A DNA stretch of 64,000 nt from Ferrimonas sp. YFM (GTDB lineage Bacteria > Pseudomonadota > Gammaproteobacteria > Enterobacterales > Shewanellaceae). Under the pieces are notes generated by a model. That model did no database searches. It had not been told where the DNA came from and saw only the letters and a list, made by a program, of their open reading frames with translations. The DNA lies in contig NZ_AP027368.1 in the NCBI RefSeq assembly GCF_030296015.1, positions 1,984,001 to 2,048,000 on the forward strand. The letters run 5' to 3'. Shown here one piece after another: positions 1 to 64,000 of the stretch. Each line of letters opens with the position of its first letter. Within the stretch, counting starts at the first letter, position 1. A program made the translations under genes and the position numbers.

Positions 1-1626
<1,626 letters not shown>

Positions 1627-1847
1627 CTTAGGCCGGGGGACTCAGTGTAATAGCCTTTGTAAAACAGTTGGTTGTTTAGATGGTTAACCACCAGTCCCCC
1701 ACCTCTCCACCTCAAGGGATGAGTTGGGTTATGATGAAGCTGTAGTCAAAATGCAACGACGCCCGGGGGTTAGGCCGCCGGGAAGGCTTAAGGTAGCGGT
1801 ATTTCCTCTAGCCTGAGAACTGTCTCATGAGATCAGGGAGAACTCAG
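1627..1847. other. ligA downstream intergenic region
   Basis: About 220 bases with no gene. A GGGGACT near 1635 has its complement AGTCCCC near 1692, and an imperfect AGGCT/AGCCT hairpin lies at about 1785-1815. These may be part of a terminator or a leader for the next gene. I recognise no known RNA family. Confidence 0.3.
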
Positions 1848-2270
1848 ATGAAATCCGTAGAGCAATGGTTTGCGGAGTATGGCGAGAGCCACCGCAACCC
1901 CACCAACAAGACCATTCACTGGATCTGCGTGCCGCTGATCACCTTCAGCGTCCTCGGCATGTTGTGGTCCCTGTCACCCTGGGCCGCCCTGGCCGCCGTG
2001 GTGTTCTCGCTTCTGTTTTACCTGCGACTGTCCCGCCCGCTGGCGGTGGCCATGGCCGCGATTGCCGCCCTGATGTTGTGGGTGATCAGCAATCTGGCCC
2101 AGATTCTGATGCTCAGTGTGCTGATCTTCGTCCTGGCCTGGATTGGTCAGTTCTATGGTCATCACGTTGAAGGGAAGAAACCCAGTTTCTTTAAAGATGT
2201 GCAGTTCCTGCTGATCGGCCCCATCTGGCTGCTCGGATTTATCTTCCGCAAACAGGGGTGGCAGTATTGA
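1848..2270 (+). CDS. Mpo1-like (DUF962) integral membrane protein
   Basis: A 140-residue membrane protein of the DUF962/Mpo1-like family; yeast Mpo1 is a dioxygenase of phytosphingosine metabolism, and bacterial members are uncharacterised. The N-terminus carries the family signature: WFAEYGESHRNP, then NKTIHWICVP with His. Four hydrophobic segments follow, with a further His pair in QFYGHHVEGKKP. An in-frame ATG exists at 1827, but the one at 1848 has AGGGAG seven bases upstream and starts where the family normally does. No operon partner is evident. Family assignment is good; substrate unknown. Confidence 0.8.
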   Translation: MKSVEQWFAEYGESHRNPTNKTIHWICVPLITFSVLGMLWSLSPWAALAAVVFSLLFYLRLSRPLAVAMAAIAALMLWVISNLAQILMLSVLIFVLAWIGQFYGHHVEGKKPSFFKDVQFLLIGPIWLLGFIFRKQGWQY

Positions 2271-2306
2271 TGGGTCGGACACAGACCGGCGGGTTTGAGA
2301 GGGGTT

Positions 2307-3551
2307 ATGGCGGTTTCTGAAGTACGGGTACCAGTGAACAAGCTGGAGGTGGGCCAGTCCATTCGGCTGCCCCTCTCCTGGAAGGAGCACCCGTTTCTGT
2401 TCAGCCGCTTTACCATTAAGGACTCTCAGCAGATAGCCATCATCGCCAAGCTGGGCCTTAAGTATGTCTACTTGCAGGCGGACCCGGCCTCGGCTGAGCT
2501 GATGCAGCAATCTTTGCAAGCCGAACCCCAGGTGGCCCCGTCACCGGAGCCGGCACAGCCCAGCGAAGAGGAGCTGGCCTTGCTTCGGGCTCAGGAGCAG
2601 GAACGCCAGGAAACCATCGACTACCACCGTCAGGTGCGCCGCTGTGAGCAGGCGTACAACAAAGCCCTGGAGCAGCTTAAGGCGGCCTATGGCTATCTTG
2701 CCGCGTCCCCTGACCGGGCGTTTGCCGAAGCCAGCTCGGTGATCGCCACTGTCCAGGAGCAGTTAGAGGCCCATGGCGAACAGGTGTTGCTGCTGCAGGT
2801 GTCCGCCAACCAGGACGGAAAGGGGCTGCACTATCACGGGCTCAATGTCTGCGTGCTGGCGATGATCCTGGGCAGAACCTGCGATTTTGAACCTGCGGAC
2901 ATTCGCCTGGTGGCGATGGCGGCGCTGTTTCACGACGTGGGTAAGCTGCGCATTCCTCACAGCATTTTGAACAAGCGTATTCCCCTGACCAAGCCGGAGC
3001 AGGCCTATGTGGATGCCCATCCCAAGATGGCCCTGGAGATGCTCAAGGGCGCGGCTCTGGGGCATAAACGCATCAAGCAGATGGTGGCCAACCACCATGA
3101 GATGCTCGATGGCAGTGGCTATCCGCAGGGGCTAAAAGGGGAGGCGATTTGCACCCTGACTCAGCTGCTCAGTGTGGCCAATGAGTACGATCATCTGATC
3201 AACGGCTCCCACAAACGTCTGTCTCCCCACCTGGCACTGGCTTACCTGTTCAAGTTCCGAAGGGGTCAGTTGAATCCGGAGTTTATGCAGAACCTGGTCA
3301 AGGTGCTGGGTCTGTATCCGACCGGGTCTCTGGTCAGGCTCAGCAACGACGCCGTGGCCAAGGTGGTGGGCGTGGATGAGCAGGACCAGAAATCCCCCAG
3401 GGTGATCATCTATGATCCCAAGGTGCCGCGCCGTGAAGCGAGGGTGGTGAGTCTGGTGGGCTTGGGTCTTAAAGTTCAGGAGCCTCTGGTGGAAGCTGAG
3501 CTGCCATCCTCCATTCGCGATTATTTAAGCCTTAACCTCGGAGGGGCCTGA
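2307..3551 (+). CDS. HD-GYP domain cyclic-di-GMP phosphodiesterase
   Basis: A 414-residue cytoplasmic protein. The N-terminal ~70 residues resemble the DUF3391 domain often joined to HD-GYP; a charged Glu/Gln-rich linker follows (about 75-110), then the HD-GYP domain (about 175-350). The metal and signature residues are present: H209-D210, HHE at 263-265, and DGSGYP at 268-273. Intact HD-GYP domains usually hydrolyse cyclic-di-GMP, so this is probably an active enzyme controlling motility or biofilm. The ATG at 2307 has GAGAGGGG just upstream and is preferred to a TTG at 2295. Its stop overlaps the next start (TGATG), so the two genes are probably coupled. Confidence 0.9.
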   Translation: MAVSEVRVPVNKLEVGQSIRLPLSWKEHPFLFSRFTIKDSQQIAIIAKLGLKYVYLQADPASAELMQQSLQAEPQVAPSPEPAQPSEEELALLRAQEQERQETIDYHRQVRRCEQAYNKALEQLKAAYGYLAASPDRAFAEASSVIATVQEQLEAHGEQVLLLQVSANQDGKGLHYHGLNVCVLAMILGRTCDFEPADIRLVAMAALFHDVGKLRIPHSILNKRIPLTKPEQAYVDAHPKMALEMLKGAALGHKRIKQMVANHHEMLDGSGYPQGLKGEAICTLTQLLSVANEYDHLINGSHKRLSPHLALAYLFKFRRGQLNPEFMQNLVKVLGLYPTGSLVRLSNDAVAKVVGVDEQDQKSPRVIIYDPKVPRREARVVSLVGLGLKVQEPLVEAELPSSIRDYLSLNLGGA

Positions 3552-4348
3552 TGTCCCATATTCTTGTTGTCGGAGCCGGTTGGCTCGGACTGCCCCTGTC
3601 TGCCGCCCTGACTCAGGCCGGCCATAGGGTGACCGCCACCCGACGCAGCAGCGATGGCTTGCAGGCGATTGCCGACGTTGGCGCCACCCCTTTGCAGCTG
3701 GATCTGCAGCAACCCATTCCTGCGCTGCCTCAGTGCGATCTCATGGTGCTCTGCCTGCCACCCGGTCGTCAGCCGGATGCGGCGCCGTTTCATGAGCGGC
3801 TGACACCGCTGTTTGATGCCGCCGCGGAAGCGGGCGTCACTAAGGTTCTCTTCACCAGTGCCACCAGTGTCTATGGCAGTGTTCAGGGCAGGGTGGATGA
3901 GCGCGCCGAGCTGGACAGCGGAGAGCGGGCAGCGCGCATGCTCAAGGTTGAGCAGGAGATTCGGGCGCGTTTTGACCAGGTGACGGTACTGCGTCTGGCG
4001 GGCCTGGTGGGCGGTGAGCGTCATCCAGGCCGATTCCTGGCTGGTAAAAGCGGCCTGTTGGGGGCGCAGGATCCGGTGAATCTGGTGCACCGGGATGATG
4101 TGATCTCCGCCATTCTGGCGCTGATCGGCGCAGACCTTTGGGGCGAGACCTTTAACCTGGCCTCCCCCCACCATCCGGGGCGCAAGGCGTATTACCTTCA
4201 CTGCGCCAGGTGCCTAGGTCTGGCAGCGCCCAGCTTCGATTCAGAGCACCATCAGCCCAGGTGGGTGGTGGGAGATAAGATTGCCCAGGCCCTGGGCTGG
4301 CGCTATCGCCACACCAACCTCTATGCCTTGCCGGAGCTGACCCGGTAA
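3551..4348 (+). CDS. NAD(P)-binding epimerase/reductase-like protein (YeeZ type)
   Basis: A 265-residue short-chain dehydrogenase/epimerase relative. The N-terminal VGAGWLGLPL is a glycine-rich nucleotide-binding loop of the GxGxxG type, and TSATSVYG occupies the position of the catalytic Ser region of NAD-dependent epimerases. It most resembles the YeeZ/YlbE group of E. coli, whose substrate is unknown. It overlaps the HD-GYP stop by one base and so is probably co-translated with it. Its 3' end overlaps the convergent regulator gene by 28 bases. Fold is certain; reaction is not. Confidence 0.82.
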   Translation: MSHILVVGAGWLGLPLSAALTQAGHRVTATRRSSDGLQAIADVGATPLQLDLQQPIPALPQCDLMVLCLPPGRQPDAAPFHERLTPLFDAAAEAGVTKVLFTSATSVYGSVQGRVDERAELDSGERAARMLKVEQEIRARFDQVTVLRLAGLVGGERHPGRFLAGKSGLLGAQDPVNLVHRDDVISAILALIGADLWGETFNLASPHHPGRKAYYLHCARCLGLAAPSFDSEHHQPRWVVGDKIAQALGWRYRHTNLYALPELTR

Positions 4349-4944
4349 CAGCAACGGTGAGCGCCTGCCAGGATGTGTTGTTCGCGCTCCACCTGGGCAG
4401 GCGCCAGCAGTTGCCGGAACAGGGCCAGTTCATTGCGGCAGAAGCCCTGACAGGCTGCCGCCGCGCTGCAGATGGGGCAGTGGTCCTCAATCAGCAGCCA
4501 CTGTTCACCCTCTTGCTCAACCCGTGCCAGGTAGCCCTCCTGAGTGCGCAGCTCCGCCAGCAGAGCCAACCTGGCTGGCAAATCGTCAGTACCTGACAGC
4601 TTCTCACTGTATTCAGCCAATTGCTGCTCGGCCCTATGGGCCAGAACCTGGTCGACGGCATCCTTGCCCTGCAGGGAAACGATGCTGTTAATCATCTGAA
4701 TTGCCACATCATTGTGTCGGTCTCCGAAACTTTGATGCCCCTGACGGGTCAAATGCCAGTGTCGGCTGGGACGGCCCTTGCCCTGCCTCTTGTCGAAGTG
4801 GCCCACCAGTTGTTGCTGCTCCAGTTTTTCCAGGTGCTGCCTGGCGCCCATGGTGGTCATCTCAAGCTCGGATGCCAGAGGAGCAACCGGGCTGGGGCCC
4901 AGACGCTTGAGCAGGGACAACAGCTGTTGTTGGGTTGAGGACAT
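4321..4944 (-). CDS. SufR-like winged-helix Fe-S regulator
   Basis: A 207-residue transcription factor. Residues about 1-70 form a winged helix (LASELEMTTMGARQHLEKL then GRPSRHWHLT), followed by a helical middle and a C-terminal cysteine region with C156, C159, C165, C169 and C198-C199. The pattern, including REQHILAG before the last cysteines, is that of SufR, whose cysteines bind an Fe-S cluster and which represses suf or other Fe-S genes. No suf gene lies in this window, so its target here is unknown. It reads divergently from the SIMPL gene at 5028, which could be a target. Confidence 0.8.
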   Translation of the reverse strand: MSSTQQQLLSLLKRLGPSPVAPLASELEMTTMGARQHLEKLEQQQLVGHFDKRQGKGRPSRHWHLTRQGHQSFGDRHNDVAIQMINSIVSLQGKDAVDQVLAHRAEQQLAEYSEKLSGTDDLPARLALLAELRTQEGYLARVEQEGEQWLLIEDHCPICSAAAACQGFCRNELALFRQLLAPAQVEREQHILAGAHRCCYRVSSGKA

Positions 4945-5027
4945 AGAGTTTATCTCTTTGATGGTTCAGATCATCCTAGCGCGAACCATGATTATATCAA
5001 ACTATTGCTTTATTTAAGGAGGCCGGA

Positions 5028-5690
5028 ATGAAGGCTTGGTTGATGGCGATACTAATAGCGGTACCACTGGGTGCCATGGCCGAGGGTCGCTGGGTGGAGG
5101 TCTCCGGTCAGGCTCAGGGGCAGTTGCCGGTGGATAAGGTGCAACTTCAGTCCCGCATCGAACTGGTGGCCAAGGATCCGGTCAGTGCCAAGGAGCAGGT
5201 GGATGCTCAGGTCGCCAGGTTGTTGGCGCTGTTTCGTGAGCACAATATCCCCAAGCAGAGTGTGGATGCCGGTTCGCTGAGGGTTTCCGCCGAATACCAC
5301 TACGAAGATCGCACTCGGGAGCTGGTGGGCTATCGTGCCAGCCGCAGTATCGGCCTGAACCTGGATGCGGCAGAGTCTGGCAAATGGCTGGCACTGCTGC
5401 TGGAAAATGGCGTCAATCAGGTGGATGAGCCCAGATACTGGTCCAGTGAAGGGGATAAGTTTGAAAAGCAGTTGATGGAAACCGCCTTCAACGATGCCCT
5501 GGACAAAGCCAAGCGGCTGGCCAAGGTCAGCGGCAACAAGCTGGGTGAGGTGCTGATGATTCAGGAGTCTCGGGGCAGCATGCCCAGACCCATGATGGCC
5601 ATGAGCCGGATGGAGGCGGATGTGGCCTATCAACCCGGTGGCCAGGAAGTGACGGCCACCGTGCTGATCCGGGTTGCGCTGGCGGATTAA
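5028..5690 (+). CDS. Secreted SIMPL-domain (DUF541/YggE-like) protein
   Basis: A 220-residue periplasmic protein. It starts with a clear signal peptide (MKAWLMAILIAVPLGAMAEG, cleavage after AMA) and continues with a single SIMPL/DUF541 domain: SGQAQGQLPVDKVQLQSRIE near the front, YRASRSIGL mid-protein, and a C-terminal strand ending VTATVLIRVAL. Members such as E. coli YggE have been linked to reduced oxidative stress, but their biochemistry is unknown. AGGAGG at about 5017 precedes the ATG. The stop codon overlaps the convergent gene's stop by three to four bases. Confidence 0.85.
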   Translation: MKAWLMAILIAVPLGAMAEGRWVEVSGQAQGQLPVDKVQLQSRIELVAKDPVSAKEQVDAQVARLLALFREHNIPKQSVDAGSLRVSAEYHYEDRTRELVGYRASRSIGLNLDAAESGKWLALLLENGVNQVDEPRYWSSEGDKFEKQLMETAFNDALDKAKRLAKVSGNKLGEVLMIQESRGSMPRPMMAMSRMEADVAYQPGGQEVTATVLIRVALAD

Positions 5691-6145
5691 ATCAGCGCAG
5701 AGCGGGCCTGGTTGAGCATACCCAGCAGGTCTCCGCCATTGAGTCCCTGGGGATTGTCCAGAAGCTGCTGCTGACGGGCCCCCAGGGTATCCTGCACCCC
5801 TTTAATGGTGTCTACGGCCTCAGTCAGATCCGCGGCGTCGCCGCCGAGCACCTGACTCAGGGTACCGCCCCCCTGTGCCTTCAACAGTCCCTGGGCCTCC
5901 TTGATGAAGGCCTGACTTTTGGCCTGGTTGGCCTCCATCAGTTTGGCCAGTTCGCCATCGAACTCCTGAGCGTGAACCTGAACCTTGTCTTTGGTGGCCT
6001 CGACCTTGTCTTTGGCCTGACTTATCTTGGTCTGGGCGGGCTCCTGATCCATCTGGGCCTTACGGTCCTTGGCCGCCTGTTGGATACGATCCAGGCCGGG
6101 CTGGGGTCCCTGGGTCAGCAGGGCATGGCTGTTGCTGATGTTCAT
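5687..6145 (-). CDS. Helical hypothetical protein, Gln/Lys/Ala rich
   Basis: A 152-residue cytoplasmic-looking protein with no recognised domain. Residues about 25-100 are rich in Lys, Gln, Glu and Ala and should form long helices or a coiled coil. The C-terminus has Leu-Gly-Gly segments (GLNGGDLLGMLNQ). The frame is open to 6274, but the ATG at 6145 has GAGGA at good spacing and begins MNISNSHALL, so I use it. The C-terminal region reminds me loosely of small surface or secretion-associated helical proteins, which is not enough to assign a role. Confidence 0.6.
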   Translation of the reverse strand: MNISNSHALLTQGPQPGLDRIQQAAKDRKAQMDQEPAQTKISQAKDKVEATKDKVQVHAQEFDGELAKLMEANQAKSQAFIKEAQGLLKAQGGGTLSQVLGGDAADLTEAVDTIKGVQDTLGARQQQLLDNPQGLNGGDLLGMLNQARSALI

Positions 6146-6362
6146 AATTGTCCTCTTTGGTTGTGGCTGTTTGAGCAGCCGTCCTCTTTGTGGATGGAGA
6201 TTGCAAAGGGTGTGCCAGAGGGAAATACCTTTACTTTGTAACCATTTGGGATTGACCCGCCCCTGGGTTAACATGTGTCAAGAACGTCAGCCTGAATAGG
6301 CTCTGGCGGCAATAAGGGGGGCAAGGCGTTGCCACCCCGGAAATTTTTGAGAGGATAACGTT

Positions 6363-6962
6363 GTGATTGCGAGACTGTTCGCGTTAGCGCTGATGGCTGT
6401 GGCCTTTGTGGCCCCTGCCCAGGAGTTCAAGGAGGGGGTTCACTACAAGGTGGTGGATGGCCTGTCCGAGTCCAAGACCCCGGTGATCAGGGAGTTTTTC
6501 TCCTACTACTGCGGGCATTGCTACCGTTTCGACCCGGCGTTCAAGCAGATCACCCTGGCCCTGGGTGACAAGATCCATGTGGAAAAGACCCATGTGAGCT
6601 TCAATCGTGACAGCTGGAAGCTGGCGGCAAAGGGCTTCTACATCAGTGAGATTCTCGGGGTCAGCGAGCAGACCCATAAGGCGTTTTTCGAGCGCATTCA
6701 GCGTGATGGCAAGCCGATTAATACCGATGCCGAATTGAAGCAGTTTTTTGTTTCTCATGGCGTCAGTGCAGCGGATTACCGCAAGGCCGCCGGCAGCGCC
6801 GATCTTAAGCTGAAACTGGCAGACGGTGACAGCCGCACCATGCTGGCTCAGATCACCGGCGTACCCTCGGTGGTGGTGAACGGCAAGTACCTGATCGTTA
6901 ATCCCGGGCGCACTCTGGCTGATTACCTGGCCCTGGTTGAGTACCTGATGACCAACCCCTGA
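6363..6962 (+). CDS. dsbA: DsbA-family thiol:disulfide oxidoreductase
   Basis: A 199-residue periplasmic thioredoxin-fold enzyme that would introduce or exchange disulfides in exported proteins. It has a signal peptide ending near VAPAQ, a catalytic motif C50-G51-H52-C53 after FFSYY, a helical insertion, and the cis-proline loop TGVPSVVVNGKY. The length and order match DsbA. The active site is CGHC instead of the CPHC of E. coli DsbA; the dipeptide tunes redox potential, so this enzyme may be less oxidising. The start is GTG at 6363 with GAGG eight bases upstream. A strong hairpin follows the stop. Confidence 0.92.
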   Translation: MIARLFALALMAVAFVAPAQEFKEGVHYKVVDGLSESKTPVIREFFSYYCGHCYRFDPAFKQITLALGDKIHVEKTHVSFNRDSWKLAAKGFYISEILGVSEQTHKAFFERIQRDGKPINTDAELKQFFVSHGVSAADYRKAAGSADLKLKLADGDSRTMLAQITGVPSVVVNGKYLIVNPGRTLADYLALVEYLMTNP

Positions 6963-6969
6963 TCCCTTC

Positions 6970-6989
6970 GGCCGGGCCTGTGCCCGGCC
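6970..6989 (+). terminator. Hairpin after dsbA-like gene
   Basis: Perfect 8-bp stem GGCCGGGC/GCCCGGCC with a CTGT loop, eight bases after the stop. It is followed by a short pyrimidine tract (CTTTCCCCTCCCC) instead of a pure T run. Confidence 0.65.
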
Positions 6990-7320
6990 AGCTTTCCCCT
7001 CCCCAGTTCGACCAAAGTCTAGCGGCCGCTATTTCCTGCCATTTACCAATGTAAGCAACTGATATTAAAGTCATTTGTTGTAATGCCTTGTCTGGTGTTG
7101 CGCAACCTTAGACTAAGGTCTACGAGGCGTGGGCCACTCCCCTTGCTAGGTTAGAACCGACGAGATGCCGATCACACTTTGCATCCGGCCTGGCGTTGCT
7201 ACCTGTGTCAAATCACATCTATCCAACGTCAGAAGTTGTGTTTCAAGAAGCAGTTGCACAGGCCAGATGCGCATTGGATGGGCGATCACTACTACAAGAA
7301 TGGAAACATGGGGAGCGATT
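6990..7320. other. Leader and promoter region of the symporter genes
   Basis: About 330 bases without a convincing gene. An open frame runs in phase with the DUF4212 gene from 7165, but its extra 52 residues look non-coding (Cys/Ser/Arg rich) and it lacks a ribosome site. The length suggests a regulated promoter. I could not identify a standard operator. Confidence 0.4.
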
Positions 7321-7587
7321 ATGGCATTCGAAAGCACCGAATCCGCCAAAGCGTATTGGAAGGAAAATCTCAGGCTGCTGTTGTCACTGCTGGTGATCTG
7401 GTTTGTGGTCTCCTTTGGTTTAGGCATCTTGCTGGTGGAGCCCTTGAACAGCATCAAGCTATTTGGCTTTAAGCTCGGGTTCTGGTTTGCCCAACAGGGG
7501 GCGATCTACGTCTTTGTGGCGTTGATTTTTGTCTATGTGGCCAAGATGAACGCCCTGGACAAGAAGTACAAAGTTCAGGAAGACTAG
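7321..7587 (+). CDS. DUF4212 small subunit of sodium/substrate symporter
   Basis: An 88-residue membrane protein with two hydrophobic segments. It shows the DUF4212 signature: AYWKENLRLLLSLL, then WFVVSFGLGILLVEPLN, then FWFAQQGAIYVFVALIFVY. Members are always found just upstream of a VC_2705-family sodium:solute symporter, as here, with a 9-base gap, and are taken to be its small subunit. The ATG at 7321 has GGGGAG at the proper distance, so I reject the in-frame extension back to 7165. Family is secure; the solute is unproven. Confidence 0.9.
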   Translation: MAFESTESAKAYWKENLRLLLSLLVIWFVVSFGLGILLVEPLNSIKLFGFKLGFWFAQQGAIYVFVALIFVYVAKMNALDKKYKVQED

Positions 7588-7596
7588 GAGAGCAAC

Positions 7597-9303
7597 ATGG
7601 ATCTGCAAACACTCACCTTTATTGTCGTCGGTTTGACCTTTGCGCTGTACATAGGTATTGCGATCTGGGCCAAGGCCGGCTCCACCAACGAGTTCTACGT
7701 GGCCGGCGGCGGCGTGCCTCCTGTGGCCAACGGCATGGCCACGGCCGCCGACTGGATGTCAGCCGCCTCCTTCATCTCCATGGCGGGCCTGATCTCTTTC
7801 ATGGGTTACGATGGCGGGGTATACCTGATGGGCTGGACCGGCGGTTATGTACTGCTGGCTCTGTGTCTGGCGCCTTACCTGCGTAAGTTCGGTAAGTTTA
7901 CCGTGCCGGACTTCATCGGTGACCGTTACTACTCCCAGGTGGCCCGAATTGTGGCGGTCGTCTGTGCCATCTTCGTCTGCTTCACCTATGTTGCCGGCCA
8001 GATGCGTGGCGTGGGCGTGGTGTTCAGCCGCTTCCTGGAAGTGGACATTGTCACCGGTGTGGTCATAGGTATGGCCATCGTGTTCTTCTACGCGGTACTG
8101 GGCGGCATGAAGGGGATCACCTACACCCAGGTTGCGCAGTTCTGCGTGCTGATCACCGCCTATCTGGTGCCTGCCGTCTTCATCTCCATCATGATGACCA
8201 ACAACCCTCTGCCACAGCTGGGCTTCGGTTCGACGCTCAATGACGGGTCGGGGATGTATCTATTGGATAAATTGGACGGGCTATCGACGGAGTTAGGGTT
8301 CAACCAGTATACGGACGGATCGAAGAGTACCATTGACGTGTTCTTCATTACCGCCGCCCTGATGGTGGGTACCGCCGGTCTGCCCCACGTGATTGTGCGC
8401 TTCTTTACCGTACCCAAGGTGAGTGACGCCCGTCTGTCGGCCGGTTGGGCCCTGGTGTTCATCGCCATGCTGTACACCACCGCGCCTGCGGTAGCCTCCT
8501 TTGCCCGTGTAAACATGATCAACACCATTAACGGTGAAGACGGTCGCGGCATCGTCGGCGAGCAAGCCCCATCCTGGGTGAAGAACTGGAGCGATACCGG
8601 CCTCATCAGCTGGGAAGACAAGAACGGCGACGGTCGCATGTTCTACTCCGGTGACGAACGCAACGAGATGAAGATTGACCGTGACATCATGGTACTGGCC
8701 AACCCAGAGATCGCCGAACTGCCCAACTGGGTGATCGCCCTGGTGGCGGCCGGTGGTGTGGCAGCGGCCCTGTCCACCTCTGCAGGTCTGTTGCTGGTGA
8801 TCTCCACCTCGGTGTCCCACGACTTGTTGAAACGGTCGCTGATGCCGAACATCACTGACAGACAGGAGTTGACCTACGCCCGAGTGGCTGCGGCCGTCGC
8901 CATTGTGGTGGCGGGGTATCTGGGAATCAATCCGCCGGGCTTTGTGGCTCAGGTGGTGGCGTTTGCCTTCGGCCTGGCAGCGTCGTCCTTCTTCCCGGCC
9001 ATTATCATGGGCATCTTCTCTAAGAAGATGAACAAAGAGGGTGCCATTGCCGGCATGATCTCCGGCATCACCTTCACCGCGGCGTACATCATCTACTTCA
9101 AGTTCATTAACCCAACGGGCAATGTTCCTGAAAACTGGTGGTTCGGCATCTCCCCAGAGGGTATTGGTACCCTGGGTATGATGGTGAACTTCATCGTGGC
9201 CTTCGCGGTGAGCAAGGTGACCGCCGCCGTGCCTCAGGATGTGCAGGATCTGGTCGAACAGATTCGCTTCCCGAAAGGCTCTGGTAAGGCGCAGGCCCAC
9301 TAA
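7597..9303 (+). CDS. Sodium:solute symporter, VC_2705 family
   Basis: A 568-residue polytopic carrier of the SSS family, related to acetate permease ActP. Typical blocks are visible: EFYVAGGGVPPVANGMATAADWMSAAS at the front, TVPDFIGDRYYS, FTYVAGQMRGVGVV, and GLPHVIVRFFTVPKVSDAR. About 13 membrane segments are expected. It likely imports a short organic acid such as acetate with sodium. A hydrophilic loop (codons at about 8230-8330) uses codons unlike the rest of the gene: TCG, ACG, GGG, CTA and TTA in place of the usual TCC, ACC, GGC and CTG. A terminator follows. Confidence 0.93.
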   Translation: MDLQTLTFIVVGLTFALYIGIAIWAKAGSTNEFYVAGGGVPPVANGMATAADWMSAASFISMAGLISFMGYDGGVYLMGWTGGYVLLALCLAPYLRKFGKFTVPDFIGDRYYSQVARIVAVVCAIFVCFTYVAGQMRGVGVVFSRFLEVDIVTGVVIGMAIVFFYAVLGGMKGITYTQVAQFCVLITAYLVPAVFISIMMTNNPLPQLGFGSTLNDGSGMYLLDKLDGLSTELGFNQYTDGSKSTIDVFFITAALMVGTAGLPHVIVRFFTVPKVSDARLSAGWALVFIAMLYTTAPAVASFARVNMINTINGEDGRGIVGEQAPSWVKNWSDTGLISWEDKNGDGRMFYSGDERNEMKIDRDIMVLANPEIAELPNWVIALVAAGGVAAALSTSAGLLLVISTSVSHDLLKRSLMPNITDRQELTYARVAAAVAIVVAGYLGINPPGFVAQVVAFAFGLAASSFFPAIIMGIFSKKMNKEGAIAGMISGITFTAAYIIYFKFINPTGNVPENWWFGISPEGIGTLGMMVNFIVAFAVSKVTAAVPQDVQDLVEQIRFPKGSGKAQAH

Positions 9304-9320
9304 ACCAGATCAGCAAAGCA

Positions 9321-9345
9321 AAAGGGGCGGTATCACCGCCCCTTT
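9321..9345. terminator. Terminator after the symporter
   Basis: Perfect 11-bp stem AAAGGGGCGGT/ACCGCCCCTTT with a 3-base loop. The A-run/T-run symmetry lets it serve both the symporter gene and the convergent small gene at 9390-9614. Confidence 0.9.
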
Positions 9346-9389
9346 CTTTATTCGAGATTCCATCGCCAAACAAGATTGGCAAAACCGGT

Positions 9390-9614
9390 TCAGATCATGG
9401 TGAGGTTGACGATCCGCAGGATGATGCCGATGAACAGAAACAACACGCCCATGCGATAGAAGCGAAATTCGCGGATGGTGAAGTCTTTAAGTTTGCCCAC
9501 CCACACTTGCCAGAAACCATGCAGATGCTTCTGACGCATGCTGTAGAGGGTCAGGGAGGTCAGCACCAAAAGGGCACCGCCGAGTAAGAAGAACGGCTCA
9601 ATTATTGTTAACAT
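9390..9614 (-). CDS. Small two-span membrane protein
   Basis: A 74-residue protein of unknown function. An N-terminal membrane span (about 3-23) and a C-terminal span (about 55-72) flank a basic, aromatic loop (RQKHLHGFW, KLKDFTIREFRFYR). AAGGAG sits eight bases before the ATG, so it is very likely translated. It is divergent from the cNMP/CBS gene at 9711 and convergent with the symporter. I do not recognise the family. Confidence 0.7.
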   Translation of the reverse strand: MLTIIEPFFLLGGALLVLTSLTLYSMRQKHLHGFWQVWVGKLKDFTIREFRFYRMGVLFLFIGIILRIVNLTMI

Positions 9615-9710
9615 GATGGGGCTCCTTGCCAGTTATGCTCTGAGACTATCAAAGTCGGATCACTGGCACGAGCCGATTACGACTAAAGGATAAAGCCTTA
9701 GGAGACCGAA

Positions 9711-11555
9711 ATGGATCATGGTCTTACCCCCCTGGTGCAGTTCCTGTCTGACACTGTGCCTTTTGATACCCTGCCCGAAGAGGCGAGAGAGCGCTGCGCC
9801 GCCAGTATCGAGGTTGCCTACGCCAGCCGGCGCGACCGGATGATCGAGTTTGATCCCAATAACCCCAGCCTCTACCTCATAGCCAGTGGTGTGTTTGAGC
9901 TGCGCAGCAAGGAGGGGGAGTTGCTGTCCCGGCTGGACAGCCACCAGAGCTTTGGCTTTCGGGCTCTGCTCACCGGTGAACCCACCGCCGCAGACATCCA
10001 CATCATCGAGGATGGTCTGCTCTACCTCATTCCCCAGGCGATGTTCGATGAGCTCCGCTATCACCACAAGGAGTTCGAGCGCTTTTTCAACCGTCAGCAC
10101 GGCCAGCGCATCCGTTTGGGGGAGCGCTACGACAGCCACAGGCACACCAACTCCATGAAGCTGTCCAAGGTGATGAGCGCCAATGTGGTCAGCGGTGACG
10201 GCCAGATGAGCATCGCCGACGCCGCGGCCAAGATGAGTGAGCACCGCATCTCCTGTCTGCCCATCACCCATGAGGGGCGGATTGTGGGCATCCTCACCGA
10301 CCGGGACCTGAGAAACCGGGTGCTGGCCAAGGGCGTGGCGGTGACCTCCTGCGTCAGCGAAGTGATGACCGCCGATCCCCTGTGCGCCGAACCTCAGGCC
10401 ACCTGGTTTGATGCCCAGTTGATGATGACCCGCTACAACATTCACCATCTGCCAGTGGCAGAGAGTGGCAAGCTGGTGGGACTGGTGACCAGTAACGACC
10501 TGATGCGCCAGTTGGACTCCGACCCGGCGCTGATCATCAAGCAACTGAACCGCTGCAAGGATCTGGATGCCCTGGTGCGGGTGATGGAGGGGGTACCGAA
10601 CCTGGTCAAGGCCCAGGTGGCGGCGGATGTCTCCGCCGAACAGGTGGGGCGTCTACTCACCGCCATCTCAGATCGCCTCACCGAGAGGCTGATCAACCTG
10701 GCGAAGGAGGAGCTGGGGCCGGCACCCATCAACTGGTGCTGGCTGGCATTTGGCTCCCAGGCGCGCATGGACCAGGTGGTGGGGTCGGATCAGGACAACG
10801 GCCTGCTGCTCTCCAAGGAGCCCAATGAGGAGGAGCGCGGCTACTTCCTCAAGCTGGCGGAGTTTGTCTGCCTCGGGCTGGATCGCTGCGGCCAGACCCT
10901 GTGCAAGGGCGAGGTGATGGCGATGAACCCCAAATGGTGTCAGTCCATGGAGGGGTGGAAGCAGCAGTTCGACCGCTGGATCCTCGAGCCCGAGCCCATG
11001 GCGGTGATGCACAGTTCCATCTTTTTTGATATCCGCGGCATCGCCGGCGACCTGGCGCTGGCCAAGCAGCTTCAACACTATGTGGTGCAGCAGGCCAGTC
11101 AATCGGATTTCTTCCTCACCTATCTGGCGCGCAACAGCGTCAGCCGCCGTCCGCCCCTGGGCTTCTTCCGCCAATGGGTATTGGACAAGGATGGCGAACA
11201 AAAGGAGGGGGTGGATCTCAAGCACCGGGGACTGGCCATCGTCAACGACATAGGCCGGCTGTACGCACTGGCGTGCGGAAGTGATGAGGTTGAGACTCCC
11301 AGGCGCCTCAAGGCGGCCATGGAAGCGGGCCTGTTGACCCGAAAGGATGCCCTCAACATCGCCGATGCCCTGGAGTTCATTCGTCAGCAGCGGCTGGACA
11401 ATCATGAGCGCCAGTGGCAGGCGGGGGAGAGCGCCAGCAACTATCTGGAGCCGCGTTCCCTGTCGCAACTGGTGCGCCACCAGCTCAAGGATGCCTTCGT
11501 GGTGGTCGGCCAAGCGCAGGACGGGGTGAAGCTCAAATATGGGAAGCAGCTGTGA
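9711..11555 (+). CDS. cNMP-binding/CBS/DUF294 nucleotidyltransferase-like protein
   Basis: A 614-residue signalling protein. In order: a cyclic-nucleotide-binding type beta-barrel (about 10-135), a CBS pair (about 150-275, with GILTDRDLRNRV and LVGLVTSNDLMRQL), a DUF294 nucleotidyltransferase-like domain (about 295-440, with FGSQARMDQVVGSDQDNG carrying the GS...D.D motif), and a helical C-terminal DUF294 domain. Related proteins sit beside acetate or VC_2705-type symporters in many gammaproteobacteria, and this one is close to such a symporter, so a role in regulating carbon uptake is likely but unproven. Its TGA overlaps the GTG start of the exonuclease gene. Confidence 0.9.
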   Translation: MDHGLTPLVQFLSDTVPFDTLPEEARERCAASIEVAYASRRDRMIEFDPNNPSLYLIASGVFELRSKEGELLSRLDSHQSFGFRALLTGEPTAADIHIIEDGLLYLIPQAMFDELRYHHKEFERFFNRQHGQRIRLGERYDSHRHTNSMKLSKVMSANVVSGDGQMSIADAAAKMSEHRISCLPITHEGRIVGILTDRDLRNRVLAKGVAVTSCVSEVMTADPLCAEPQATWFDAQLMMTRYNIHHLPVAESGKLVGLVTSNDLMRQLDSDPALIIKQLNRCKDLDALVRVMEGVPNLVKAQVAADVSAEQVGRLLTAISDRLTERLINLAKEELGPAPINWCWLAFGSQARMDQVVGSDQDNGLLLSKEPNEEERGYFLKLAEFVCLGLDRCGQTLCKGEVMAMNPKWCQSMEGWKQQFDRWILEPEPMAVMHSSIFFDIRGIAGDLALAKQLQHYVVQQASQSDFFLTYLARNSVSRRPPLGFFRQWVLDKDGEQKEGVDLKHRGLAIVNDIGRLYALACGSDEVETPRRLKAAMEAGLLTRKDALNIADALEFIRQQRLDNHERQWQAGESASNYLEPRSLSQLVRHQLKDAFVVVGQAQDGVKLKYGKQL

Positions 11556-12211
11556 GTTTGCTCAGCAGCAAACTGTGGCGCTGGCGTTGGCAGGCCTGGC
11601 GCAGCGGAGAGTCGGTGCCCGCCACCGAGCATGTCGGCTCGAGCTTTGACCAGTTACCCTTGCTGGCCCTGGATCTGGAGCTCACCGGCCTCAATCCCAA
11701 GGAGGATGAGATTGTCAGCATCGGCGCCGTTCCCATAGAGGGGGGACGCATCCGCTGTGGCACTGCTTTCTATCAGTTGGTGAAAGCCAATGGCAGCGTC
11801 GGCCACTCGGCCACCATTCATGGCATCGTCGATGGTCAACTGGAGCAGGCGCTGGATCTCACCGCTGCCCTGAAGCGGCTTTGGCCGCTGCTGGAAGGTA
11901 AGATTCTGGTGTGTCATAACGCCGAGCTGGATCTGGCTTTCCTGCGCCGGGCTCTGAAAGAGTGCGGGGTGTCGCAAGCGCCGCTGCTGGCGGTAGATAC
12001 CCTGGAGCTGGAGCAGCGCCGGTTGGTGCGACAGGGAAAGCCGCTGGCGGCGGGCGATCTTACCCTGGCCGCCTGCCGGGAGCGTCACGGCTTGCCCTAT
12101 TACCAGGGCCATGATGCCCTGGTGGATGCCCTGGCCTGCGGTGAGCTGCTGCTGGCTCAGGCTGCCGCCATGGGCGGCAACCCTAACTTGGGTGAGCTCT
12201 TGGGGCCCTGA
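11552..12211 (+). CDS. DEDDh-type 3'-5' exonuclease
   Basis: A 219-residue DnaQ-like exonuclease. All three motifs are present: D41-x-E43 in ALDLELTGL, D127 in CHNAELDLAF, and H187 with D192 in YQGHDALVDA. It would remove nucleotides from DNA or RNA 3' ends. The frame extends upstream to 11414 inside the preceding gene, but GTG at 11552 overlaps that gene's TGA by four bases (GTGA), which implies translational coupling. Pairing of such an exonuclease with a CBS/DUF294 protein recurs in related bacteria, though the reason is unknown. Confidence 0.88.
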   Translation: MSLLSSKLWRWRWQAWRSGESVPATEHVGSSFDQLPLLALDLELTGLNPKEDEIVSIGAVPIEGGRIRCGTAFYQLVKANGSVGHSATIHGIVDGQLEQALDLTAALKRLWPLLEGKILVCHNAELDLAFLRRALKECGVSQAPLLAVDTLELEQRRLVRQGKPLAAGDLTLAACRERHGLPYYQGHDALVDALACGELLLAQAAAMGGNPNLGELLGP

Positions 12212-12212
12212 A

Positions 12213-13331
12213 TCAGGAGGAGGAGGCCGTACTCGCTTCCTCTTCTGCCACAGTGGCTTCGGACTCGGGGTCTGCTTCTGTTTCCTGAGAAGGAGCCGCG
12301 GGCTTGGTGGAGGCTTTTGCCTGAACGGCCTTTGCTGCTTCGGCTTCGGCAATGGCCAGGCGCTGTGCGTCCATGGCCTGCTTCAGGGCAGCGATGGTTT
12401 TGGTGACGGACTCGGCCTGATCATCCTGTGCCAGGTTGCGTCTGTCGATACCATCCAGGGCCTGGGCAATCTTATGCAACCTGCCTTCGGCTCTGAGTAC
12501 AAAGGCCTCGAAGTCATCACTGTCCATGGCGCGCAGATGGGTCACCTGCTGGGCGATGTGACGGCTGTGGTCCAGTTCAAACTCTGCCTTGGTGACCGCC
12601 TGGTCGATGGCAAGGGTATTTCTGGGGTCGGCGGCGATCACCGCTTTGGCCATCTCCAGGCTGGCAACGGCGCCCTGGAAGCTGATGGGCACCACCTTGG
12701 CCAGACGATTTCGCTTCATCTGATCCAACTGTTTGGCCAGGCTGCTCAGCTCCCGCTTCTCAACGGTTTTCACCTCCAGGGCCTGCAGCAACAGCAGCAG
12801 TTCGGCCTGCTCCTCCCGAGCATCCTCCAGATCGCCGTCGGACACGTCTTCCAGCATCTCTTCCAGCGTCGACTCTGCTCGTTTCATCTCCCTGGCGTAG
12901 TATGAGGCGGCCTCCAGTTTGCCCAGGATCTGCATCATCTCCAGGGTGGGCGCCAGCTCCTTCTCCGCAGTCTGGCGAATCAGGTTGGCGCTGTTCAGGG
13001 CGGTGTTGGCCTGGTTGACGGCCAGCAGAATATCTTCAACGTCCCCTTCATCCGCTTCGGCGGGAGTGTAGCGAATGTCGTCAAACTCTTCCTGGGCTTC
13101 CTCCAATGCCTCTTTGGCCTCTTTCACCTGGTCTGGTGCAAAGCGGCTGAGCTCCTGGGCATTGAGCTCGGAAAACCTGGACTCAAGCTGTTCAAGGTGT
13201 GACTGGGCATTGAGGTAGTGTTCGGTCGCCTGGGCTTGGGCCTGTTGCTCTTCCACCAGTTTCGGGGTGCTTTGGCAACCGGTAAGCAACAGGGAGAGGA
13301 TGAGGGCGCTCTTAGACAGAGGGTGTTTCAT
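12213..13331 (-). CDS. Coiled-coil lipoprotein
   Basis: A 372-residue exported protein with a lipobox (LLLTGC, Cys at 19), so probably anchored in the outer membrane. The mature part is almost entirely acidic helix and coiled coil (for example HLEQLESRFSELNAQELSRF and repeated Glu/Ala/Leu heptads), ending in a low-complexity Ala/Glu/Ser/Pro tail. The start at 13331 gives the correct signal peptide; the upstream extension to 13391 does not. The opening part resembles DUF4398-type lipoproteins. Function unknown. The stop lies one base from the convergent exonuclease stop. Confidence 0.8.
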   Translation of the reverse strand: MKHPLSKSALILSLLLTGCQSTPKLVEEQQAQAQATEHYLNAQSHLEQLESRFSELNAQELSRFAPDQVKEAKEALEEAQEEFDDIRYTPAEADEGDVEDILLAVNQANTALNSANLIRQTAEKELAPTLEMMQILGKLEAASYYAREMKRAESTLEEMLEDVSDGDLEDAREEQAELLLLLQALEVKTVEKRELSSLAKQLDQMKRNRLAKVVPISFQGAVASLEMAKAVIAADPRNTLAIDQAVTKAEFELDHSRHIAQQVTHLRAMDSDDFEAFVLRAEGRLHKIAQALDGIDRRNLAQDDQAESVTKTIAALKQAMDAQRLAIAEAEAAKAVQAKASTKPAAPSQETEADPESEATVAEEEASTASSS

Positions 13332-13567
13332 GGGAGCCGAGTTCCTTTTGGGGCATTTTGCTAGCCCTCCTTGTCGACCGAGTCGAGGCAAAACTTGAGT
13401 CTCGAGCGAGTGATATTTGTTCGAACGATCTCGGCCGGTGCAAGGATTGTGACACAGTGAACATCTTCGTCACCCTGGGGCGGAATAAATCCAGTAACAG
13501 TTTCCTGCTCTGGCGAGAAGAGGGTTCGTTGCTAGGATATAGAGAAGTCAGCGGTTTGGAGGTGTCT

Positions 13568-14128
13568 ATGGCGTTACCCTGGATTCTGGCGGCTCTGGCT
13601 GGCGGCCTGGTGGCGGCGGATTATAAGCGTGGACGGGAGCAGGCGCGCCAGCGACGTTACCATGAGCGCAGCCGATCACCCCAGCTAAAGCTGCGTCCCA
13701 GTGAATGGGATGAGGGCAAGGCGAGGGTGGATCCTCAGCCGGGTTCACTGGTTGCCTGTCATGTGTATGGTGCGGTGGAGCATGTTGGGGTGTGGGTGGC
13801 CCGCGACCAGATTGTGGAGCTCCACGGCAGTGGCCTGGTACGGGTGGTGTCTCCCCGTCGTTTCATTCAAGGGCGCACCGGGCGCAAGCTGTTTGTCTGC
13901 GTGGACCGGCATCACCGGCCCCTGGTGGTGCCTGGTTCAGTGGAGAGAGCGGCGGCGGCCCTGTATCAGTGCCGGGAGTATGACCTGCTCAGGGACAACT
14001 GCTACCGCTTCGTCTGGTATTGCCTGACCGGCGAGCAGCGCAGTTTCGATACCTTCGGCGGCTTGAATCGGGCACTGGCCAAGCTTCATCACAGCGACCT
14101 CTACTGGGATGCAGCCAGGACCGACTGA
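13568..14128 (+). CDS. LRAT/NlpC-P60-like domain protein
   Basis: A 186-residue protein with a hydrophobic N-terminal segment (ALPWILAALAGGLVAA) and a basic linker. It is followed by an LRAT-type papain-like domain: H72 in EHVGVWV, a second His at about 86 in VELHGSG, and the nucleophile C145 in DNCYRFV, equivalent to the NCEHF box of lecithin retinol acyltransferases. Bacterial members are thought to be acyltransferases or hydrolases of lipids or peptides. GGAGG five bases before the ATG at 13568 fixes the start; the longer frame from 13358 is non-coding. It ends in a strong bidirectional terminator. Confidence 0.8.
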   Translation: MALPWILAALAGGLVAADYKRGREQARQRRYHERSRSPQLKLRPSEWDEGKARVDPQPGSLVACHVYGAVEHVGVWVARDQIVELHGSGLVRVVSPRRFIQGRTGRKLFVCVDRHHRPLVVPGSVERAAAALYQCREYDLLRDNCYRFVWYCLTGEQRSFDTFGGLNRALAKLHHSDLYWDAARTD

Positions 14129-14171
14129 CCCTTGATGGCGGCTCATCCTGCAGAGTCGATATTCCATAAAA

Positions 14172-14195
14172 AAACGGCGCCTATCGGCGCCGTTT
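14172..14195. terminator. Bidirectional terminator
   Basis: Perfect 10-bp stem AAACGGCGCC/GGCGCCGTTT with a TATC loop, preceded by an A run, lying between the convergent LRAT-like and FabH-like genes. Confidence 0.9.
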
Positions 14196-14208
14196 CTGTT
14201 TCTGCTCG

Positions 14209-15300
14209 TTACTGCTTTTCAGCCAGTTGGGCCTTGGCGGCCGCTACCGCGGGAGCGATCAGCTCCAGACCGGTCTGCTCGCAAGGCGGCAGCTCGGCAT
14301 CACAGGTGTTGACCGGCGTGACCCGGTCACCCCATTTGATCACTGCGGCGGCGGAGGTGAGGCCGGCACCAAAGGCGCAGGAGAGCAGGGTGTCTCCTGG
14401 CTTGATTCGACCCTGCTCCAGGGCGTCACACAGGGCGATGGGCACGGTGGCCGCCGAGGTGTTGCCGTAGTTCTCGATATTGATGAACGCCTTCTCGGCA
14501 GGCAGTCCCATCTTACCAATAAGGGTATCGATGATGCGCACATTGGCCTGGTGGGGCACCACTAGGTCGACCGCGTCCAGTGGGGTATTGCTCTCGGTGA
14601 GCACCTTTTTGCCCAGGGAGGACATGCCGGCGATGGCGCGCTTGAAGATCTCCCGGCCCTCGAACTGGAACTGGAAGTCGGTGGCGTCTTCGCTCCAGCG
14701 GTCCATGTCGCTGCCGAAGGCGTCGACCTTGAGGATATCCCGGGCCTGGGGATCGTTGTTCATGGCGTAGCTCAGGACGCCGGTTGGCTCCTCGCTCTCA
14801 ACCGCTTCCAGAATCACCGCACCGGCCCCGTCTCCGAAGAGGACGGCGGTATCCCGCTGCAGCCAGTTGAGCAGGAAGGTGAGGCGCTCGGCGCCGATCA
14901 CCAGTACCTTGCGGCACTGACCGCTGCGGATCTGGGCCGTTGCCAGTCCCAGCGCATAGAGGAAGCCGGAGCAGGCGGCGTTGATGTCAAAAGCGGCACA
15001 CTGGGCGCCGACTTCCGCCTGCACTGTGGCGGCGATGTTGGGCACCAGGGTGTCCGGGGTGGCGCTGCCAAGGATGATCATATCCAGATCGCTGCCTTCG
15101 AGGCCGGCGGCGGCCAGGGCGTGTTTGGCGGCGACGGTGGCCATGGCTGAGGTGCTGACGTGGCTGATGTGGCGCTGGCCGATGCCGGTGCGGCTGCGGA
15201 TCCACTCATCTGAGGTATCCATAAAGGTGGCCAGGTCGTCGTTGGTCAGGGTTGCTGGGGGCAAACACTTGCCCCAGCCGGTAATCTGGGCATGTAGCAT
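14209..15300 (-). CDS. Beta-ketoacyl-ACP synthase III (FabH-like)
   Basis: A 363-residue condensing enzyme that would join acyl-CoA to malonyl-ACP. The catalytic triad is complete: C110 in NAACSGF, H250 in PHQAN, and N280 in NYGNTSAA. The oxyanion and CoA region EWIRSRTGI is present near residue 32. It is about 45 residues longer than E. coli FabH, owing to a C-terminal tail containing two further cysteines ([10 protein letters not shown]). It stands alone and not in a fab operon, so it may be a second FabH serving a special acyl chain. The ATG at 15300 has GGAGAG seven bases upstream. Confidence 0.92.
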
Positions 15301-15411
15301 GAACGCTCTCCAAAAAGCATGGGGTGTGGTCAACTGGTCACACCACCACTCGGAATTGCAGCATCATACCAGCGGTGAAGGAGGATGTCCCCCCCGGGGT
15401 GAGATACTGCA

Positions 15412-15431
15412 ACGGGGCCCTCAGGCCCCGT
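15412..15431 (-). terminator. Hairpin after the GntR-type regulator
   Basis: 8-bp stem ACGGGGCC/GGCCCCGT with a four-base loop, just beyond the regulator stop. No T run follows, so it may act as a weak or Rho-assisted terminator. Confidence 0.5.
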
Positions 15432-15434
15432 CCA

Positions 15435-16115
15435 TTATTGTTGATTATTGACGTGCTCCTGCACCAGGCGTTCAACGCCGGATTTGGCATGCAGGATGTG
15501 GTTGGTAAGAAGGGTAGCCGCTTCCTGAACCTTGCCCTGCCGGCACAGCTCAAGCAGCTCACGGTGCTCGTTTTCCGCCCTGGGGATGCCGCCGGTCAGC
15601 AGCAACTGCAGACGGATGTAGCGATCGGAGTTGGTGTTGAGGCTCTTCACCACCTCCATCGCCTGGGGACGATTGGCGCCCAGGTACAGGGCCGAGTGGA
15701 ATTGAGTATTGAGCTCACTCCACATATTGATGCCGTTCTCTTCCCGAAAGGCGGACTCCAGCTGAGCCAATACCGCTTCGGCGGCATCCAGTTGGTCCTG
15801 GGTCAGATTGGGGATGGACTTGGCCAGCAGGTCGGGCTCGATGAGGGCGCGCAGTTCAAACAATTCGCTGGCCTGCTCGACGGAGAGCTCGGTGGCGGTG
15901 GCGCCCTTGTGGGCTTCGAACTTCACCAGGCCTTCGGCTTCCAGCTGCACCAGGGCTTCTCGAACCGGGATGCGGCTGACGTTCAGCTCTTCGGCCAGTG
16001 CACTCTGCCTCAGTGGCTCTCCGGCTTTGATGTCGCCGGAGAGGATCTTTTCACGCAAAACCTCCACCACAAGTTGGGTTCGGGTCTTGTGAACAATGGG
16101 AGTGGCCTGACTCAT
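15435..16115 (-). CDS. GntR/FCD-family regulator of the hydroxyproline genes
   Basis: A 226-residue repressor of the FadR subfamily. The winged helix is at about 10-72 (LRQSALAEELNVSRIPVREALVQLEAEGLV), followed by an FCD ligand domain (about 80-215) with the His-rich metal or ligand positions FHSAL, NEHREL and TNHIL. It lies at the end of the catabolic genes and is transcribed with them. FCD regulators bind palindromes with a TTGTATACAA-like centre. The only such palindrome I see occurs twice, at 20295 and 40732, so these are its likely operators, and a pathway intermediate its likely ligand (inference). Confidence 0.9.
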   Translation of the reverse strand: MSQATPIVHKTRTQLVVEVLREKILSGDIKAGEPLRQSALAEELNVSRIPVREALVQLEAEGLVKFEAHKGATATELSVEQASELFELRALIEPDLLAKSIPNLTQDQLDAAEAVLAQLESAFREENGINMWSELNTQFHSALYLGANRPQAMEVVKSLNTNSDRYIRLQLLLTGGIPRAENEHRELLELCRQGKVQEAATLLTNHILHAKSGVERLVQEHVNNQQ

Positions 16116-16178
16116 AGTTGCTTACTTATTGATTACACAGACTATAGGGTAACTACTTTAACTGAGATTGCAAAGCCG

Positions 16179-16198
16179 CAGGCCCGTTGCCGGGCCTG
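16179..16198 (-). terminator. Hairpin after the semialdehyde dehydrogenase
   Basis: Perfect 8-bp stem CAGGCCCG/CGGGCCTG with a 4-base loop, 13 bases beyond the stop. The downstream T content is weak, so it may only partly separate the dehydrogenase from the regulator gene. Confidence 0.5.
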
Positions 16199-16211
16199 GG
16201 TGTGAGCCTGG

Positions 16212-17768
16212 TCAGTAACGCAGCTGAGGCGTGCTGCTCTGGTCACAAAGATGCTCGGGCAACAGGCTTTGGGGCAGGTTCTGCCAGGCCAAGGGACGGG
16301 TGAAGCGTTTTATCGCCTCGGCGCCCACAGAGGTGGATTGGCTGTGGGTGGAAGCGGGCCAGGGGCCACCATGTTGCATGGCGTGGCACACTTCAACGCC
16401 GGTGGGCATCTGATTGGCGATAAGGCGACCGACCCGATAGGCCAGCTCCAACATCAGAGTCTGCTCACTCAGCATCTCCTGCTCGGTGCCATGGACAGAG
16501 GCGGTGAGCTGACCAGGCAGGGCACGTATCGCCTCCAGCAGTTGCTGGGGACTGTCGAAGGTCACCACCAGGGTGCAGGGGCCAAATACTTCTTCCAACA
16601 GATCTGGGTTGGCCGCCAGGGTGTCGCCGCTGCAATTGGCCACCAGGGCCTGACTCTGGTTGACGTGGGCACAGGTTTGACCCTGGGCCACAAGGCTGAC
16701 TCCCTCTGATGACACCAGCGCGTCGGCGGTCTCGGCATAGGCCCTGGCGATGCCCGGGGTGAGCATGGTGCCTGGCGCCTGCTGCTCCACCAGACGGGCG
16801 AGTGTCGTCAAATAGCGGTCACTGCCTTCCCCCTTGAGCATCAGCACCAGTCCGGGGCTGGTGCAGAACTGCCCCTGGCCCATCATCATCGAGCCATGTT
16901 GTTGCTCGGCCAGTACCTCGGCACTCTCTGCCAGCATCCGGGGCAGCAACAGCTGAGGATTGATGCTGCCAAGTTCACCGAAGAAGGGGATGGGCTGGGG
17001 GCGCTCGGCGGCGATTTGGCTGAGCAGCTGGCCCACCCTGAAGGAGCCGGTAAAGCCCACAGCCTGAATCTCGGCAGCCCGGACCAGATCCTGAGACAGC
17101 TTCGGCGAACTGCTCTGAAGCAGGTTAAATACTCCTCTGGGGGCGTCCACTTTCTCTATGGCCGACAGAACGGCCTGGGCCACTAGCTCTGAGGTGGCCG
17201 GATGGGCCGGATGGCCCTTGATTACCACAGGGCATCCGGCGGCCAGGGCCGAGGCGGTATCGCCGCCGGCGGCAGAGAAGGCCAGGGGGAAGTTGGACGC
17301 GCCAAAGACGGCCACCGGTCCTAAAGGCAGCTGATCCAGCCGGATATCCGGCTTGGGCAGAGGCTGTCGGTCCGGCTGAGCCAGGTCGATGATGGCCGGC
17401 TGTTTCGGCTGGCGCAGCAGTTGGGCAAACAGTCGCAACTGGCCACAGGTGCGGCCCCGCTCGCCGTTGAGGCGGGCCTCGGGCAGGGCGGTTTCCTGCG
17501 CCGCAACCTGGGTCAGTCTCTCCCCCAGAGCGTCGATGGCGTCGGCCATGGCCTCCAGCAGCTGGGCCCGGCGCTCTGCTGACCAGAGACGATAGTCCAT
17601 GAAGGCCGAGTCGGCTGCGGCCACGGCAGCCTCAAGTTGCTCTGTATTGGCTTCGCTGAACTGCCAGGGAAGGGGCTCATTGCGCTCGGGATCAAAGCTC
17701 GAGAATCCTGCCTCGGGCTCCCCGGTCCACTGGCCGTTGATTAAGTGCTGTCCTGATATCTGGTTCAT
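16212..17768 (-). CDS. Alpha-ketoglutaric semialdehyde dehydrogenase
   Basis: A 518-residue aldehyde dehydrogenase for the last step of hydroxyproline breakdown, 2,5-dioxopentanoate to alpha-ketoglutarate. The catalytic residues are present: N159 (FGASNFPLAF), K184, E265 (FFGELGS) and C302 (GQFCTSPG). The motif style is that of the KGSA dehydrogenase subgroup, and the neighbours supply the earlier steps. The frame opens at 17786, but that Met sits on the edge of the inverted-repeat element; ATG 17768, with AAGGA just before it, gives the usual N-terminus ISGQHLINGQW. Confidence 0.93.
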   Translation of the reverse strand: MNQISGQHLINGQWTGEPEAGFSSFDPERNEPLPWQFSEANTEQLEAAVAAADSAFMDYRLWSAERRAQLLEAMADAIDALGERLTQVAAQETALPEARLNGERGRTCGQLRLFAQLLRQPKQPAIIDLAQPDRQPLPKPDIRLDQLPLGPVAVFGASNFPLAFSAAGGDTASALAAGCPVVIKGHPAHPATSELVAQAVLSAIEKVDAPRGVFNLLQSSSPKLSQDLVRAAEIQAVGFTGSFRVGQLLSQIAAERPQPIPFFGELGSINPQLLLPRMLAESAEVLAEQQHGSMMMGQGQFCTSPGLVLMLKGEGSDRYLTTLARLVEQQAPGTMLTPGIARAYAETADALVSSEGVSLVAQGQTCAHVNQSQALVANCSGDTLAANPDLLEEVFGPCTLVVTFDSPQQLLEAIRALPGQLTASVHGTEQEMLSEQTLMLELAYRVGRLIANQMPTGVEVCHAMQHGGPWPASTHSQSTSVGAEAIKRFTRPLAWQNLPQSLLPEHLCDQSSTPQLRY

Positions 17769-17896
17769 TGTCCTTAAATCTCCCATAGGGCGTGTTTATC
17801 TTTGGTGATAAGAATTTGGTCGAGCATGACGGCAATCAATCAAGAAGTTCGATTGTAGGCTAGGTACCAACCCAACGCGGTAGCTGTGTTGCTCAG

Positions 17897-17992
17897 AAGT
17901 TGCCTTGAGTGATGAATCAAGGCGTGGCTCTGAAGGAATGGTTATTGCCCTTCTAAAGAGTCACTACACAGAGTCAGCGCTCAAGGCGACTT
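17897..17992. repeat. Nested inverted repeat inside the element
   Basis: AAGTTGCCTTGAG at 17897-17909 pairs with CTCAAGGCGACTT at 17980-17992 (12 of 13). A shorter perfect hairpin, GCCTTGA/TCAAGGC, is nested at the left arm. Confidence 0.6.
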
Positions 17993-18007
17993 CCCTACGG
18001 GTTGATT

Positions 18008-18089
18008 AAAACGGACTTCATGCTGCGTTTGCCAATCTTGCTTTAGGACCCTAGAGCTTTGATTGGCCGCCTTGCCTGAAGCCCGTTTT
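18008..18089. repeat. 82-base imperfect palindrome inside the element
   Basis: Arms of about 28 bases begin AAACGGACTTCA at about 18009 and end TGAAGCCCGTTT at about 18088 (11 of 12 paired at the outer end). Pairing continues through GCCAATC/GATTGGC to a central GCTTTAGG/CCTAGAGC hairpin. It could fold into one long stem in RNA or single-stranded DNA. Confidence 0.65.
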
Positions 18090-18295
18090 ATTTCAACTGA
18101 GCTCGCAGATATCACGTTGTGTTGGTACGACTCTACGTCAAAATCGAACGACGCTGAGTGGTTGCCGTCAGGCCGGCCCCGAAGGGCGCAGCAATAGTTC
18201 TTATATTTCAACGGTATGTTGATTAAGCTGTTTGCGCTTTAGTGACATGTTTTTTTGACACTAGCGCAAAAATGCTCAGCAAAGGTCAACACGCC

Positions 18296-19297
18296 CTACG
18301 TAACCTGAAAGCCGAAGGCGTAGGGGTCTTCGTCGTCCACGGTAATGGTGTTGTGGCCGGTTACCCTGGCCCAGCCTTGAATGGAGGGCAGGATGGCGGG
18401 GTAGGGGCCCACTTCGGTGGTGGCTTCCACCCGTCCGATAAACTGACTGCCGATGATGGACTCATGCACATATTGCTCCCCGGTGGCCAGCAGTCCTTTG
18501 GCGTGGCGCTGGGCCATACGGGCGCTGGTGCCTGTGCCACAGGGCGAGCGGTCGATGGCCTTGTCACCATAGAACACCGCATTGGCGCCGTCGGAGTCTG
18601 TATCGAGTGGGTCCCCGGTCCACAGCACATGGGAGATCCCCTGCACCGTCGGGTCCAGCGGGTGGATGCACTCCAGTGTGTCCCGGGCGGCCTGACGCAC
18701 CAGGGGACTCCAACGCAGGATCTCATCGGCGCGCCAGTGACGCAGCCCGGGAAACCGGCTCTGGGGCTCGACGATGACATAGTAGTTGCCGCCGTAGGCC
18801 ACATCCACCGTGAGGGTGCCCAGTCCCGGCACCGTCAGTTCGATATCCCTGTGGGCCAGGTAGCTGGGAACATTGGTCAGCCGGACCCAGTCCACCTTGC
18901 CGCCGCTTTGTTGGTAGGCCACCTGTAGCTGCCCGGCAGGCACGTCCAGTATCAGTTGCCCCGGGATTTTGGGCGTGATCAGCCCCGCCTCCAGGGCGGC
19001 GGTCACCGTGCCTATGGTGCCGTGACCGCACATGGGCAGGCAGCCAGAGGTTTCGATAAAGAGGATGGCGGCATCGGCCTGGTCGGAGCAGGGCGGATAG
19101 AGGAAGGCACCGGACATCATGTCGTGCCCCCTGGGCTCGAACATCAGTGCTCGGCGAATCCAGTCATGGTGCGCCAGGAAATCCTGGCGCTTCTCGCTCA
19201 TGGTGCTGCCCTTGAGATTCGGATGGCCGCTGGTCACCAGGCGCACCGGATTGCCACAGGTGTGGGCATCGATGCAGGCAAAGGTTCCCTTTAACAT
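18296..19297 (-). CDS. 4-hydroxyproline 2-epimerase (proline racemase family)
   Basis: A 333-residue enzyme converting trans-4-hydroxy-L-proline to cis-4-hydroxy-D-proline. Both acid/base cysteines are present: C90 in LPMCGHGT and C253 in DRSPCGTGT. This Cys/Cys pair separates epimerases from dehydratases of the same fold. The neighbours supply the following steps. The start is 10 bases after the deaminase gene, so the two share an operon. The stop codon TAG lies inside the terminal repeat of the adjacent mobile element, so the last residue or two may be altered from the ancestral form. Confidence 0.93.
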   Translation of the reverse strand: MLKGTFACIDAHTCGNPVRLVTSGHPNLKGSTMSEKRQDFLAHHDWIRRALMFEPRGHDMMSGAFLYPPCSDQADAAILFIETSGCLPMCGHGTIGTVTAALEAGLITPKIPGQLILDVPAGQLQVAYQQSGGKVDWVRLTNVPSYLAHRDIELTVPGLGTLTVDVAYGGNYYVIVEPQSRFPGLRHWRADEILRWSPLVRQAARDTLECIHPLDPTVQGISHVLWTGDPLDTDSDGANAVFYGDKAIDRSPCGTGTSARMAQRHAKGLLATGEQYVHESIIGSQFIGRVEATTEVGPYPAILPSIQGWARVTGHNTITVDDEDPYAFGFQVT

Positions 19298-19307
19298 GAC
19301 GCCCTCC

Positions 19308-20222
19308 TCAGTCCAGATTGAATTGACTCAGATCAGGCCGGGTGGCGATGGCGTCTTCATACACCTTGGTCACCCGTTGCCGCTCGGCGCCGGAGAGGGG
19401 CAGCCTGGGGGCCCGTACGTTCTCGCTGCCTCTTCCCGCCAACTGCTCGGCAAATTTGATGCATTGGACCAGGTGGGGCACGGTGTCCAGCCGTAACAGG
19501 GGCAGGAACCAGCGCCAGATCTCCCTGGCCTGGTCATAGCGACCGGCTCGTGCCAGTTTCATGATGGCCACAGATTCTCTGGGAAAGACGTTGGTCAAGC
19601 CGGAGATCCAGCCGGTGGCGCCCAGCATCAGGCTCTCCAGGGCGATGTCGTCGACGCCGCAGAACACAATGAAGCGATCGTCAAACTGGTTATGAAGCTC
19701 GGTGATGCGGCGGGTGTCTGTGGTGGACTCCTTGATGGCGACGATGTTGTCCTCCTGGGCCAGTATCTGGGTCATCTCCAGGTCCACATCCACACCATAG
19801 GTCACCGGGTTGTTGTAGATCATGATGGGCAGGGTGGTGGCCCGGGACACCTGCTGATAGTGATACAGGGTCTCCTCACGGTTGGCACGATACACCATGC
19901 CGGGCAGCAGCATGATGCCGTCCACCCCAAGCTTTTCCGCATCTTTGACGAAGCTCTTGGCAAACTCCGTGGTGGTTTCGGCGCAGCCGCTGATCACCGG
20001 TATGCGGCCGGCGGCCACTGCCACCGTGTGCTTGAGAAAGGCCCGTTTCTCCTCTGGGCTCAGGGAGCAGTTCTCGCCGACCGTGCCCAGGGCGATGATG
20101 CCGTCGATGCCATCGTCAATCAGTTGGTTGAGCATGCGGGCATTGGACTCAAAGTTGATGCTGCCATCGTCGTGAAACTGGGTGGAGATCGCCGGATAAA
20201 CGCCGTTCCAGGTTACCTTCAT
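19308..20222 (-). CDS. Pyrroline-4-hydroxy-2-carboxylate deaminase (DapA family)
   Basis: A 304-residue class I aldolase-fold enzyme. The Schiff-base lysine K164 (VAIKEST), the tyrosine Y136 (MIYNNP) and the GTVGE loop near 46-50 are present. In hydroxyproline loci this family member deaminates delta-1-pyrroline-4-hydroxy-2-carboxylate to alpha-ketoglutaric semialdehyde; the neighbouring epimerase, oxidase and KGSA dehydrogenase make this much likelier than dihydrodipicolinate synthase. ATG 20222 follows AAGGAAGGA. It is the first gene of the leftward operon and faces the rightward operon across a shared promoter region. Confidence 0.92.
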   Translation of the reverse strand: MKVTWNGVYPAISTQFHDDGSINFESNARMLNQLIDDGIDGIIALGTVGENCSLSPEEKRAFLKHTVAVAAGRIPVISGCAETTTEFAKSFVKDAEKLGVDGIMLLPGMVYRANREETLYHYQQVSRATTLPIMIYNNPVTYGVDVDLEMTQILAQEDNIVAIKESTTDTRRITELHNQFDDRFIVFCGVDDIALESLMLGATGWISGLTNVFPRESVAIMKLARAGRYDQAREIWRWFLPLLRLDTVPHLVQCIKFAEQLAGRGSENVRAPRLPLSGAERQRVTKVYEDAIATRPDLSQFNLD

Positions 20223-20294
20223 GGGGAATCCTTCCTTATTGTTTTCCATACACAGGGCCGGTTATCAGCCTGGAAATCATCATGACCGATATGT

Positions 20295-20310
20295 ATATTG
20301 TATGCAATAT
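20295..20310. promoter_or_regulatory. Predicted FCD-regulator operator in the divergent promoter
   Basis: ATATTGTATGCAATAT, a near-perfect palindrome with a TTGTATGCAA core, lies between the two divergent hydroxyproline operons. The exact reverse complement occurs at 40732-40747. A plausible rightward -35 TTGTAT (20299) and -10 TACTTT (20323) with an 18-base spacer overlap it, which would suit repression. Confidence 0.75.
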
Positions 20311-20452
20311 CAAAATTTATGTTACTTTAAGGTTAACGAATCGGCAGGGATCGTGGAAGATAGCTGATGAAGCTAATCATGGAGGGCTGCTTCTTTGCGC
20401 CGGAGTCGACGCCGGCAAGCGCAGCCTTTGATAAGGAGATGGAGGCAAGGGA

Positions 20453-21478
20453 ATGAAGTTTGACGTGCCTAAGGAGCTGGCCCTGGAGGGGATCACCACC
20501 CTGGATGCTCATACCGAGGGTGAGCCCCTGAGAATCATAACCGGTGGCTACCCACCTGTATTTGGCCGGACCCTGTTGGAGAAGCGCCGCTATCTGACCG
20601 AGCATCTGGACCAGTATCGCACCCTGCTGATGCATGAGCCCAGGGGCCATGCGGACATGTACGGTTGCCTGATCACCGAGCCTGTGACCCCGGGGGCGGA
20701 TTTTGGCGTGCTGTTTCTCCATAACGAAGGCTACTCCAGCATGTGTGGTCACGCCATCCTGGCGGTGACCCAGGTGGCGGCAAAGTGTGGCGTCATCAAG
20801 GCCAGCCCAACCCCCAGGGAGATCAGAATCGATGCCCCGGCCGGCCTGATCCGTGCCAGGATCTGGCAGGAGCAGGGGGAGATCAAATCCGATTTCCTCA
20901 ATGTCCCCTCCTGGGCTGAGTCCCTTAACGGCTGTGTGGACGTGGCCGGGTTGGGGCCGGTGGAGTACGACATCGGCTTTGGCGGCGCGTACTACGCCTA
21001 TGTGGATGCCGACGCCTTGGGTATCGACTGCAGCTCAGACAATGTCGCCGCCCTGATTCGTCACGGCAGGGCCATCAAGCAGGCGGTGATGGCGGCCCAC
21101 AGCCTTACCCATCCGCTGGAGGAGGATCTCGGTTTTCTGTACGGCACCATCTTCACCTCATCCGAGTGTGCCCCCGGCCACCACAGCAAACATGTGTGCG
21201 TTTTTGCCGACGGCGAGGTGGACCGCAGCCCCACAGGTACCGGGGTGGCGGGGCGCATTGCCCTGCTGCATGCCAAGGGTGAGGTGGAACTGGGCCAAAG
21301 CCTGACCATTGAGAGCATCGTTGGTGGGCGGATGACGGTCACTGCCACCGAATCGATGGCATTCCATGGCAAGCAGTCGGTGCTGCCCAGAGTGAGTGGC
21401 AGGGCCTGGATCACCGGCTCCCACCGGTTCGTGCTGGAGCCCTCCGATCCCTTCAGCCAGGGATTTTTCCTGAGGTGA
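20453..21478 (+). CDS. Trans-3-hydroxy-L-proline dehydratase-like (Cys/Thr proline racemase family)
   Basis: A 341-residue member of the proline racemase family. The first catalytic cysteine is kept (C98 in SSMCGHAI), but the second is threonine (T261 in DRSPTGTGV). Cys/Thr is the known signature of trans-3-hydroxy-L-proline dehydratase, which yields delta-1-pyrroline-2-carboxylate. A second, Cys/Cys paralogue lies in the divergent operon, so the locus appears to handle both hydroxyproline isomers of collagen. GGAGATGG precedes the ATG at moderate spacing. The following oxidase gene begins two bases after the stop. No pyrroline-2-carboxylate reductase is visible in the window. Confidence 0.9.
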
Positions 21479-21480
21479 AC

Positions 21481-22704
21481 ATGAGTGAGTCGATTCTGGT
21501 TATCGGAGGGGGTGTCATCGGACTGAGCCTGGCTTGGGAGCTGCAGAGCCAGGGAGCGGATGTCACCGTGCTGGAGCGGGATGAGCCTGGCCGGGGCGCC
21601 TCCTTTGGCAACGCCGGTCACTTTGCCACCGAGCAGGTGTTTCCTTTGGCCGATCCTGCGCTGTTGCCGCAAATTCCCAAAATGCTGCTCGATCCCCTGG
21701 GACCGTTTCGAATCCGGTTAAGGTACCTGCCCAAAGCGCTGCCCTGGATGCTGAGGTTTTTGGTCAACATGACGCCCGGTCGTCGTCGCCGCAATCAGCA
21801 TGCTTTGAGTGCCATCAACGAGCGGGCGGTGGCGGACTGGCGCACCCTGCTGGCCTCCATCGGCGCACAGTCGCTGATGAGTGAGCGTGGCAGCCTGCTG
21901 GTGTTTGAGTCTACCGGACTGGCAGAGCAGCAGCAGATGGCCGCCGGTTTTCGTCAGGCGGGGGTTCGGGTAGAGAGATTGGATGCCAAGCAGCTTCAGG
22001 CGCTGGAGCCGGCGTTATCCTCCTCACTGACCGGTGGGCTGCTGTTCCCGGACACCGGCCACAGCGTCGACCCCTTCGCCATCTGTCAGGCGCTGGTGGC
22101 CGCCCTTAAGCAGAGCGAGGTGAACTTTGTCCAGGGGGAGGCCCAGTCCCTCGATGCCAGTGGCGTGGTCACTCTTAAGGGGGGAGGGCGGTTGCAGGCG
22201 GACAAGGTGGTGGTCTGTGCCGGTGCCTGGTCCCGGCCCCTGGCCGCTCAGCTTGGCCATTCCGTGCCCCTGGATACCGAGCGGGGCTACCACCTGATGG
22301 TTCAGGCCGACAGTGGGCTCACTCGCCCGGTTTCCAGTGCCGAACGAAAATTCATCGTCACTCCCATGGCCCAGGGAACCCGGCTGGCGGGCACCGTGGA
22401 GTTCGCCGGGCTCCAGGCCCCCATGAATCCGAAGCGTGCCCAGATATTGCTGCCCCACGCCAAGGCACTGTTGCCCGAGATGAACGGGCAACCGGGAGAG
22501 CCCTGGATGGGATTTCGCCCCTCTTTACCGGATTCCTTGCCGGTGCTTTCCGCCTCCTGTTCTCCCAGAGTGTATTTCAGCTTTGGTCATCAGCACCTGG
22601 GGCTGACCCAGGCGGCCACCAGTGCCCGTTTGATGGCGTCATTGATGTCAGGCCGCCCTCCAGACGTGGATCTCGCTCCCTACCGCATCGACCGCTTCTG
22701 CTGA
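21481..22704 (+). CDS. FAD-dependent D-hydroxyproline/D-amino acid dehydrogenase
   Basis: A 407-residue DadA-type flavoprotein. The N-terminal FAD-binding loop is VIGGGVIGLSLAWEL, followed by the adenine-ribose acidic strand VTVLERDEPGRGAS and a C-terminal substrate domain ending FGHQHLGLTQAATSARL. In this context it should oxidise cis-4-hydroxy-D-proline to delta-1-pyrroline-4-hydroxy-2-carboxylate, the substrate of the deaminase encoded opposite. GAGG overlaps the previous stop and lies five bases before ATG 21481; the GTG at 21475 is less likely. A terminator-like hairpin follows. Confidence 0.92.
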   Translation: MSESILVIGGGVIGLSLAWELQSQGADVTVLERDEPGRGASFGNAGHFATEQVFPLADPALLPQIPKMLLDPLGPFRIRLRYLPKALPWMLRFLVNMTPGRRRRNQHALSAINERAVADWRTLLASIGAQSLMSERGSLLVFESTGLAEQQQMAAGFRQAGVRVERLDAKQLQALEPALSSSLTGGLLFPDTGHSVDPFAICQALVAALKQSEVNFVQGEAQSLDASGVVTLKGGGRLQADKVVVCAGAWSRPLAAQLGHSVPLDTERGYHLMVQADSGLTRPVSSAERKFIVTPMAQGTRLAGTVEFAGLQAPMNPKRAQILLPHAKALLPEMNGQPGEPWMGFRPSLPDSLPVLSASCSPRVYFSFGHQHLGLTQAATSARLMASLMSGRPPDVDLAPYRIDRFC

Positions 22705-22719
22705 TGGGAGCCAAGTACC

Positions 22720-22741
22720 AGGTCCGCCTGATTGCGGGCCT
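22720..22741 (+). terminator. Terminator after the D-hydroxyproline dehydrogenase
   Basis: AGGTCCGC/GCGGGCCT stem (8 pairs, one G-U) with a 6-base loop, followed by TTTCATTGTT. Confidence 0.75.
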
Positions 22742-22951
22742 TTTCATTGTTGGTGGACGACCCGCCGTCATTCCCGTCATGGCGATATTTTGGGGACACC
22801 CGTTTTATCCAGTTCGCTTCCGGGGCAGCGTCAGATCCCGAATCCACTTTCTCTTGCTCAAATTCCCTAATTAATTCTACTTAACCTCGGGCGTTAGCAT
22901 GAACAGGGTGCTATCCTCACAAGTGAGTTCTGATTGGACAAGGAGCGTCTC

Positions 22952-23044
22952 GTGTCAGAAGCCTGTATCGCTGCCATGCCTGGGCAAGTTTGCCTTTCTT
23001 ACTCTGTCTGCTTCGGTTTCTTTAGAGATTGGGGCCGGTCATGA
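22952..23044 (+). CDS. Cysteine-containing 30-residue small ORF, coupled to the next gene
   Basis: GTG at 22952 is preceded by AAGGAG at seven bases, an excellent ribosome site. The frame gives 30 residues (MSEACIAAMPGQ..., Cys at 5, 14 and 20) and stops at TGA 23042-23044, which overlaps the next ATG in ATGA. That arrangement suggests a real leader peptide or small protein controlling translation of the 90-residue ORF. No homology recognised. Promoter-like TTGCTC and TAATTA boxes lie near 22850-22880. Confidence 0.5.
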   Translation: MSEACIAAMPGQVCLSYSVCFGFFRDWGRS

Positions 23045-23313
23045 ATCTTTTAGCTCCCCCCGATATTGATCAGTTGCTCTGCCTGGGACAGGAACGCCTT
23101 TGTATCGCCGGTGGTCCCTGGCTTTGTACCGGAGTGCTCAGCCCGGATGAGATGGCGCCTGTTCTGAAAGAGCAGTGCGACTCGGAGGGCATTTGTACCC
23201 AGGCCCTGCGAGGATATCGCTTCGTTGGTGCCGATGGTCATGCGGTATTTCTCTGGACCGATTGCCCCCGGGAGAAGATTCAGGTGGGGGGAGGATCAGC
23301 TGACGACTGCTAG
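23041..23313 (+). CDS. Hypothetical protein, 90 residues
   Basis: A short acidic, cysteine-rich protein (six Cys, for example QLLCLGQERLCIAGG and WTDCPREK) without a signal peptide or recognised domain. Its own ribosome site is weak, but the ATG overlaps the stop of the 30-codon ORF, so coupling could drive its translation. The cysteines could bind metal, which is speculation. Moderately likely to be real. Confidence 0.5.
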   Translation: MNLLAPPDIDQLLCLGQERLCIAGGPWLCTGVLSPDEMAPVLKEQCDSEGICTQALRGYRFVGADGHAVFLWTDCPREKIQVGGGSADDC

Positions 23314-23454
23314 CGCCTCTAATCGCTGGCACTGAAGTCTTCTATTACAACTTTCCGTGGTCACTTTTGCCTCTGTGACCTAGTCTCACTTGTTGCGGTA
23401 CACCTACTTTCCTTGTCGGTCCTTATCTGGACTCGCAACTCAAGGAGCAAATCC

Positions 23455-24015
23455 ATGAAACATTCTCTCTATGCGGTTGTTGCTGCGTTGCTCGGTATGG
23501 CGACGTTGCCGGCTCTGGCCAAAGATCAGGGCGCCGGCAACCATCTGGTGCTGAACCTGGTGGGGTCCGGTGATATGTATCAGAGTACGGTTCCGGATAT
23601 TGACGGTGATGGCATGGAAGATGACGCCATCTGCTTTGATGTGCAGCTAATGGATGCCCACAACCGTCGTCACATCGGCACTGCAACAGATTGTCTGTCG
23701 CATGTGACTCCGGTGGGAACCGGGGTGGCCCTGGTGGGAACCACCTACTTTCATCTTCCTCAAGGTACCCTGGTTACACGGGGCAATACCTCGGTTCAGC
23801 CTGTCCTTCATCCGACCATGACACCCTCCGGGCAGGCGATCACTCACGTTACAGGAGCGGCAGGAACCGGGAATGCCATCCTTTGGGGCAGTGGCCGCTT
23901 TGCCGGGGCCATGGGAACCGTCAGGTTGTCAGGCATGGTGGATATGACCAGTTTCGCAGGAGAGCCAGGCGATCCCATCGCGTTTGACTGCCTCTTTGTT
24001 ATCGACCTTTACTGA
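23455..24015 (+). CDS. Secreted protein, allene-oxide-cyclase-barrel-like
   Basis: A 186-residue exported protein. The signal peptide MKHSLYAVVAALLGMATLPALA is followed by an all-beta domain. The segment WGSGRFAGAMGTVRLSGMVD near the C-terminus matches the GGTGxFxGAxG turn of allene-oxide-cyclase and dirigent barrels, and VGTTYFHLPQGTLVTRG fits an earlier strand pair. Acidic DIDGDGMEDD could bind calcium. AAGGAG eight bases upstream confirms ATG 23455. The family resemblance is moderate, and any enzymatic role is unknown. Confidence 0.65.
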   Translation: MKHSLYAVVAALLGMATLPALAKDQGAGNHLVLNLVGSGDMYQSTVPDIDGDGMEDDAICFDVQLMDAHNRRHIGTATDCLSHVTPVGTGVALVGTTYFHLPQGTLVTRGNTSVQPVLHPTMTPSGQAITHVTGAAGTGNAILWGSGRFAGAMGTVRLSGMVDMTSFAGEPGDPIAFDCLFVIDLY

Positions 24016-24023
24016 CTCAGCCA

Positions 24024-24076
24024 GGGTGGCCGCTCTGGGGAGGGGTTGACCCTTCCCGACAAGGGAGCGGCCACCC
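24024..24076 (+). terminator. Strong 12-bp hairpin between genes
   Basis: GGGTGGCCGCTC at 24024-24035 pairs perfectly with GAGCGGCCACCC at 24065-24076, and an inner GGGAGGG/CCCTTCCC can extend it. No T run follows, so it may be a processing or attenuating structure between the secreted protein and the AhpD-like gene as much as a terminator. Confidence 0.6.
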
Positions 24077-24120
24077 CAATGAATTCTCATTGGTGCTCCG
24101 ACACCTGTATGGGAGGTGCG

Positions 24121-24660
24121 ATGCTCAATTTTACTCTTTACTCCGATAGCGATGCCCCCAGCAAGAGCAAACCGCTGCTGGCGGACTCTCGCAGGGACTT
24201 TGGCATGATTCCCAATTTGCATGGGGTGATGGCGGAGTCACCGCAGCTGTTGCAGGCCTATAAGATGACACACCAGCTGTTCTGTGAGTCCAGTTTCAAT
24301 GATGTGGAGCGCACCATTGTCTGGCAGACCATCAACGGCTTCCATGAGTGCCACTACTGCTTGCCGGCCCACACCGCCATTGCGCATGGGATGGGGGTAG
24401 ACGCGGGGCTGATCGATGCTTTGAAGGTCGGTGCGCCACTGGATGATCCCAGACTGCAGCTGCTCAGGGACACCACCCTGGCCCTGGTCCGGGAGCGAGG
24501 CCGGCTCAGCGATGCTCAGCTTCAGGCTTTTCTCAGTGCCGGGTTTAGCAAGGCGAATCTGTTGGATATGGTGCTGGCCATCGGCCAGAAAGTGATGAGC
24601 AACTACACCAACCACTTGGCCCGCACGCCCCTGGATGAGGCATTTAAACCCTACAGTTAG
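24121..24660 (+). CDS. AhpD/carboxymuconolactone decarboxylase-family protein
   Basis: A 179-residue, all-helical protein of the AhpD-like family. The redox motif E76-C77-x-x-C80-x3-H84 ([12 protein letters not shown]) is intact, which marks alkylhydroperoxidase-type members that reduce peroxides through a disulfide, not the true decarboxylases. GGGAGG four bases before ATG 24121 sets the start; an ATG at 24079 would add residues lacking family character. It lies alone upstream of rhlE. Confidence 0.88.
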
Positions 24661-24754
24661 CCATGCGCAGCATGAAAAAAGGGTGGCGACCCAACCGCTT
24701 TCAGGTACACTGCGCACCCCGGCCACCACAGGGGTGAGCCGACTCATACAGAAG

Positions 24755-26143
24755 ATGCCGATGCAGTTTACCGATCTGGGCCTCTCCCAGCCCCTCCTGG
24801 ACGCCATTGAAGACCTTGGCTACGAGACTCCTTCTCCCATTCAAGCTCAGGCGATCCCCGCCGTGCTCGAGGGCCAGGATGTGATGGCCGCCGCCCAGAC
24901 CGGAACCGGTAAGACTGCCGGCTTTACCCTGCCCATTCTGGAACGCCTGCTTGGCGGCCAGAGAGTGCGCGGCAACAAGTGCCGAGCCCTGGTGCTGACC
25001 CCCACCCGTGAGCTGGCGGCCCAGGTGCAGGAGAGCGTCGACAATTACGGAAAGAATACCCCTTTGCGCTCCACCGTGGTTTTTGGTGGTGTGTCCATCA
25101 ATCCCCAGATGAAGGCACTGAGCCGCGGCGTCGATATGCTGGTGGCGACTCCGGGTCGCTTGCTGGACCTCTATCAGCAGAATGCGGTGCGTTTTGATCA
25201 GCTGGAGGTGCTGGTTCTGGATGAAGCGGACCGCATGCTGGACATGGGCTTTATCAGAGACATCAAGAAGATTCTGGCCTTGTTGCCCGCCAAGCGCCAG
25301 AACCTGCTGTTCTCCGCCACCTTCTCTGATGAGATTCGTGACCTGGCCAAAGGCCTGGTGCACAACCCGGTGGAGATTTCGGTCACCCCACGCAACGCCG
25401 CCGCCAAAACCGTGGAGCAGGTGGTGCACCCGGTGGACAAGAAGCGCAAGCCTCTGGCCCTGGCCGAGCTGATTGGCAAGGGCAACTGGCAACAGGTGCT
25501 GGTGTTTACCCGCACCAAGCACGGCGCCAATCGCCTGACCCGTTACCTGGAAGAGTTTAAGATCAGCGCCGCGGCCATCCATGGCAACAAGAGCCAGGGA
25601 GCGCGCACCCGGGCACTGGCGGACTTCAAATCCGGCGCCATCCGGGTACTGGTGGCCACCGACATCGCCGCTCGCGGCCTGGACATCGATCAGTTGCCTC
25701 AGGTGGTGAACTTCGATCTGCCCCAGGTGGCGGAGGATTACGTACACCGCATCGGCCGTACCGGCCGTGCCGGCGCCAGCGGTCATGCCATCTCTCTGGT
25801 TTGTCAGGATGAGCATGAGCAACTGGTGGCCATTGAACAGCTGATTCAGCGCCACCTGGACCGGGAAGTGTTGGAGGGGCATGAACCCCACAATGCGCTG
25901 GCGGACTCCAAGCCCATCCGTCCGCCCAAGAAGAAAAAGCCCAAGAAACCGAAGAAGCCCCAGCCGATGTCCGAGGGTGACGAAACTCGCCAGGAAGGGG
26001 AAGCCAAGCCGGAGGCTAAGCGCGCACCACGTCGCAAGCCCCAGGGTGGTCGTCCAGGTGGTCAACGCCCTCAGGGTGGGGACGGTGCCAAGGCGGCGCC
26101 CAAGCCACGCCGTCGTCGTCGCAAGCCGCAGGGTAACGCCTGA
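24755..26143 (+). CDS. rhlE: DEAD-box RNA helicase RhlE
   Basis: A 462-residue ATP-dependent RNA helicase acting in ribosome assembly or RNA turnover. Motifs in order: Q motif (PSPIQ, Q30), Walker A AQTGTGKT (47-54), PTREL, DEAD in [12 protein letters not shown] in LFSATFS, ARGLD, and [10 protein letters not shown]. The core is very close to E. coli RhlE throughout (for example GGVSINPQM and [15 protein letters not shown]). A long basic tail rich in Lys, Pro, Arg and Gly after about residue 390 would bind RNA. The start is ATG 24755 or the ATG two codons later; neither has a strong ribosome site. Confidence 0.95.
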
Positions 26144-26221
26144 TAGGACCCGGGTTCGCCATGTCAGCCCCCTCTTTGGACTACCCTTAAAGGTAGGCTT
26201 CGAAGATGACGAGGGGCGAAC

Positions 26222-26404
26222 ATGGCGGACTTTGTGGAGTGCATGAGGCTCAGGGCCAAGGCGGCGGAGGACATCTACTTCGCCGAGCAGAATCGAAAGC
26301 TGATTGAAGCCCTGCATGAGAAGTGGGACCGGGAGGCAGGCACAGAGTCTGAACCACACCCGGGCACCCACAGCAACAAAGATATCCTCAAATCTGAGCG
26401 TTGA
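26222..26404 (+). CDS. Small conserved-looking hypothetical protein, 60 residues
   Basis: A hydrophilic 60-residue protein with one amphipathic helix (MRLRAKAAEDIYFAEQNRKLIEALHEK) and a disordered tail. GAGGGG lies seven bases before the ATG, a good ribosome site. The helix pattern recalls small cytosolic proteins of Shewanella relatives, but I cannot name a family. It follows rhlE by 80 bases and may be cotranscribed. Confidence 0.6.
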   Translation: MADFVECMRLRAKAAEDIYFAEQNRKLIEALHEKWDREAGTESEPHPGTHSNKDILKSER

Positions 26405-26421
26405 CCGCCCGAAAGGCGGTC
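26403..26421 (+). terminator. Hairpin after the 60-residue gene
   Basis: 7-bp stem GACCGCC/GGCGGTC with a CGAAA loop overlapping the stop codon. No T run, so a weak terminator at best. Confidence 0.4.
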
Positions 26422-26610
26422 GATTGCCGACCTCTCAACACTCTTAGATTGAACCGAAGAAACTGTGATATCTGCGAGTCATTTCTGCAGTTGGGATCTT
26501 TGATACCCCAGCCCGGTTTGAGGTGGCGCCAGTGCCGATCAAATTAGGGCGTGGATCACTGACTCTGCCCACTGAATGGATCATCATCTGCCTGCTATCA
26601 GGGGGAAACC

Positions 26611-27507
26611 ATGAAGATTGATGATCTCGAGTTATTCAATACGGTCGTAGAGTATGGCAGCCAGAGTGAGGCTGCCCGGGTATTGGGCATTCCTCCCTCC
26701 AAGATCAGCAGGCGCCTTGCCATCATCGAACAGCAGCTCAATACCAAGCTGTTCGAGCGTTCCGCCAAGGGGTTTGAACTGACCGAAGCCGGAGAACAGG
26801 TGTTGCACAGTTGCAAGCGGGTGCTGTCGGAGATGGAGGAGCTCAAGCTCGGAGTGGGCAAATTGCAGGGAAACCCCGAGGGCGCCATCGTGGTGGCTGC
26901 CCCCCTGGATTTCATCAATCGTGTCTGCCGTCCGGCGATGAAGCAGTTCCACGAGCAATTTCCTGGCCTGCAGCTGAAGTTCATCTCCTATCAGAGCCGG
27001 CAGAACCCTATGGAGGTGCAGGCGGATCTGGTGTTCTTTGTTGGTCACCATACACCGCCGGATTGCGCCATGGTCGCTCAGAAGCTGGCGGTGATTCAGC
27101 GAAACTTTGTGGCCAGCCCAGGGTGGATTGCCGAACACCCCGAACTGGTTCACCCAAGACAGCTAGTGCATTATCCTTGCCTGCTCAGTGCCAAAGGGGC
27201 GCAACCCGCAACCCGTTGGCTTTGGAGCGAACAGGGCAGGATACACAGCCTTGATGTCGACGGTCCTCTCGACTCAGAGATCAACGAGTTGTGTATCTCC
27301 GCCGCCGTCGATGGCCTGGGTGTTGCCTGGGTTGCACCCTGTATGTGCCAGGAAGAATTAGAAGCCGGGAAGCTTCAGGTATTATTTGACGGACAATATG
27401 GCACGCCAATCACCACTTGGGGGTTATATTCCAACCGGCACTATATGCCTCAGAGGGTAAGGATTGTCTTGGAGTTTTTTAAAGAGGGTATGAAAGACAT
27501 CGTTTGA
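26611..27507 (+). CDS. LysR-family transcriptional regulator
   Basis: A 298-residue LysR regulator. The N-terminal winged helix (residues 1-60: MKIDDLELFNTVVEYGSQSE then SKISRRLAIIEQQL) is followed by a periplasmic-binding-protein-like effector domain. It converges on the outer membrane channel gene and stands beside the reductive dehalogenase genes, so it may respond to an aromatic or halogenated compound; this is inference from position. GGGGGAAACC lies just before the ATG. Confidence 0.9.
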   Translation: MKIDDLELFNTVVEYGSQSEAARVLGIPPSKISRRLAIIEQQLNTKLFERSAKGFELTEAGEQVLHSCKRVLSEMEELKLGVGKLQGNPEGAIVVAAPLDFINRVCRPAMKQFHEQFPGLQLKFISYQSRQNPMEVQADLVFFVGHHTPPDCAMVAQKLAVIQRNFVASPGWIAEHPELVHPRQLVHYPCLLSAKGAQPATRWLWSEQGRIHSLDVDGPLDSEINELCISAAVDGLGVAWVAPCMCQEELEAGKLQVLFDGQYGTPITTWGLYSNRHYMPQRVRIVLEFFKEGMKDIV

Positions 27508-27556
27508 TATTGAGGCTGACAGTGGCGTCTTGATGACGCCACAGAGATTTAATATT

Positions 27557-28480
27557 TTAGAAGGACTTGGTGAGAGTGAATACCAGGCTTTCGCCTTTTG
27601 GCGTATTTTTGGCTTCAAACTCGTTTACGTACCTTAAGTTGGCCTGAAGCTTCCAAGGCAGATAGAAGACATTCAGTTCGGCCCCCAAGCCCAATGTGCG
27701 TTTTTTATGATTTGCGACGACGCCGGGTCCATCTTTGCTGTCGTCACTCAGTTGCCAATAGGCGCAATAACTAATTCCAGGTTGAACCAGCCAGGTATGA
27801 TTAACGTTGAATTCTTTGCCTATTCCCCCTTCCAGAATAAACTCTTCGCCAGGTTCAATATCGGTTTCATCCTGCTCTGAATTAACTAGGGTGCGGCTCA
27901 ATGCGCTGACAGACCAGGAGCGTTGTTTATCCAGATAATAGGTGCCCCCCAGACTCAGCATGCCTGACCAGTAACCCAGTCCAGGTGAGGCCGCCTTATG
28001 GGCATCGTAGTCTCCGGTAGGGGCAATAACCGCCAAAGCGGCGGCCGCATCATAGCGCTCGCCATGCCAAAACAGGGCAAAGGGCTCCAGCACCACGTCT
28101 CCCAGTGCGAAAGATTGACTGTCTTGGATGCCGGCAGGCTGAATGGAGATGGAGGTGTCTTTCATTGGCACCAGCACATTGAACGCCCAGTCCGCACCGA
28201 GAATCTTGTAATCACTGACATAGATAAAGCGGTGAACCTGGGCGTACACGTCCAGATCGAACTTAGCACCTGAGTCATTGCCTTGATTGTCGTTGAGGGT
28301 ATCGGCCTGATACCAGGTGTTGTATAAGCGGTAGTGAATGCCCGGAGGCGGCGCCGAGGCGGCTTTGACTCCCTCTCCCCCGAGAGGGTAGTGCGAACCT
28401 GAGGTTGCGGCGTATGAGGAGGCAGAAATAACCAACCCGAGTACTAGAGTTGTTGCTTGAATCTGTTTTTGGGTAGTCAT
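27557..28480 (-). CDS. MetA-pathway phenol-degradation/SphA-type outer membrane protein
   Basis: A 307-residue outer membrane beta-barrel. A signal peptide ends near SASSYA; the mature part begins SGSHYPLGGEGVKAASAPPPG, the hallmark of the phenol-degradation 'meta' family (PF13557-type), and continues as alternating amphipathic strands to a terminal Phe. Such channels take up hydrophobic aromatics. Being divergent from the rdh genes, it could admit a halogenated phenol for RdhA. The frame opens at ATG 28492; ATG 28480 has a weak GGA ahead of it and starts MTTQKQ, so the start is uncertain by four codons. Confidence 0.82.
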   Translation of the reverse strand: MTTQKQIQATTLVLGLVISASSYAATSGSHYPLGGEGVKAASAPPPGIHYRLYNTWYQADTLNDNQGNDSGAKFDLDVYAQVHRFIYVSDYKILGADWAFNVLVPMKDTSISIQPAGIQDSQSFALGDVVLEPFALFWHGERYDAAAALAVIAPTGDYDAHKAASPGLGYWSGMLSLGGTYYLDKQRSWSVSALSRTLVNSEQDETDIEPGEEFILEGGIGKEFNVNHTWLVQPGISYCAYWQLSDDSKDGPGVVANHKKRTLGLGAELNVFYLPWKLQANLRYVNEFEAKNTPKGESLVFTLTKSF

Positions 28481-28492
28481 ATTAAGATCCAT

Positions 28493-28970
28493 TATTTATT
28501 AATTCCGGCTGAGGGAATTAATCGGTTTCATCAACGGTCGTTTTCATTGTGGCTAACTGTTTTTTACTAAGGCTTATTTAGGTTAACCATATAATTGGCA
28601 CCACCTTGCCTAATTTGTATCGGCAGATGAGTGGTGAAGACGACTATAAATAACTTTTGGACAGGGTCAATGACGAGTGCTTGTGGCATAAACTTAGTTC
28701 TTAAAAACTAAGGTGATGTCACCATGAATGCGATCAAATTATTTGGGCGCCTTAGGTGAGTGTATTGTTCGAAGCGAGGTCAAAAGTGTGATCTCTGTGG
28801 TCAATTGGCAAAATTTGTGAAGGGGCAAATTGAATTTCATTTCGTGGTTGCGATTTTTGCAAACCCATATTCTATTCGTTGGTATATCTTATTCCGCGGC
28901 TCAAATTTAGAATTTATTTAAATAAGCGGCTTTATCTGCTTCAGGAAACTCTGAGAAAGAAGGTAAAACT
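28493..28970. promoter_or_regulatory. AT-rich divergent promoter region of the rdh genes
   Basis: About 480 AT-rich bases between the outer membrane channel gene and rdhA, clearly lower in GC than the genes. It must hold both promoters. I see scattered TTTGCAAA and AAATTTG repeats (28800-28865) and a TGTGATCT half-site at about 28787, but no complete CRP or FNR box and no convincing gene. Confidence 0.5.
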
Positions 28971-30419
28971 ATGAGTCAGAAAGATAACCAAAGTGTTGAA
29001 CAATCAGATGAGGTTACGCAGGGCGTCGACGCACGTCGCCGCCAACTGCTGAAGCTCAGTGCCGGTACCGTGGCCGGTGTTGGTGTGGTGGCGGGCGCCG
29101 GGGCCTGGGTGAAAAACCGCATGGATGGCATCGTCCATCAGGAGTTCCCCAATGAGATTAGCGCCGATTTTAAACCCATGGACCAGCGTAACGTCAACCA
29201 GACCTATGCACTGAGCAAGAAGTTGCAGGCGGAGCACCCGGAGCGAAACCTCAATTTTGGCATTGAGAGCCTGGGGCCGGTACAACCTGGCGAGAAGCCC
29301 ATGCACATGGGCGAAGCGTTCATGACCTTCCTGCATGGCGCCGAGCGTTATGACAACGACAAGGTGGGTTACACCCAGCTGGACTTCGCCCTGGAGGAAG
29401 CGTGCTGGCATGGCTCCATGTCTCTGGCGCCCCTGGTACAGGCCGGTGTGCCGGGCCAGGGTGTCCTGACCTGGGACCAGTCGGACGTCCATGAGCACCA
29501 GTACCCCTTTAAGGATTCGGTGGAGAAGATCTCCGCCATCAAGACCGCCGCCAGAACCTTTGGTGCCGCTAGGGTGGGGATCTGTCGCCGTGATCGTCGC
29601 TGGGACTACAACCCTCTCTACCACGCCTTGACCGAGAAGACCCTGACCTGGGAGGAGGACTTCCCGTTCGAGCCCAAGAGCGTGATTGTGATGATTGTGC
29701 CCATGGATTACGAAGCGGTGTCCACGGCGCCGGCCATTCCCCAGTCCGCTACCGCTGCGCAGGGGTACAGCAACATCGCCATGCTGGCCGGTCAGATGGC
29801 CAAATTCATTCGTCGTCTGGGCTTTCAGGCGGTCGGCGCCACCAACGATTTGGGCAATTCGGTGGCCTACGGCATCGCCGCCGGTCTGGGGGAGGGCTCT
29901 CGCAATGGCGCCATGGTGGCACCCAACCTGGGGCCGAGAATTCGCATCTGTAAGGTGTACACCGATCTGGAGCTGGATGAGCCGGCCTACGACAAGCCGC
30001 GCACCTACGGCATTCAGGAGTTCTGTGAGAACTGCAAGCGTTGCGGCGAAGCCTGCCCCTCCGGCGCCATCTGCATGGATGATAAACCCTCCATGGCACC
30101 GACCTACCCGGGCAGTGAAGATCCTCTCTACACCTGGGACGTCAATACCGGCGTACGCAAGTTCTACAGCGATCCGAAGAAGTGCCTGAAGTTCTGGGCC
30201 GACAACGGCGGCGACTGTGGTGCCTGCATCGCCGCCTGTCCTTGGAACAAACCCGACTTCTGGCACCACAGGTTGATTGACGCCTCCAACACCTTTACCG
30301 GCGGCACCGTCCATGGACTGATGACCAAGGCGGACATCCTGTTCGGCTACGGCAACGTCAACGACGAAGAGGCGGTGCGTAAGTTCTGGAAGAGTGGTTT
30401 TAGTGGCGATTTTGTTTAA
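28971..30419 (+). CDS. rdhA: Reductive dehalogenase catalytic subunit RdhA
   Basis: A 482-residue Tat-exported enzyme that should use cobamide and two [4Fe-4S] clusters to remove halogen reductively from an organic compound. Visible: twin-arginine leader (R22-R24 in ARRRQLLKLS, hydrophobic run to ~48); the conserved core GYSNIAMLAGQMA with Y266 as a candidate catalytic tyrosine, FIRRLGFQA, GPRIRICKVYTDL; first cluster C352-x2-C355-x2-C358-x3-C362; second C405-x10-C416-x2-C419-x3-C423. RdhB and RdhC genes follow. As in other RdhA proteins, no DxHxxG cobalamin motif is evident. The substrate cannot be told from sequence. Confidence 0.92.
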   Translation: MSQKDNQSVEQSDEVTQGVDARRRQLLKLSAGTVAGVGVVAGAGAWVKNRMDGIVHQEFPNEISADFKPMDQRNVNQTYALSKKLQAEHPERNLNFGIESLGPVQPGEKPMHMGEAFMTFLHGAERYDNDKVGYTQLDFALEEACWHGSMSLAPLVQAGVPGQGVLTWDQSDVHEHQYPFKDSVEKISAIKTAARTFGAARVGICRRDRRWDYNPLYHALTEKTLTWEEDFPFEPKSVIVMIVPMDYEAVSTAPAIPQSATAAQGYSNIAMLAGQMAKFIRRLGFQAVGATNDLGNSVAYGIAAGLGEGSRNGAMVAPNLGPRIRICKVYTDLELDEPAYDKPRTYGIQEFCENCKRCGEACPSGAICMDDKPSMAPTYPGSEDPLYTWDVNTGVRKFYSDPKKCLKFWADNGGDCGACIAACPWNKPDFWHHRLIDASNTFTGGTVHGLMTKADILFGYGNVNDEEAVRKFWKSGFSGDFV

Positions 30420-30431
30420 GGAGACGAACCT

Positions 30432-30710
30432 ATGATGGGATTAATGTGGTACCTGATGGGCATGGCCACCACCGGAGCGATCTGGGGTTACGCAGCCCTG
30501 CGTCGTCGCTACCGTCTGGGCAGCGGTGCCAACCTGGCCCTGTTTTGCACCTTTGTCCTGGCCTGGCTGTGTGTGGGCTGGTCCTGGGGCTCCTTCGCCG
30601 AGGGTGAACCCCAGTCCGGCGCCATGGGACTGATCTGTTTCGGCCTCTCTACTCTGGTGGCTGCCGCCCTGAGCTGGCGCCATCTGATTCAACCCGGCAA
30701 ACGTTCCTGA
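30432..30710 (+). CDS. rdhB: RdhB-like membrane anchor
   Basis: A 92-residue membrane protein with three hydrophobic segments (about 3-20, 36-52, 64-82), the size and topology of RdhB, which anchors the dehalogenase to the outer face of the inner membrane. RdhB proteins are poorly conserved, so assignment rests on position 12 bases after rdhA, a good AAGGAG site, and topology. It has WSWGS between spans two and three; acidic residues in the loop (EGEPQ) face the expected RdhA side. Confidence 0.85.
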   Translation: MMGLMWYLMGMATTGAIWGYAALRRRYRLGSGANLALFCTFVLAWLCVGWSWGSFAEGEPQSGAMGLICFGLSTLVAAALSWRHLIQPGKRS

Positions 30711-30763
30711 GCCGCCTGAGTTTCAGTGTCCCCGCCCGGCGGGGACCTTCTCTGAGGAGTTCC

Positions 30764-32041
30764 ATGTCAAGATCCAAATCCAATCCATCCGCCCGGGGAC
30801 GCACGGGGGCAATGCTCTGGCTGCGCCTTGTCGCCTGGACCTCTCTGGCGGCGGCCTTTGTTGTTGGGCTTATCTGGCAGCAGCCGGATTACACCTCCTT
30901 GCTGCAGGCCGCTTATCCCAAAGGGGTGATTTCCACCCAAGAACAGACGCCAAACCAGTACCAGATGTTGCTCAAAGGTGAGCACTTTCTGGTGAGCATC
31001 AATGAGTCCCAGGGCTATGGTGGTCCTATGCTGGTGGCAAGCCGCATCAATGAACAGGGGCGGGTGGTCGAAGCGAAACTGCTGCAGCATAAAGAGACCC
31101 CGGGTTATGTGGCCCGTTTTGATGAAAGTCAGTACTACCGACAGTTTGCCGGAAAGAGGGTCAATGATGACTTCCTGCTGGGGCAGGACATCGATGCCTT
31201 AAGTGGGGCCACTCTGACCTCCAGAGGGTTGACCACAGCGGTGCGAGACGGCACCCATGGGGCCACCGATCAATTTAATTTGCCTGCCGACTGGCAAGAG
31301 CCACAACTGGTGCTGGGCGTTAAAGAGCTGGCGGCGTTTCTGTTGTTTGCGGCGGCCTTTATGCACAAACGGGTACCAAGGCAGCATCAGGCCAGATTCA
31401 ATCAGGTGCTGGGTGTGGCGTCAGTGGTGCTCATCGGCTACTGGCTCAACTCGGCCCTCTCCATGGCGCTGGTGGGCTCACTGTTGCTCGGTTACATCCC
31501 GTCGCCTCAGCAGCATTTGCTGTGGTACATCATGCTAACCGGTGCCCTGGGGGCGATCCTGTTTATGGGGCGCAACCTCTACTGCAGTCAATTGTGTCCC
31601 TTCCATCAGATACAGCGCTGGCTGCACCGCTTGAGTGGACTCAATCTGCAGCTGCACCCCTGGCTGAAGTCTCGGCTCAAGCAGGTGACCAACACCCTGC
31701 TGTGGGCATCCTTGATGCTGATTTTTCTGTCCAGGACGCCGGCTATTGGCTCTTACGAACCCTTCTCCATGCTGTTCTCCTTAGATGGCCTTGGGGTGCA
31801 GTGGTACATACTGCCGCTGAGTTTGTTCGGCGCCTTTCTGGTCAGCGACTTCTGGTGCCGGCTGCTGTGTCCCCTGGGACGTTTTCTCAACTACAGCCTG
31901 GAAGCCCGCGCCAGAGCACTGGCCCGATTCAAAAAGGGCGGTCGTATCCCGGCAACCGATCTGTCTCAACCTCGACCCATTCACAGGAGGCCCGGCCATG
32001 GCAACCCCATCACCGCGGAAAAACGCCACCCCAAGGCGTGA
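30764..32041 (+). CDS. rdhC: RdhC/NosR-like FMN-binding and Fe-S membrane protein
   Basis: A 425-residue membrane protein. One N-terminal span precedes a periplasmic FMN-binding domain whose flavinylation motif is SGATLTS (147-153, covalent FMN expected on T152). About five further spans follow, with two CxxxCP motifs, C273-C277 and C364-C368, on the cytoplasmic side. This layout is that of RdhC and NosR, thought to pass electrons from the quinone pool or act in maturation. A charged C-terminal tail extends past the last span. The end overlaps the start of a small membrane-protein gene by 44 bases. Confidence 0.9.
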   Translation: MSRSKSNPSARGRTGAMLWLRLVAWTSLAAAFVVGLIWQQPDYTSLLQAAYPKGVISTQEQTPNQYQMLLKGEHFLVSINESQGYGGPMLVASRINEQGRVVEAKLLQHKETPGYVARFDESQYYRQFAGKRVNDDFLLGQDIDALSGATLTSRGLTTAVRDGTHGATDQFNLPADWQEPQLVLGVKELAAFLLFAAAFMHKRVPRQHQARFNQVLGVASVVLIGYWLNSALSMALVGSLLLGYIPSPQQHLLWYIMLTGALGAILFMGRNLYCSQLCPFHQIQRWLHRLSGLNLQLHPWLKSRLKQVTNTLLWASLMLIFLSRTPAIGSYEPFSMLFSLDGLGVQWYILPLSLFGAFLVSDFWCRLLCPLGRFLNYSLEARARALARFKKGGRIPATDLSQPRPIHRRPGHGNPITAEKRHPKA

Positions 32042-32144
32042 GCAACCGGCCCGTCCGGCGGAGCAGTGGGGCACCACCGCGATGTTTGTACTGACCCTGG
32101 TGGTGATCCTGCTGTCATTCTGGCAGCAAGCGTCACGCCTCTGA
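31998..32144 (+). CDS. 48-residue single-span membrane protein in the rdh operon
   Basis: A small ORF with AGGAGG exactly seven bases before its ATG, the best ribosome site of the cluster. The product has a basic, Pro-rich N-terminus (MATPSPRKNATPRR, REQPARPAEQWGT) and one membrane span (about 28-42, AMFVLTLVVILLSFW), predicted inside-to-outside. It overlaps the rdhC 3' end in another frame. It could stabilise the RdhABC complex, as small subunits do in respiratory oxidases. That is inference; I recognise no family. Confidence 0.7.
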   Translation: MATPSPRKNATPRREQPARPAEQWGTTAMFVLTLVVILLSFWQQASRL

Positions 32145-32218
32145 TTTGCTGTTTCATCCAGCCCGGTAGATTGGCCGGCGGCTCCAGGGAGGGAGCCTAA
32201 CTGTAGGAAGATAAATCC

Positions 32219-32941
32219 ATGCCTCGAAATGATCTTGCGTTGGAGCTGCGCGCCCTGCTGAAACGAGCCTGTACGGACCTGGGCGTGGCCGAACTCTGCT
32301 TCTGCTACGACATCTGCTCCCCTGAGCAGTGGCGCGCCCGGTTGAAAGGGCGGCAGGCGCATCTGAAGAGTTTCGCCAAGCGCCGGCAGCTCTATGCATC
32401 CAGCGATCAGGCCATGTCGTTGTGGCTCAGAAAGTCCAACTGCCTGGCCGCCGACGGTCAGGGCTTGTTTGGTCTGTTTCAGCAGAGGGTCTATGTATGG
32501 CCGGAGAGTCTGTTACCGGCCGCGGTTCAGCGGCAGATGAAGAAAAACGGGCTGGCTGCACTGGTGACGCTCTCTTTTCCTTGTCGCGATGCGGAGCAGT
32601 TGTGTGGCCGCTTCACCCTGATGGTCGAGCAGCAGGCACAGGTGGAGATGCTGCAATCGCGCCAGGCGTGGATCGAAGCCAGGCTGGAGCAGGTATTTGA
32701 AGATATTGAGGATGCCTACGCCAGCAGGCTCAACCCTCTGGTCGATTACAACATCGTCAACCCGGTTTCTGCGCTGATCCTCAAGGGGCTCGCCCTGGGG
32801 TAGGGGCGGGCCCAGCTGTCTGATCAGCTGAACCTGACGCCCAGAGGCATCGATTACCACGTCGGGCAACTCAAGCTGGTGCTCAATGCCACCACCATTG
32901 CCCAGATGATGGTCCATGCATCCCGGTGTCGACTGGTTTAG
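32219..32941 (+). pseudogene. LuxR-type regulator interrupted by an in-frame amber codon
   Basis: Residues 1-194 form an N-terminal sensor-like domain similar in layout to autoinducer-binding LuxR proteins. At 32801-32803 a TAG interrupts the frame, yet the same frame continues for 45 codons to a second TAG at 32941. It completes a LuxR helix-turn-helix: NPVSALILKGLALG before the stop, then GRAQLSDQLNLTPRGIDYHV and QLKLVLNATTIAQMMV after it. Without readthrough the product lacks its DNA-recognition helix. This looks like a recent nonsense mutation, a sequencing error or suppression. AGGAAG precedes the ATG. Position suggests it once controlled the rdh genes. Confidence 0.8.
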
Positions 32942-32946
32942 TCAGC

Positions 32947-34107
32947 CTAGAAACTCCAGCGCAGCTGGGCGTACCATAGGGTGGCTGGCGACTGGCCGAA
33001 CAGGCTGTCGCCGCCGCCGTCGAAACGTTGAATCACGCCCAGCAGGTTCCAGTCGTCGGCCAGGGAGTGGTTCAGGCTCGCGCCATAGAACAGGGACTCA
33101 TCGTCGTAATAACTGGTGGAGAGCACCAGCCGGGTGAGGGCGGAGAGGTCCCATCCCAGTTCGCCATAAGCGGTGAATTCGGTAAAGCTCAGGGTGCGGG
33201 CGGACAGGGGCAGCCTGAGATACTCCGCCGCCGAGGCAGTGGGCAGGGGCGCACTGATGTGCAGCAGCGCCAGCCGGGCCAGCAGGTTGCGCGGCCCGGT
33301 AAAGCTGTAATCGCTCTCCAGGCTGGTGACCCAGCTCGATGTCATCGCAGGCAACTGGGGATCCTGCTGCTGAGGGTCAAAATAGCTGACCTCCGCTCTC
33401 ACTCCTGCCCCCTTGATGTCTGTGGCAAAACCCAGCCCGGCGACATGGTCCAATCCGGACTTTCCGGCCAGCAACTGGCCATCCCAACCGCGAATATTGA
33501 ACAGGTAGCGCAGGGCGTAGCTGTGGCGATCCGGGTCGTCATCGGGGCTGAACACCAGGTTGACTTCACTGGCAAACCCCAACTGACGGCTGACCATCAG
33601 GGCATCGCTACCAGGGCGTTCTTCGTAGTCGAAATCGTAGATGGAGTAGACGTTAAACAGGTCATTGGGGTTCCATACCGTGGTCATGCCCCAGTTGATG
33701 CGAAAGCGTCCGCCTCTAAGTTGCCACTGTTCCCCCTGCCAGGTGGCGTAGAGGCGATCCAGGCTGGAGGTGCCCTGCAGGGTATCCCGCTCCAGCCAGT
33801 TGGCGGAGAGATCCCAATAGCCGGGATCGGCGCCGATCAGGTCACCGTAGCCCGGCTGGGACAGGTTATCACTGTAGAGCAGTCGATTGCGCATCCCCAG
33901 GTTGAACTGCCACTGTGCCAATCCCCGAAATTCAATGTCGAACCTTTGATGCAGCAGGTGCTCAGTCAGGCTGGGGGCCCCCTTGGGCTGGGTGACCGTG
34001 GTCATCCCCTTGAGGTAGCCAGAGACCTCCCAGGGAGACTGGGGCGTCAGCCCGGGGATCTGTGCCCGGGCCAGGGTAGGCAGAAGCAGCAGGGCCCAGG
34101 CCTTCAC
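32947..34107 (-). CDS. Outer membrane beta-barrel of the ABC/Lol-like operon
   Basis: A 386-residue exported protein with a short signal peptide (cleavage near ARAQ) and alternating amphipathic strands throughout, ending WYAQLRWSF with the terminal Phe typical of barrels. Segments such as GGRFRINWGMTTVWNPNDLFNV recall DUF1302-like or alginate-export-like porins. It is the last gene of the operon and overlaps the ATPase stop by four bases, so it is produced with the transporter and probably serves as its outer membrane acceptor or channel. Function is inferred. Confidence 0.8.
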   Translation of the reverse strand: MKAWALLLLPTLARAQIPGLTPQSPWEVSGYLKGMTTVTQPKGAPSLTEHLLHQRFDIEFRGLAQWQFNLGMRNRLLYSDNLSQPGYGDLIGADPGYWDLSANWLERDTLQGTSSLDRLYATWQGEQWQLRGGRFRINWGMTTVWNPNDLFNVYSIYDFDYEERPGSDALMVSRQLGFASEVNLVFSPDDDPDRHSYALRYLFNIRGWDGQLLAGKSGLDHVAGLGFATDIKGAGVRAEVSYFDPQQQDPQLPAMTSSWVTSLESDYSFTGPRNLLARLALLHISAPLPTASAAEYLRLPLSARTLSFTEFTAYGELGWDLSALTRLVLSTSYYDDESLFYGASLNHSLADDWNLLGVIQRFDGGGDSLFGQSPATLWYAQLRWSF

Positions 34108-34787
34108 TGGCGTCTGTCCTCAGTGATGCGGCCATCCTCCATCACTACCACCCGCCGCGCCCGGGTGATCACCCTGGGGTCGTGGGTAGAGAAGATGAAG
34201 GTGGTGCCCTCCTGTTGATTGAGCCGCTGCATGATGTCCAGCAGTTCAGAGGTGCTGCGCGCGTCCAGGTTGGCGGTGGGCTCGTCGGCCATCACGAATC
34301 TTGGGGTGGGGGCCAGGGCCCGGGCGACGGCCACCCGCTGTTGCTGACCGCCGGAGAGTTTGGCCGGGCGTTTATGCATGTGGGCCTGCAAGCCGACTCG
34401 TTCAAGCAGAGATTCCGCTCTTTGCCGGCATTCGTCGGTGCTGTGGCCCTGCAGCTGCATCACAAACTCGACGTTCTCCAGTGCGGTGAGTACCGGCAGC
34501 AGGCTGTAATCCTGAAAGATAAAGCCCACCTGATCCCGGCGAAAGGCGATCAGCTCATCATGGGTCAGGCTGTCGATGCGTCGCCCGTCGATGGTGACCT
34601 GGCCCTCAGTGGGCTTGTCCAGCCCGCCGAGCAGATTCAGCAGGGTGGTTTTGCCGGACCCTGAGGGGCCCATCACGGCCACGAACTCCCCCTGCTCTAT
34701 GGTCAGGTCCACATGATCCACCGCCTTGACCGGAAAGTCGGTCTCGGGGTTGTAGGTCTTACACAGCTGGTCAATCACTATGGTCAT
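34104..34787 (-). CDS. ABC transporter ATPase, LolD/MacB type
   Basis: A 227-residue ATPase. Walker A GPSGSGKT (40-47), signature LSGGQQQR, Walker B FVMADEP followed by TANLD, and the H-loop STHDPRV are all intact. Sequence style and partners (FtsX-fold permeases) place it in the LolD/MacB group, which powers mechanotransmission, not transport through the membrane. It starts two bases after the permease stop and overlaps the barrel gene start. Confidence 0.93.
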
Positions 34788-34789
34788 GG

Positions 34790-36022
34790 TCAGTGTTTCT
34801 CCGACATGGCGTCTACCGGTTGTTTGCGCAGTATCTGGCGGGCAGGGTAGAGGGCGGCGATCATGGCCGTCGCGGCGACGGTGACGAACACCATCAGGTA
34901 TTCGGTTAACTCCACTCTGGGGTAGAGCAGGGTATCGACACCGAAGGCGGCCAGCCCTTCGGCCATCATCTGCAGGTTGATGCCGGTGTGCGCCAGTACC
35001 TTCATCAGCAGGGCGCTCAGGACTACGCCCAGAAGGCCGCCGGCGCAGCCCAGCAGGGTGGTTTCCAGCAGGATAAGAACAAACACCTGGCCCTTGGGCA
35101 TGCCGATGGCCATCAGCATGCCAAACTCCCGGGTGCGCTCGAACACCGACATCAGCATGATGTTGATGATCCCCAGCCCCATGGCGGTGACATAGACCCC
35201 GAGGATGATGCCATTGCTGACGCCACTCTGAGACAAGATGGACGCCAGCATCGGCTGGATTTCGCCCCAGGCGTCGATGCGATTCTCCGCTGTGCTGACA
35301 GGCTCAAGCGAGCGGCGAACGGCGTCCAGATCTTGCGAGTCTCTGAAGTTGGACTCCGTGAGGCGCACCGCAATCTCATGCACCCCCTCGAGCCCAGCCA
35401 GGGCTTGAAGATCGCCGTGGCGGACATAGAGGTTGCTGTCGTCGAACTGGCTGGAGGGGGTCTGAAACAATCCCCGTACCCGGAATGCGGCACCGGTGAC
35501 CTCCCCGGAATGGTCGGAGAAGGTGATCACCACCTTGGAGCCCAGCCTCAGTTTCAACCTTTCGGCGGTTCGATGGGAGACCACCACGGGATTGCGGCCA
35601 TGCTCATCCAGCCACTGTCCCTCAATCAGGTGACTGGCCACCGGGGTCACCAGGGCCTCTGCGACAGGGTCCACACCCCGAATCAATACGCCCCGGGTGC
35701 TGCGCGCCGAGGCGACCATACCCTGGGTCAGGAAGCGTGGCGAGACGGCGGCCACACGCGGATGTCGCTCAAGCGCGGCCAGAATGGGGGTGGGTGACAC
35801 AATAATCCGGTCCAGTTCCGGGTTGTCCCGATAGCCTGCCCGCTGCACCTGCAGGTGGCTGGTCTGCCAGGCGATGGCGTTATCGATCATGTTGGCGTAC
35901 ATGCCGGTGAGAAACCCCATCAGGGTGATGACGCCGGTCAGGCCAAACACCATGGTGGCCAGCAAAATGCCGGTACGAAGTGGGTTACGCCACAGGTTGC
36001 GCCAGGCCAGTTTAATCAGCAT
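34790..36022 (-). CDS. FtsX/MacB-type ABC permease (second copy)
   Basis: A 410-residue inner membrane protein with one N-terminal span (after LIKLAWRNLWRNPLRTG), a large periplasmic domain, and three C-terminal spans typical of the FtsX fold (MGLGIINIMLMSVFERTREFGMLMAIG near the first). It would form a heterodimer with the permease encoded upstream, whose stop it overlaps by about ten bases. ATGATG at 36025/36022 follows GGGGG; I take 36022. The pair resembles LolC/LolE in organisation but not closely enough to be them. Confidence 0.88.
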   Translation of the reverse strand: MLIKLAWRNLWRNPLRTGILLATMVFGLTGVITLMGFLTGMYANMIDNAIAWQTSHLQVQRAGYRDNPELDRIIVSPTPILAALERHPRVAAVSPRFLTQGMVASARSTRGVLIRGVDPVAEALVTPVASHLIEGQWLDEHGRNPVVVSHRTAERLKLRLGSKVVITFSDHSGEVTGAAFRVRGLFQTPSSQFDDSNLYVRHGDLQALAGLEGVHEIAVRLTESNFRDSQDLDAVRRSLEPVSTAENRIDAWGEIQPMLASILSQSGVSNGIILGVYVTAMGLGIINIMLMSVFERTREFGMLMAIGMPKGQVFVLILLETTLLGCAGGLLGVVLSALLMKVLAHTGINLQMMAEGLAAFGVDTLLYPRVELTEYLMVFVTVAATAMIAALYPARQILRKQPVDAMSEKH

Positions 36023-37232
36023 CATCGCCCCCTTTGAGGGCATTCACCAGCTTGAGCCGGACAATGCGAATGATGGGGTAAACAAGACAAATCAGCAGCA
36101 AAGCCATGACGATGGCTATCTGGTCGGCCACCAGCTGGACCGACAACACCATGGGCATCACCGGCTCCCAGCCCAGTTCCAGCATCATCCTGGCCGCGTC
36201 TCCGCTCAGCCTGATGGGGTGTCGGGTAAACCAGGCGATCAGCGGCAGTGCCACGGCCAGTCCCATGACTATGCCGAGAGCGCCGATAAACAGAGACTCG
36301 GTCATCACCAGCTTGACCAGTTTCAGCCGGGTCATGCCGGTGGCCATCATGACCGCAAATTCGCGGCGGCGCTCCAGGGTCATCATCATCAGGGTGGCAA
36401 ACAGACCAAACCCCACCACACCATAGAGCAGGAAAATCATAAATTGACCGCCGGCCCTGTCCATCTGGATCTGTTGAGACATCTCCGGGGCGAGGGTTTC
36501 CCAGTCCAGCACCCGCTGCTCAGGGTAGAGCTCCCCCAGTGTGGTCGTCACAGGAGACAATGCCTCAAGTCCCGTGGGCTGAATCAGCCAGCTGCTGATC
36601 TGACCGTCAGTGCCGAAAAGGTGCTGAGCACTCTCTATTGGCAGATAGGCGAGAGCCGAATCAAACCCGGGCATGGCGAACCGTACTATGCCGCCCACCG
36701 CATAGAGTCCGGCGGCAGTCTGGCCACGATAGCCCTGGCCATAGAGCGCCATCTCATCCCCTACTGACAACCCCAGATGTCGCGCCAACCCTTCGCCCAC
36801 AAGGATTTGGCCGGGTTTCAGGTAGTCCCCCTCGATGACTCGAGCGGCCAATCCTGAGTAGTGGTTCTCCTGCTCCGGTGGTACGCCCATCACCACTATG
36901 CCCTTGGAGGAGTGCTCGCCTGCGGCCAGGGCGCAGGCTTCCAGTCTCGGCAACGCCATGCTTACCTGAGTCAGGGACAGGGCAGGGGCGATAAATGGGG
37001 CGCTGCCGGGAATCAGGTGATCGATGCTGTGACTTTGACGAAACTCGGGGTGTTGAATCTGAATAAGCCCGGTGGAGAGGCGGGCGGCATTGTCGATGTT
37101 GCTGTCGTAGGTACCCTCCTGCAGGCTGCGGGTCAACAGTGACAGCAGCAGGGCCAGCGCCAGGGCGGAAGCGGTCAGTAGCGTTCGCCGCTTCTGCCGC
37201 CAAAGGTTGCGCCATGCCAGGCTGAGCAACAT
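36012..37232 (-). CDS. FtsX/MacB-type ABC permease (first copy)
   Basis: A 406-residue paralogue of the next gene, starting MLLSLAWRNLWRQKRRT. It has an N-terminal span, an extracytoplasmic domain (about 45-265), and three C-terminal spans, with TLERRREFAVMMATGMTR at the usual coupling helix. It lies three bases after the LolA-like gene stop, so the order LolA-like, permease, permease, ATPase, barrel forms one tight operon. Confidence 0.88.
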   Translation of the reverse strand: MLLSLAWRNLWRQKRRTLLTASALALALLLSLLTRSLQEGTYDSNIDNAARLSTGLIQIQHPEFRQSHSIDHLIPGSAPFIAPALSLTQVSMALPRLEACALAAGEHSSKGIVVMGVPPEQENHYSGLAARVIEGDYLKPGQILVGEGLARHLGLSVGDEMALYGQGYRGQTAAGLYAVGGIVRFAMPGFDSALAYLPIESAQHLFGTDGQISSWLIQPTGLEALSPVTTTLGELYPEQRVLDWETLAPEMSQQIQMDRAGGQFMIFLLYGVVGFGLFATLMMMTLERRREFAVMMATGMTRLKLVKLVMTESLFIGALGIVMGLAVALPLIAWFTRHPIRLSGDAARMMLELGWEPVMPMVLSVQLVADQIAIVMALLLICLVYPIIRIVRLKLVNALKGGDDAD

Positions 37233-37235
37233 GGG

Positions 37236-37979
37236 TCAGTCCCTCAGCTGCTTCATCTGGGATTGGGAGAAGAACTCGTCTCCAATGGCGAAATCGAACT
37301 CGGCCTGATGGGTCTCAATCTGGGTAAGTTGCCCTGGCTTGTCGGCGGGGGCCATCTTCATCAGGGTGGCAATCTGACGCCCTCCCAGGATTTTGACCTC
37401 TGAGGTGGTCAGGGTGTTGACCAGTTCGTCAAATTCGTCGTAGAACTCGACCCGGCGCTGCAGGAAGCTTTCCTTTGCTATCCACAACTTGACTCTGGAC
37501 CAGACGACCGGTGCGTCCTCCCGGGCGATGGCGTCGATAACCCAGCAAGACTGGCCGTCGACCAGGGCGTCACCCAGCAACTGATGACGGTAGTCCACCA
37601 CGATGGAGGACTGGTTGATCAGATCGTCATTGGTGAAATCTGAACCCATCCAGGATTGACCCAGCATGGAGGGAGCTATCTTGATGATCCTCTGGATGCC
37701 CGGTACCCAGTTCCACATCTCCCGGTACCGTCGTAATGAGGCACTGCCTTTCTCCTTGGCCGGAGCGGTGATCAGCACCAGCGAGAGATCCTGGCCTTTG
37801 GTCCAGCTCTTCATGGTCATGGTGCGCGTCCACTCAGGCCTGACTATGGTCATGGTCATCTCTGAATAGCTGGAGTCCCCCCGCATCTGTTGATCGGACT
37901 GGCGAACGATCTCCAAGGCATCATCGGCCAGGGATGGCAGGGAACAGCTCAAGACCATGATGAGGAGAAACTTATGCAT
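37236..37979 (-). CDS. LolA-like periplasmic lipoprotein/lipid carrier
   Basis: A 247-residue exported protein of the 'outer membrane lipoprotein-sorting protein' group (LolA-like fold). The signal peptide MHKFLLIMVLSCSLPSLA is followed by the family opening ALEIVRQSDQQMRGDSSYSEMTMTI, MWNWVPGIQRIIKI, and the GSDFTNDDL motif. It probably ferries a lipid or lipoprotein between the permeases and the barrel encoded downstream. AGGAGG five bases ahead fixes ATG 37979; the longer frame to 38162 is not coding. Confidence 0.88.
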   Translation of the reverse strand: MHKFLLIMVLSCSLPSLADDALEIVRQSDQQMRGDSSYSEMTMTIVRPEWTRTMTMKSWTKGQDLSLVLITAPAKEKGSASLRRYREMWNWVPGIQRIIKIAPSMLGQSWMGSDFTNDDLINQSSIVVDYRHQLLGDALVDGQSCWVIDAIAREDAPVVWSRVKLWIAKESFLQRRVEFYDEFDELVNTLTTSEVKILGGRQIATLMKMAPADKPGQLTQIETHQAEFDFAIGDEFFSQSQMKQLRD

Positions 37980-38748
37980 GAGACCTCCTGGGATGAGGGC
38001 AGTGGGATCTGCTCCTGTCTGCCGTCGAGGGGGACGGTCGAGTCCACACCTGGGCGGGCAAAGATTCACCAGTCTGTTAGGACCAATATACTGATATACA
38101 GTCACTTTGGTCCATAAGCTCAGTGTGAAAAAGCACCAAGTTAAGAGTGGCTGAAAACGCACTTAATCACATTGTCTTTGTCAGTTACTGTGGTTACACT
38201 GAAAAGCTTCGGTCAATTCGATCATATAATTCAAGCGTAAGTGAATGGGGAAGCTGTGTTTAGCTTCACCAGAGTGAGAGTGCTCAGCTGATATTTTTTG
38301 CAGCAATCTGTATTGTTGCGACAAAGTCGGGTCGCCGACAGCCAGTTTTGGTTTGATGCTGTAATTATTTGCTCGTCCTAAATTAGCTGATTTTAATTTA
38401 GGCTTAATGCCAATAATCTTATGCTGGTTGTTATTTTATGAGTTCCTAATGCAAGTTTAATGCATTATCACTGGTGGTATTTTTCCGCCAATAAGGTGGT
38501 TTTTGCATGAACTGCATAGGAAACATGCAATTGATAAATGCCTAACATACTGTTTAAGCAGATTATTATCTGTTTTCTCAGCCTTTTGGCATGGTTAGCC
38601 GATCAAAAAGAATAAATATTCTTTATGTCAGCTGCTAATTTAATTGATGAGCAGGGGTCAGACATTAAGGAATAAGAGCACCAGCTCAATATAAAATGAC
38701 GAGTGGATATTTCTGCCGGTCAACCTGACGTTTCCAGATATAAGGACT
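37980..38748. other. Long AT-rich intergenic region
   Basis: About 770 bases, with the part from 38150 on markedly AT-rich. It separates the leftward Lol-like operon from the rightward hypothetical gene and must carry both promoters. It contains the palindrome at 38080-38113. I see no gene, RNA family or repeat array. The low GC suggests either horizontally acquired DNA or a curved regulatory region. Confidence 0.5.
38080..38113. promoter_or_regulatory. Palindromic operator candidate before the Lol-like operon
   Basis: GGACCAA at 38080-38086 and TTGGTCC at 38107-38113 form a 7-bp outer inverted repeat around an inner ACTG/CAGT pair spaced by ATATA. It lies about 100 bases upstream of the LolA-like start in an AT-rich promoter-like stretch. 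A repressor of the operon could bind here; none is encoded next to it. Confidence 0.5.
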
Positions 38749-39300
38749 ATGAAAATGGTACCTATGGGTTATATGGCCAAGCGTATAATCGCTAAGCCAG
38801 ATTGGTTAAAGAATGCGAATGTAAAAAGACTTTTCTCGGTCAGTGGTTGTAACTCCCATAACCTTATCTGTGCCGAGCAAGATGAGTCTCTGCTTAACGG
38901 ACACTGGATGCTTAACCGCCGCGCCGAAGCGGACCGGGCCCTTGTGGTCGAGGCAGACGATGATGCGCAGCCTCAGACCTTCTATTACGAGCTCTACCCC
39001 GAGCAGTGGAATGACTGCCTTGGTGAGTGGGAGGCTTTCTCCGTGGACAGCAAGCGCGCGGTGACCATTGAGGTGCCTCAGTCCCCAACCCTCGAGGGCT
39101 TCGACATCGTCAGCTTTGCTTTCGGCAGTCAGCCCGAGTGCTCTCTGCTCTCCTGCAGCCATCTGGCGGAAAGGGTATGCGTCAATGAGCAGTGTCTGCT
39201 GCCTACGCTGGAGGAGGCCAAGACTCTGTTGGCGTCCGGTGAGTTTCACGGCTGCGAACCTGGCCCCTACCGTATCCTGGCTGTCTACTCTCTCAACTGA
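38749..39300 (+). CDS. Hypothetical protein of a marine-gammaproteobacterial family
   Basis: A 183-residue soluble protein without a signal peptide. The start MGYMAKRIIAKPDWL and NVKRLFSVSGCNSHNL resembles a family of unknown function I associate with Vibrio and Shewanella. The remainder is acidic with seven cysteines (SLLSCSHLAERVCVNEQCL, HGCEPG). AAGGA lies upstream; either ATG 38749 or ATG 38755 could be used, the second having the better spacing. Preceded by AT-rich DNA. Function unknown. Confidence 0.7.
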   Translation: MKMVPMGYMAKRIIAKPDWLKNANVKRLFSVSGCNSHNLICAEQDESLLNGHWMLNRRAEADRALVVEADDDAQPQTFYYELYPEQWNDCLGEWEAFSVDSKRAVTIEVPQSPTLEGFDIVSFAFGSQPECSLLSCSHLAERVCVNEQCLLPTLEEAKTLLASGEFHGCEPGPYRILAVYSLN

Positions 39301-39526
39301 TCCCTCTGAGGCAGCCATTATGGTCGATTACCACATGAGGTAATCGGCCGGCCCACAACCTCCTTGACACTATCTTTCTGAATCGCCAATCTTTTCCGCT
39401 TAATGCCGGCCTGCGGGCGAGAGGCGAGAATCGCTGTCCTTACATCCCGGACGGCTAGCGAGTTCCCAGTATTGGGCCCATGCTCACAGGACGTGAGAGC
39501 CAGGCCAGATAATCACAAGGACGATC

Positions 39527-40699
39527 ATGAAGTATCAGACACTACTCCTTTGCGCCGGTCTAATGGTGGGCTGCGCCAGCACGGAACCCGTTCCGGACAG
39601 CGCCCGGATCACGCCCGCCCCGACGGTCTTCGAACTGATAGACTCCAGCCAGTTCGGTCCCAGGCCGGCCATCAGGGAGGAGTCTGAGTTGTTCCAGCTG
39701 CCCCAATCGGAGCGAGACAGCTTTCTGAGTTTCTACACCGCCCAGGACAATCTGTCGGTGCCGGGCCACCGGCGGCTGTACCACTACCTTGAGAACAGCA
39801 TGGACAACTTCACCTACTATGGTGCGACCTACACGGCATCAGAGGTGGTGGAGAAGGGCGCCGGCAACTGCCTTTCCCTGGCGATTCTGACCACGGCCTA
39901 CGCCAATCTGGCGGGGATAGAGGTGGAGTACCTGGGGGTGACCACCAACCCTGTCTATCTGAAGAGGGAGAAGTTTGGCCTGATCTCCAACCATGTGCGC
40001 ACTCGACTCTACGATCCTGAGTTCCAGCCAGAGGAGGGGGTGGTCTACGCCAGGCGTCCCAATGTGGTGGTGGACTATTTCCCAACCGCCAACAACTGGC
40101 AGAAGGGCTCGGTCAGCCACGCCGCCTTTATGGGGATGTATTACCGCAACTTGGCGGCGGAAGCCTTGACCACGAACCAACTGGGGCAGGCAGGCTGGCT
40201 GGTCACCCAGGCCTTGGAGTGGGACCCCAACAGTGGTGACAACATCAACTTACTGGCAGTGATCTACCGCAACATGGGCCTGATCGAGCTCTCGGAGAAG
40301 ATCTACCTGTTTGGTTTGAAGGCCAATCCGGATCATCTGGATCTGTTGTCCAACTACCGTTTACTGCTTCGCCGGCAGGGCAGGGGAGAGGAAGCGCAAC
40401 AACTGACGCAAAGGATTGAGCAATCCACAGACCCCAGTCCGTTTCGCTGGCTCGCCCTGGGCGACCAGAGTTTCCAGTCCGGAGACTACCGTCAGGCTCT
40501 GCGCTACTACCAAACCGCCATCGAGCGGGCGCCCTATCTGCATCATGGTTACGCCGGTAAGGGAAAGACGCCGTTTAAGCTGGGGCGAAAGGGGGAAGCC
40601 AAACAGGCGTTGGCCATGGCGCTGCAGCACACCCATGAGGATGAGCAGGAGGAGTTGTATCGAGCAAAACTGGCAATACTCACCGACCCTGAGAGTTAA
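39527..40699 (+). CDS. TPR lipoprotein with transglutaminase-like N-terminal domain
   Basis: A 390-residue exported protein with lipobox MVGCAST, hence probably outer membrane anchored. The first half contains GNCLSLAILTTAYANLAGIEVEYLGV, the Cys-containing helix of the transglutaminase-like fold, followed by a His (SNHVRTRLYD) that could be its partner. The second half has three or more tetratricopeptide repeats (AGWLVTQALEWDP, LSEKIYLFGLKANPD, YRQALRYYQTAIERAP). TPR proteins of this type assist envelope assembly. Function unknown. Confidence 0.8.
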   Translation: MKYQTLLLCAGLMVGCASTEPVPDSARITPAPTVFELIDSSQFGPRPAIREESELFQLPQSERDSFLSFYTAQDNLSVPGHRRLYHYLENSMDNFTYYGATYTASEVVEKGAGNCLSLAILTTAYANLAGIEVEYLGVTTNPVYLKREKFGLISNHVRTRLYDPEFQPEEGVVYARRPNVVVDYFPTANNWQKGSVSHAAFMGMYYRNLAAEALTTNQLGQAGWLVTQALEWDPNSGDNINLLAVIYRNMGLIELSEKIYLFGLKANPDHLDLLSNYRLLLRRQGRGEEAQQLTQRIEQSTDPSPFRWLALGDQSFQSGDYRQALRYYQTAIERAPYLHHGYAGKGKTPFKLGRKGEAKQALAMALQHTHEDEQEELYRAKLAILTDPES

Positions 40700-40731
40700 A
40701 TCGTGTTGAGGAGACTCCGCCTCTTGCTCTA

Positions 40732-40747
40732 ATATTGCATACAATAT
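40732..40747. promoter_or_regulatory. Second copy of the FCD-regulator operator
   Basis: ATATTGCATACAATAT, the exact reverse complement of the palindrome at 20295-20310, lies 21 bases before the peptidase ATG. It overlaps a TAATAT -10 box (40730) that has TTGAGG (40706) at 18 bases as a -35, so binding would block transcription. Confidence 0.75.
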
Positions 40748-40768
40748 TCAAATGAGGTGAAAGTCGAT

Positions 40769-41989
40769 ATGACCATAGGTGTGGGTGGGTCTGATCCCGA
40801 ACATGAACTGCAGCAGTTGGAGACAATGACCCAAGGGCTGCAACCCATAGGTGCACAAGAGTACCGTCAGCGGCAGGTGGCGGCTACCACAGCCATGAAG
40901 GCACAGGGAGTACGTGCCCTGTTCATCAATGCCGGGGTCAATCTGAACTACTTTACCGGCCTTAAGTGGTCCCCCAGCGAGCGCATGGTCGGGGCGCTGC
41001 TGATGGACAGTGGTGATCTTGTCTACATCGCCCCCCATTTCGAGTGGGATACCTTAAAAGAGTTTATGCAGGTGTCGGCGCCCATCGCCGGTTGGCATGA
41101 GCACGAGTCTCCCTATGAATTGGTGACCGGTCTTCTGAATGACCATGGCATCGCCGCCGGCAAGGTGGCGGTTGACCCATCGGTTCCCCTGTTTCTCTAC
41201 GACGGGCTGAAGCTGGCAGGTGCCAAACTGGACTGGATTAATGGCGCAGCCCTGTTTCAGTCTCTGCGTGCCCGCAAGAGTGACTCTGAACTGGCTCTCA
41301 TGCAGTGTGCCAAGAGCATGACCCTGGAGGTGCACAAGGCGGCAGCCAGAATTCTTCGTCCCGGCATCACCACCACCGAAGTGGTGGCGTTTATCGATAA
41401 GGCGCACCGCAAAGTCGGTGCCCCAGGTGGCTCCAGTTTCTGCATCGTCCTCTTTGGTCTGGCCACCAGTTTCCCCCATGGCGTTAAGGAGCCTCAGGTG
41501 TTGCAAGAGGGGGACTGGGTGCTGATCGACACCGGCTGCATTGTTGAGGGGTACCATTCGGACATCACCCGCAGCTACTGCTTTGGCGAACCCAATGAGC
41601 GCCAGCGCCTGGCCTGGGAGGCGGAAAAGGCCGCCCAGTTGGCCGCCTTTGATGCCGCCCAGCCGGGTCGTCCCTGTGAGTCGGCGGATTATGCCGCCCG
41701 AGAAGTGTTGTGCTCCTATGGTTTTGGACCCGACTACCGCCTTCCAGGCCTGCCTCATCGCACCGGCCATGGTTGCGGCATGGAGATCCACGAGGGGCCC
41801 TATCTGGTGAGGGGGGAAACCCAGCCACTGGCTCCCGGCATGGTGTTCTCCAATGAGCCCATGCTGGTCCTGCCCGGGGAGTTTGGTGTCAGGTTGGAGG
41901 ACCACTTCTACCTTACCGAGGCTGGCCCGCGCTGGTTCACCGAACCGGCTTACAGCATCGATGACCCCTTCGGTTACCGCAGGGGATGA
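40769..41989 (+). CDS. M24 family Xaa-Pro-type peptidase
   Basis: A 406-residue pita-bread-fold metallopeptidase related to Xaa-Pro dipeptidase and creatinase. All five metal ligands are present: D254 (LIDTGC), D265 (HSDITRSY), H334 (RTGHGCG), E363 (FSNEPM) and E377 (RLEDHFY). It has a creatinase-like N-terminal domain. The shared operator with the hydroxyproline locus suggests it frees proline or hydroxyproline from Xaa-Pro peptides such as collagen fragments. A GTG at 40757 overlaps the ribosome site, so ATG 40769 is preferred. It has no signal peptide, so it acts in the cytoplasm. Confidence 0.9.
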   Translation: MTIGVGGSDPEHELQQLETMTQGLQPIGAQEYRQRQVAATTAMKAQGVRALFINAGVNLNYFTGLKWSPSERMVGALLMDSGDLVYIAPHFEWDTLKEFMQVSAPIAGWHEHESPYELVTGLLNDHGIAAGKVAVDPSVPLFLYDGLKLAGAKLDWINGAALFQSLRARKSDSELALMQCAKSMTLEVHKAAARILRPGITTTEVVAFIDKAHRKVGAPGGSSFCIVLFGLATSFPHGVKEPQVLQEGDWVLIDTGCIVEGYHSDITRSYCFGEPNERQRLAWEAEKAAQLAAFDAAQPGRPCESADYAAREVLCSYGFGPDYRLPGLPHRTGHGCGMEIHEGPYLVRGETQPLAPGMVFSNEPMLVLPGEFGVRLEDHFYLTEAGPRWFTEPAYSIDDPFGYRRG

Positions 41990-42073
41990 TGGCCCCCTGG
42001 GGCGGCGAAAAGTCGTCGCCCCGACCGGTGACATGGAGTAACTTGGTAGTCAGGCTTCACACGGAATCTGTGT

Positions 42074-42610
42074 ATGAGTTACATCAAACTGGCGCTTCGG
42101 GCTCTGGAGCGCAACGATCTCAAGTTCGTCCACCACCTCAATAACAACCGCAACATCATGGCCTACTGGTTCGAAGAGCCCTATGAATCTTTCGATGAGC
42201 TGGAGCAGTTGTACAACAAGCATGTCCACGACAACGCCGAACGCCGGTTTGTGGTGGAGGACGTGGATGGGGAACTCATCGGCCTGGTGGAGTTGATTGA
42301 GATCAACTACATCCATCGCAGCGCCGAGTTCCAGATCATCATTGCCCCTGAGCATCAGGGCAAAGGGCTGGCCAGGCAGATGATCAACAAGGCTTTGGAT
42401 TACTCCTTTACCATCCTTAACCTGCACAAGGTCTATCTGCTGGTGGCCCTGGAGAATGAGCGGGCCCTGCACCTTTATCGGGAGTGCGGTTTCCTGGAGG
42501 AGGGCCATCTGGTTCAGGAGTATTTCATCAACGGTCGCTATTGTGACGTAAAACGGATGTACATTCTGCAGCATCAGTACCTTGCGCTGCACTCAGGCTC
42601 ACCGGAGTAG
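42074..42610 (+). CDS. speG: Spermidine N1-acetyltransferase SpeG
   Basis: A 178-residue GNAT enzyme that acetylates spermidine and spermine to limit polyamine toxicity. It is nearly colinear with Vibrio cholerae SpeG: LRALERNDLKFVHHLNNNRN, YWFEEPYESFDELEQLYNKH, AERRFVVEDVDG, IIIAPEHQGKGLAR (acetyl-CoA loop) and LYRECGFLEEGHLVQE. Length and motifs are complete. It is monocistronic; an imperfect GC-rich hairpin follows at about 42615-42655. Confidence 0.96.
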   Translation: MSYIKLALRALERNDLKFVHHLNNNRNIMAYWFEEPYESFDELEQLYNKHVHDNAERRFVVEDVDGELIGLVELIEINYIHRSAEFQIIIAPEHQGKGLARQMINKALDYSFTILNLHKVYLLVALENERALHLYRECGFLEEGHLVQEYFINGRYCDVKRMYILQHQYLALHSGSPE

Positions 42611-42785
42611 GGCAGAGGATCGCGATGGTGACCAGGATCACGATCGCGCCTCTTTACTCTCATGACCGAATTATCATCAGCTTGGAATAAGGTTGTAACA
42701 AAGTGGGTTTTGACCTGCGATCCTTTGAAGGCTAGTATCGTGGGGTTTTGAATCTATTAGCTCCATATATCATAAGGATATGCTG

Positions 42786-44849
42786 ATGAAACGCGTCATT
42801 ATTGGTGGCCTGTGTGCCTCCGCCCTGCTGGTAGCAGGCTGTGCCCAAAATGAAACTTCCCAGCCTACTGCTGTTGCTCAAGCCGTTCAGAAGCAGCTGA
42901 GTTCTGGCATCGAGTTCCAGAACTTCGACACCACCGTCCGCCCTCAGGACGATTTCTACTCTTACGTGAACGGTACCTGGATGAAGACCACCGAGGTACC
43001 AGCGGATCGCACCAGCTCCGGTGCCTTCTATGACCTGCGTGAGAAGGCCCGCGATGACGTTAAGGTGATCATCGAAGAGCTGGCCGGCATGCCTGGCCTG
43101 AAAGCGGGCAGCGACGAGCAGAAAGTGGGCGATCTGTATCGCTCCTTCATGGATACCGACACCATCGAAGCGCTGGGCCTGAGCCCGCTCAAGTCTGAGA
43201 TGAGCAAGATTGCTGCCATCGACAGCCGCGACGACGTAGTGGCCTACTTTGCCCACAGCCAGATGATTGGCGCCGGTACCCCCATGGCCTTCTACGTAAA
43301 CGTGGATGCCAAGAACTCCGAGCGTTACGCCACCCACATTTGGCAGGCGGGTCTGTCTCTGCCGGATCGCGACTACTACTTCAACGAAGGCGAGCGCTTC
43401 GTCAAGATCCGTGAAGGCTTCCTGGCCCACATGGAGAAGATGTTCACCATGGCTGGTGTGGCCAACCCCGCCGATGCCGCCAAGACCGTCCTGGCCATCG
43501 AAACCGCCCTGGCCAAAGGCCACTGGACCCGTGTTGAGAGCCGCGACAGCGCCAAGCGTTACAACAAGTATCAGGTGGCGGACTTGTCCAAGCTGTCTGC
43601 CAACATCGACTGGAACGGCTACCTGAAGGTGATCGGCGGCGACAAGCAGCCCGACATCATCATCAACCAGCCCAGCTACATCGAGACCCTGGGTCAGGTT
43701 CTGGCTGACAACTCCGTTGAGAACTGGAAGACCTACCTGAACTGGCACCTGCTGACCTCCTACGCCAGCTTGCTGCCCAAGCAGTTTGACGACGAGAACT
43801 TCGACTTCTTCGCCCGTCAGCTGAACGGCCAGGAAGTGCAGAAGGAGCGTTGGAAGCGCGCCGTATCTCTGGTGAGCGGTAACCTGGGTGAAGTTGTGGG
43901 CAAGGTGTACGTAGAGAAGCACTTCCCGCCAGAGGCCAAGGCCCGCATGAGCGAGCTGGTAGAGAACCTGCGTAAGGCCTACGGCGCCAGCATCGATGAG
44001 CTGGACTGGATGAGCCCGGAAACCAAGGTGAAGGCCAAAGAGAAGCTGGCTGCCTTCACGCCTAAGATCGGTTACCCAGACAAGTGGGAAGATTACTCCG
44101 CCCTTGAAATCAAGGCAGACGATCTGGTTGGCAACTCCATCCGCTCCTCCCTGGTGTCCCACGACAAGGATCTGGAGAAGCTGGGCGGCCCAATCCGCCG
44201 TTATGAGTGGCACATGACTCCACAGACTGTAAACGCCTACTACAGCCCTGTGATGAACGAGATCGTGTTCCCGGCCGCCATCCTGCAGCCTCCGTTCTTC
44301 AACATGAACGCCGATGATGCGGTGAACTACGGCGGTATCGGTGCGGTGATCGGCCACGAGATGGGTCACGGCTTCGATGACCAGGGTTCCCGTTACGACA
44401 AGGACGGCAACCTGAAGAACTGGTGGACCGAGTCCGACCTGAAGGCGTTCAAGGAGCGCGGCAGCGCCCTGGTCGCCCAGTACGACGGTTACCAGGTGTT
44501 CCCCGACCTGAACGTGAACGGCAAGCTGACCCTGGGTGAGAACATCGGCGATCTGTCCGGTGCCACCATCGCCTACAAGGCCTACAAGATGTCTCTGGAA
44601 GGCAAGGAGGCTCCGGTAATGGATGGCCTGACCGGCGACCAGCGTTTCTTCATCGGCTGGGGTCAGATCTGGCGTGGCAAGTACAAGGAGCAGGCGCTGC
44701 GTAACCGTGTAGCCACTGACCCGCACTCTCCTTCTCAGTTCCGTGCTAACGGTCCTCTGTCCAACATGGACGAGTTCTACACCCAGTTTGAGGTGAAGGA
44801 AGGCGATGCCATGTATCTGCCACCCGAGAAGCGCGTAAAGATTTGGTAA
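42786..44849 (+). CDS. pepO: M13 family metallopeptidase lipoprotein (PepO/neprilysin-like)
   Basis: A 687-residue zinc endopeptidase. The signal peptide ends in the lipobox LLVAGC, so it is membrane anchored in the envelope. The catalytic HExxH is H524-E525-M-G-H528 (GHEMGHGFDDQG), with the third ligand E585 in ENIGDLSG, NAYYSP as the substrate-binding motif, and a C-terminal W typical of M13. Codon use is strongly biased to preferred codons, suggesting high expression. AAGGA lies seven bases before ATG 42786; the ATG at 42780 is too close. A terminator follows. Confidence 0.94.
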   Translation: MKRVIIGGLCASALLVAGCAQNETSQPTAVAQAVQKQLSSGIEFQNFDTTVRPQDDFYSYVNGTWMKTTEVPADRTSSGAFYDLREKARDDVKVIIEELAGMPGLKAGSDEQKVGDLYRSFMDTDTIEALGLSPLKSEMSKIAAIDSRDDVVAYFAHSQMIGAGTPMAFYVNVDAKNSERYATHIWQAGLSLPDRDYYFNEGERFVKIREGFLAHMEKMFTMAGVANPADAAKTVLAIETALAKGHWTRVESRDSAKRYNKYQVADLSKLSANIDWNGYLKVIGGDKQPDIIINQPSYIETLGQVLADNSVENWKTYLNWHLLTSYASLLPKQFDDENFDFFARQLNGQEVQKERWKRAVSLVSGNLGEVVGKVYVEKHFPPEAKARMSELVENLRKAYGASIDELDWMSPETKVKAKEKLAAFTPKIGYPDKWEDYSALEIKADDLVGNSIRSSLVSHDKDLEKLGGPIRRYEWHMTPQTVNAYYSPVMNEIVFPAAILQPPFFNMNADDAVNYGGIGAVIGHEMGHGFDDQGSRYDKDGNLKNWWTESDLKAFKERGSALVAQYDGYQVFPDLNVNGKLTLGENIGDLSGATIAYKAYKMSLEGKEAPVMDGLTGDQRFFIGWGQIWRGKYKEQALRNRVATDPHSPSQFRANGPLSNMDEFYTQFEVKEGDAMYLPPEKRVKIW

Positions 44850-44870
44850 ATTAAATCTTGCTACAATTCA

Positions 44871-44892
44871 ACACCCTGCCTCGGCGGGGTGT
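44871..44892 (+). terminator. Terminator after the M13 peptidase
   Basis: ACACCCTGC/GCGGGGTGT stem (one mismatch) with a CTCG loop, followed by TTTTTGT. Confidence 0.88.
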
Positions 44893-45091
44893 TTTTGTAT
44901 TAACACTTTGGCCGGGAAGGCCGATACAGGAGGAACAGCCTGGTCCCGACGCTGTGGCTTAAATTTGTAAGCCGATTTAAGGGAGTGGTCCAGGCTGTCG
45001 CTGTAGTACCTGGGATCGTTTGTCGTGATAACCGGCCGGTCCTACATCGCTGCACCAGGCAGCACAATAAATACCACGCAGATAGGTAGAG

Positions 45092-46285
45092 ATGATGAAG
45101 TTATCCGTAGTGAGTCTGGCCCTGATGGCCATCGCCGCGCCCGCCAGTGCCGTAGTAGGCATGGACGCCAAGAGTGCCGGTGCCGGCTACACAGGTATCG
45201 CCAGCGGCGATTTCACCCGCGCCCCTCTGAACCCCGCCCTGTTAACCCGTTTTCAAGAGAGCGATGACCTCTATATCCGCTTGGGTGTTAATGCCCTGGC
45301 CAAGGAGTATGAGGATGCTCTGGATCAGGTGGATGATACTCAGGACGCCATTGAGCGCTTCGAGGATAAGATCAACGCCATGGATCCCAATGATCCACCC
45401 ACTCAGGCCGATGCCGACGCCCTGTTGCGCGAACTGGAAGCCCTGGATAACACCCGCCTGGTTGGCGAAGCCAACCTGGACCTGGGAATTTTTGCTCCCT
45501 CCAAGAAGCTGGCCTGGGGCCTGACCATTGGCGGCTATGTGGTGGGCAACGGTGATTTCGATTACGACGATAACGACCGGGTCCTGGTTGAACAGGCACT
45601 GGTGACCGGCGTTTTCGACCCTGACCAGCTGCAGTCCGAGGGGGTGGCCCATGCCGTGGTGGTGTCCGAAGTGGCACTGAACCTGGCCCGTGAGTTTAAA
45701 CTGCCCAGCATCGGTGAGTTCAGTGTCGGTGTGTCGCCCAAGTACCAGCGACTGGACACCTATCTCTATCGCGCCAACATCAATAACTACGACAACGATG
45801 ACTACTTCGAGGATGAGTACCTGAGCGATGACTCCGGTTTCAACCTGGATTTGGGCTTCTACAAGAGCTACGGCAACTGGCGCTTCGGTCTGGTGGGCTA
45901 CAACCTGATCAAACACTCCATCGACAATGTGGAGGGCAACACCATCAGCCTGGAGCCCACTTACGCTGCGGCGGTGGCTTGGCAGAAGGGGATCTTCGGT
46001 GCCACGGTGGAGGCGGACCTGGTTGAAGACGAGTCTTTCGTGGTGGATAGCAACGCCCCTCAACTGCTGCAGCCTCGCCAGATGGTGCGCACCGGCCTGG
46101 AGTTGACCTGGACCCATATTCAGCTGCGTGGCGGCTATGTTACGGACCTGTCTGACAACTACGAGGACCTGCTGACCGTGGGCCTGGGGATCACCCCCTG
46201 GGACAGCTTCAGCCTGGATCTGGCGGCTCAGTTCGGCGATGACGAAGAGCGCGGCGCCGCACTGCAGTTGGGCTGGAAGTTCTAA
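45092..46285 (+). CDS. TraF-like outer membrane beta-barrel protein
   Basis: A 397-residue exported protein of the family annotated as 'conjugal transfer protein TraF' (PF13729-type). The signal peptide ends near APASA; the mature start VVGMDAKSAGAGYTGIASGDFTRAPLNPALL is the family hallmark, and the rest is beta-rich with a terminal WKF. No other conjugation gene is nearby, so the name reflects domain naming and not mating; it is probably a FadL-like or general barrel. ATGATG offers two starts. Bounded by strong terminators. Confidence 0.85.
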   Translation: MMKLSVVSLALMAIAAPASAVVGMDAKSAGAGYTGIASGDFTRAPLNPALLTRFQESDDLYIRLGVNALAKEYEDALDQVDDTQDAIERFEDKINAMDPNDPPTQADADALLRELEALDNTRLVGEANLDLGIFAPSKKLAWGLTIGGYVVGNGDFDYDDNDRVLVEQALVTGVFDPDQLQSEGVAHAVVVSEVALNLAREFKLPSIGEFSVGVSPKYQRLDTYLYRANINNYDNDDYFEDEYLSDDSGFNLDLGFYKSYGNWRFGLVGYNLIKHSIDNVEGNTISLEPTYAAAVAWQKGIFGATVEADLVEDESFVVDSNAPQLLQPRQMVRTGLELTWTHIQLRGGYVTDLSDNYEDLLTVGLGITPWDSFSLDLAAQFGDDEERGAALQLGWKF

Positions 46286-46311
46286 GCCCGGCTGCCGTCA
46301 GCAAAGAGACA

Positions 46312-46341
46312 AAAAGGCCAGCCCCCCGGGGCTGGCCTTTT
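46312..46341. terminator. Bidirectional terminator
   Basis: 14-bp stem AAAAGGCCAGCCCC with its complement, tiny loop and T/A runs on both sides, between convergent genes. Confidence 0.95.
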
Positions 46342-46353
46342 TTATTGGGCCGG

Positions 46354-47265
46354 TTAGCTCTCAGGCAGCGGCTGGCGTTTGCGCCGCAGTCTGGCCGGAG
46401 ACTTGAGCCTTTGGGTCAGAAACACCCCCAACAGGGTGAGACCGCCGCCAAGATAATGCGCCTGGGACAGGCTTTCGCCCAGCAGCCAGACCGCCAGGCC
46501 GGTGCCAATCAGCGGGTTCAGGTTCATAAAGGCGGTACAGCGGTTGGCGCCCAGGGCCTGAATGCCCCGCAGCCAGCTGTAGGTGGCGAACAGGGAGGCC
46601 ACCAGAGCGGCGAACAGCACCATGGGCCAGGCTTCCATGGACACGCTCTTGTCAGCTTGGGTCAGGTAGACCGGCAGCAGCCACAGGGCGCCCATACTCA
46701 TCTGCAAAAACAGAGAGGGCCAGGTGGAGAAGGGCAGTTTCCACTTGCGCAGCAACACCCCGTAAAGGCCGTAACAGACCGCACCGAGAAGCAACAGCAC
46801 GTCACCCTGGTTCAGACTTTGGTTAAGCAGGTCCAGGGGGTGCCCCTGAGTCAGCAGCACAGACAGACCCAGGAAGGAGATCAGCGAGCCGGCGACCATG
46901 CCCTGGGTGGGCGCCTCCCGGTTCAGCACCACGCCCCAGGCCATGGTCATCATGGGAACCACGGAGCCGATGAGCGCGATGTTGGTGGCAGAGGTGGTCT
47001 GTGCGGAGACATAGGTCAGGGTCTGCAGCACCACCATGCCCAGGGCACCGAGGACACTGAGCTTAAAAAAGTGCTTGCGAATGGCCCGGCGTTGGCGCCA
47101 CAGGGTGGGCGCCACAAAGGGAAGCAGCACTAGGGCGGCCAGCAACCAGCGATAGAAGGCAATGGTTCCGGGGCTGACCACGTCCACGGACATCTTGCTG
47201 ACAATACCGTTTCCCGCCCAGGCGATCACGGTTGCCAGGGGGAAGAGGTAGGCGGATTTGCTCAC
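46354..47265 (-). CDS. EamA/DMT-family transporter
   Basis: A 303-residue inner membrane protein with ten predicted spans in two EamA repeats, for example AWAGNGIVSKMSVDVVSPGTIAFYR at the front and GANRCTAFMNLNPLIGTGLAVWLLGE in the second half. It probably exports a metabolite such as an amino acid. The GTG start at 47265 has GGAG nine bases upstream. It diverges from the AraC-type gene, a common arrangement in which the regulator controls the exporter. Confidence 0.9.
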   Translation of the reverse strand: MSKSAYLFPLATVIAWAGNGIVSKMSVDVVSPGTIAFYRWLLAALVLLPFVAPTLWRQRRAIRKHFFKLSVLGALGMVVLQTLTYVSAQTTSATNIALIGSVVPMMTMAWGVVLNREAPTQGMVAGSLISFLGLSVLLTQGHPLDLLNQSLNQGDVLLLLGAVCYGLYGVLLRKWKLPFSTWPSLFLQMSMGALWLLPVYLTQADKSVSMEAWPMVLFAALVASLFATYSWLRGIQALGANRCTAFMNLNPLIGTGLAVWLLGESLSQAHYLGGGLTLLGVFLTQRLKSPARLRRKRQPLPES

Positions 47266-47401
47266 AGGCAACGACTCCACACGAAAAGGGTTATCTACTA
47301 CGGGAGCGCATTGTAAATGTGACAGCAAAAATAGATATAACGATTTTCTGACAAGGTGTTATGCTCTCAGGACAGTTTTTTGTGATCGGTACAGAACAGT
47401 T

Positions 47402-48214
47402 ATGGATCAGGAGCTTGCCAGCGAAGTTTTGGAGCGATATCCGCTGCCATTTGAAACTTCCGCCAGTGATATCTATCTCCACCGGGAAGATATCGCTGCC
47501 GACACCACCTTCCTGCCTCACAGCCACGCCTGGGGTCAGTTGAACGTGGTGGAGCAGGGGGTGATCGAAATTACCGTAGATGGCCGCCCCTTCCTGTCTC
47601 CGCCTCAGTACGCCATCTGGATCCCACCCCTGGTGGAGCACACCAGTTACAGCCGGCAGAAGGTCAGTTACCGGGCCCTCTATCTGCGTCCTGAACTCTC
47701 GGCCAGGCTGCCGGGCAAGGCCTGCATGATCCGCCTCTCCGGGGTGTTCCGGGCGGTGATGGAGGATTTCGCCGATCGCAAGCAACAGTATGCCAGCACG
47801 CCGGAAGACCATCGTCTGGCCATGGTACTGGTGGATCAACTGCTCCGAGAGGAGCCCATGGCGGCCTATTTGCCCCACAGTGACGATCCGCTGCTCAAAC
47901 CCATTCTGGCCGCCCTGCAGCAGGATCCCTCGGACAAGCGCACCCTGGCCCAGTGGGCGGAGCGGGTGTACAGCACCGAACGCACCCTGACTCGCCATTT
48001 CCATCGTCACCTGGGGATGAGCTTCAGCGACTGGCGACAGCGGCTGCGATTCCTCGAAGCCCTGGGAATGCTGCGCCGAGGCATGAAGGTCAACCAGGTG
48101 GCGTTGGAGCTGGGCTACTCCAGCCCTTCGGCTTTTATCACCATGTTCAGCCGGCTGGCCGGGACCACCCCGGAGCAGTACCGGCGTCAGAGAAATCGTC
48201 AGAGTGGTGCTTAG
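47402..48214 (+). CDS. AraC-family transcriptional regulator
   Basis: A 270-residue regulator. An N-terminal cupin (about 30-120, with FLPHSHAWGQLNVVEQGVIEI and IWIPPLVEHTSY) senses a ligand. The C-terminal AraC domain has two helix-turn-helix motifs (TLAQWAERVYSTERTLTRHF and VNQVALELGYSSPSAFITMF). The ribosome site before ATG 47402 is poor, so the start is somewhat uncertain. Likely target: the divergent EamA exporter. Confidence 0.9.
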   Translation: MDQELASEVLERYPLPFETSASDIYLHREDIAADTTFLPHSHAWGQLNVVEQGVIEITVDGRPFLSPPQYAIWIPPLVEHTSYSRQKVSYRALYLRPELSARLPGKACMIRLSGVFRAVMEDFADRKQQYASTPEDHRLAMVLVDQLLREEPMAAYLPHSDDPLLKPILAALQQDPSDKRTLAQWAERVYSTERTLTRHFHRHLGMSFSDWRQRLRFLEALGMLRRGMKVNQVALELGYSSPSAFITMFSRLAGTTPEQYRRQRNRQSGA

Positions 48215-48296
48215 CAAAAGGTCAACAGAGCAGTAGAATGATGGAAGAGCGGCGTCAGTGCCGACAAGAATAATTTGTAGATCAAGGAAGTAGAGA

Positions 48297-48935
48297 GTGG
48301 CCGATTACACCAATGTTCGCCGTGAGTACCTAAAGGGCGGCTTGCGCCGCAAGGATCTCCCTGAGGAGCCCATGGCACTGTTTGAAATCTGGATGCACCA
48401 GGCCAGTGAAGCAGGATTGTCGGACCCCACCGCCATGAGCCTGGCTACCGTCGACAGCCAGGGCCAGCCCTTTCAACGCATCGTGTTGCTGAAGAAGTTT
48501 GATCGGGATGGCCTGGTGTTCTTCACCAACCTGGGCAGCCGTAAGTCAGAGCACATGGCCCACAACCCTAAGGTCAGTTTGCTGATGCCCTGGCATGAGC
48601 TGGAACGTCAGGTGCATTTCACTGGAGAAGCCGAGCCTCTGACCAAGAGGGAGGTTCTGGCCTACTTTGTCACCCGTCCCAAGGACAGCCAGATCGGTGC
48701 CTGGGTCTCTCAGCAGAGCAGTCGCATCTCTGCCAGGCAAGTGCTTGAGTCCAAATTTCTAGAGCTGAAGCAGAAATTTGCCAAGGGTGAGGTGCCTTTG
48801 CCGGATTTCTGGGGAGGGTATCGGGTGAAGCCGGACTCGGTGGAGTTCTGGCAGGGCGGGGATCGTCGTCTGCACGACAGGTTCCTCTATACCTCTGATG
48901 GTGCTCACTGGCAGGTGGAGCGGTTGGCGCCCTGA
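48297..48935 (+). CDS. pdxH: Pyridoxamine 5'-phosphate oxidase PdxH
   Basis: A 212-residue FMN enzyme that oxidises pyridoxine or pyridoxamine phosphate to pyridoxal phosphate. Conserved blocks: [62 protein letters not shown], and the C-terminal [24 protein letters not shown] with FMN- and PLP-contacting Arg residues. It is full length. The start is GTG with AAGGAAG upstream. Its end overlaps the convergent acetyltransferase gene by 31 bases. Confidence 0.96.
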
Positions 48936-49372
48936 AGGGTGTGATTGCGGCGAAAGGTCAGCCTGACCTCGCCGTTGCATTTGGTCCCGGCTTCTTGCCA
49001 GCCAAGGTGCAGGTAGAAGCCATGGGCCCGGGTACGGGCGTCGGTGGAGAGGCGGATCTCCTTCACCCCTTGTGCAAACAGCCAGTCACAGGCGGCGTCC
49101 AGCAACTGTCGACCCAATCCCTGGCCCTCCCATTCCGGCAGCAGGAACAGGGCCCAGATGCTGGCATCGGCGGCGTCAGCAATGGAGAAGCCAACGATGC
49201 GGTCGCCCACTTCACAGACCCAGCCCCGGCCTCGTTCTTTCAGGTAGCTGGCCACATCGGCATCCTTGATGCTGCCGGGGACCGACAGGCGGTTTTCGCG
49301 CACGGCATTGCGCACCACCTGGATGGCGGGAATGTCTTCCCAGTTGGCCGGCCGCAGTTGAATTTGGCTCAT
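48905..49372 (-). CDS. GNAT-family N-acetyltransferase
   Basis: A 155-residue acetyltransferase. The acetyl-CoA loop is [16 protein letters not shown], and the C-terminal strand [18 protein letters not shown] has the usual Tyr. The N-terminus [16 protein letters not shown] is typical. Substrate unknown. The frame opens at TTG 49384, but ATG 49372 is the natural start; the ribosome site is weak. Confidence 0.85.
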
Positions 49373-49525
49373 CCAAGGGTCCAAAAATTGTTCAAATCTG
49401 GTTTAATGATAATTAACCAACTGAAAAACGCCAGAATTTCCGAACTTTGTTTTAAGGTGTTTCGACCAGTTACTGAATAAAAATCTATATAATGCATCGC
49501 AGTATTTACACAACGGGGTATGAAG

Positions 49526-50173
49526 ATGGCAGATCTTGATCATCTGTTTGAGCGCAATAAGCAGTGGGCCGAGCGCGTCGAGAAAGAGAATCCAGAGTTT
49601 TTTAGCCAGCTGGTAGAGCAACAGTCTCCTGAATACCTGTGGATCGGCTGCTCCGATAGCCGGGTGCCGGCAAACCAGATCATCGATCTGGCGCCAGGGG
49701 AGATCTTCGTTCACCGCAATATCGCCAACGTGGTGGTTCACAGCGACATGAACTGCCTGTCGGTCATTGAGTACGCCGTTGATGTTCTTAAAGTGAAACA
49801 CATCATCGTTTGTGGTCACTATGGCTGTGGTGGTGTCAACGCCTCCATGCAGGGGGATTACCTGGGCCTGGCCAGCAATTGGTTGCGTCACGTTCGTGAC
49901 ACCTACGAGGACCACAAGCTGCTGCTGGACGAGATGAGCACCGAGGACCGTGGCAATCGCCTGTGCGAGCTCAATGCCATCGAGCAGGCCGCCAATGTCT
50001 GCCAGACCACCATTTGTAAGGCTGCCTGGGACAGGGGCCAGGATCTCAGTGTTCACGCCTGGATCTACGACCTGAAAGGGGGCCTGATCACCGACCTGGG
50101 GCTGACCGTCAACGGACGTGGCCAGGTGTGGGAAGCTCGCAAAGCCGCCATTGAGGCGATAAACAGCCAATAG
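49526..50173 (+). CDS. can: Beta-carbonic anhydrase
   Basis: A 215-residue zinc enzyme converting carbon dioxide and bicarbonate. Zinc ligands C42, H98 and C101 and the D44/R46 dyad are visible in GCSDSRVP and GHYGCGG. The sequence follows E. coli Can closely (LDHLFERNKQWAERV, HAWIYDLKGG). GGGG lies seven bases before ATG 49526; the ATG at 49520 is too close to it. A hairpin follows. Confidence 0.95.
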   Translation: MADLDHLFERNKQWAERVEKENPEFFSQLVEQQSPEYLWIGCSDSRVPANQIIDLAPGEIFVHRNIANVVVHSDMNCLSVIEYAVDVLKVKHIIVCGHYGCGGVNASMQGDYLGLASNWLRHVRDTYEDHKLLLDEMSTEDRGNRLCELNAIEQAANVCQTTICKAAWDRGQDLSVHAWIYDLKGGLITDLGLTVNGRGQVWEARKAAIEAINSQ

Positions 50174-50220
50174 CCTCCCGGTCATTTCTTGCTATAGTCT
50201 CCTTAGGAGCGAAGGTAAAC

Positions 50221-50247
50221 GGCGAAAAAAGTTGCTCTTTTTTCGCC
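50221..50247 (+). terminator. Hairpin downstream of can
   Basis: Perfect 10-bp stem GGCGAAAAAA/TTTTTTCGCC with a 7-base loop. The A/T part is inside the stem and it ends 20 bases before the next gene start, so it could be a terminator or a leader hairpin. Confidence 0.55.
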
Positions 50248-50266
50248 ATTTTCCATGGAGTGCAAG

Positions 50267-50734
50267 ATGATCGTCCGTCCCCGCCAGTCAAAGCAGTATC
50301 GCGGCGAGATCCGCAGCAGTCACAGCGCATCAGAGGTGTTTCCTTTGATGTGTCCGGTGCGTGAGCGCGAATGGGTACCAGGATGGGATCCTCTCATGGT
50401 GTGGAGTAACAGTGGCCGAGTCGAGTCAGACTGTGTCTTCACTACCCAGGAGCCCGCCGGGCCAGCCACCTGGTATGTCCTGGAGTCAGATCCAGAAAAG
50501 GGCCAACTGGAACTGCTTAAAACCCTTCCTGAACAATTGCTTACCCGTATCCGTATCGGCGTCTGCCCAGCACCCCAGGGGTGTGTCATCCAGCTCAACT
50601 ACCTGTATACCGCCATAGGCCCCAGGGGCGACAAGCAGCTGGAACGCCTGGATGACGGGTTTTGGGAAGAGTTTGTTCAGCGTTGGGATAAGGCGTTAAC
50701 CCGCTATTTTGAAAATCAAAAAAGGACAGCATGA
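50267..50734 (+). CDS. SRPBCC (START-like) family protein
   Basis: A 155-residue cytosolic protein with the layout of Bet v1/START-like folds: a first strand, then SASEVFPLMCPVREREWVPGWDPLMVWS, strands with VFTTQ and TWYVLES, and a long C-terminal helix (DDGFWEEFVQRWDKALTRYFENQ). Members bind hydrophobic ligands. GGAG six bases before ATG 50267 sets the start. Its stop overlaps the next ATG, so the two genes are coupled. Confidence 0.78.
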   Translation: MIVRPRQSKQYRGEIRSSHSASEVFPLMCPVREREWVPGWDPLMVWSNSGRVESDCVFTTQEPAGPATWYVLESDPEKGQLELLKTLPEQLLTRIRIGVCPAPQGCVIQLNYLYTAIGPRGDKQLERLDDGFWEEFVQRWDKALTRYFENQKRTA

Positions 50735-51228
50735 TGGCCAGATGGATAGCCCTGATTTTCCTGTTGTTGGCTCAGCCCGCCTGGGGCTGGGACCTGGATC
50801 CCAAGCTGGAGCCCCTGCGCCCTTTCCTGGGTAAAGTGTGGCGTGGTGAGTTTTCCGATTCGACTCCGGAGAAGCCGGTGATCGATGTGTCCCAGTGGCA
50901 ACCAGCCCTGCAGGGCAAGGCGGTGCGCATTACCCACTCCCTCAACAAGGGGCAGTATGAGGGGGAGACCATGATGGTGTGGGATGAGCAGGCGAAAAGC
51001 CTGGTGTTCTACTACTTCACCACCGCAGGCTTCTACACCAAGGGTACCGCGTACGCCAAAGATGGCGTGTTCTATTTTCATGAGCAGGTCGCCGGCGCAG
51101 GAGAGGGGATCAAAGAGGTCCGCTCCGAGGTGCGTCTTGTGGACGGTGAGATGCACCAGCAGGCCTACTATCTGAAAAACGGCGACTGGGTGAAAGGGCA
51201 CAGCGCCATCTATCAGGCGGTGCACTGA
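50731..51228 (+). CDS. Periplasmic hypothetical protein
   Basis: A 165-residue exported protein. The signal peptide MMARWIALIFLLLAQPAWG is followed by a lipocalin/DUF1579-like beta domain (LRPFLGKVWRGEF, MMVWDEQAKSLVFYYFTTAGFY, KGTAYAKDGVFYF). It overlaps the SRPBCC gene stop in ATGA and is likely cotranslated. Function unknown; it could bind a small hydrophobic molecule, as its coupled partner might. A strong terminator follows. Confidence 0.75.
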   Translation: MMARWIALIFLLLAQPAWGWDLDPKLEPLRPFLGKVWRGEFSDSTPEKPVIDVSQWQPALQGKAVRITHSLNKGQYEGETMMVWDEQAKSLVFYYFTTAGFYTKGTAYAKDGVFYFHEQVAGAGEGIKEVRSEVRLVDGEMHQQAYYLKNGDWVKGHSAIYQAVH

Positions 51229-51248
51229 TTCGAACACCCCACCAACAA

Positions 51249-51276
51249 AAAACGCCTCGCGATTGCGAGGCGTTTT
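51249..51276. terminator. Bidirectional terminator
   Basis: Perfect 12-bp stem AAAACGCCTCGC/GCGAGGCGTTTT with a GATT loop, between convergent genes. Confidence 0.92.
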
Positions 51277-51288
51277 GGGTTCTGGTGC

Positions 51289-51462
51289 TCAGGATACCTT
51301 CTTGTGTTCCTCTTCGGGAGCAACAAACTGCGCCAGTTCATCGGCGAACACCTGATGCAGCTCCTCTTCGATATCACGCAGACGCTCTCGCAGCTCCGAG
51401 ATGGTTTGGGCGTCTTTAAAGCGCCTGTGTAACAGGGTATTGAGTTCAGTTCTGGACTGCAT
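51289..51462 (-). CDS. Small helical protein, 57 residues
   Basis: An ORF with an excellent ribosome site (AAGGAGG six bases before the ATG). The product is one charged amphipathic helix (RRFKDAQTISELRERLRDIEEELHQVF) with an acidic/basic tail (EEEHKK), likely a coiled-coil dimer. It sits between a strong terminator and a 240-base intergenic region, so it is a separate transcription unit. No family recognised; a small adaptor or regulatory protein is conceivable. Confidence 0.7.
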   Translation of the reverse strand: MQSRTELNTLLHRRFKDAQTISELRERLRDIEEELHQVFADELAQFVAPEEEHKKVS

Positions 51463-51709
51463 CAGTAACCTCCTTAACCTACTGAACTCAAGTATGGGCG
51501 CCCCTAGGGAAATTGCCAGTCGACCTTAGTTCAGCGTTGTGGCTTCAGAACCTGTTCTCTGATTTGTACCAAAATCAGCCGAGGATCGCCATGGAATTGA
51601 ACAACACTATTTTCGAACACTGCATTCGGTGAACCAGTTTAGATAAGGGGCGCGTGTCAGCGCGAAGAAAAGCGGCTGATGCCTCAGCCGTGGGTAACCA
51701 GGGGTGGGC

Positions 51710-52237
51710 TCAGCTCTTGGCGTGCACACCCTGTTTGCTCCCAAACCCGGGCAGGCCGTAGTGGCGCTGATACCCAACCAGGTTGGACAGGATAAACAGC
51801 GACTCCAACGCGATGGCCATGGGAGAGCCTATCACTATGTTGTGGGCCAGCCAGAAACTGATGCCCACCAGCATGGTGAGCCTGAGCTGGCGATCGCAGC
51901 GACGAAATGCGGCCAGGGTCTGGATGGTGCTGCCAATCCCGCTCAGCAAGCTGGGCAGGCCCGCCCAGGTCAACAGGGTGACCCCAACGCCTGCAACCAC
52001 AAACACCCCTTGCCAGCCCTTGGCGGTACTGAAGAGGCTGACGGCGAAGCGGGCGCTGGCCAGCAGCATCAGTCCGGCGCCGGTCCACTGCTCCAGCAGC
52101 CCGAAGTGCACCGAGGTCAGCAGGGTGGACAGGCACAGACACTGGAGAATGCGGCGGCGTTGGCGAAACTGGAAAGAGCTCAGATCCAGCAGTATGGCGA
52201 CGGCCACCAGGGCCTGGGAGATGAGAAAGGGAGACAT
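51710..52237 (-). CDS. ygjV: YgjV-family inner membrane protein
   Basis: A 175-residue membrane protein with about six spans. Matches to E. coli YgjV include the FQFRQRRRILQCLCLSTLLTSVHF region, GIGSTIQTLAAF, the FWLAHN motif with its conserved His-Asn, and GSPMAIALESLFILSNL. Function unknown. The ATG at 52237 has little ribosome-site complementarity. It lies downstream of and in the same direction as the Crp-like gene, 60 bases away, and may be controlled by it. Confidence 0.82.
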   Translation of the reverse strand: MSPFLISQALVAVAILLDLSSFQFRQRRRILQCLCLSTLLTSVHFGLLEQWTGAGLMLLASARFAVSLFSTAKGWQGVFVVAGVGVTLLTWAGLPSLLSGIGSTIQTLAAFRRCDRQLRLTMLVGISFWLAHNIVIGSPMAIALESLFILSNLVGYQRHYGLPGFGSKQGVHAKS

Positions 52238-52296
52238 GGGCAATCCGGGTACAGCTTAGGTTGGCGTCAGTCTCGCTCTATTTGCGTTTCCCGGCA

Positions 52297-52860
52297 TTAA
52301 CCTTGGTTAATGCGCCGGCGAATCCGTGACAGGCTGATGGGGCTGATGCCAATGTAGCGGGCCAACTGGGCCTGGCTGATGCAGTCCAGCCATTCGGGCC
52401 AGCGCTTGAGCAGAGCCAGATAACGTTCCTGGGGCGTATTGAGCAGGAAAAACGCCTCCTTCTCCTCCTTGTACAGCAGTTGCTGTTTCATCAGTGCCAG
52501 GACCAGCCTCTGGCACTGGGGCAGTGCCAGCAGGGAGAGGGGGACTTTGAGGACCTCTACGCGGGAGAGGGCTTCCAGCTGGTAGTCGGCGGGGCGCCCA
52601 TCTAGCCAGCTGGCGTAGAGGAAACAGAGCTCATTGGGAAAATAAAACTCTTTGCAATGCTCCTGGCCGTCATCGGAGTAGTGACAGGCGCGCAGCACGC
52701 CGCTGCCCAGAAAAAAACCATGGGTTTGCTGGGCCCCTTGGGGCAGGAGCACCGAGCCTTTGGACAGCGTCTGAGCCTGACAGCTGGCCAGTGGGGGCAG
52801 GGGAGCGCCCTGGGCACCCCCCAGCTCAGCAAGAAAGGCGTTGAACTGTTCAGTGATCAC
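52297..52860 (-). CDS. Crp/Fnr-family transcriptional regulator
   Basis: A 187-residue regulator with an N-terminal cyclic-nucleotide-type barrel (about 20-115) and a short C-terminal helix-turn-helix (SQAQLARYIGISPISLSRIRRRI). No Fnr-type cysteine quartet is present; the cysteines are scattered. The C-terminal domain follows the small Crp subgroup that starts its HTH with ISQAQLA. Ligand and targets unknown; the following ygjV-like gene is a candidate. Confidence 0.88.
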   Translation of the reverse strand: MITEQFNAFLAELGGAQGAPLPPLASCQAQTLSKGSVLLPQGAQQTHGFFLGSGVLRACHYSDDGQEHCKEFYFPNELCFLYASWLDGRPADYQLEALSRVEVLKVPLSLLALPQCQRLVLALMKQQLLYKEEKEAFFLLNTPQERYLALLKRWPEWLDCISQAQLARYIGISPISLSRIRRRINQG

Positions 52861-52879
52861 AGTGCAATCACAGTGTTGC

Positions 52880-54640
52880 TCAGAGCCACCTGGCCGCCTT
52901 TTCCTCGTCGGTTACTGCCAGCACACTGGTGGATTGGGCGGCGGCGGTTAACTCCAGCTCGCCACTCATCAGCTCATCCCGGCGGAACCAGTGACACTGC
53001 AGGCGGGCGCCCACGCCGTAGCGGTTCAGGCGCTTGTCCAGATCGCCGCTGACCTGCAGGCCATCGACGGCCACCAGAATATCGCCGGCTGCCAGACCCA
53101 GCTTGTGAGCACTGCCACCTTCGGCAACGTTGACAATTTTGACGCCCAGGCCAGCGACACTGTACTTGGCGCCAAGCTCAGTGGTCAGGCCTTCGCCTTG
53201 AGTGCCCCCTTTGTCAGTGTTGGCAGTGGCAGTGCGCAGACTCAGCTCAATGCCGAACTCTTCAAGCAGGGGCGCCAGCGGCAGGTCCTCGGTGGAGTGC
53301 AACCAGGCGAACAGGTCCGAGGCATCCCGGCCGATGAGCTCGCTGACGATCTGCTGATGGGTGTCGTCTTCGGTGCCTATGCCCTGGCTGCCATAGTCTG
53401 CCCACAGCCGCTGCATCAGGTGATCGATGTTGGCCTTGCCGTCGGTCTCCTTACGGATAGACAGGTCCAGGAACAGGGCAAACATTGCGCCCTTGGTGTA
53501 GTAGCTGACGATGGCGTTCTGAGCGTTTTCATCCTGTTTGTAGAACTTGGTCCAGGCATTGAAGGAGCTGTCGGCCAGGCTCTGCTTGAAACGGCCAGAG
53601 CCTCGGGTGACCCGGGTCATCAGCTCTCCGAGCATGGTCAGGTAGGTGTCACGGTCGACGCAGCCCGCACGGTAGGTGAGCCAGTCGTCATAGTAGGAGG
53701 TGATCCCCTCATAGGCCCACAGTTGGCTGGTGTAGCTCTCCTGCTCCAGATCATAGGGCACAAAGCGGGCGGGCTTGATCCGCTTGACGTTCCAGTTGTG
53801 GAAATACTCGTGGGAGCAGAGGGACAGGAAGGTGCGGTAGCCCTCGGTCATGTCGGGCTCGCCTTTGGCGGGCAGATCGCCGCGACCACACACCAGGGCG
53901 GTGGAGGCGCGGTGTTCCAGGCCACCAAAGCCTTCCCCCAGGACCATGGTCATGAACAGGTAGTAATCGTAGGGAGCCTGACCGCCAAAGAGATCGATTT
54001 CGGTTTCGCAGATCTTTTTCAGGTCGGCGCAGATACGGTCGGTGTCGGCCCAATGGCGGCCGGTGAGCACCAGGTCATGCTGCACGCCCCGGGCCTGGAA
54101 GCTGGCCAGGGTAAAGGTGCCCATCTCCACGGGATGATCAATCAACTCATCGTAGTTGGCGGCCTGGTAGCGGCCGAAGGCGTAGCGTTCGGTGTTGTCT
54201 GCCAGCGGCATGGCGGTGGCCACTCGCCAGGCGCCATATTGGGTACCGGGTGGTGGCAGGATCTCCAGCTGAACCGATTCCGCGTCACGGCCTTCAACTT
54301 TCAAGAAAACACTGGTGCCATTGAAGAAGCCATGGGTCTGATCCAGGTGGGCGCTGCGTACGGACAGATCCCAGGCGTACACCCGGTAGCTCAGGGTCAG
54401 GGCATCGCAGTCCTCCTCCAGCTGCCATCGCTGCTTATCCAGCTGGGTCAGCTTGATCTGGCGGTCGCCGTCAAAGCCCTTTACTTCAATCAGGTTGCGG
54501 GCGAAGTCGCGCACCATATAGCTGCCGGGAATCCAGCTGGGCAGGGAGAAGCGCTGACCCGGGTGGCAACTGCCGACCTCCAGGGTGACTTCAAACAGGT
54601 GGGCGTGAGGGTCGATGGGACAGATGCGGTAGAGCAACAT
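52880..54640 (-). CDS. M61 family glycyl aminopeptidase with PDZ domain
   Basis: A 586-residue metallopeptidase. An N-terminal beta domain (about 1-170) precedes a thermolysin-like catalytic domain with H277-E278-x-x-H281 (CSHEYFHNWNVKR) and a candidate third ligand in LWAYEGITSYYDD, then a C-terminal PDZ domain (about 480-565, GLGVKIVNVAEGGSAHKLGLAAGDILVAVDG). No signal peptide is evident from the start chosen, ATG 54640 (MLLYRICPID), which matches family N-termini. The open frame reaches 54799, but those 53 residues look unrelated to the family. Confidence 0.9.
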   Translation of the reverse strand: MLLYRICPIDPHAHLFEVTLEVGSCHPGQRFSLPSWIPGSYMVRDFARNLIEVKGFDGDRQIKLTQLDKQRWQLEEDCDALTLSYRVYAWDLSVRSAHLDQTHGFFNGTSVFLKVEGRDAESVQLEILPPPGTQYGAWRVATAMPLADNTERYAFGRYQAANYDELIDHPVEMGTFTLASFQARGVQHDLVLTGRHWADTDRICADLKKICETEIDLFGGQAPYDYYLFMTMVLGEGFGGLEHRASTALVCGRGDLPAKGEPDMTEGYRTFLSLCSHEYFHNWNVKRIKPARFVPYDLEQESYTSQLWAYEGITSYYDDWLTYRAGCVDRDTYLTMLGELMTRVTRGSGRFKQSLADSSFNAWTKFYKQDENAQNAIVSYYTKGAMFALFLDLSIRKETDGKANIDHLMQRLWADYGSQGIGTEDDTHQQIVSELIGRDASDLFAWLHSTEDLPLAPLLEEFGIELSLRTATANTDKGGTQGEGLTTELGAKYSVAGLGVKIVNVAEGGSAHKLGLAAGDILVAVDGLQVSGDLDKRLNRYGVGARLQCHWFRRDELMSGELELTAAAQSTSVLAVTDEEKAARWL

Positions 54641-54823
54641 GGTCTTGATATCCTTTGGCTGGGTCCGGGGTGGTTCATGGACGCGGTCCTTGAGGGTAAA
54701 CCTTTGTACTCCCGTGGGAGTGGAGCGGATCGGGGCCGATTCCTGTTGTGGCGGTTTCCCTAACTTTGATTTGCCAAGTATACTGAGATTCTTGGACAAA
54801 ACCGACTAGCGGGAGCCTGTAAA

Positions 54824-55174
54824 ATGGCCGAAGAAACCATCTTTTCCAAAATTATCCGTCGAGAGATCCCGGCAGAGATCCTCTACCAGGACGATTTGGT
54901 CACCGCCTTCAAGGACATCAGCCCCAGGGCGCCACAGCATGTGCTGATCGTCCCCAACATCCTGATCCCCACCCTGAATGATGTAAAGGCGGCGGATGAG
55001 CCGGCCCTGGGTCGAATGGTGACCGTGGCTGCCAAACTGGCTAAGGAAGCCGGTATCGATGACGATGGCTATCGCCTGATCATCAACTGCAACCAGCACG
55101 GTGGTCAGGAGGTATTCCACATCCACATGCACCTGCTCGGGGGTAAGCCTCTCGGGCCCATGCTGGCGGTGTAA
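54824..55174 (+). CDS. hinT: HIT-family purine nucleoside phosphoramidase HinT
   Basis: A 116-residue nucleotide hydrolase that cleaves AMP-lysine and related phosphoramidates. The histidine triad is H99-x-H101-x-H103 ([10 protein letters not shown]). [19 protein letters not shown] and HVLIVPN are typical of HinT. Full length and single gene, ending at a strong terminator. Confidence 0.95.
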
Positions 55175-55183
55175 TGACCCAAT

Positions 55184-55211
55184 AAAAAAGCAGCCAACTG
55201 GCTGCTTTTTT
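55184..55211. terminator. Bidirectional terminator
   Basis: AAAAAAGCAGCCA with its complement and a two-base loop, flanked by A and T runs, between convergent hinT and the lipoprotein gene. Confidence 0.92.
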
Positions 55212-55221
55212 TTGTGCCTGC

Positions 55222-55803
55222 CTATCCGGCGTTTTGCACGAAATCTTCGGTGAAGTCCGTCTGCCAGAACTTGAATCCCTGCACCGTGGCCTGGGCGGCG
55301 GCGCCCATCAGGTTCACCTGATAGGTGATGATCCCCTCCACATCCACAGATTGATTGGCAGAGGCCTGGCTGTCGGTGTCTTCCAGCTTGGCACTGGCTT
55401 CCGCACGAGCCTGGCCATCGAAGCCCGCATCCTTGAAGCGGGTCACTGCCTCCTGGTTGAGGAAAATCTGCACATAGGCCACCTTCTTCCAGCCAATGCC
55501 GGCTCCTGCACCGGCAGAGGCGAACCGCCAGTAGGAGAGCTTGCCGCCCTCGTTCAGTTCGCAGATGCCACCGCCGCTGGACAGGGCAAACAGATAGCTG
55601 TCGCTGCCGGTGCAGATGAGGTGGGCCACGCCCTTATTCAGGTCGGTTTCTGCTTCTGGGTGCTCGGCCACGATCTTGGACAGGGCAGATTGCGCCTCCT
55701 TATGGGCATTGGCCTTCTTGGCCTCCGGGGTGTTGCCTGTGGCACAGCCAAACATCAGGACTGAGGCGCCTATTAACGCCAGGGTCTTGGTAAAGCGGAT
55801 CAT
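55222..55803 (-). CDS. Lipoprotein resembling SYLF/YSC84 lipid-binding proteins
   Basis: A 193-residue exported protein with lipobox LMFGC. After a helical start, the region KGVAHLICTGSDSYLFALSSGGGI, then FASAGAGAGIGWKKVAYVQIFLNQEAVTRF, resembles the glycine-rich SYLF (YSC84) lipid-binding domain. AGGAG seven bases before ATG 55803 fixes the start; the frame upstream to 55887 is not used. Moderate family confidence. Confidence 0.7.
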   Translation of the reverse strand: MIRFTKTLALIGASVLMFGCATGNTPEAKKANAHKEAQSALSKIVAEHPEAETDLNKGVAHLICTGSDSYLFALSSGGGICELNEGGKLSYWRFASAGAGAGIGWKKVAYVQIFLNQEAVTRFKDAGFDGQARAEASAKLEDTDSQASANQSVDVEGIITYQVNLMGAAAQATVQGFKFWQTDFTEDFVQNAG

Positions 55804-56157
55804 CTCATGCTCCTGTTGAACGCCGGTAAGGGTCAAAAAACGGGCAGCAAAGGCTATAACCCATCCACTGAATCCAGACTGAATCATCCAATAGAAGGGG
55901 GTAGGGTGTGTTGACCTTTACCGACAATTTGGCGTCAGAATCCAGCCATTATGACCTCGATGGGTCGACACCGGGCCCGAAATGAATGGGTATCCAGACT
56001 GAGCAAATCGCCCTTCGGGGCCGACTGACAACCACCATTCAGTCATCGTCATTCTCGGCCAAATGCTGAACACCAAAGATAAACATGCCTCAGGTCAGAG
56101 CTTTAACTTTGCTGCATTAGGGTATAGACCCAAGCTGCGCAGTTGTCTATGACGGCC
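55804..56157. other. Intergenic region without recognised features
   Basis: About 350 bases between the lipoprotein start and the end of the GST gene. It must hold the lipoprotein promoter. I see no gene with a ribosome site and no repeat. Confidence 0.4.
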
Positions 56158-57078
56158 TTAGCCCTTGCTGCTTATCCGGTAGCCTTTGCGGGGGAAGTGG
56201 ACATGAACCGTTCCGAATCGGCCTGTTTCGCGCCTGAGTATCCAGCGTTGTTCGCTGACACCGGCCAGCTGGCCTCGGGTCCCCACCTTGGCGTAGTCCG
56301 TGGGCGAGATGATCACCTCCTGGCCAACGTCAGGGTGGTCGCGAAACTCCGGCAGTACTCCCCGGGGCTGTGACGCCGCCGCCACCGCAAGGGCGTCTCT
56401 GGCACTGATGCGGCTGTGCTGGCCATGACCAAACTCGCTCATGCGGCTGTACCAGGCATTAAGTCGGGTGACTTTAGGGGAGAGGGGCACAGCACCGACT
56501 TGACTCAGGAACCACAAGGGATGGTACAGGGCAAAATCGGCGTGACTGGGTTGTTCGCCGAACAGGAACTCCCCTTGCAGACGTTCATCCACATCCGCCA
56601 GTGCCTTGCGAAAGCGCTTCGCCCCATCGGTCATGGACAGGTTTCCCCGGGTCTCCCGGGCGATTCCCAGGCGGTCCCAGATAAAGCGGGCGGTATCAAA
56701 CAGCGACAGGTGGCGCCTGAGCTCGCTCAGCGCCTGCTTGGGCGGCACCAAGGATGCGGCACCGAAGAACAGGGTGGACTCGGCAAAGGTGGCGAACTCT
56801 CGGGCCTCCTGGCTGGAACTGGATGGAGCCAGATACGCCTTGTCGCTCATCTGGCTGATCTCCTCGGCAATCAACTGGCTGTCACACACCAGATCGGCGC
56901 CAAACTGGGCGACGGGGATGCGGCGGTAGCCTCCGGTAAGGGGATCGGTTGCGGGCCGCGGGGGCAGGGGGGACACCAACAGAGATTTCCAGGAGAGATC
57001 TGCGGCTCCCAGCATCAGGCGTATCTTCTCGGAAAAGGGAGAAAGCTGGTAGTGATGCAGTATCAGGGAGCTGCCCAT
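56158..57078 (-). CDS. Glutathione S-transferase family protein
   Basis: A 306-residue protein. The N-terminal thioredoxin-like GST domain begins LILHHYQLSPFSEKIRLML, with Ser at the catalytic position of SPFS and RIPVAQFGADLVCDSQLIAEEI as the glutathione-binding segment (cis-Pro and Asp-Ser). A helical C-terminal domain follows, with a longer tail than classic GSTs (after about residue 235). Probably a detoxification enzyme; substrate unknown. GGAG eight bases before ATG 57078. Confidence 0.88.
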   Translation of the reverse strand: MGSSLILHHYQLSPFSEKIRLMLGAADLSWKSLLVSPLPPRPATDPLTGGYRRIPVAQFGADLVCDSQLIAEEISQMSDKAYLAPSSSSQEAREFATFAESTLFFGAASLVPPKQALSELRRHLSLFDTARFIWDRLGIARETRGNLSMTDGAKRFRKALADVDERLQGEFLFGEQPSHADFALYHPLWFLSQVGAVPLSPKVTRLNAWYSRMSEFGHGQHSRISARDALAVAAASQPRGVLPEFRDHPDVGQEVIISPTDYAKVGTRGQLAGVSEQRWILRRETGRFGTVHVHFPRKGYRISSKG

Positions 57079-57286
57079 AATGTGACTCCAGTTCAATCAA
57101 AAAGCCTAAAAATTAATCTATTAGAGCGACTTTAGATCGCCTCTGATGAAATGGAAAGGCCAGAGAGTCGGTGTCCCCCGCCTAAGGCTGGCCGGCGTCC
57201 ACCTGTCGCGACCCAGCCACCCCGGCCTCCTCTGTCGCCACTGACACTCTGAGGGCGGGGAAACACCGGGAGGCATAAGGTGCTGC

Positions 57287-57706
57287 CTAGCTCATCAGGT
57301 CCAGTGCAATCAGAACCAGCAGTACGAGATTGCTGACCAGGCCGATCAGGAAGAAATAGCTGCGCGGGCTGGGATTGCTCTCGGTGGCGATGGCGTAATA
57401 GAGGGCCATATGAAGGATGCGCGCCAGGGCAAATACCCAGGCGATGATGCCCAGGGTAAGGGGCTCCAGACCCACAGCCATGGCAGCCAGCAGGCTCAGT
57501 GCCATCAGGGGCACGTTTTCCAGTGAGTTCTGATAGGTGCGGTGGCTGCGAAACACGAAGGAGTCGTGACTCAGGGCATCATCCACTATACCCGGCACGT
57601 AATGGCTCTGTTTACGGTGGGCCAGGGTAGCGACCAGGGTTTGTACCATCATGGTCGCCAGCATCAGCAGCAGGGCAGCAAGGGAGAGGCTGTAGTGGTC
57701 AATCAT
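57287..57706 (-). CDS. MAPEG-family membrane protein
   Basis: A 139-residue membrane protein with four spans. SHRTYQNSLENVPLMALSLLA and FALARILHMALYYAIATESNPSPRS carry the MAPEG signature (Asn-Glu in ENVP and the Arg/Tyr glutathione-binding positions). Members are glutathione-dependent transferases or peroxidases. It lies divergent from an OhrR-like regulator with paired operators between them, so it is probably induced by organic peroxide or a related stress (inference). GGAG precedes ATG 57706. Confidence 0.88.
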   Translation of the reverse strand: MIDHYSLSLAALLLMLATMMVQTLVATLAHRKQSHYVPGIVDDALSHDSFVFRSHRTYQNSLENVPLMALSLLAAMAVGLEPLTLGIIAWVFALARILHMALYYAIATESNPSPRSYFFLIGLVSNLVLLVLIALDLMS

Positions 57707-57737
57707 GGAGACTCCATTCAAATAGTTGGCAATTAGG

Positions 57738-57747
57738 TTGTGCGCAA
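57738..57747. promoter_or_regulatory. MarR/OhrR operator, site 1
   Basis: TTGTGCGCAA, with outer bases GTTG...CAAT forming an ATTG-N4-CAAT-like dyad, upstream of the MAPEG gene. An identical decamer lies 43 bases away at 57781. Confidence 0.65.
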
Positions 57748-57780
57748 TGCTAATTGAGCTCCTGAGATAAATCAACTATA

Positions 57781-57790
57781 TTGTGCGCAA
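57781..57790. promoter_or_regulatory. MarR/OhrR operator, site 2
   Basis: Second TTGTGCGCAA (perfect ATTG-N4-CAAT context), 20 bases before the regulator ATG. The 43-base centre spacing is about four helical turns, which would let two dimers bind the same DNA face. Confidence 0.7.
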
Positions 57791-57809
57791 TTATATTGTG
57801 GAGTCATTT

Positions 57810-58250
57810 ATGAGTCAGGACACGAGTTGCCCGGAGCTGATGTTTGAAAATCAGATCTGCTTTCCTCTCTACAGCGCGGCCAATGCAGTGGTCAGGGCCT
57901 ATCGTCCCCTGTTGGACAAGCTGGATCTCACCTATCTTCAGTACATGGTGATGATGCTGCTTTGGCAGCACCAGAGTATGAGCGTGAAGGACCTGGGGGA
58001 GAAACTGAATCTGGACTCCGGAACCCTGACGCCGCTGTTGAAGCGACTCGAAGGCAAGGAGCTGGTGGTTCGCGGCCGCAGTCAGCAGGATGAGCGGGTC
58101 AGGGTGATCACCCTGACCGATGAGGGCAAAGCGCTCAAGGAGCAGGCAAAAGAGGTGCCCCAGGCGATGGCTTGTCGTGCGGGGATGTCCCCCCAGGACG
58201 CTGCCCAGCTCAAAGCCCTGTGTCAGTCACTGCTGGCTCAATTGGCATAG
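57810..58250 (+). CDS. OhrR-like MarR-family redox regulator
   Basis: A 146-residue repressor. The N-terminal FENQICFPLYSAANAV places C17 exactly where OhrR has its peroxide-sensing cysteine. The winged helix (about 45-105) includes SVKDLGEKLNLDSGTLTPLLKRLE and DERVRVITLTDEG. It probably represses itself and the divergent MAPEG gene through the two TTGTGCGCAA sites. GGAG seven bases before ATG 57810. Confidence 0.92.
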   Translation: MSQDTSCPELMFENQICFPLYSAANAVVRAYRPLLDKLDLTYLQYMVMMLLWQHQSMSVKDLGEKLNLDSGTLTPLLKRLEGKELVVRGRSQQDERVRVITLTDEGKALKEQAKEVPQAMACRAGMSPQDAAQLKALCQSLLAQLA

Positions 58251-58458
58251 GTAAGGGGCCCGGATGCATCCTGTGTCATATTCGCTTGTCGGGGTGGAGC
58301 GATAGATTTCCACCCGAAAACTGGGGGTAATGGCCGCCAAATAGCGGTAAACGAGCTTCAGTGATATCCTTTATTGCTGTCTTGAACTCTGTTTTTTAGG
58401 CAGAAAAGCACACTGATGTTGCTTAGATAAAGCCCCAAGATAAGGAATTCCAAGCATT

Positions 58459-58965
58459 GTGATGCAACCTGTTAACCCTGAATTTTTCCCTTTGACCGAT
58501 CTGGCGGGTCGGTTCGTCAATGAGCTGGCGCAGTGTCGCAAGCTGAACATTGATTGCCTGGAGGCCAGCGAGCACCACGTTCTGCTGCGCCTTCCCTACG
58601 AGCCCGAGCTGGTGGGCTACCCGGAGTCCAAGGTCCTCCACGGCGGGGTGATCACCACCCTGATGGATACCGCCTCAGGTGCGGCGGTGATCTGCGCCAT
58701 CTACGCCCGCGAAGAGCAGCTGGAGTTGTGTCCTACCCTGGATCTGCGGGTGGATTACATGAAGGCCGCCAAGCCGGATCAGCCTGTTTACGCCATGGTG
58801 GAGTGTTTCAAGCTGACCTCTTCCGTCGCCTTTACCCGTGGCATCGCCTATCAGGAGTCCATCGATGACCCCATCGCCCAGGTGGTCTGCTCCTTTATGC
58901 GCATTGGACCGGAGCTGGTGACCGAAGCGTTTCGTGATGCCCTGCTTGGGGAGGACAAGGCATGA
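58459..58965 (+). CDS. PaaI-type hotdog thioesterase
   Basis: A 168-residue acyl-CoA thioesterase. HGGVITTLMDTASGAAV carries the catalytic HGG and Asp of the PaaI subgroup, and TLDLRVDYMKAAKPDQPVYA is the following strand. The start may be GTG 58459 or ATG 58462; the AAGGA site favours GTG slightly. It overlaps the second thioesterase gene by four bases (ATGA), so they probably act together. Confidence 0.88.
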   Translation: MMQPVNPEFFPLTDLAGRFVNELAQCRKLNIDCLEASEHHVLLRLPYEPELVGYPESKVLHGGVITTLMDTASGAAVICAIYAREEQLELCPTLDLRVDYMKAAKPDQPVYAMVECFKLTSSVAFTRGIAYQESIDDPIAQVVCSFMRIGPELVTEAFRDALLGEDKA

Positions 58966-59393
58966 ACATTAAACCCGTTGTCCAGCAAGCGGTTGCCGAC
59001 AGAGATTATACCGAGCTGTTGGCACTGATCCCCTATGCCCAACACCTGGGAATGAACTGCGAACAGCTGGGAGAGGAGCTGGTGTTTCGCCTGCCCAACA
59101 ACCCGGACAACATGGGCAATCCCATGCTGCCGGCACTCCATGGTGGGGTGATCGCCGGTTTCATGGAGATGTCTGCCATGGTGCAGCTGATGGTGATCTT
59201 GCATACTGCCCGGGTGCCGAAGATCGTGGACTTCTCCATCGATTATCTGCGCGCCGGCTACGCACGAGAGACCTTTGCCGAATGCCGCATCACCCGCCAG
59301 GGTCGCCGAGTGGCTAACGTTTCGGTAAGCTGTTGGCAAACGAACCGGAAACAGCCCATAGCTACAGCCAGGGCACACTTCCTTATCGACTAG
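58962..59393 (+). CDS. Second PaaI-type hotdog thioesterase
   Basis: A 143-residue paralogue. LHGGVIAGFMEMSAMVQLMV has HGG, but Glu-Met replaces the Asp-Thr found in the first enzyme, so the active-site acid differs. VDFSIDYLRAGYARETFAECRI follows. The coupled pair may form a heteromer or divide chain-length range. No neighbouring pathway gene reveals the substrate. Confidence 0.85.
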   Translation: MNIKPVVQQAVADRDYTELLALIPYAQHLGMNCEQLGEELVFRLPNNPDNMGNPMLPALHGGVIAGFMEMSAMVQLMVILHTARVPKIVDFSIDYLRAGYARETFAECRITRQGRRVANVSVSCWQTNRKQPIATARAHFLID

Positions 59394-59404
59394 GAGAGTC
59401 AGTT

Positions 59405-59797
59405 ATGCGTCATTGGATATCGATTTTGTTTCTCGGCTTGGTGCTCGGCGGTTGCACGACCACCACCTCCGGCCTGGTGGCCCGTTCAGACGCCGAGAAG
59501 CTGAAGGTGGATAACGCCGCCCTCGCCAGGGACCTGTCGGTGACGCAACTGAATAAGTCGATTCTGGCCGGTCGCCTGCAGGGGCGGGCGGAACTGACCT
59601 CCAAATCCTCCGGCGACCTCTACCTGCAATACCGCTTCGTCTTCTTCGATGACACCGGTAAGGAGATGGAATCGGCCAATCGTGGCTGGCGGGCCATCAA
59701 CCTGGCCGGAGGAGAGCGCCGTCAGGTCAGTGCTGTGGCCCTGAGCCCGGGCGCGGTGGAGTTTGAGCTCAGCGTCCGCCGGGTGGTCGATGAATAA
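59405..59797 (+). CDS. YcfL-like (DUF1425) lipoprotein
   Basis: A 130-residue lipoprotein with lipobox LVLGGC and a beta-rich DUF1425 domain (YLQYRFVFFDDTGKEM, RGWRAINLAGGERRQVSAVALSP). In E. coli ycfL is followed by lpoB and the thiamine kinase gene thiK. Here a thiamine operon ending in a thiamine kinase also follows, which supports the match. AGGAG nine bases before ATG 59405. Confidence 0.85.
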   Translation: MRHWISILFLGLVLGGCTTTTSGLVARSDAEKLKVDNAALARDLSVTQLNKSILAGRLQGRAELTSKSSGDLYLQYRFVFFDDTGKEMESANRGWRAINLAGGERRQVSAVALSPGAVEFELSVRRVVDE

Positions 59798-59818
59798 CTG
59801 ACAGCCAGAGAATCTTTT

Positions 59819-59842
59819 AAAGCCACTAATTTTAGTGGCTTT
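59819..59842 (+). terminator. Terminator after the YcfL-like gene
   Basis: AAAGCCACTAA/TTAGTGGCTTT stem with a tiny T loop, followed by TTTCTTTTTT. Confidence 0.9.
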
Positions 59843-59947
59843 TTTCTTTTTTAAAGCCATGTGGGCGCGGCATCATTGAGCAAAAATGCGGCGCCGGCAC
59901 CATTCAGCGTGGATTCAGGGAGCGGGGGCGGGGTATACTGCACTCTG

Positions 59948-60030
59948 CCTCGGGGTGTGTCTGCAAAGATACTGAGATTCCAGTTGGAAAACCCGCGAAC
60001 CTGATCCGGATAATACCGGCGTAGGAAAGG
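59948..60030 (+). ncRNA. TPP riboswitch (THI element)
   Basis: All conserved THI blocks appear in order: CTCGGGGTG at 59950, CTGAGA at 59970, ACCCG at 59990, GAACCTGATCCGG near 59995-60007, and ATACCGGCGTAGG to about 60023. It binds thiamine pyrophosphate and should shut off the downstream uptake operon when thiamine is plentiful. About 70 bases separate it from the TonB receptor start. Confidence 0.97.
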
Positions 60031-60098
60031 CCCAGCCTTGAAGTCCCTGCCCCAAATCCGGTCGTATTCCCTTTTAGTAATAGAGAAGTCTAAAGGAC

Positions 60099-62216
60099 AT
60101 GCGCACCAAGCTTTCCATTGTTGCCCTTGCGGTCTCCTGCTCCATCCAGGCCCAAGAGATTGAAACCATTACCGTCAATGCAGATTTTCGTGATGCCGAC
60201 ATCGCTCGTCTGCCCACCAGTGTCACCGTGGTCGACACCGCCCGCATGCAGGAGCAGGGGGGCGAGCACTTCGAAGATGTGCTGAAGAACATCCCCAACC
60301 TGAGTTGGGCTGGAGCTTCCTCGCGACCGCGCTACTTCCAGATCCGCGGCGTGGGTGAGCAGGAGGAGTATCAGGGAGCGCCCAACGCCTCTGTGGGCTT
60401 CATTGTCGATGACATCGACCTGTCCGGCATCGGCATGGCGGCCAGCCTGTTCGACCTGGATCAGGTGGAGGTGCTGCGTGGTCCTCAGGGTACCCGTTAC
60501 GGTGCCAACGCCCTGGCGGGCCTTATCTATGTGAAGAGCAACGACCCGACCGAGAACTTCGAAGCGGGCACCGAAGTGACTCTGGGCGAAGATGACCTGA
60601 TGGCCCTGGGCGCTTATGCCAGCGGCAGTGCCAGCGATACCTTGCTCTATCGCGCGTCTTTGCAGCAGACTCAGCAGAACGGCTTCCGCGACAACCTCTA
60701 CCTGGGCCGCGATGACACCAACGAGCGTGATGAGCTGACCGGCCGTTTGAAACTGCGCTGGCTGGCCAGCGACAGCCTGACTGCGGATCTGACGGTGCTC
60801 CATGCGGACCTGGACAATGGCTATGACGCCTGGACCCTGGACAACAACGGCTTCGATACCCTGACCGACCAGCCCGGTGAAGACAGCCAGACCACCACTG
60901 GCGCGTCCTTGAAACTCAGCTGGGCGGCCAGCAGCGCCGTGTCTCTGGTGTCTGTGACCAGCTTTGCCGATACCGAGGCGCGTCATGCCTACGACGGCGA
61001 CTGGGCCAACCCGGATTACTGGAGCAACCTGCAGTGCGAAGACTGGGAAACCGGTGATGCGGTGCCTTGCCAGTACGACTACTGGTGGGATAAGCAGCAG
61101 GAGCGCACCACCTACAGCCAGGAACTGCGTTTGGTCTCCGGGGAAGAGGGCCGCATCTTTGGTGGCACCACCGACTGGCTGGTGGGCGTATACGCCATGA
61201 AGCTGGATGAGTCCAACGATCTGCAGAGCTTCTACAACGGCTGGGAGGATGTGTTCCTCAAGTCCGACTACGAGGCCACCAACAGCGCCATCTTCGCTCA
61301 GCTGGACAGCGAATTGGGCGAGTGGATTCTCTCCGCCGGCCTGCGTGTCGAGCACCGCAGCAGCGATTACAGTGATGACAGTGGTGAGGCCTTTTCTCCC
61401 AGCGAGACCATGTGGGGCGGACACCTGTCTGCCAGTCGCTACCTTGCTGACAACCACCTGGGCTATGTGCGCATTGCCCGTGGCTACAAGGCCGGCGGCT
61501 TCAACATGGATGTGCCTGCGAACCTGCCAGGCGCCAAGGAGTTCGACAACGAGACCCTGTATAACTACGAAGTTGGGGTGAAGAGCGGCTGGCTTGATGG
61601 CGCTCTGTCCACCAATCTGGCTCTGTTCTACATGGATCGTCAGGACCAGCAGGTTGAGGCTTCCACCCAGGATCCTAACAATCCGCAGCGCTTCTTCCTG
61701 TACACCACCAACGCCACCGGCTCCACCAGCTATGGTCTGGAAGCGGATTTCAGCTGGGCGCTGACCGCCAACCTGGAGTTGTACGGCAGCCTGGGCTTGC
61801 TGGACGCCTCCTACGACGATTATATCTACAACGATAAGTACGGCACGCCGGTAGACCTCAGTGGTCGTGAACTGGCCCACTCGCCAAGCTACCAGTTCAA
61901 CCTGGGGGCCACCTATCGCCATGATTTGGGGTGGTTTGCTAACTTGGTGGCCAACGGTCAGGACAGCTACTACTACTCAGATTCCGCCACCAGCAACGCC
62001 GAGTCTGACTCCTATGTGCTGTGGAACACCAAGATCGGTTATGAAGCGGAGCGCTGGGCTCTCTATCTGTGGGGCCGCAACCTCACCGATGAGAAATACG
62101 GCGTGCGCGGCTTTACCTTTGGCAATGAACCTAACGATGGCTGGCAGGAGCACCTGTACGTGCGCTATGGCGATCCCCGCCAGTTTGGCCTGACTTTCCG
62201 TTACGACTACTTCTAA
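60099..62216 (+). CDS. TonB-dependent receptor for thiamine
   Basis: A 705-residue outer membrane receptor. The signal peptide ends near SIQAQ; a TonB box-like IETITVNA follows, then the plug domain (LPTSVTVVDTARMQEQ, FEDVLKNIPNLSWAG, VEVLRGPQGTRYGANALAGLI) and a 22-strand barrel ending in Phe (FGLTFRYDYF). Its place directly behind a TPP riboswitch and ahead of PnuT and thiamine kinase genes makes thiamine or a thiamine phosphate the likely substrate (the class called OMR1 in comparative studies). AAAGGA lies just before the ATG. Confidence 0.94.
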   Translation: MRTKLSIVALAVSCSIQAQEIETITVNADFRDADIARLPTSVTVVDTARMQEQGGEHFEDVLKNIPNLSWAGASSRPRYFQIRGVGEQEEYQGAPNASVGFIVDDIDLSGIGMAASLFDLDQVEVLRGPQGTRYGANALAGLIYVKSNDPTENFEAGTEVTLGEDDLMALGAYASGSASDTLLYRASLQQTQQNGFRDNLYLGRDDTNERDELTGRLKLRWLASDSLTADLTVLHADLDNGYDAWTLDNNGFDTLTDQPGEDSQTTTGASLKLSWAASSAVSLVSVTSFADTEARHAYDGDWANPDYWSNLQCEDWETGDAVPCQYDYWWDKQQERTTYSQELRLVSGEEGRIFGGTTDWLVGVYAMKLDESNDLQSFYNGWEDVFLKSDYEATNSAIFAQLDSELGEWILSAGLRVEHRSSDYSDDSGEAFSPSETMWGGHLSASRYLADNHLGYVRIARGYKAGGFNMDVPANLPGAKEFDNETLYNYEVGVKSGWLDGALSTNLALFYMDRQDQQVEASTQDPNNPQRFFLYTTNATGSTSYGLEADFSWALTANLELYGSLGLLDASYDDYIYNDKYGTPVDLSGRELAHSPSYQFNLGATYRHDLGWFANLVANGQDSYYYSDSATSNAESDSYVLWNTKIGYEAERWALYLWGRNLTDEKYGVRGFTFGNEPNDGWQEHLYVRYGDPRQFGLTFRYDYF

Positions 62217-62225
62217 GGAGACACC

Positions 62226-62486
62226 ATGCAACTTGCTGTGGAGATCAGCCTTTACCCGTTAAAGGATCAGTACCTGCTGCCCATCAAGTGGTTTATCGAG
62301 CGTCTGGATGCCTACCCGGATATTCAGCGCAAGACCAACGGCATGAGCACTCAGCTGTGTGGCGACTATGACGTCATCATGGCGCTGCTGGCCACCGAGA
62401 TGAAGGCGGCCCATCAGGAGTGGGGCAAAGGGGTGTTTGTCTGCAAGTTTATTCCCGGTGGCGTGAACCTTGACCACAGTGAGTAA
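62226..62486 (+). CDS. YkoF-like half-domain thiamine/HMP-binding protein
   Basis: An 86-residue protein with one ferredoxin-like YkoF/thiamine-binding domain: AVEISLYPLKDQYLLPIKWFIERL, the NGMSTQLCGDYDVIMALLATEM motif and VFVCKFIPGG. Bacillus YkoF has two such domains, so this is a half unit that likely dimerises. In the TPP-controlled operon it should bind thiamine or hydroxymethylpyrimidine in the cytoplasm. AAGGAG precedes the ATG. Its end overlaps pnuT. Confidence 0.85.
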   Translation: MQLAVEISLYPLKDQYLLPIKWFIERLDAYPDIQRKTNGMSTQLCGDYDVIMALLATEMKAAHQEWGKGVFVCKFIPGGVNLDHSE

Positions 62487-63096
62487 TTTCATCACCGAGG
62501 CGCTGGCCCAGGCCGGCGCCATGACCGCCTGGGAAGGGGTTGCCGTGGTGCTGGCCCTGGCCTACCTGCTGCTGGCGATGCGCGGCAACATCTGGTGTTG
62601 GCCGGCGGCTTTCTTCAGCACCCTTATCTACGTGGTGCTGTTCTGGAAGGTCTCCCTGCTGATGGAGTCGGTATTGAACGGCTACTACCTGCTGATGGCC
62701 CTCTATGGCTTCTGGCAGTGGCGCTACGGCGGCCGGGGAGAGGGGCTGAGTTACCAGACCTGGAGTCTGTCCAGCCATGTCCGCCTCATCGGCATCACCG
62801 CCCTGGTGGCCCTTGGGCTGGGCTACGTGATGGACAACTACACCCACGCCGACCTGGCCTATCTGGATTCTGCCACCACCTGTTTTGCGGTGGTGGGCAC
62901 GGTGATGACCGCCCGCAAGGTGGTGGAGAACTGGCTCTACTGGGTGGTGATCGACATCGTTTCCATCTACCTCTACATGAGCAAGCAGATGATGCTGACC
63001 AGTGGTTTGTTCGTCCTCTATGTGGGCCTGGCCCTGGCCAGCTATTTCACCTGGCGCAACGCCTATCGGAGTCAGGGTGAGCCTGCCTTCGCCTGA
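62470..63096 (+). CDS. pnuT: PnuT thiamine transporter (PnuC family)
   Basis: A 208-residue inner membrane carrier with seven predicted spans. It shows the PnuC-family features NIWCWPAAFFSTLIYVVLFW, YYLLMALYGFWQWRYGG and VENWLYWVVIDIVSIYLY. PnuC-family proteins facilitate diffusion of an uncharged vitamin that is trapped by phosphorylation; the thiamine kinase encoded next would do this. The start is probably TTG 62470, overlapping the previous gene, or GTG 62479. Confidence 0.9.
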   Translation: MTTVSNFITEALAQAGAMTAWEGVAVVLALAYLLLAMRGNIWCWPAAFFSTLIYVVLFWKVSLLMESVLNGYYLLMALYGFWQWRYGGRGEGLSYQTWSLSSHVRLIGITALVALGLGYVMDNYTHADLAYLDSATTCFAVVGTVMTARKVVENWLYWVVIDIVSIYLYMSKQMMLTSGLFVLYVGLALASYFTWRNAYRSQGEPAFA

Positions 63097-63865
63097 TACT
63101 CTGCTCAGTGAGGTGCCGGAATACGCCGGTGCTTCACTGCGTCCTTTTGGCACCGGCAGCGCCAATGCCCTCTACCTGATTCAGCCCAGTGACCCAGAGG
63201 CCCTGCTGCGGGTGCACGACAGTGGCGCCCGCATGAGTGCCGATCGCCGCCTAGAACAGACTATCTGGCGTCAGGCTGCGGACGCCGGCCTTTCACCTGC
63301 GCTGTATTATTGGGATCCCGCCCATCGATTCGCCGTCACTCAGCGCTGGGGGGCCCGAGCGGACACCCTCACCCCTGATGCTGCGGCGCGCACCCTGCTG
63401 GCCTTCCACCGGCTTCCCATCGATGTCGGCGTCGTGGATTATGCCTCCGCCCTGGATACCGACGCTCTGGTTTGGCAACAGCAGATGCTGAGCAGCCGGC
63501 TTGCACCGGGCATGACCCATCATGATCCCAGCCTGGGCAACTGGCTCAGCCAGGGACAGCAACTGAGGCTTATCGACTTTGAATACGCCGGTTTCGGTCA
63601 TCCCCTGTGGGATCTGGCCTGTTTGATGCTGGAGTGGCCGGCAATGGCCGAAGCGGGCAGGTGTTACTATTTTGCCCAAGGGGTGGAGCCCGACTCCACC
63701 GAGGCGAAGGCTTTGCACGCCGCCGGCTATCTCTACCTGAGAACGTCACTGAACTGGTGTGAGCTGGCGCTGCAGCAAGGTGGCGAGCAGACGTTGCTGC
63801 TTAACTGGGCTCAGCGGTACCGTCATTTGCTGAACACCGGCCTGGAATCCTTGCTGACACTCTGA
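63077..63865 (+). CDS. Thiamine kinase (APH-fold), ThiK/TnK-like
   Basis: A 262-residue kinase of the aminoglycoside phosphotransferase fold. The catalytic loop H149-D150-x4-N155 (THHDPSLGNWL) and the metal-binding D167 (LIDFEYAG) are intact. It should phosphorylate thiamine after entry through PnuT, trapping it. GTG 63077 with GGAG upstream overlaps the pnuT end by 20 bases. The APH fold alone would allow another small substrate, but the riboswitch operon makes thiamine likely. Confidence 0.88.
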   Translation: MSLPSPDTLLSEVPEYAGASLRPFGTGSANALYLIQPSDPEALLRVHDSGARMSADRRLEQTIWRQAADAGLSPALYYWDPAHRFAVTQRWGARADTLTPDAAARTLLAFHRLPIDVGVVDYASALDTDALVWQQQMLSSRLAPGMTHHDPSLGNWLSQGQQLRLIDFEYAGFGHPLWDLACLMLEWPAMAEAGRCYYFAQGVEPDSTEAKALHAAGYLYLRTSLNWCELALQQGGEQTLLLNWAQRYRHLLNTGLESLLTL

Positions 63866-63948
63866 CCTTGTTCGCCGGAACTTAATACCCAGAGTCCAAC
63901 TCTAACAATGAGTTAACATGGCAGTAAGGCGCAATCGAGGAGAGGAAT

Positions 63949-64000
63949 TTGAAGGGACGTTGGCTGATTGTCACCCTGGTGGCACTGGTACTGACAGGAT
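63949..64000 (+). CDS. Start of an exported protein, cut by the window end
   Basis: TTG at 63949 follows GAGGAGAGGA at close spacing and gives MKGRWLIVTLVALVLTG, a signal peptide that would become a lipobox if the next residue is Cys. By analogy with the E. coli order ycfL-lpoB-thiK it might be an LpoB-like lipoprotein, but only 17 residues are visible. Confidence 0.5.
   Translation, partial: MKGRWLIVTLVALVLTG

Follow-up and report, generated by a model that had tools for sequence, protein, structure and literature searches.

Among the closest described systems is PceABC(T) of Desulfitobacterium and Dehalobacter, in which rdhA, rdhB and rdhC follow in this order and the catalytic subunit carries a Tat signal and two 4Fe-4S motifs (8q4h; PMC10624902, PMC5928378). 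A marine rdhABC set is also known from Desulfoluna spongiiphila, whose rdh clusters are accompanied by sigma-54 or LuxR/MarR regulators (PMC7031245), and the PceA of Shewanella sediminis, Ssed_3769, is listed as experimentally supported (PMC3939436). Ferrimonas has already been put forward as a possible organohalide respirer (PMC5928378). As to the outer membrane, PMC4493636 implicates the COG4313 family in the uptake of hydrophobic compounds including trichlorophenol, TcpY being encoded in a trichlorophenol operon. The FadL/TodX channels for monoaromatic compounds belong to another barrel family. To our knowledge, the crossing of the outer membrane by hydrophobic organohalides in Gram-negative respirers has been little studied. 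Among the matches listed in a literature search, no paper was found that pairs either channel family, COG4313 or FadL, with a reductive dehalogenase, and only PMC6208644 and PMC3975901 combine the term "reductive dehalogenase" with FadL or TcpY.

The window analysed here, a 64-kb stretch of the Ferrimonas sp. YFM genome, contains an rdhABC locus that shares with PceABC(T) the features given above, the motifs of RdhC and five of nine menaquinone-pocket residues, but differs from it in its Gram-negative host, its outer-membrane channel, its LysR and LuxR regulators and the lack of a pceT-like gene among the ORFs named at the locus. On the observed gene content, motifs, fold and conserved linkage we consider it likely that the locus is an operon for organohalide respiration, conserved in Ferrimonas and Shewanella, that brings along an outer-membrane port of its own. 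The pairing of rdhA with a channel would offer, in culturable marine bacteria, a gene through which uptake can be tested directly and a hint from the genome at the substrate class.

Gene content and the reductive dehalogenase

Every gene listed in the original prediction is present (LysR, channel, rdhA, rdhB, rdhC, a tiny membrane ORF and a LuxR-type gene). Two points of that prediction need correcting: the channel gene runs the other way, diverging from rdhA on the reverse strand, and the LuxR-type gene is interrupted. The LysR-type regulator (26611-27507, forward strand; PF03466 88 bits and PF00126 67 bits, both above the cut-off) has homologues of 366-463 bits adjoining rdhA in loci L035-L043 and L063. 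The LuxR-type frame (32219-32941, forward strand) stops at an in-frame TAG (32801-32803), beyond which the HTH part can be read on without a frame change as far as 32941; all 18 aligned homologues are uninterrupted at this position, and no Pfam match was found for the window's copy. The regulator is probably non-functional in this strain. The AT-rich divergent region between the channel gene and rdhA (28493-28970, GC 0.379), where the promoters presumably lie, is poorly conserved except for a short TTTTTGCAAA-like block; a conserved operator was sought there, the alignment was poor (mean column identity 42%) and no binding site is claimed.

The rdhA gene (28971-30419, forward strand) encodes a protein of 482 amino acids which passes the NCBIfam reductive dehalogenase model TIGR02486 with 200 bits against a cut-off of 160.35, and which matches the PDB sequences 8q4h (E 2.1e-59) and 4uqu (E 1.2e-42). 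Its AF2 model (pLDDT 84.8) was matched by Foldseek to PceA structures (8q4h, E 1.5e-33), with an identity to PceA of 28% over the modelled fold. The Tat motif RRQLLK (residues 23-28; 29037-29054, forward strand) is nearly invariant at R23, R24 and K28 in 12 RdhA. Both 4Fe-4S motifs, C352xxC355xxC358xxxC362P (30024-30059) and C405x10C416xxC419xxxC423 (30183-30239), on the same strand, are invariant in 38 aligned RdhA; L056 was omitted from alignment A4 for a stop codon. The predicted active site is formed by Tyr266 (29766-29768), which aligns with Tyr246 of S. multivorans PceA, Asn292 (29844-29846) and Arg325 (29943-29945), all on the forward strand and invariant across the same 38 sequences; we take these positions to be the catalytic ones. 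PMC10624902 names nine residues of the menaquinone pocket of PceA; five of these, W487, K489, H495, D515 and Y520, are retained as W425, K427, H433, D455 and Y460, whereas the other four, S486, A498, R499 and A511, align with P424, I436, D437 and M451. The Pfam model Dehalogenase (PF13486) does not match RdhA, and a genome screen with it gave no matches; this screen is uninformative, as its control also matched in 0 of 14 genomes.

The family model, the two 4Fe-4S motifs with the Tat signal, the Tyr/Asn/Arg set within a modelled corrinoid-enzyme fold and the adjacent rdhB support the assignment of a respiratory-type reductive dehalogenase, with corrinoid binding and activity predicted from sequence. 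The classical rdhABC catalytic set of the original prediction is upheld as respiratory in type by TIGR02486, motif conservation, tree position and the PceA fold. A QueG identity, named in that prediction as its possible undoing, was rejected by the tree and by TIGR00276 (34 bits against a cut-off of 200), and the true QueG of the genome is a separate gene (C1:846328-847335, 471 bits). Catabolic RdhA of the BhbA/NpRdhA type are long forms with a fused reductase domain and no Tat signal; with its 482 residues, its Tat motif and a tree position apart from the 4ras/L141/L142 clade, the window's protein is not one of these. The tree used 56 of 79 loci (L149, a second copy of L077, was left out), and its long branches join L096/L139, L032/L140 and L089/L142, joins which may be false. 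As a guide to substrate, the suggested phylogeny reaches only to copies that are 44-46% identical, the nearest with a functional link; these are too distant to decide on the candidate substrate of the original prediction, a bromophenol.

RdhB (30432-30710, forward strand), the small membrane anchor, has no Pfam or NCBIfam match and belongs to a set of small RdhB-like proteins adjoining rdhA, in which G10, W50, S54, E57, G66 and L67 are invariant (13 RdhB aligned). RdhC (30764-32041, forward strand), an FMN-binding membrane protein (PF04205 53 bits, PF12801 33 bits, both above the cut-off) that matches RnfG-type chains in the PDB (E 1.8e-7), contains the FMN-binding motif SGATLT (31202-31219), which fits [S/T]G[A/S]TX[S/T] (PMC5928378), and two CX3CP motifs, CSQLCP (31583-31600) and CRLLCP (31856-31873), all on the forward strand, and has no C-terminal Fe-S motifs. 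Overlapping its end, an ORF of 48 amino acids with one hydrophobic stretch (31998-32144, forward strand) has weakly similar counterparts in roughly corresponding positions of L035, L036 and L040 (E 1e-4 to 7e-3).

Proposed pathway and physiological role

We propose a pathway in which the substrate, presumed to be a hydrophobic organohalide and in all likelihood a halogenated aromatic compound, would enter through the COG4313 channel, the direction being presumed as well. In the periplasm it would meet the Tat-exported RdhA, anchored to the inner membrane by RdhB. By analogy with PceA2B2, menaquinol may give up its electrons where RdhA and RdhB meet, and the two 4Fe-4S clusters would conduct them to the corrinoid, which would take off the halogen. 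RdhC would be an accessory flavoprotein, and substrate sensing probably falls to the LysR protein.

A genuine RdhA could instead serve detoxification or redox balancing by fortuitous dehalogenation, as is reportedly argued for Shewanella PceA, and not energy-conserving growth. The interrupted LuxR-type regulator and the site without the cluster in two close relatives are consistent with such a role, but the retention of rdhB, rdhC, the Tat signal and the five menaquinone-pocket residues, and the keeping of a second RdhA locus, argue against it, and we regard it as unlikely, if well worth bearing in mind.

The outer-membrane channel and its linkage to rdhA

The channel gene (27557-28492, reverse strand) matches PF13557 with 158.5 bits against a cut-off of 22, and the AF2 model of its product, of modest confidence (pLDDT 60.5, pTM 0.62), has 12 long strands, pointing to a 12-stranded barrel of the COG4313 family. 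Foldseek matched this model to the COG4313 channel 4rl8 (E 3.3e-7) and, equally well, to the protein-secretion barrel FapF. In family, size and barrel fold the channel resembles Pput2725, TcpY and SphA; whereas PMC4493636 ties these to degradation or to the sphingosine response, the window's channel accompanies a predicted periplasmic respiratory reductase.

Channel genes were sought in 60 relatives and in 129 genomes belonging to a single genus, a 37-aa channel fragment (G000:C1:60622) being left out. A COG4313/PF13557 gene lies at most 3.3 kb away in 14 of 14 members of the window's RdhA clade, which form one descent group and do not amount to 14 independent events. In a second RdhA clade a FadL/TodX gene is found within 0.7 kb (7/7), and outside the window a PF03349 FadL/TodX gene pairs with the genome's second RdhA locus. 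All eight full-length Shewanella RdhA of at least 65% identity have a COG4313 channel within 1.2 kb, a 116-aa RdhA fragment (G142:C193, 75%) with no channel listed on its contig being excluded. The channel gene is downstream of rdhB in L042, L043 and L063, probably by a single rearrangement, and its linkage to rdhA is retained there; it is also kept in L032, where RdhA is distant. The flanking channel of the original prediction has proved to be a recurrent association, in a family implicated in hydrophobic-compound uptake (PMC4493636).

Such a linkage is not universal. Neither channel family was found within 6 kb in 56 of 84 RdhA entries (18 of these 56 had under 6 kb of flanking sequence on a side), which indicates that RdhA can as a rule do without one. 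In genome G132, which we take to be Shewanella sediminis, two of the five RdhA matches (65-66%) belong to the window's clade and have a COG4313 channel, whereas the 46% copy, which by map position would be Ssed_3769, is in a neighbouring clade and is among the 56. No COG4313/FadL homologue was found near the three RdhA of D. spongiiphila (at two of these loci under 6 kb of sequence was available on a side), whose nearest copy, 44% identical (tag AA1_07176, contig 07), appears to be RdhA1.

Related COG4313 genes away from rdhA adjoin a fumarate-reductase-like flavoprotein gene at 18 of 24 places, counting L155 and L162, where it is fragmented (154 and 454 bits). The remaining six, all of 26-29% identity, have none, so that not every COG4313 gene sits by a reductase; 22-bit FAD matches 2.9-3.7 kb away at three of them were not counted.

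From these neighbourhoods we read the COG4313 channel as a putative uptake module for periplasmic reductases. It could also be an unrelated neighbour, or export the dehalogenated product: the function of the family is poorly defined (PMC4493636), the barrel structure leaves direction unfixed and a protein-secretion barrel is equally similar. We find this improbable, since the linkage survives rearrangement and persists with the distant RdhA of L032, the same channel adjoins another class of periplasmic reductase, and TcpY offers a trichlorophenol precedent (PMC4493636). Extending the uptake reading, COG4313 and, in parallel, FadL/TodX may be exchangeable, dedicated ports for organic electron acceptors, inherited together with terminal reductases of the periplasm that are unrelated to one another (corrinoid RdhA and tetrahaem-cytochrome-linked FAD reductases), a suggestion we make tentatively and at slightly less than even odds; if it is right, the type of acceptor could be foretold from the subtype of the channel.

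Genome context and the question of transfer

The AT-rich flanks had been taken as a hint of transfer. The AT-rich part consists of the intergenic region and the channel gene, whose GC3 is 2.9 s.d. below that of the other window ORFs; rdhA, rdhB and rdhC are host-like in composition. Ferrimonas kyonanensis has the cluster at the same site in the same order, with fourfold-site identities of 55.6% (rdhA), 53.7% (rdhB) and 44.1% (rdhC) against 48.8-55.5% for flanking genes, and the hint is not borne out. No insertion elements were seen by eye at the junction sequences, and the plasmid collection gave 10 records, all below 60% identity and none covering 80%. The site is clean and empty in F. futtsuensis and in genome G012; with two such relatives, differential loss fits better than recent transfer. 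A recently transferred island, with which the empty site, the AT-rich stretch, the channel-gene composition and the occurrence of homologues in Shewanella would agree, is thus very doubtful in view of the shared site and order, the host-like composition of rdhABC, its flank-like divergence and the junctions.

To call the unit self-contained, as the original prediction did, was too strong, given the apparently broken LuxR-type regulator and the location of other functions elsewhere. The genome has a second rdhABC locus, and outside the rdh cluster it encodes a corrinoid pathway (CobS, cobM/cbiF, CbiK, CbiC, CbiG, CbiB and TP-methylases) and flavin transferases, with five ApbE genes.

The rdhABC operon and its reductive dehalogenase

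All of the genes named in the original prediction were found in the window, and the cluster is a genuine rdhABC operon, known in kind and with its core genes intact, in a genome of 4.66 Mb assembled as a single contig. The product of rdhA (28971-30419, +) scores 200 bits against TIGR02486, above the cut-off of 160.35, but 34 bits, below the cut-off of 200, against the model of the tRNA epoxyqueuosine reductase QueG, for which a separate true gene is present elsewhere in the genome (471 bits). In a PDB sequence search RdhA matched 8q4h, the PceA complex, at 2.1e-59 and 4uqu, the PceA of S. multivorans, at 1.2e-42. In the structure search with the AlphaFold model (pLDDT 84.8), 8q4h ranks first (E 1.5e-33), QueG structures appearing only at rank 37 and below. 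The protein is thus not of the QueG type, the alternative raised in the original prediction. Pfam PF13486 gave no match to RdhA, the same model being silent in 14 of 14 control genomes as well. Tyr266, Asn292, Arg325 and both Fe-S motifs show no variation across 38 aligned RdhA, and RdhC (30764-32041) carries the FMN motif and the two CX3CP motifs of the published definition (PMC5928378). RdhA matches occur in five of the 14 genomes of the genus Ferrimonas, the present one included. The core finding is not new, since the same article reports 10 Ferrimonas RdhC sequences and lists the genus as one of several candidates of interest.

A conserved outer-membrane channel

The gene at 27557-28492 (-) encodes a COG4313-family channel (PF13557, 158.5 bits). 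Its model, built with 11 sequences, shows twelve long strands (pLDDT 60.5, pTM 0.62), and Foldseek ranks FapF (5o68) and 4rl8, a COG4313 channel, at the top of its matches. Such channels have been implicated in the uptake of hydrophobic molecules; one of them, TcpY, sits in a trichlorophenol operon, and its expression raised the susceptibility of E. coli (PMC4493636). The window RdhA belongs to a 14-row clade (support 100/100) of an 88-row tree. The channel lies within 3.3 kb of rdhA in all 14 rows of this clade and within 1.2 kb in 13, the fourteenth being the second copy of a tandem rdhA pair. In a separate seven-row clade, which includes the second RdhA of this genome (locus L021), a Toluene_X/FadL gene is found within 0.7 kb in every row (PF03349, 211 bits in L021). 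A COG4313 channel also stands alongside the distant RdhA of L032, and six further rows have one solely through sharing a locus with a clade member. Neither family occurs within 6 kb in the other 56 of 84 RdhA rows, 18 of these 56 lacking the full 6 kb on one side. A survey of 129 genomes of the genus of G014, taken as Shewanella from the recurrence in it of S. atlantica, S. canadensis and uncultured Shewanella copies, gave RdhA in seven (E up to 1e-20) and the channel in 14 (E up to 1e-15); for full-length RdhA of at least 65% identity the channel was within 1.2 kb in 8/8. In L042, L043 and L063 the channel is downstream of rdhB instead of upstream, probably by a single rearrangement because these loci are close kin, and the linkage to rdhA is retained. 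In the papers searched we found no description of this conserved channel partner of rdhABC.

Related channels also occur at 24 places remote from rdhA, 22 in the genus taken as Shewanella and two in F. futtsuensis, and every one was examined. At 18 of them a flavoprotein akin to the fumarate-reductase-like enzymes of the FAD_binding_2 family is encoded within 2 kb, and 17 of these 18 also have a small tetrahaem protein no more than 5 kb away; Pfam backed the flavoprotein in 8/8 scanned, and the fragmented ones of L155 and L162 were counted. The six most divergent places (26-29%) have neither protein alongside. This linkage suggests to us that the channel serves as an uptake module for organic acceptors which periplasmic reductases then use. 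In L032:3132-9691 (genome G001) the two arrangements stand in one locus, in the order Tat FAD reductase, tetrahaem cytochrome, COG4313 channel and rdhABC of the distant RdhA type.

The module of flavoprotein, usual tetrahaem cytochrome and channel recurs in L152-L164, L170-L172, L118 and L119. In several Ferrimonas and Shewanella the rdhA that is paired with a channel has a second, distant RdhA type as its neighbour (L040:3805-5610, L042:4938-6479, L144:11092-12615); an rdhC-like gene stands next to this second type in L040 and L042.

Age of the cluster at its site

The AT-rich flanks had been taken as a hint of transfer, which the comparison with related genomes does not sustain. The flanking genes are nearest to F. 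futtsuensis (RhlE, 94.6%). In that species and in genome G012 the cluster is absent, the small ORF after rhlE (window 26222-26404) directly abutting the barrel gene of window 32947; no insertion element or target duplication was seen at these junctions by eye and blastn. F. kyonanensis has the cluster at the same site, and its fourfold-site identity to the window is 55.6% for rdhA, 53.7% for rdhB, 44.1% for rdhC, 36.7% for LysR and 34.4% for the channel. In the flanks rhlE stands at 48.8% and the genes on the ABC side at 49.7-55.5%. The cluster copies are as old as the flanks or older. Relative to the other window ORFs, picked mechanically, GC3 deviates by +0.4 s.d. in rdhA, -0.6 in rdhC, -1.3 in LysR and -2.9 in the channel, and an AT dip deeper than that beside rdhA lies outside the cluster at 38.1-38.5 kb. 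The simplest reading is an ancient cluster lost in two lineages, although the cluster may instead have entered this site a second time.

The AT-rich stretch past the ABC operon covers 38100-38900, with GC down to 0.35. In F. sediminum, too, rdh genes are found next to rhlE, and a different contig has them next to the ABC genes; several rdhA copies occur at this site (L022, L023, L121) and the contigs end inside rdhC, suggesting a tandem array that broke the assembly.

Substrate, electron supply and regulation

The closest function-linked RdhA are those that we assigned, from contig number or map position, to D. spongiiphila RdhA1 (44%) and S. sediminis PceA (46%; genome G132, which we take to be S. 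sediminis). In D. spongiiphila strain DBB rdhA1 is induced by 1,4-dibromobenzene and, together with rdhA3, by 2,6-dibromophenol (PMC7031245); Ssed_3769, the S. sediminis PceA, is listed as experimentally supported (PMC3939436). A halogenated aromatic would be the better bet as substrate because the channel families are associated with aromatics; the bromophenol originally suggested is a guess.

Menaquinone sits between PceA and PceB in a pocket for which nine residues are named (PMC10624902). These were transferred through the alignment from the PDB sequence search (numbering offset 48, our own count; window residues checked). W487, K489, H495, D515 and Y520 of PceA are conserved as W425, K427, H433, D455 and Y460, and S486, A498, R499 and A511 are not; all 38 aligned RdhA share H433, and almost all share Y460. 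This conservation is compatible with direct feeding by menaquinol, which it does not prove. CobS, cobM/cbiF (over cut-off), CbiK, CbiC, CbiG, CbiB, a CobB/CobQ-type amidotransferase and four TP-methylase proteins indicate that the host probably makes corrinoid de novo, and five ApbE-type genes could supply the flavin transferase.

The LuxR-type gene (frame from 32219, +) is interrupted by an in-frame TAG at 32801-32803, just ahead of the HTH, at a point where the frame is open in all 18 aligned homologues from rdh loci. Pfam GerE matches two of four scanned relatives, barely over cut-off, both misses being one F. kyonanensis gene entered twice. With the HTH lost, LysR (26611-27507, +) would be the sole local regulator seen; a sequencing error may instead lie behind the stop codon.

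At L021 (G000:C1:2683000-2698000) the second rdhABC is accompanied by a divergent FadL/TodX-type channel, a LysR and an uninterrupted LuxR; genes for a nitroreductase and an acyl-CoA dehydrogenase of AidB-like type are close by. Around position 220 the RdhA of this locus carries some 36 extra residues. Between rdhC and luxR lie a 207-aa protein without Pfam match (L021:4447-5067) and a small membrane protein (L021:5067-5306), the latter with counterparts in L049, L052 and L054.
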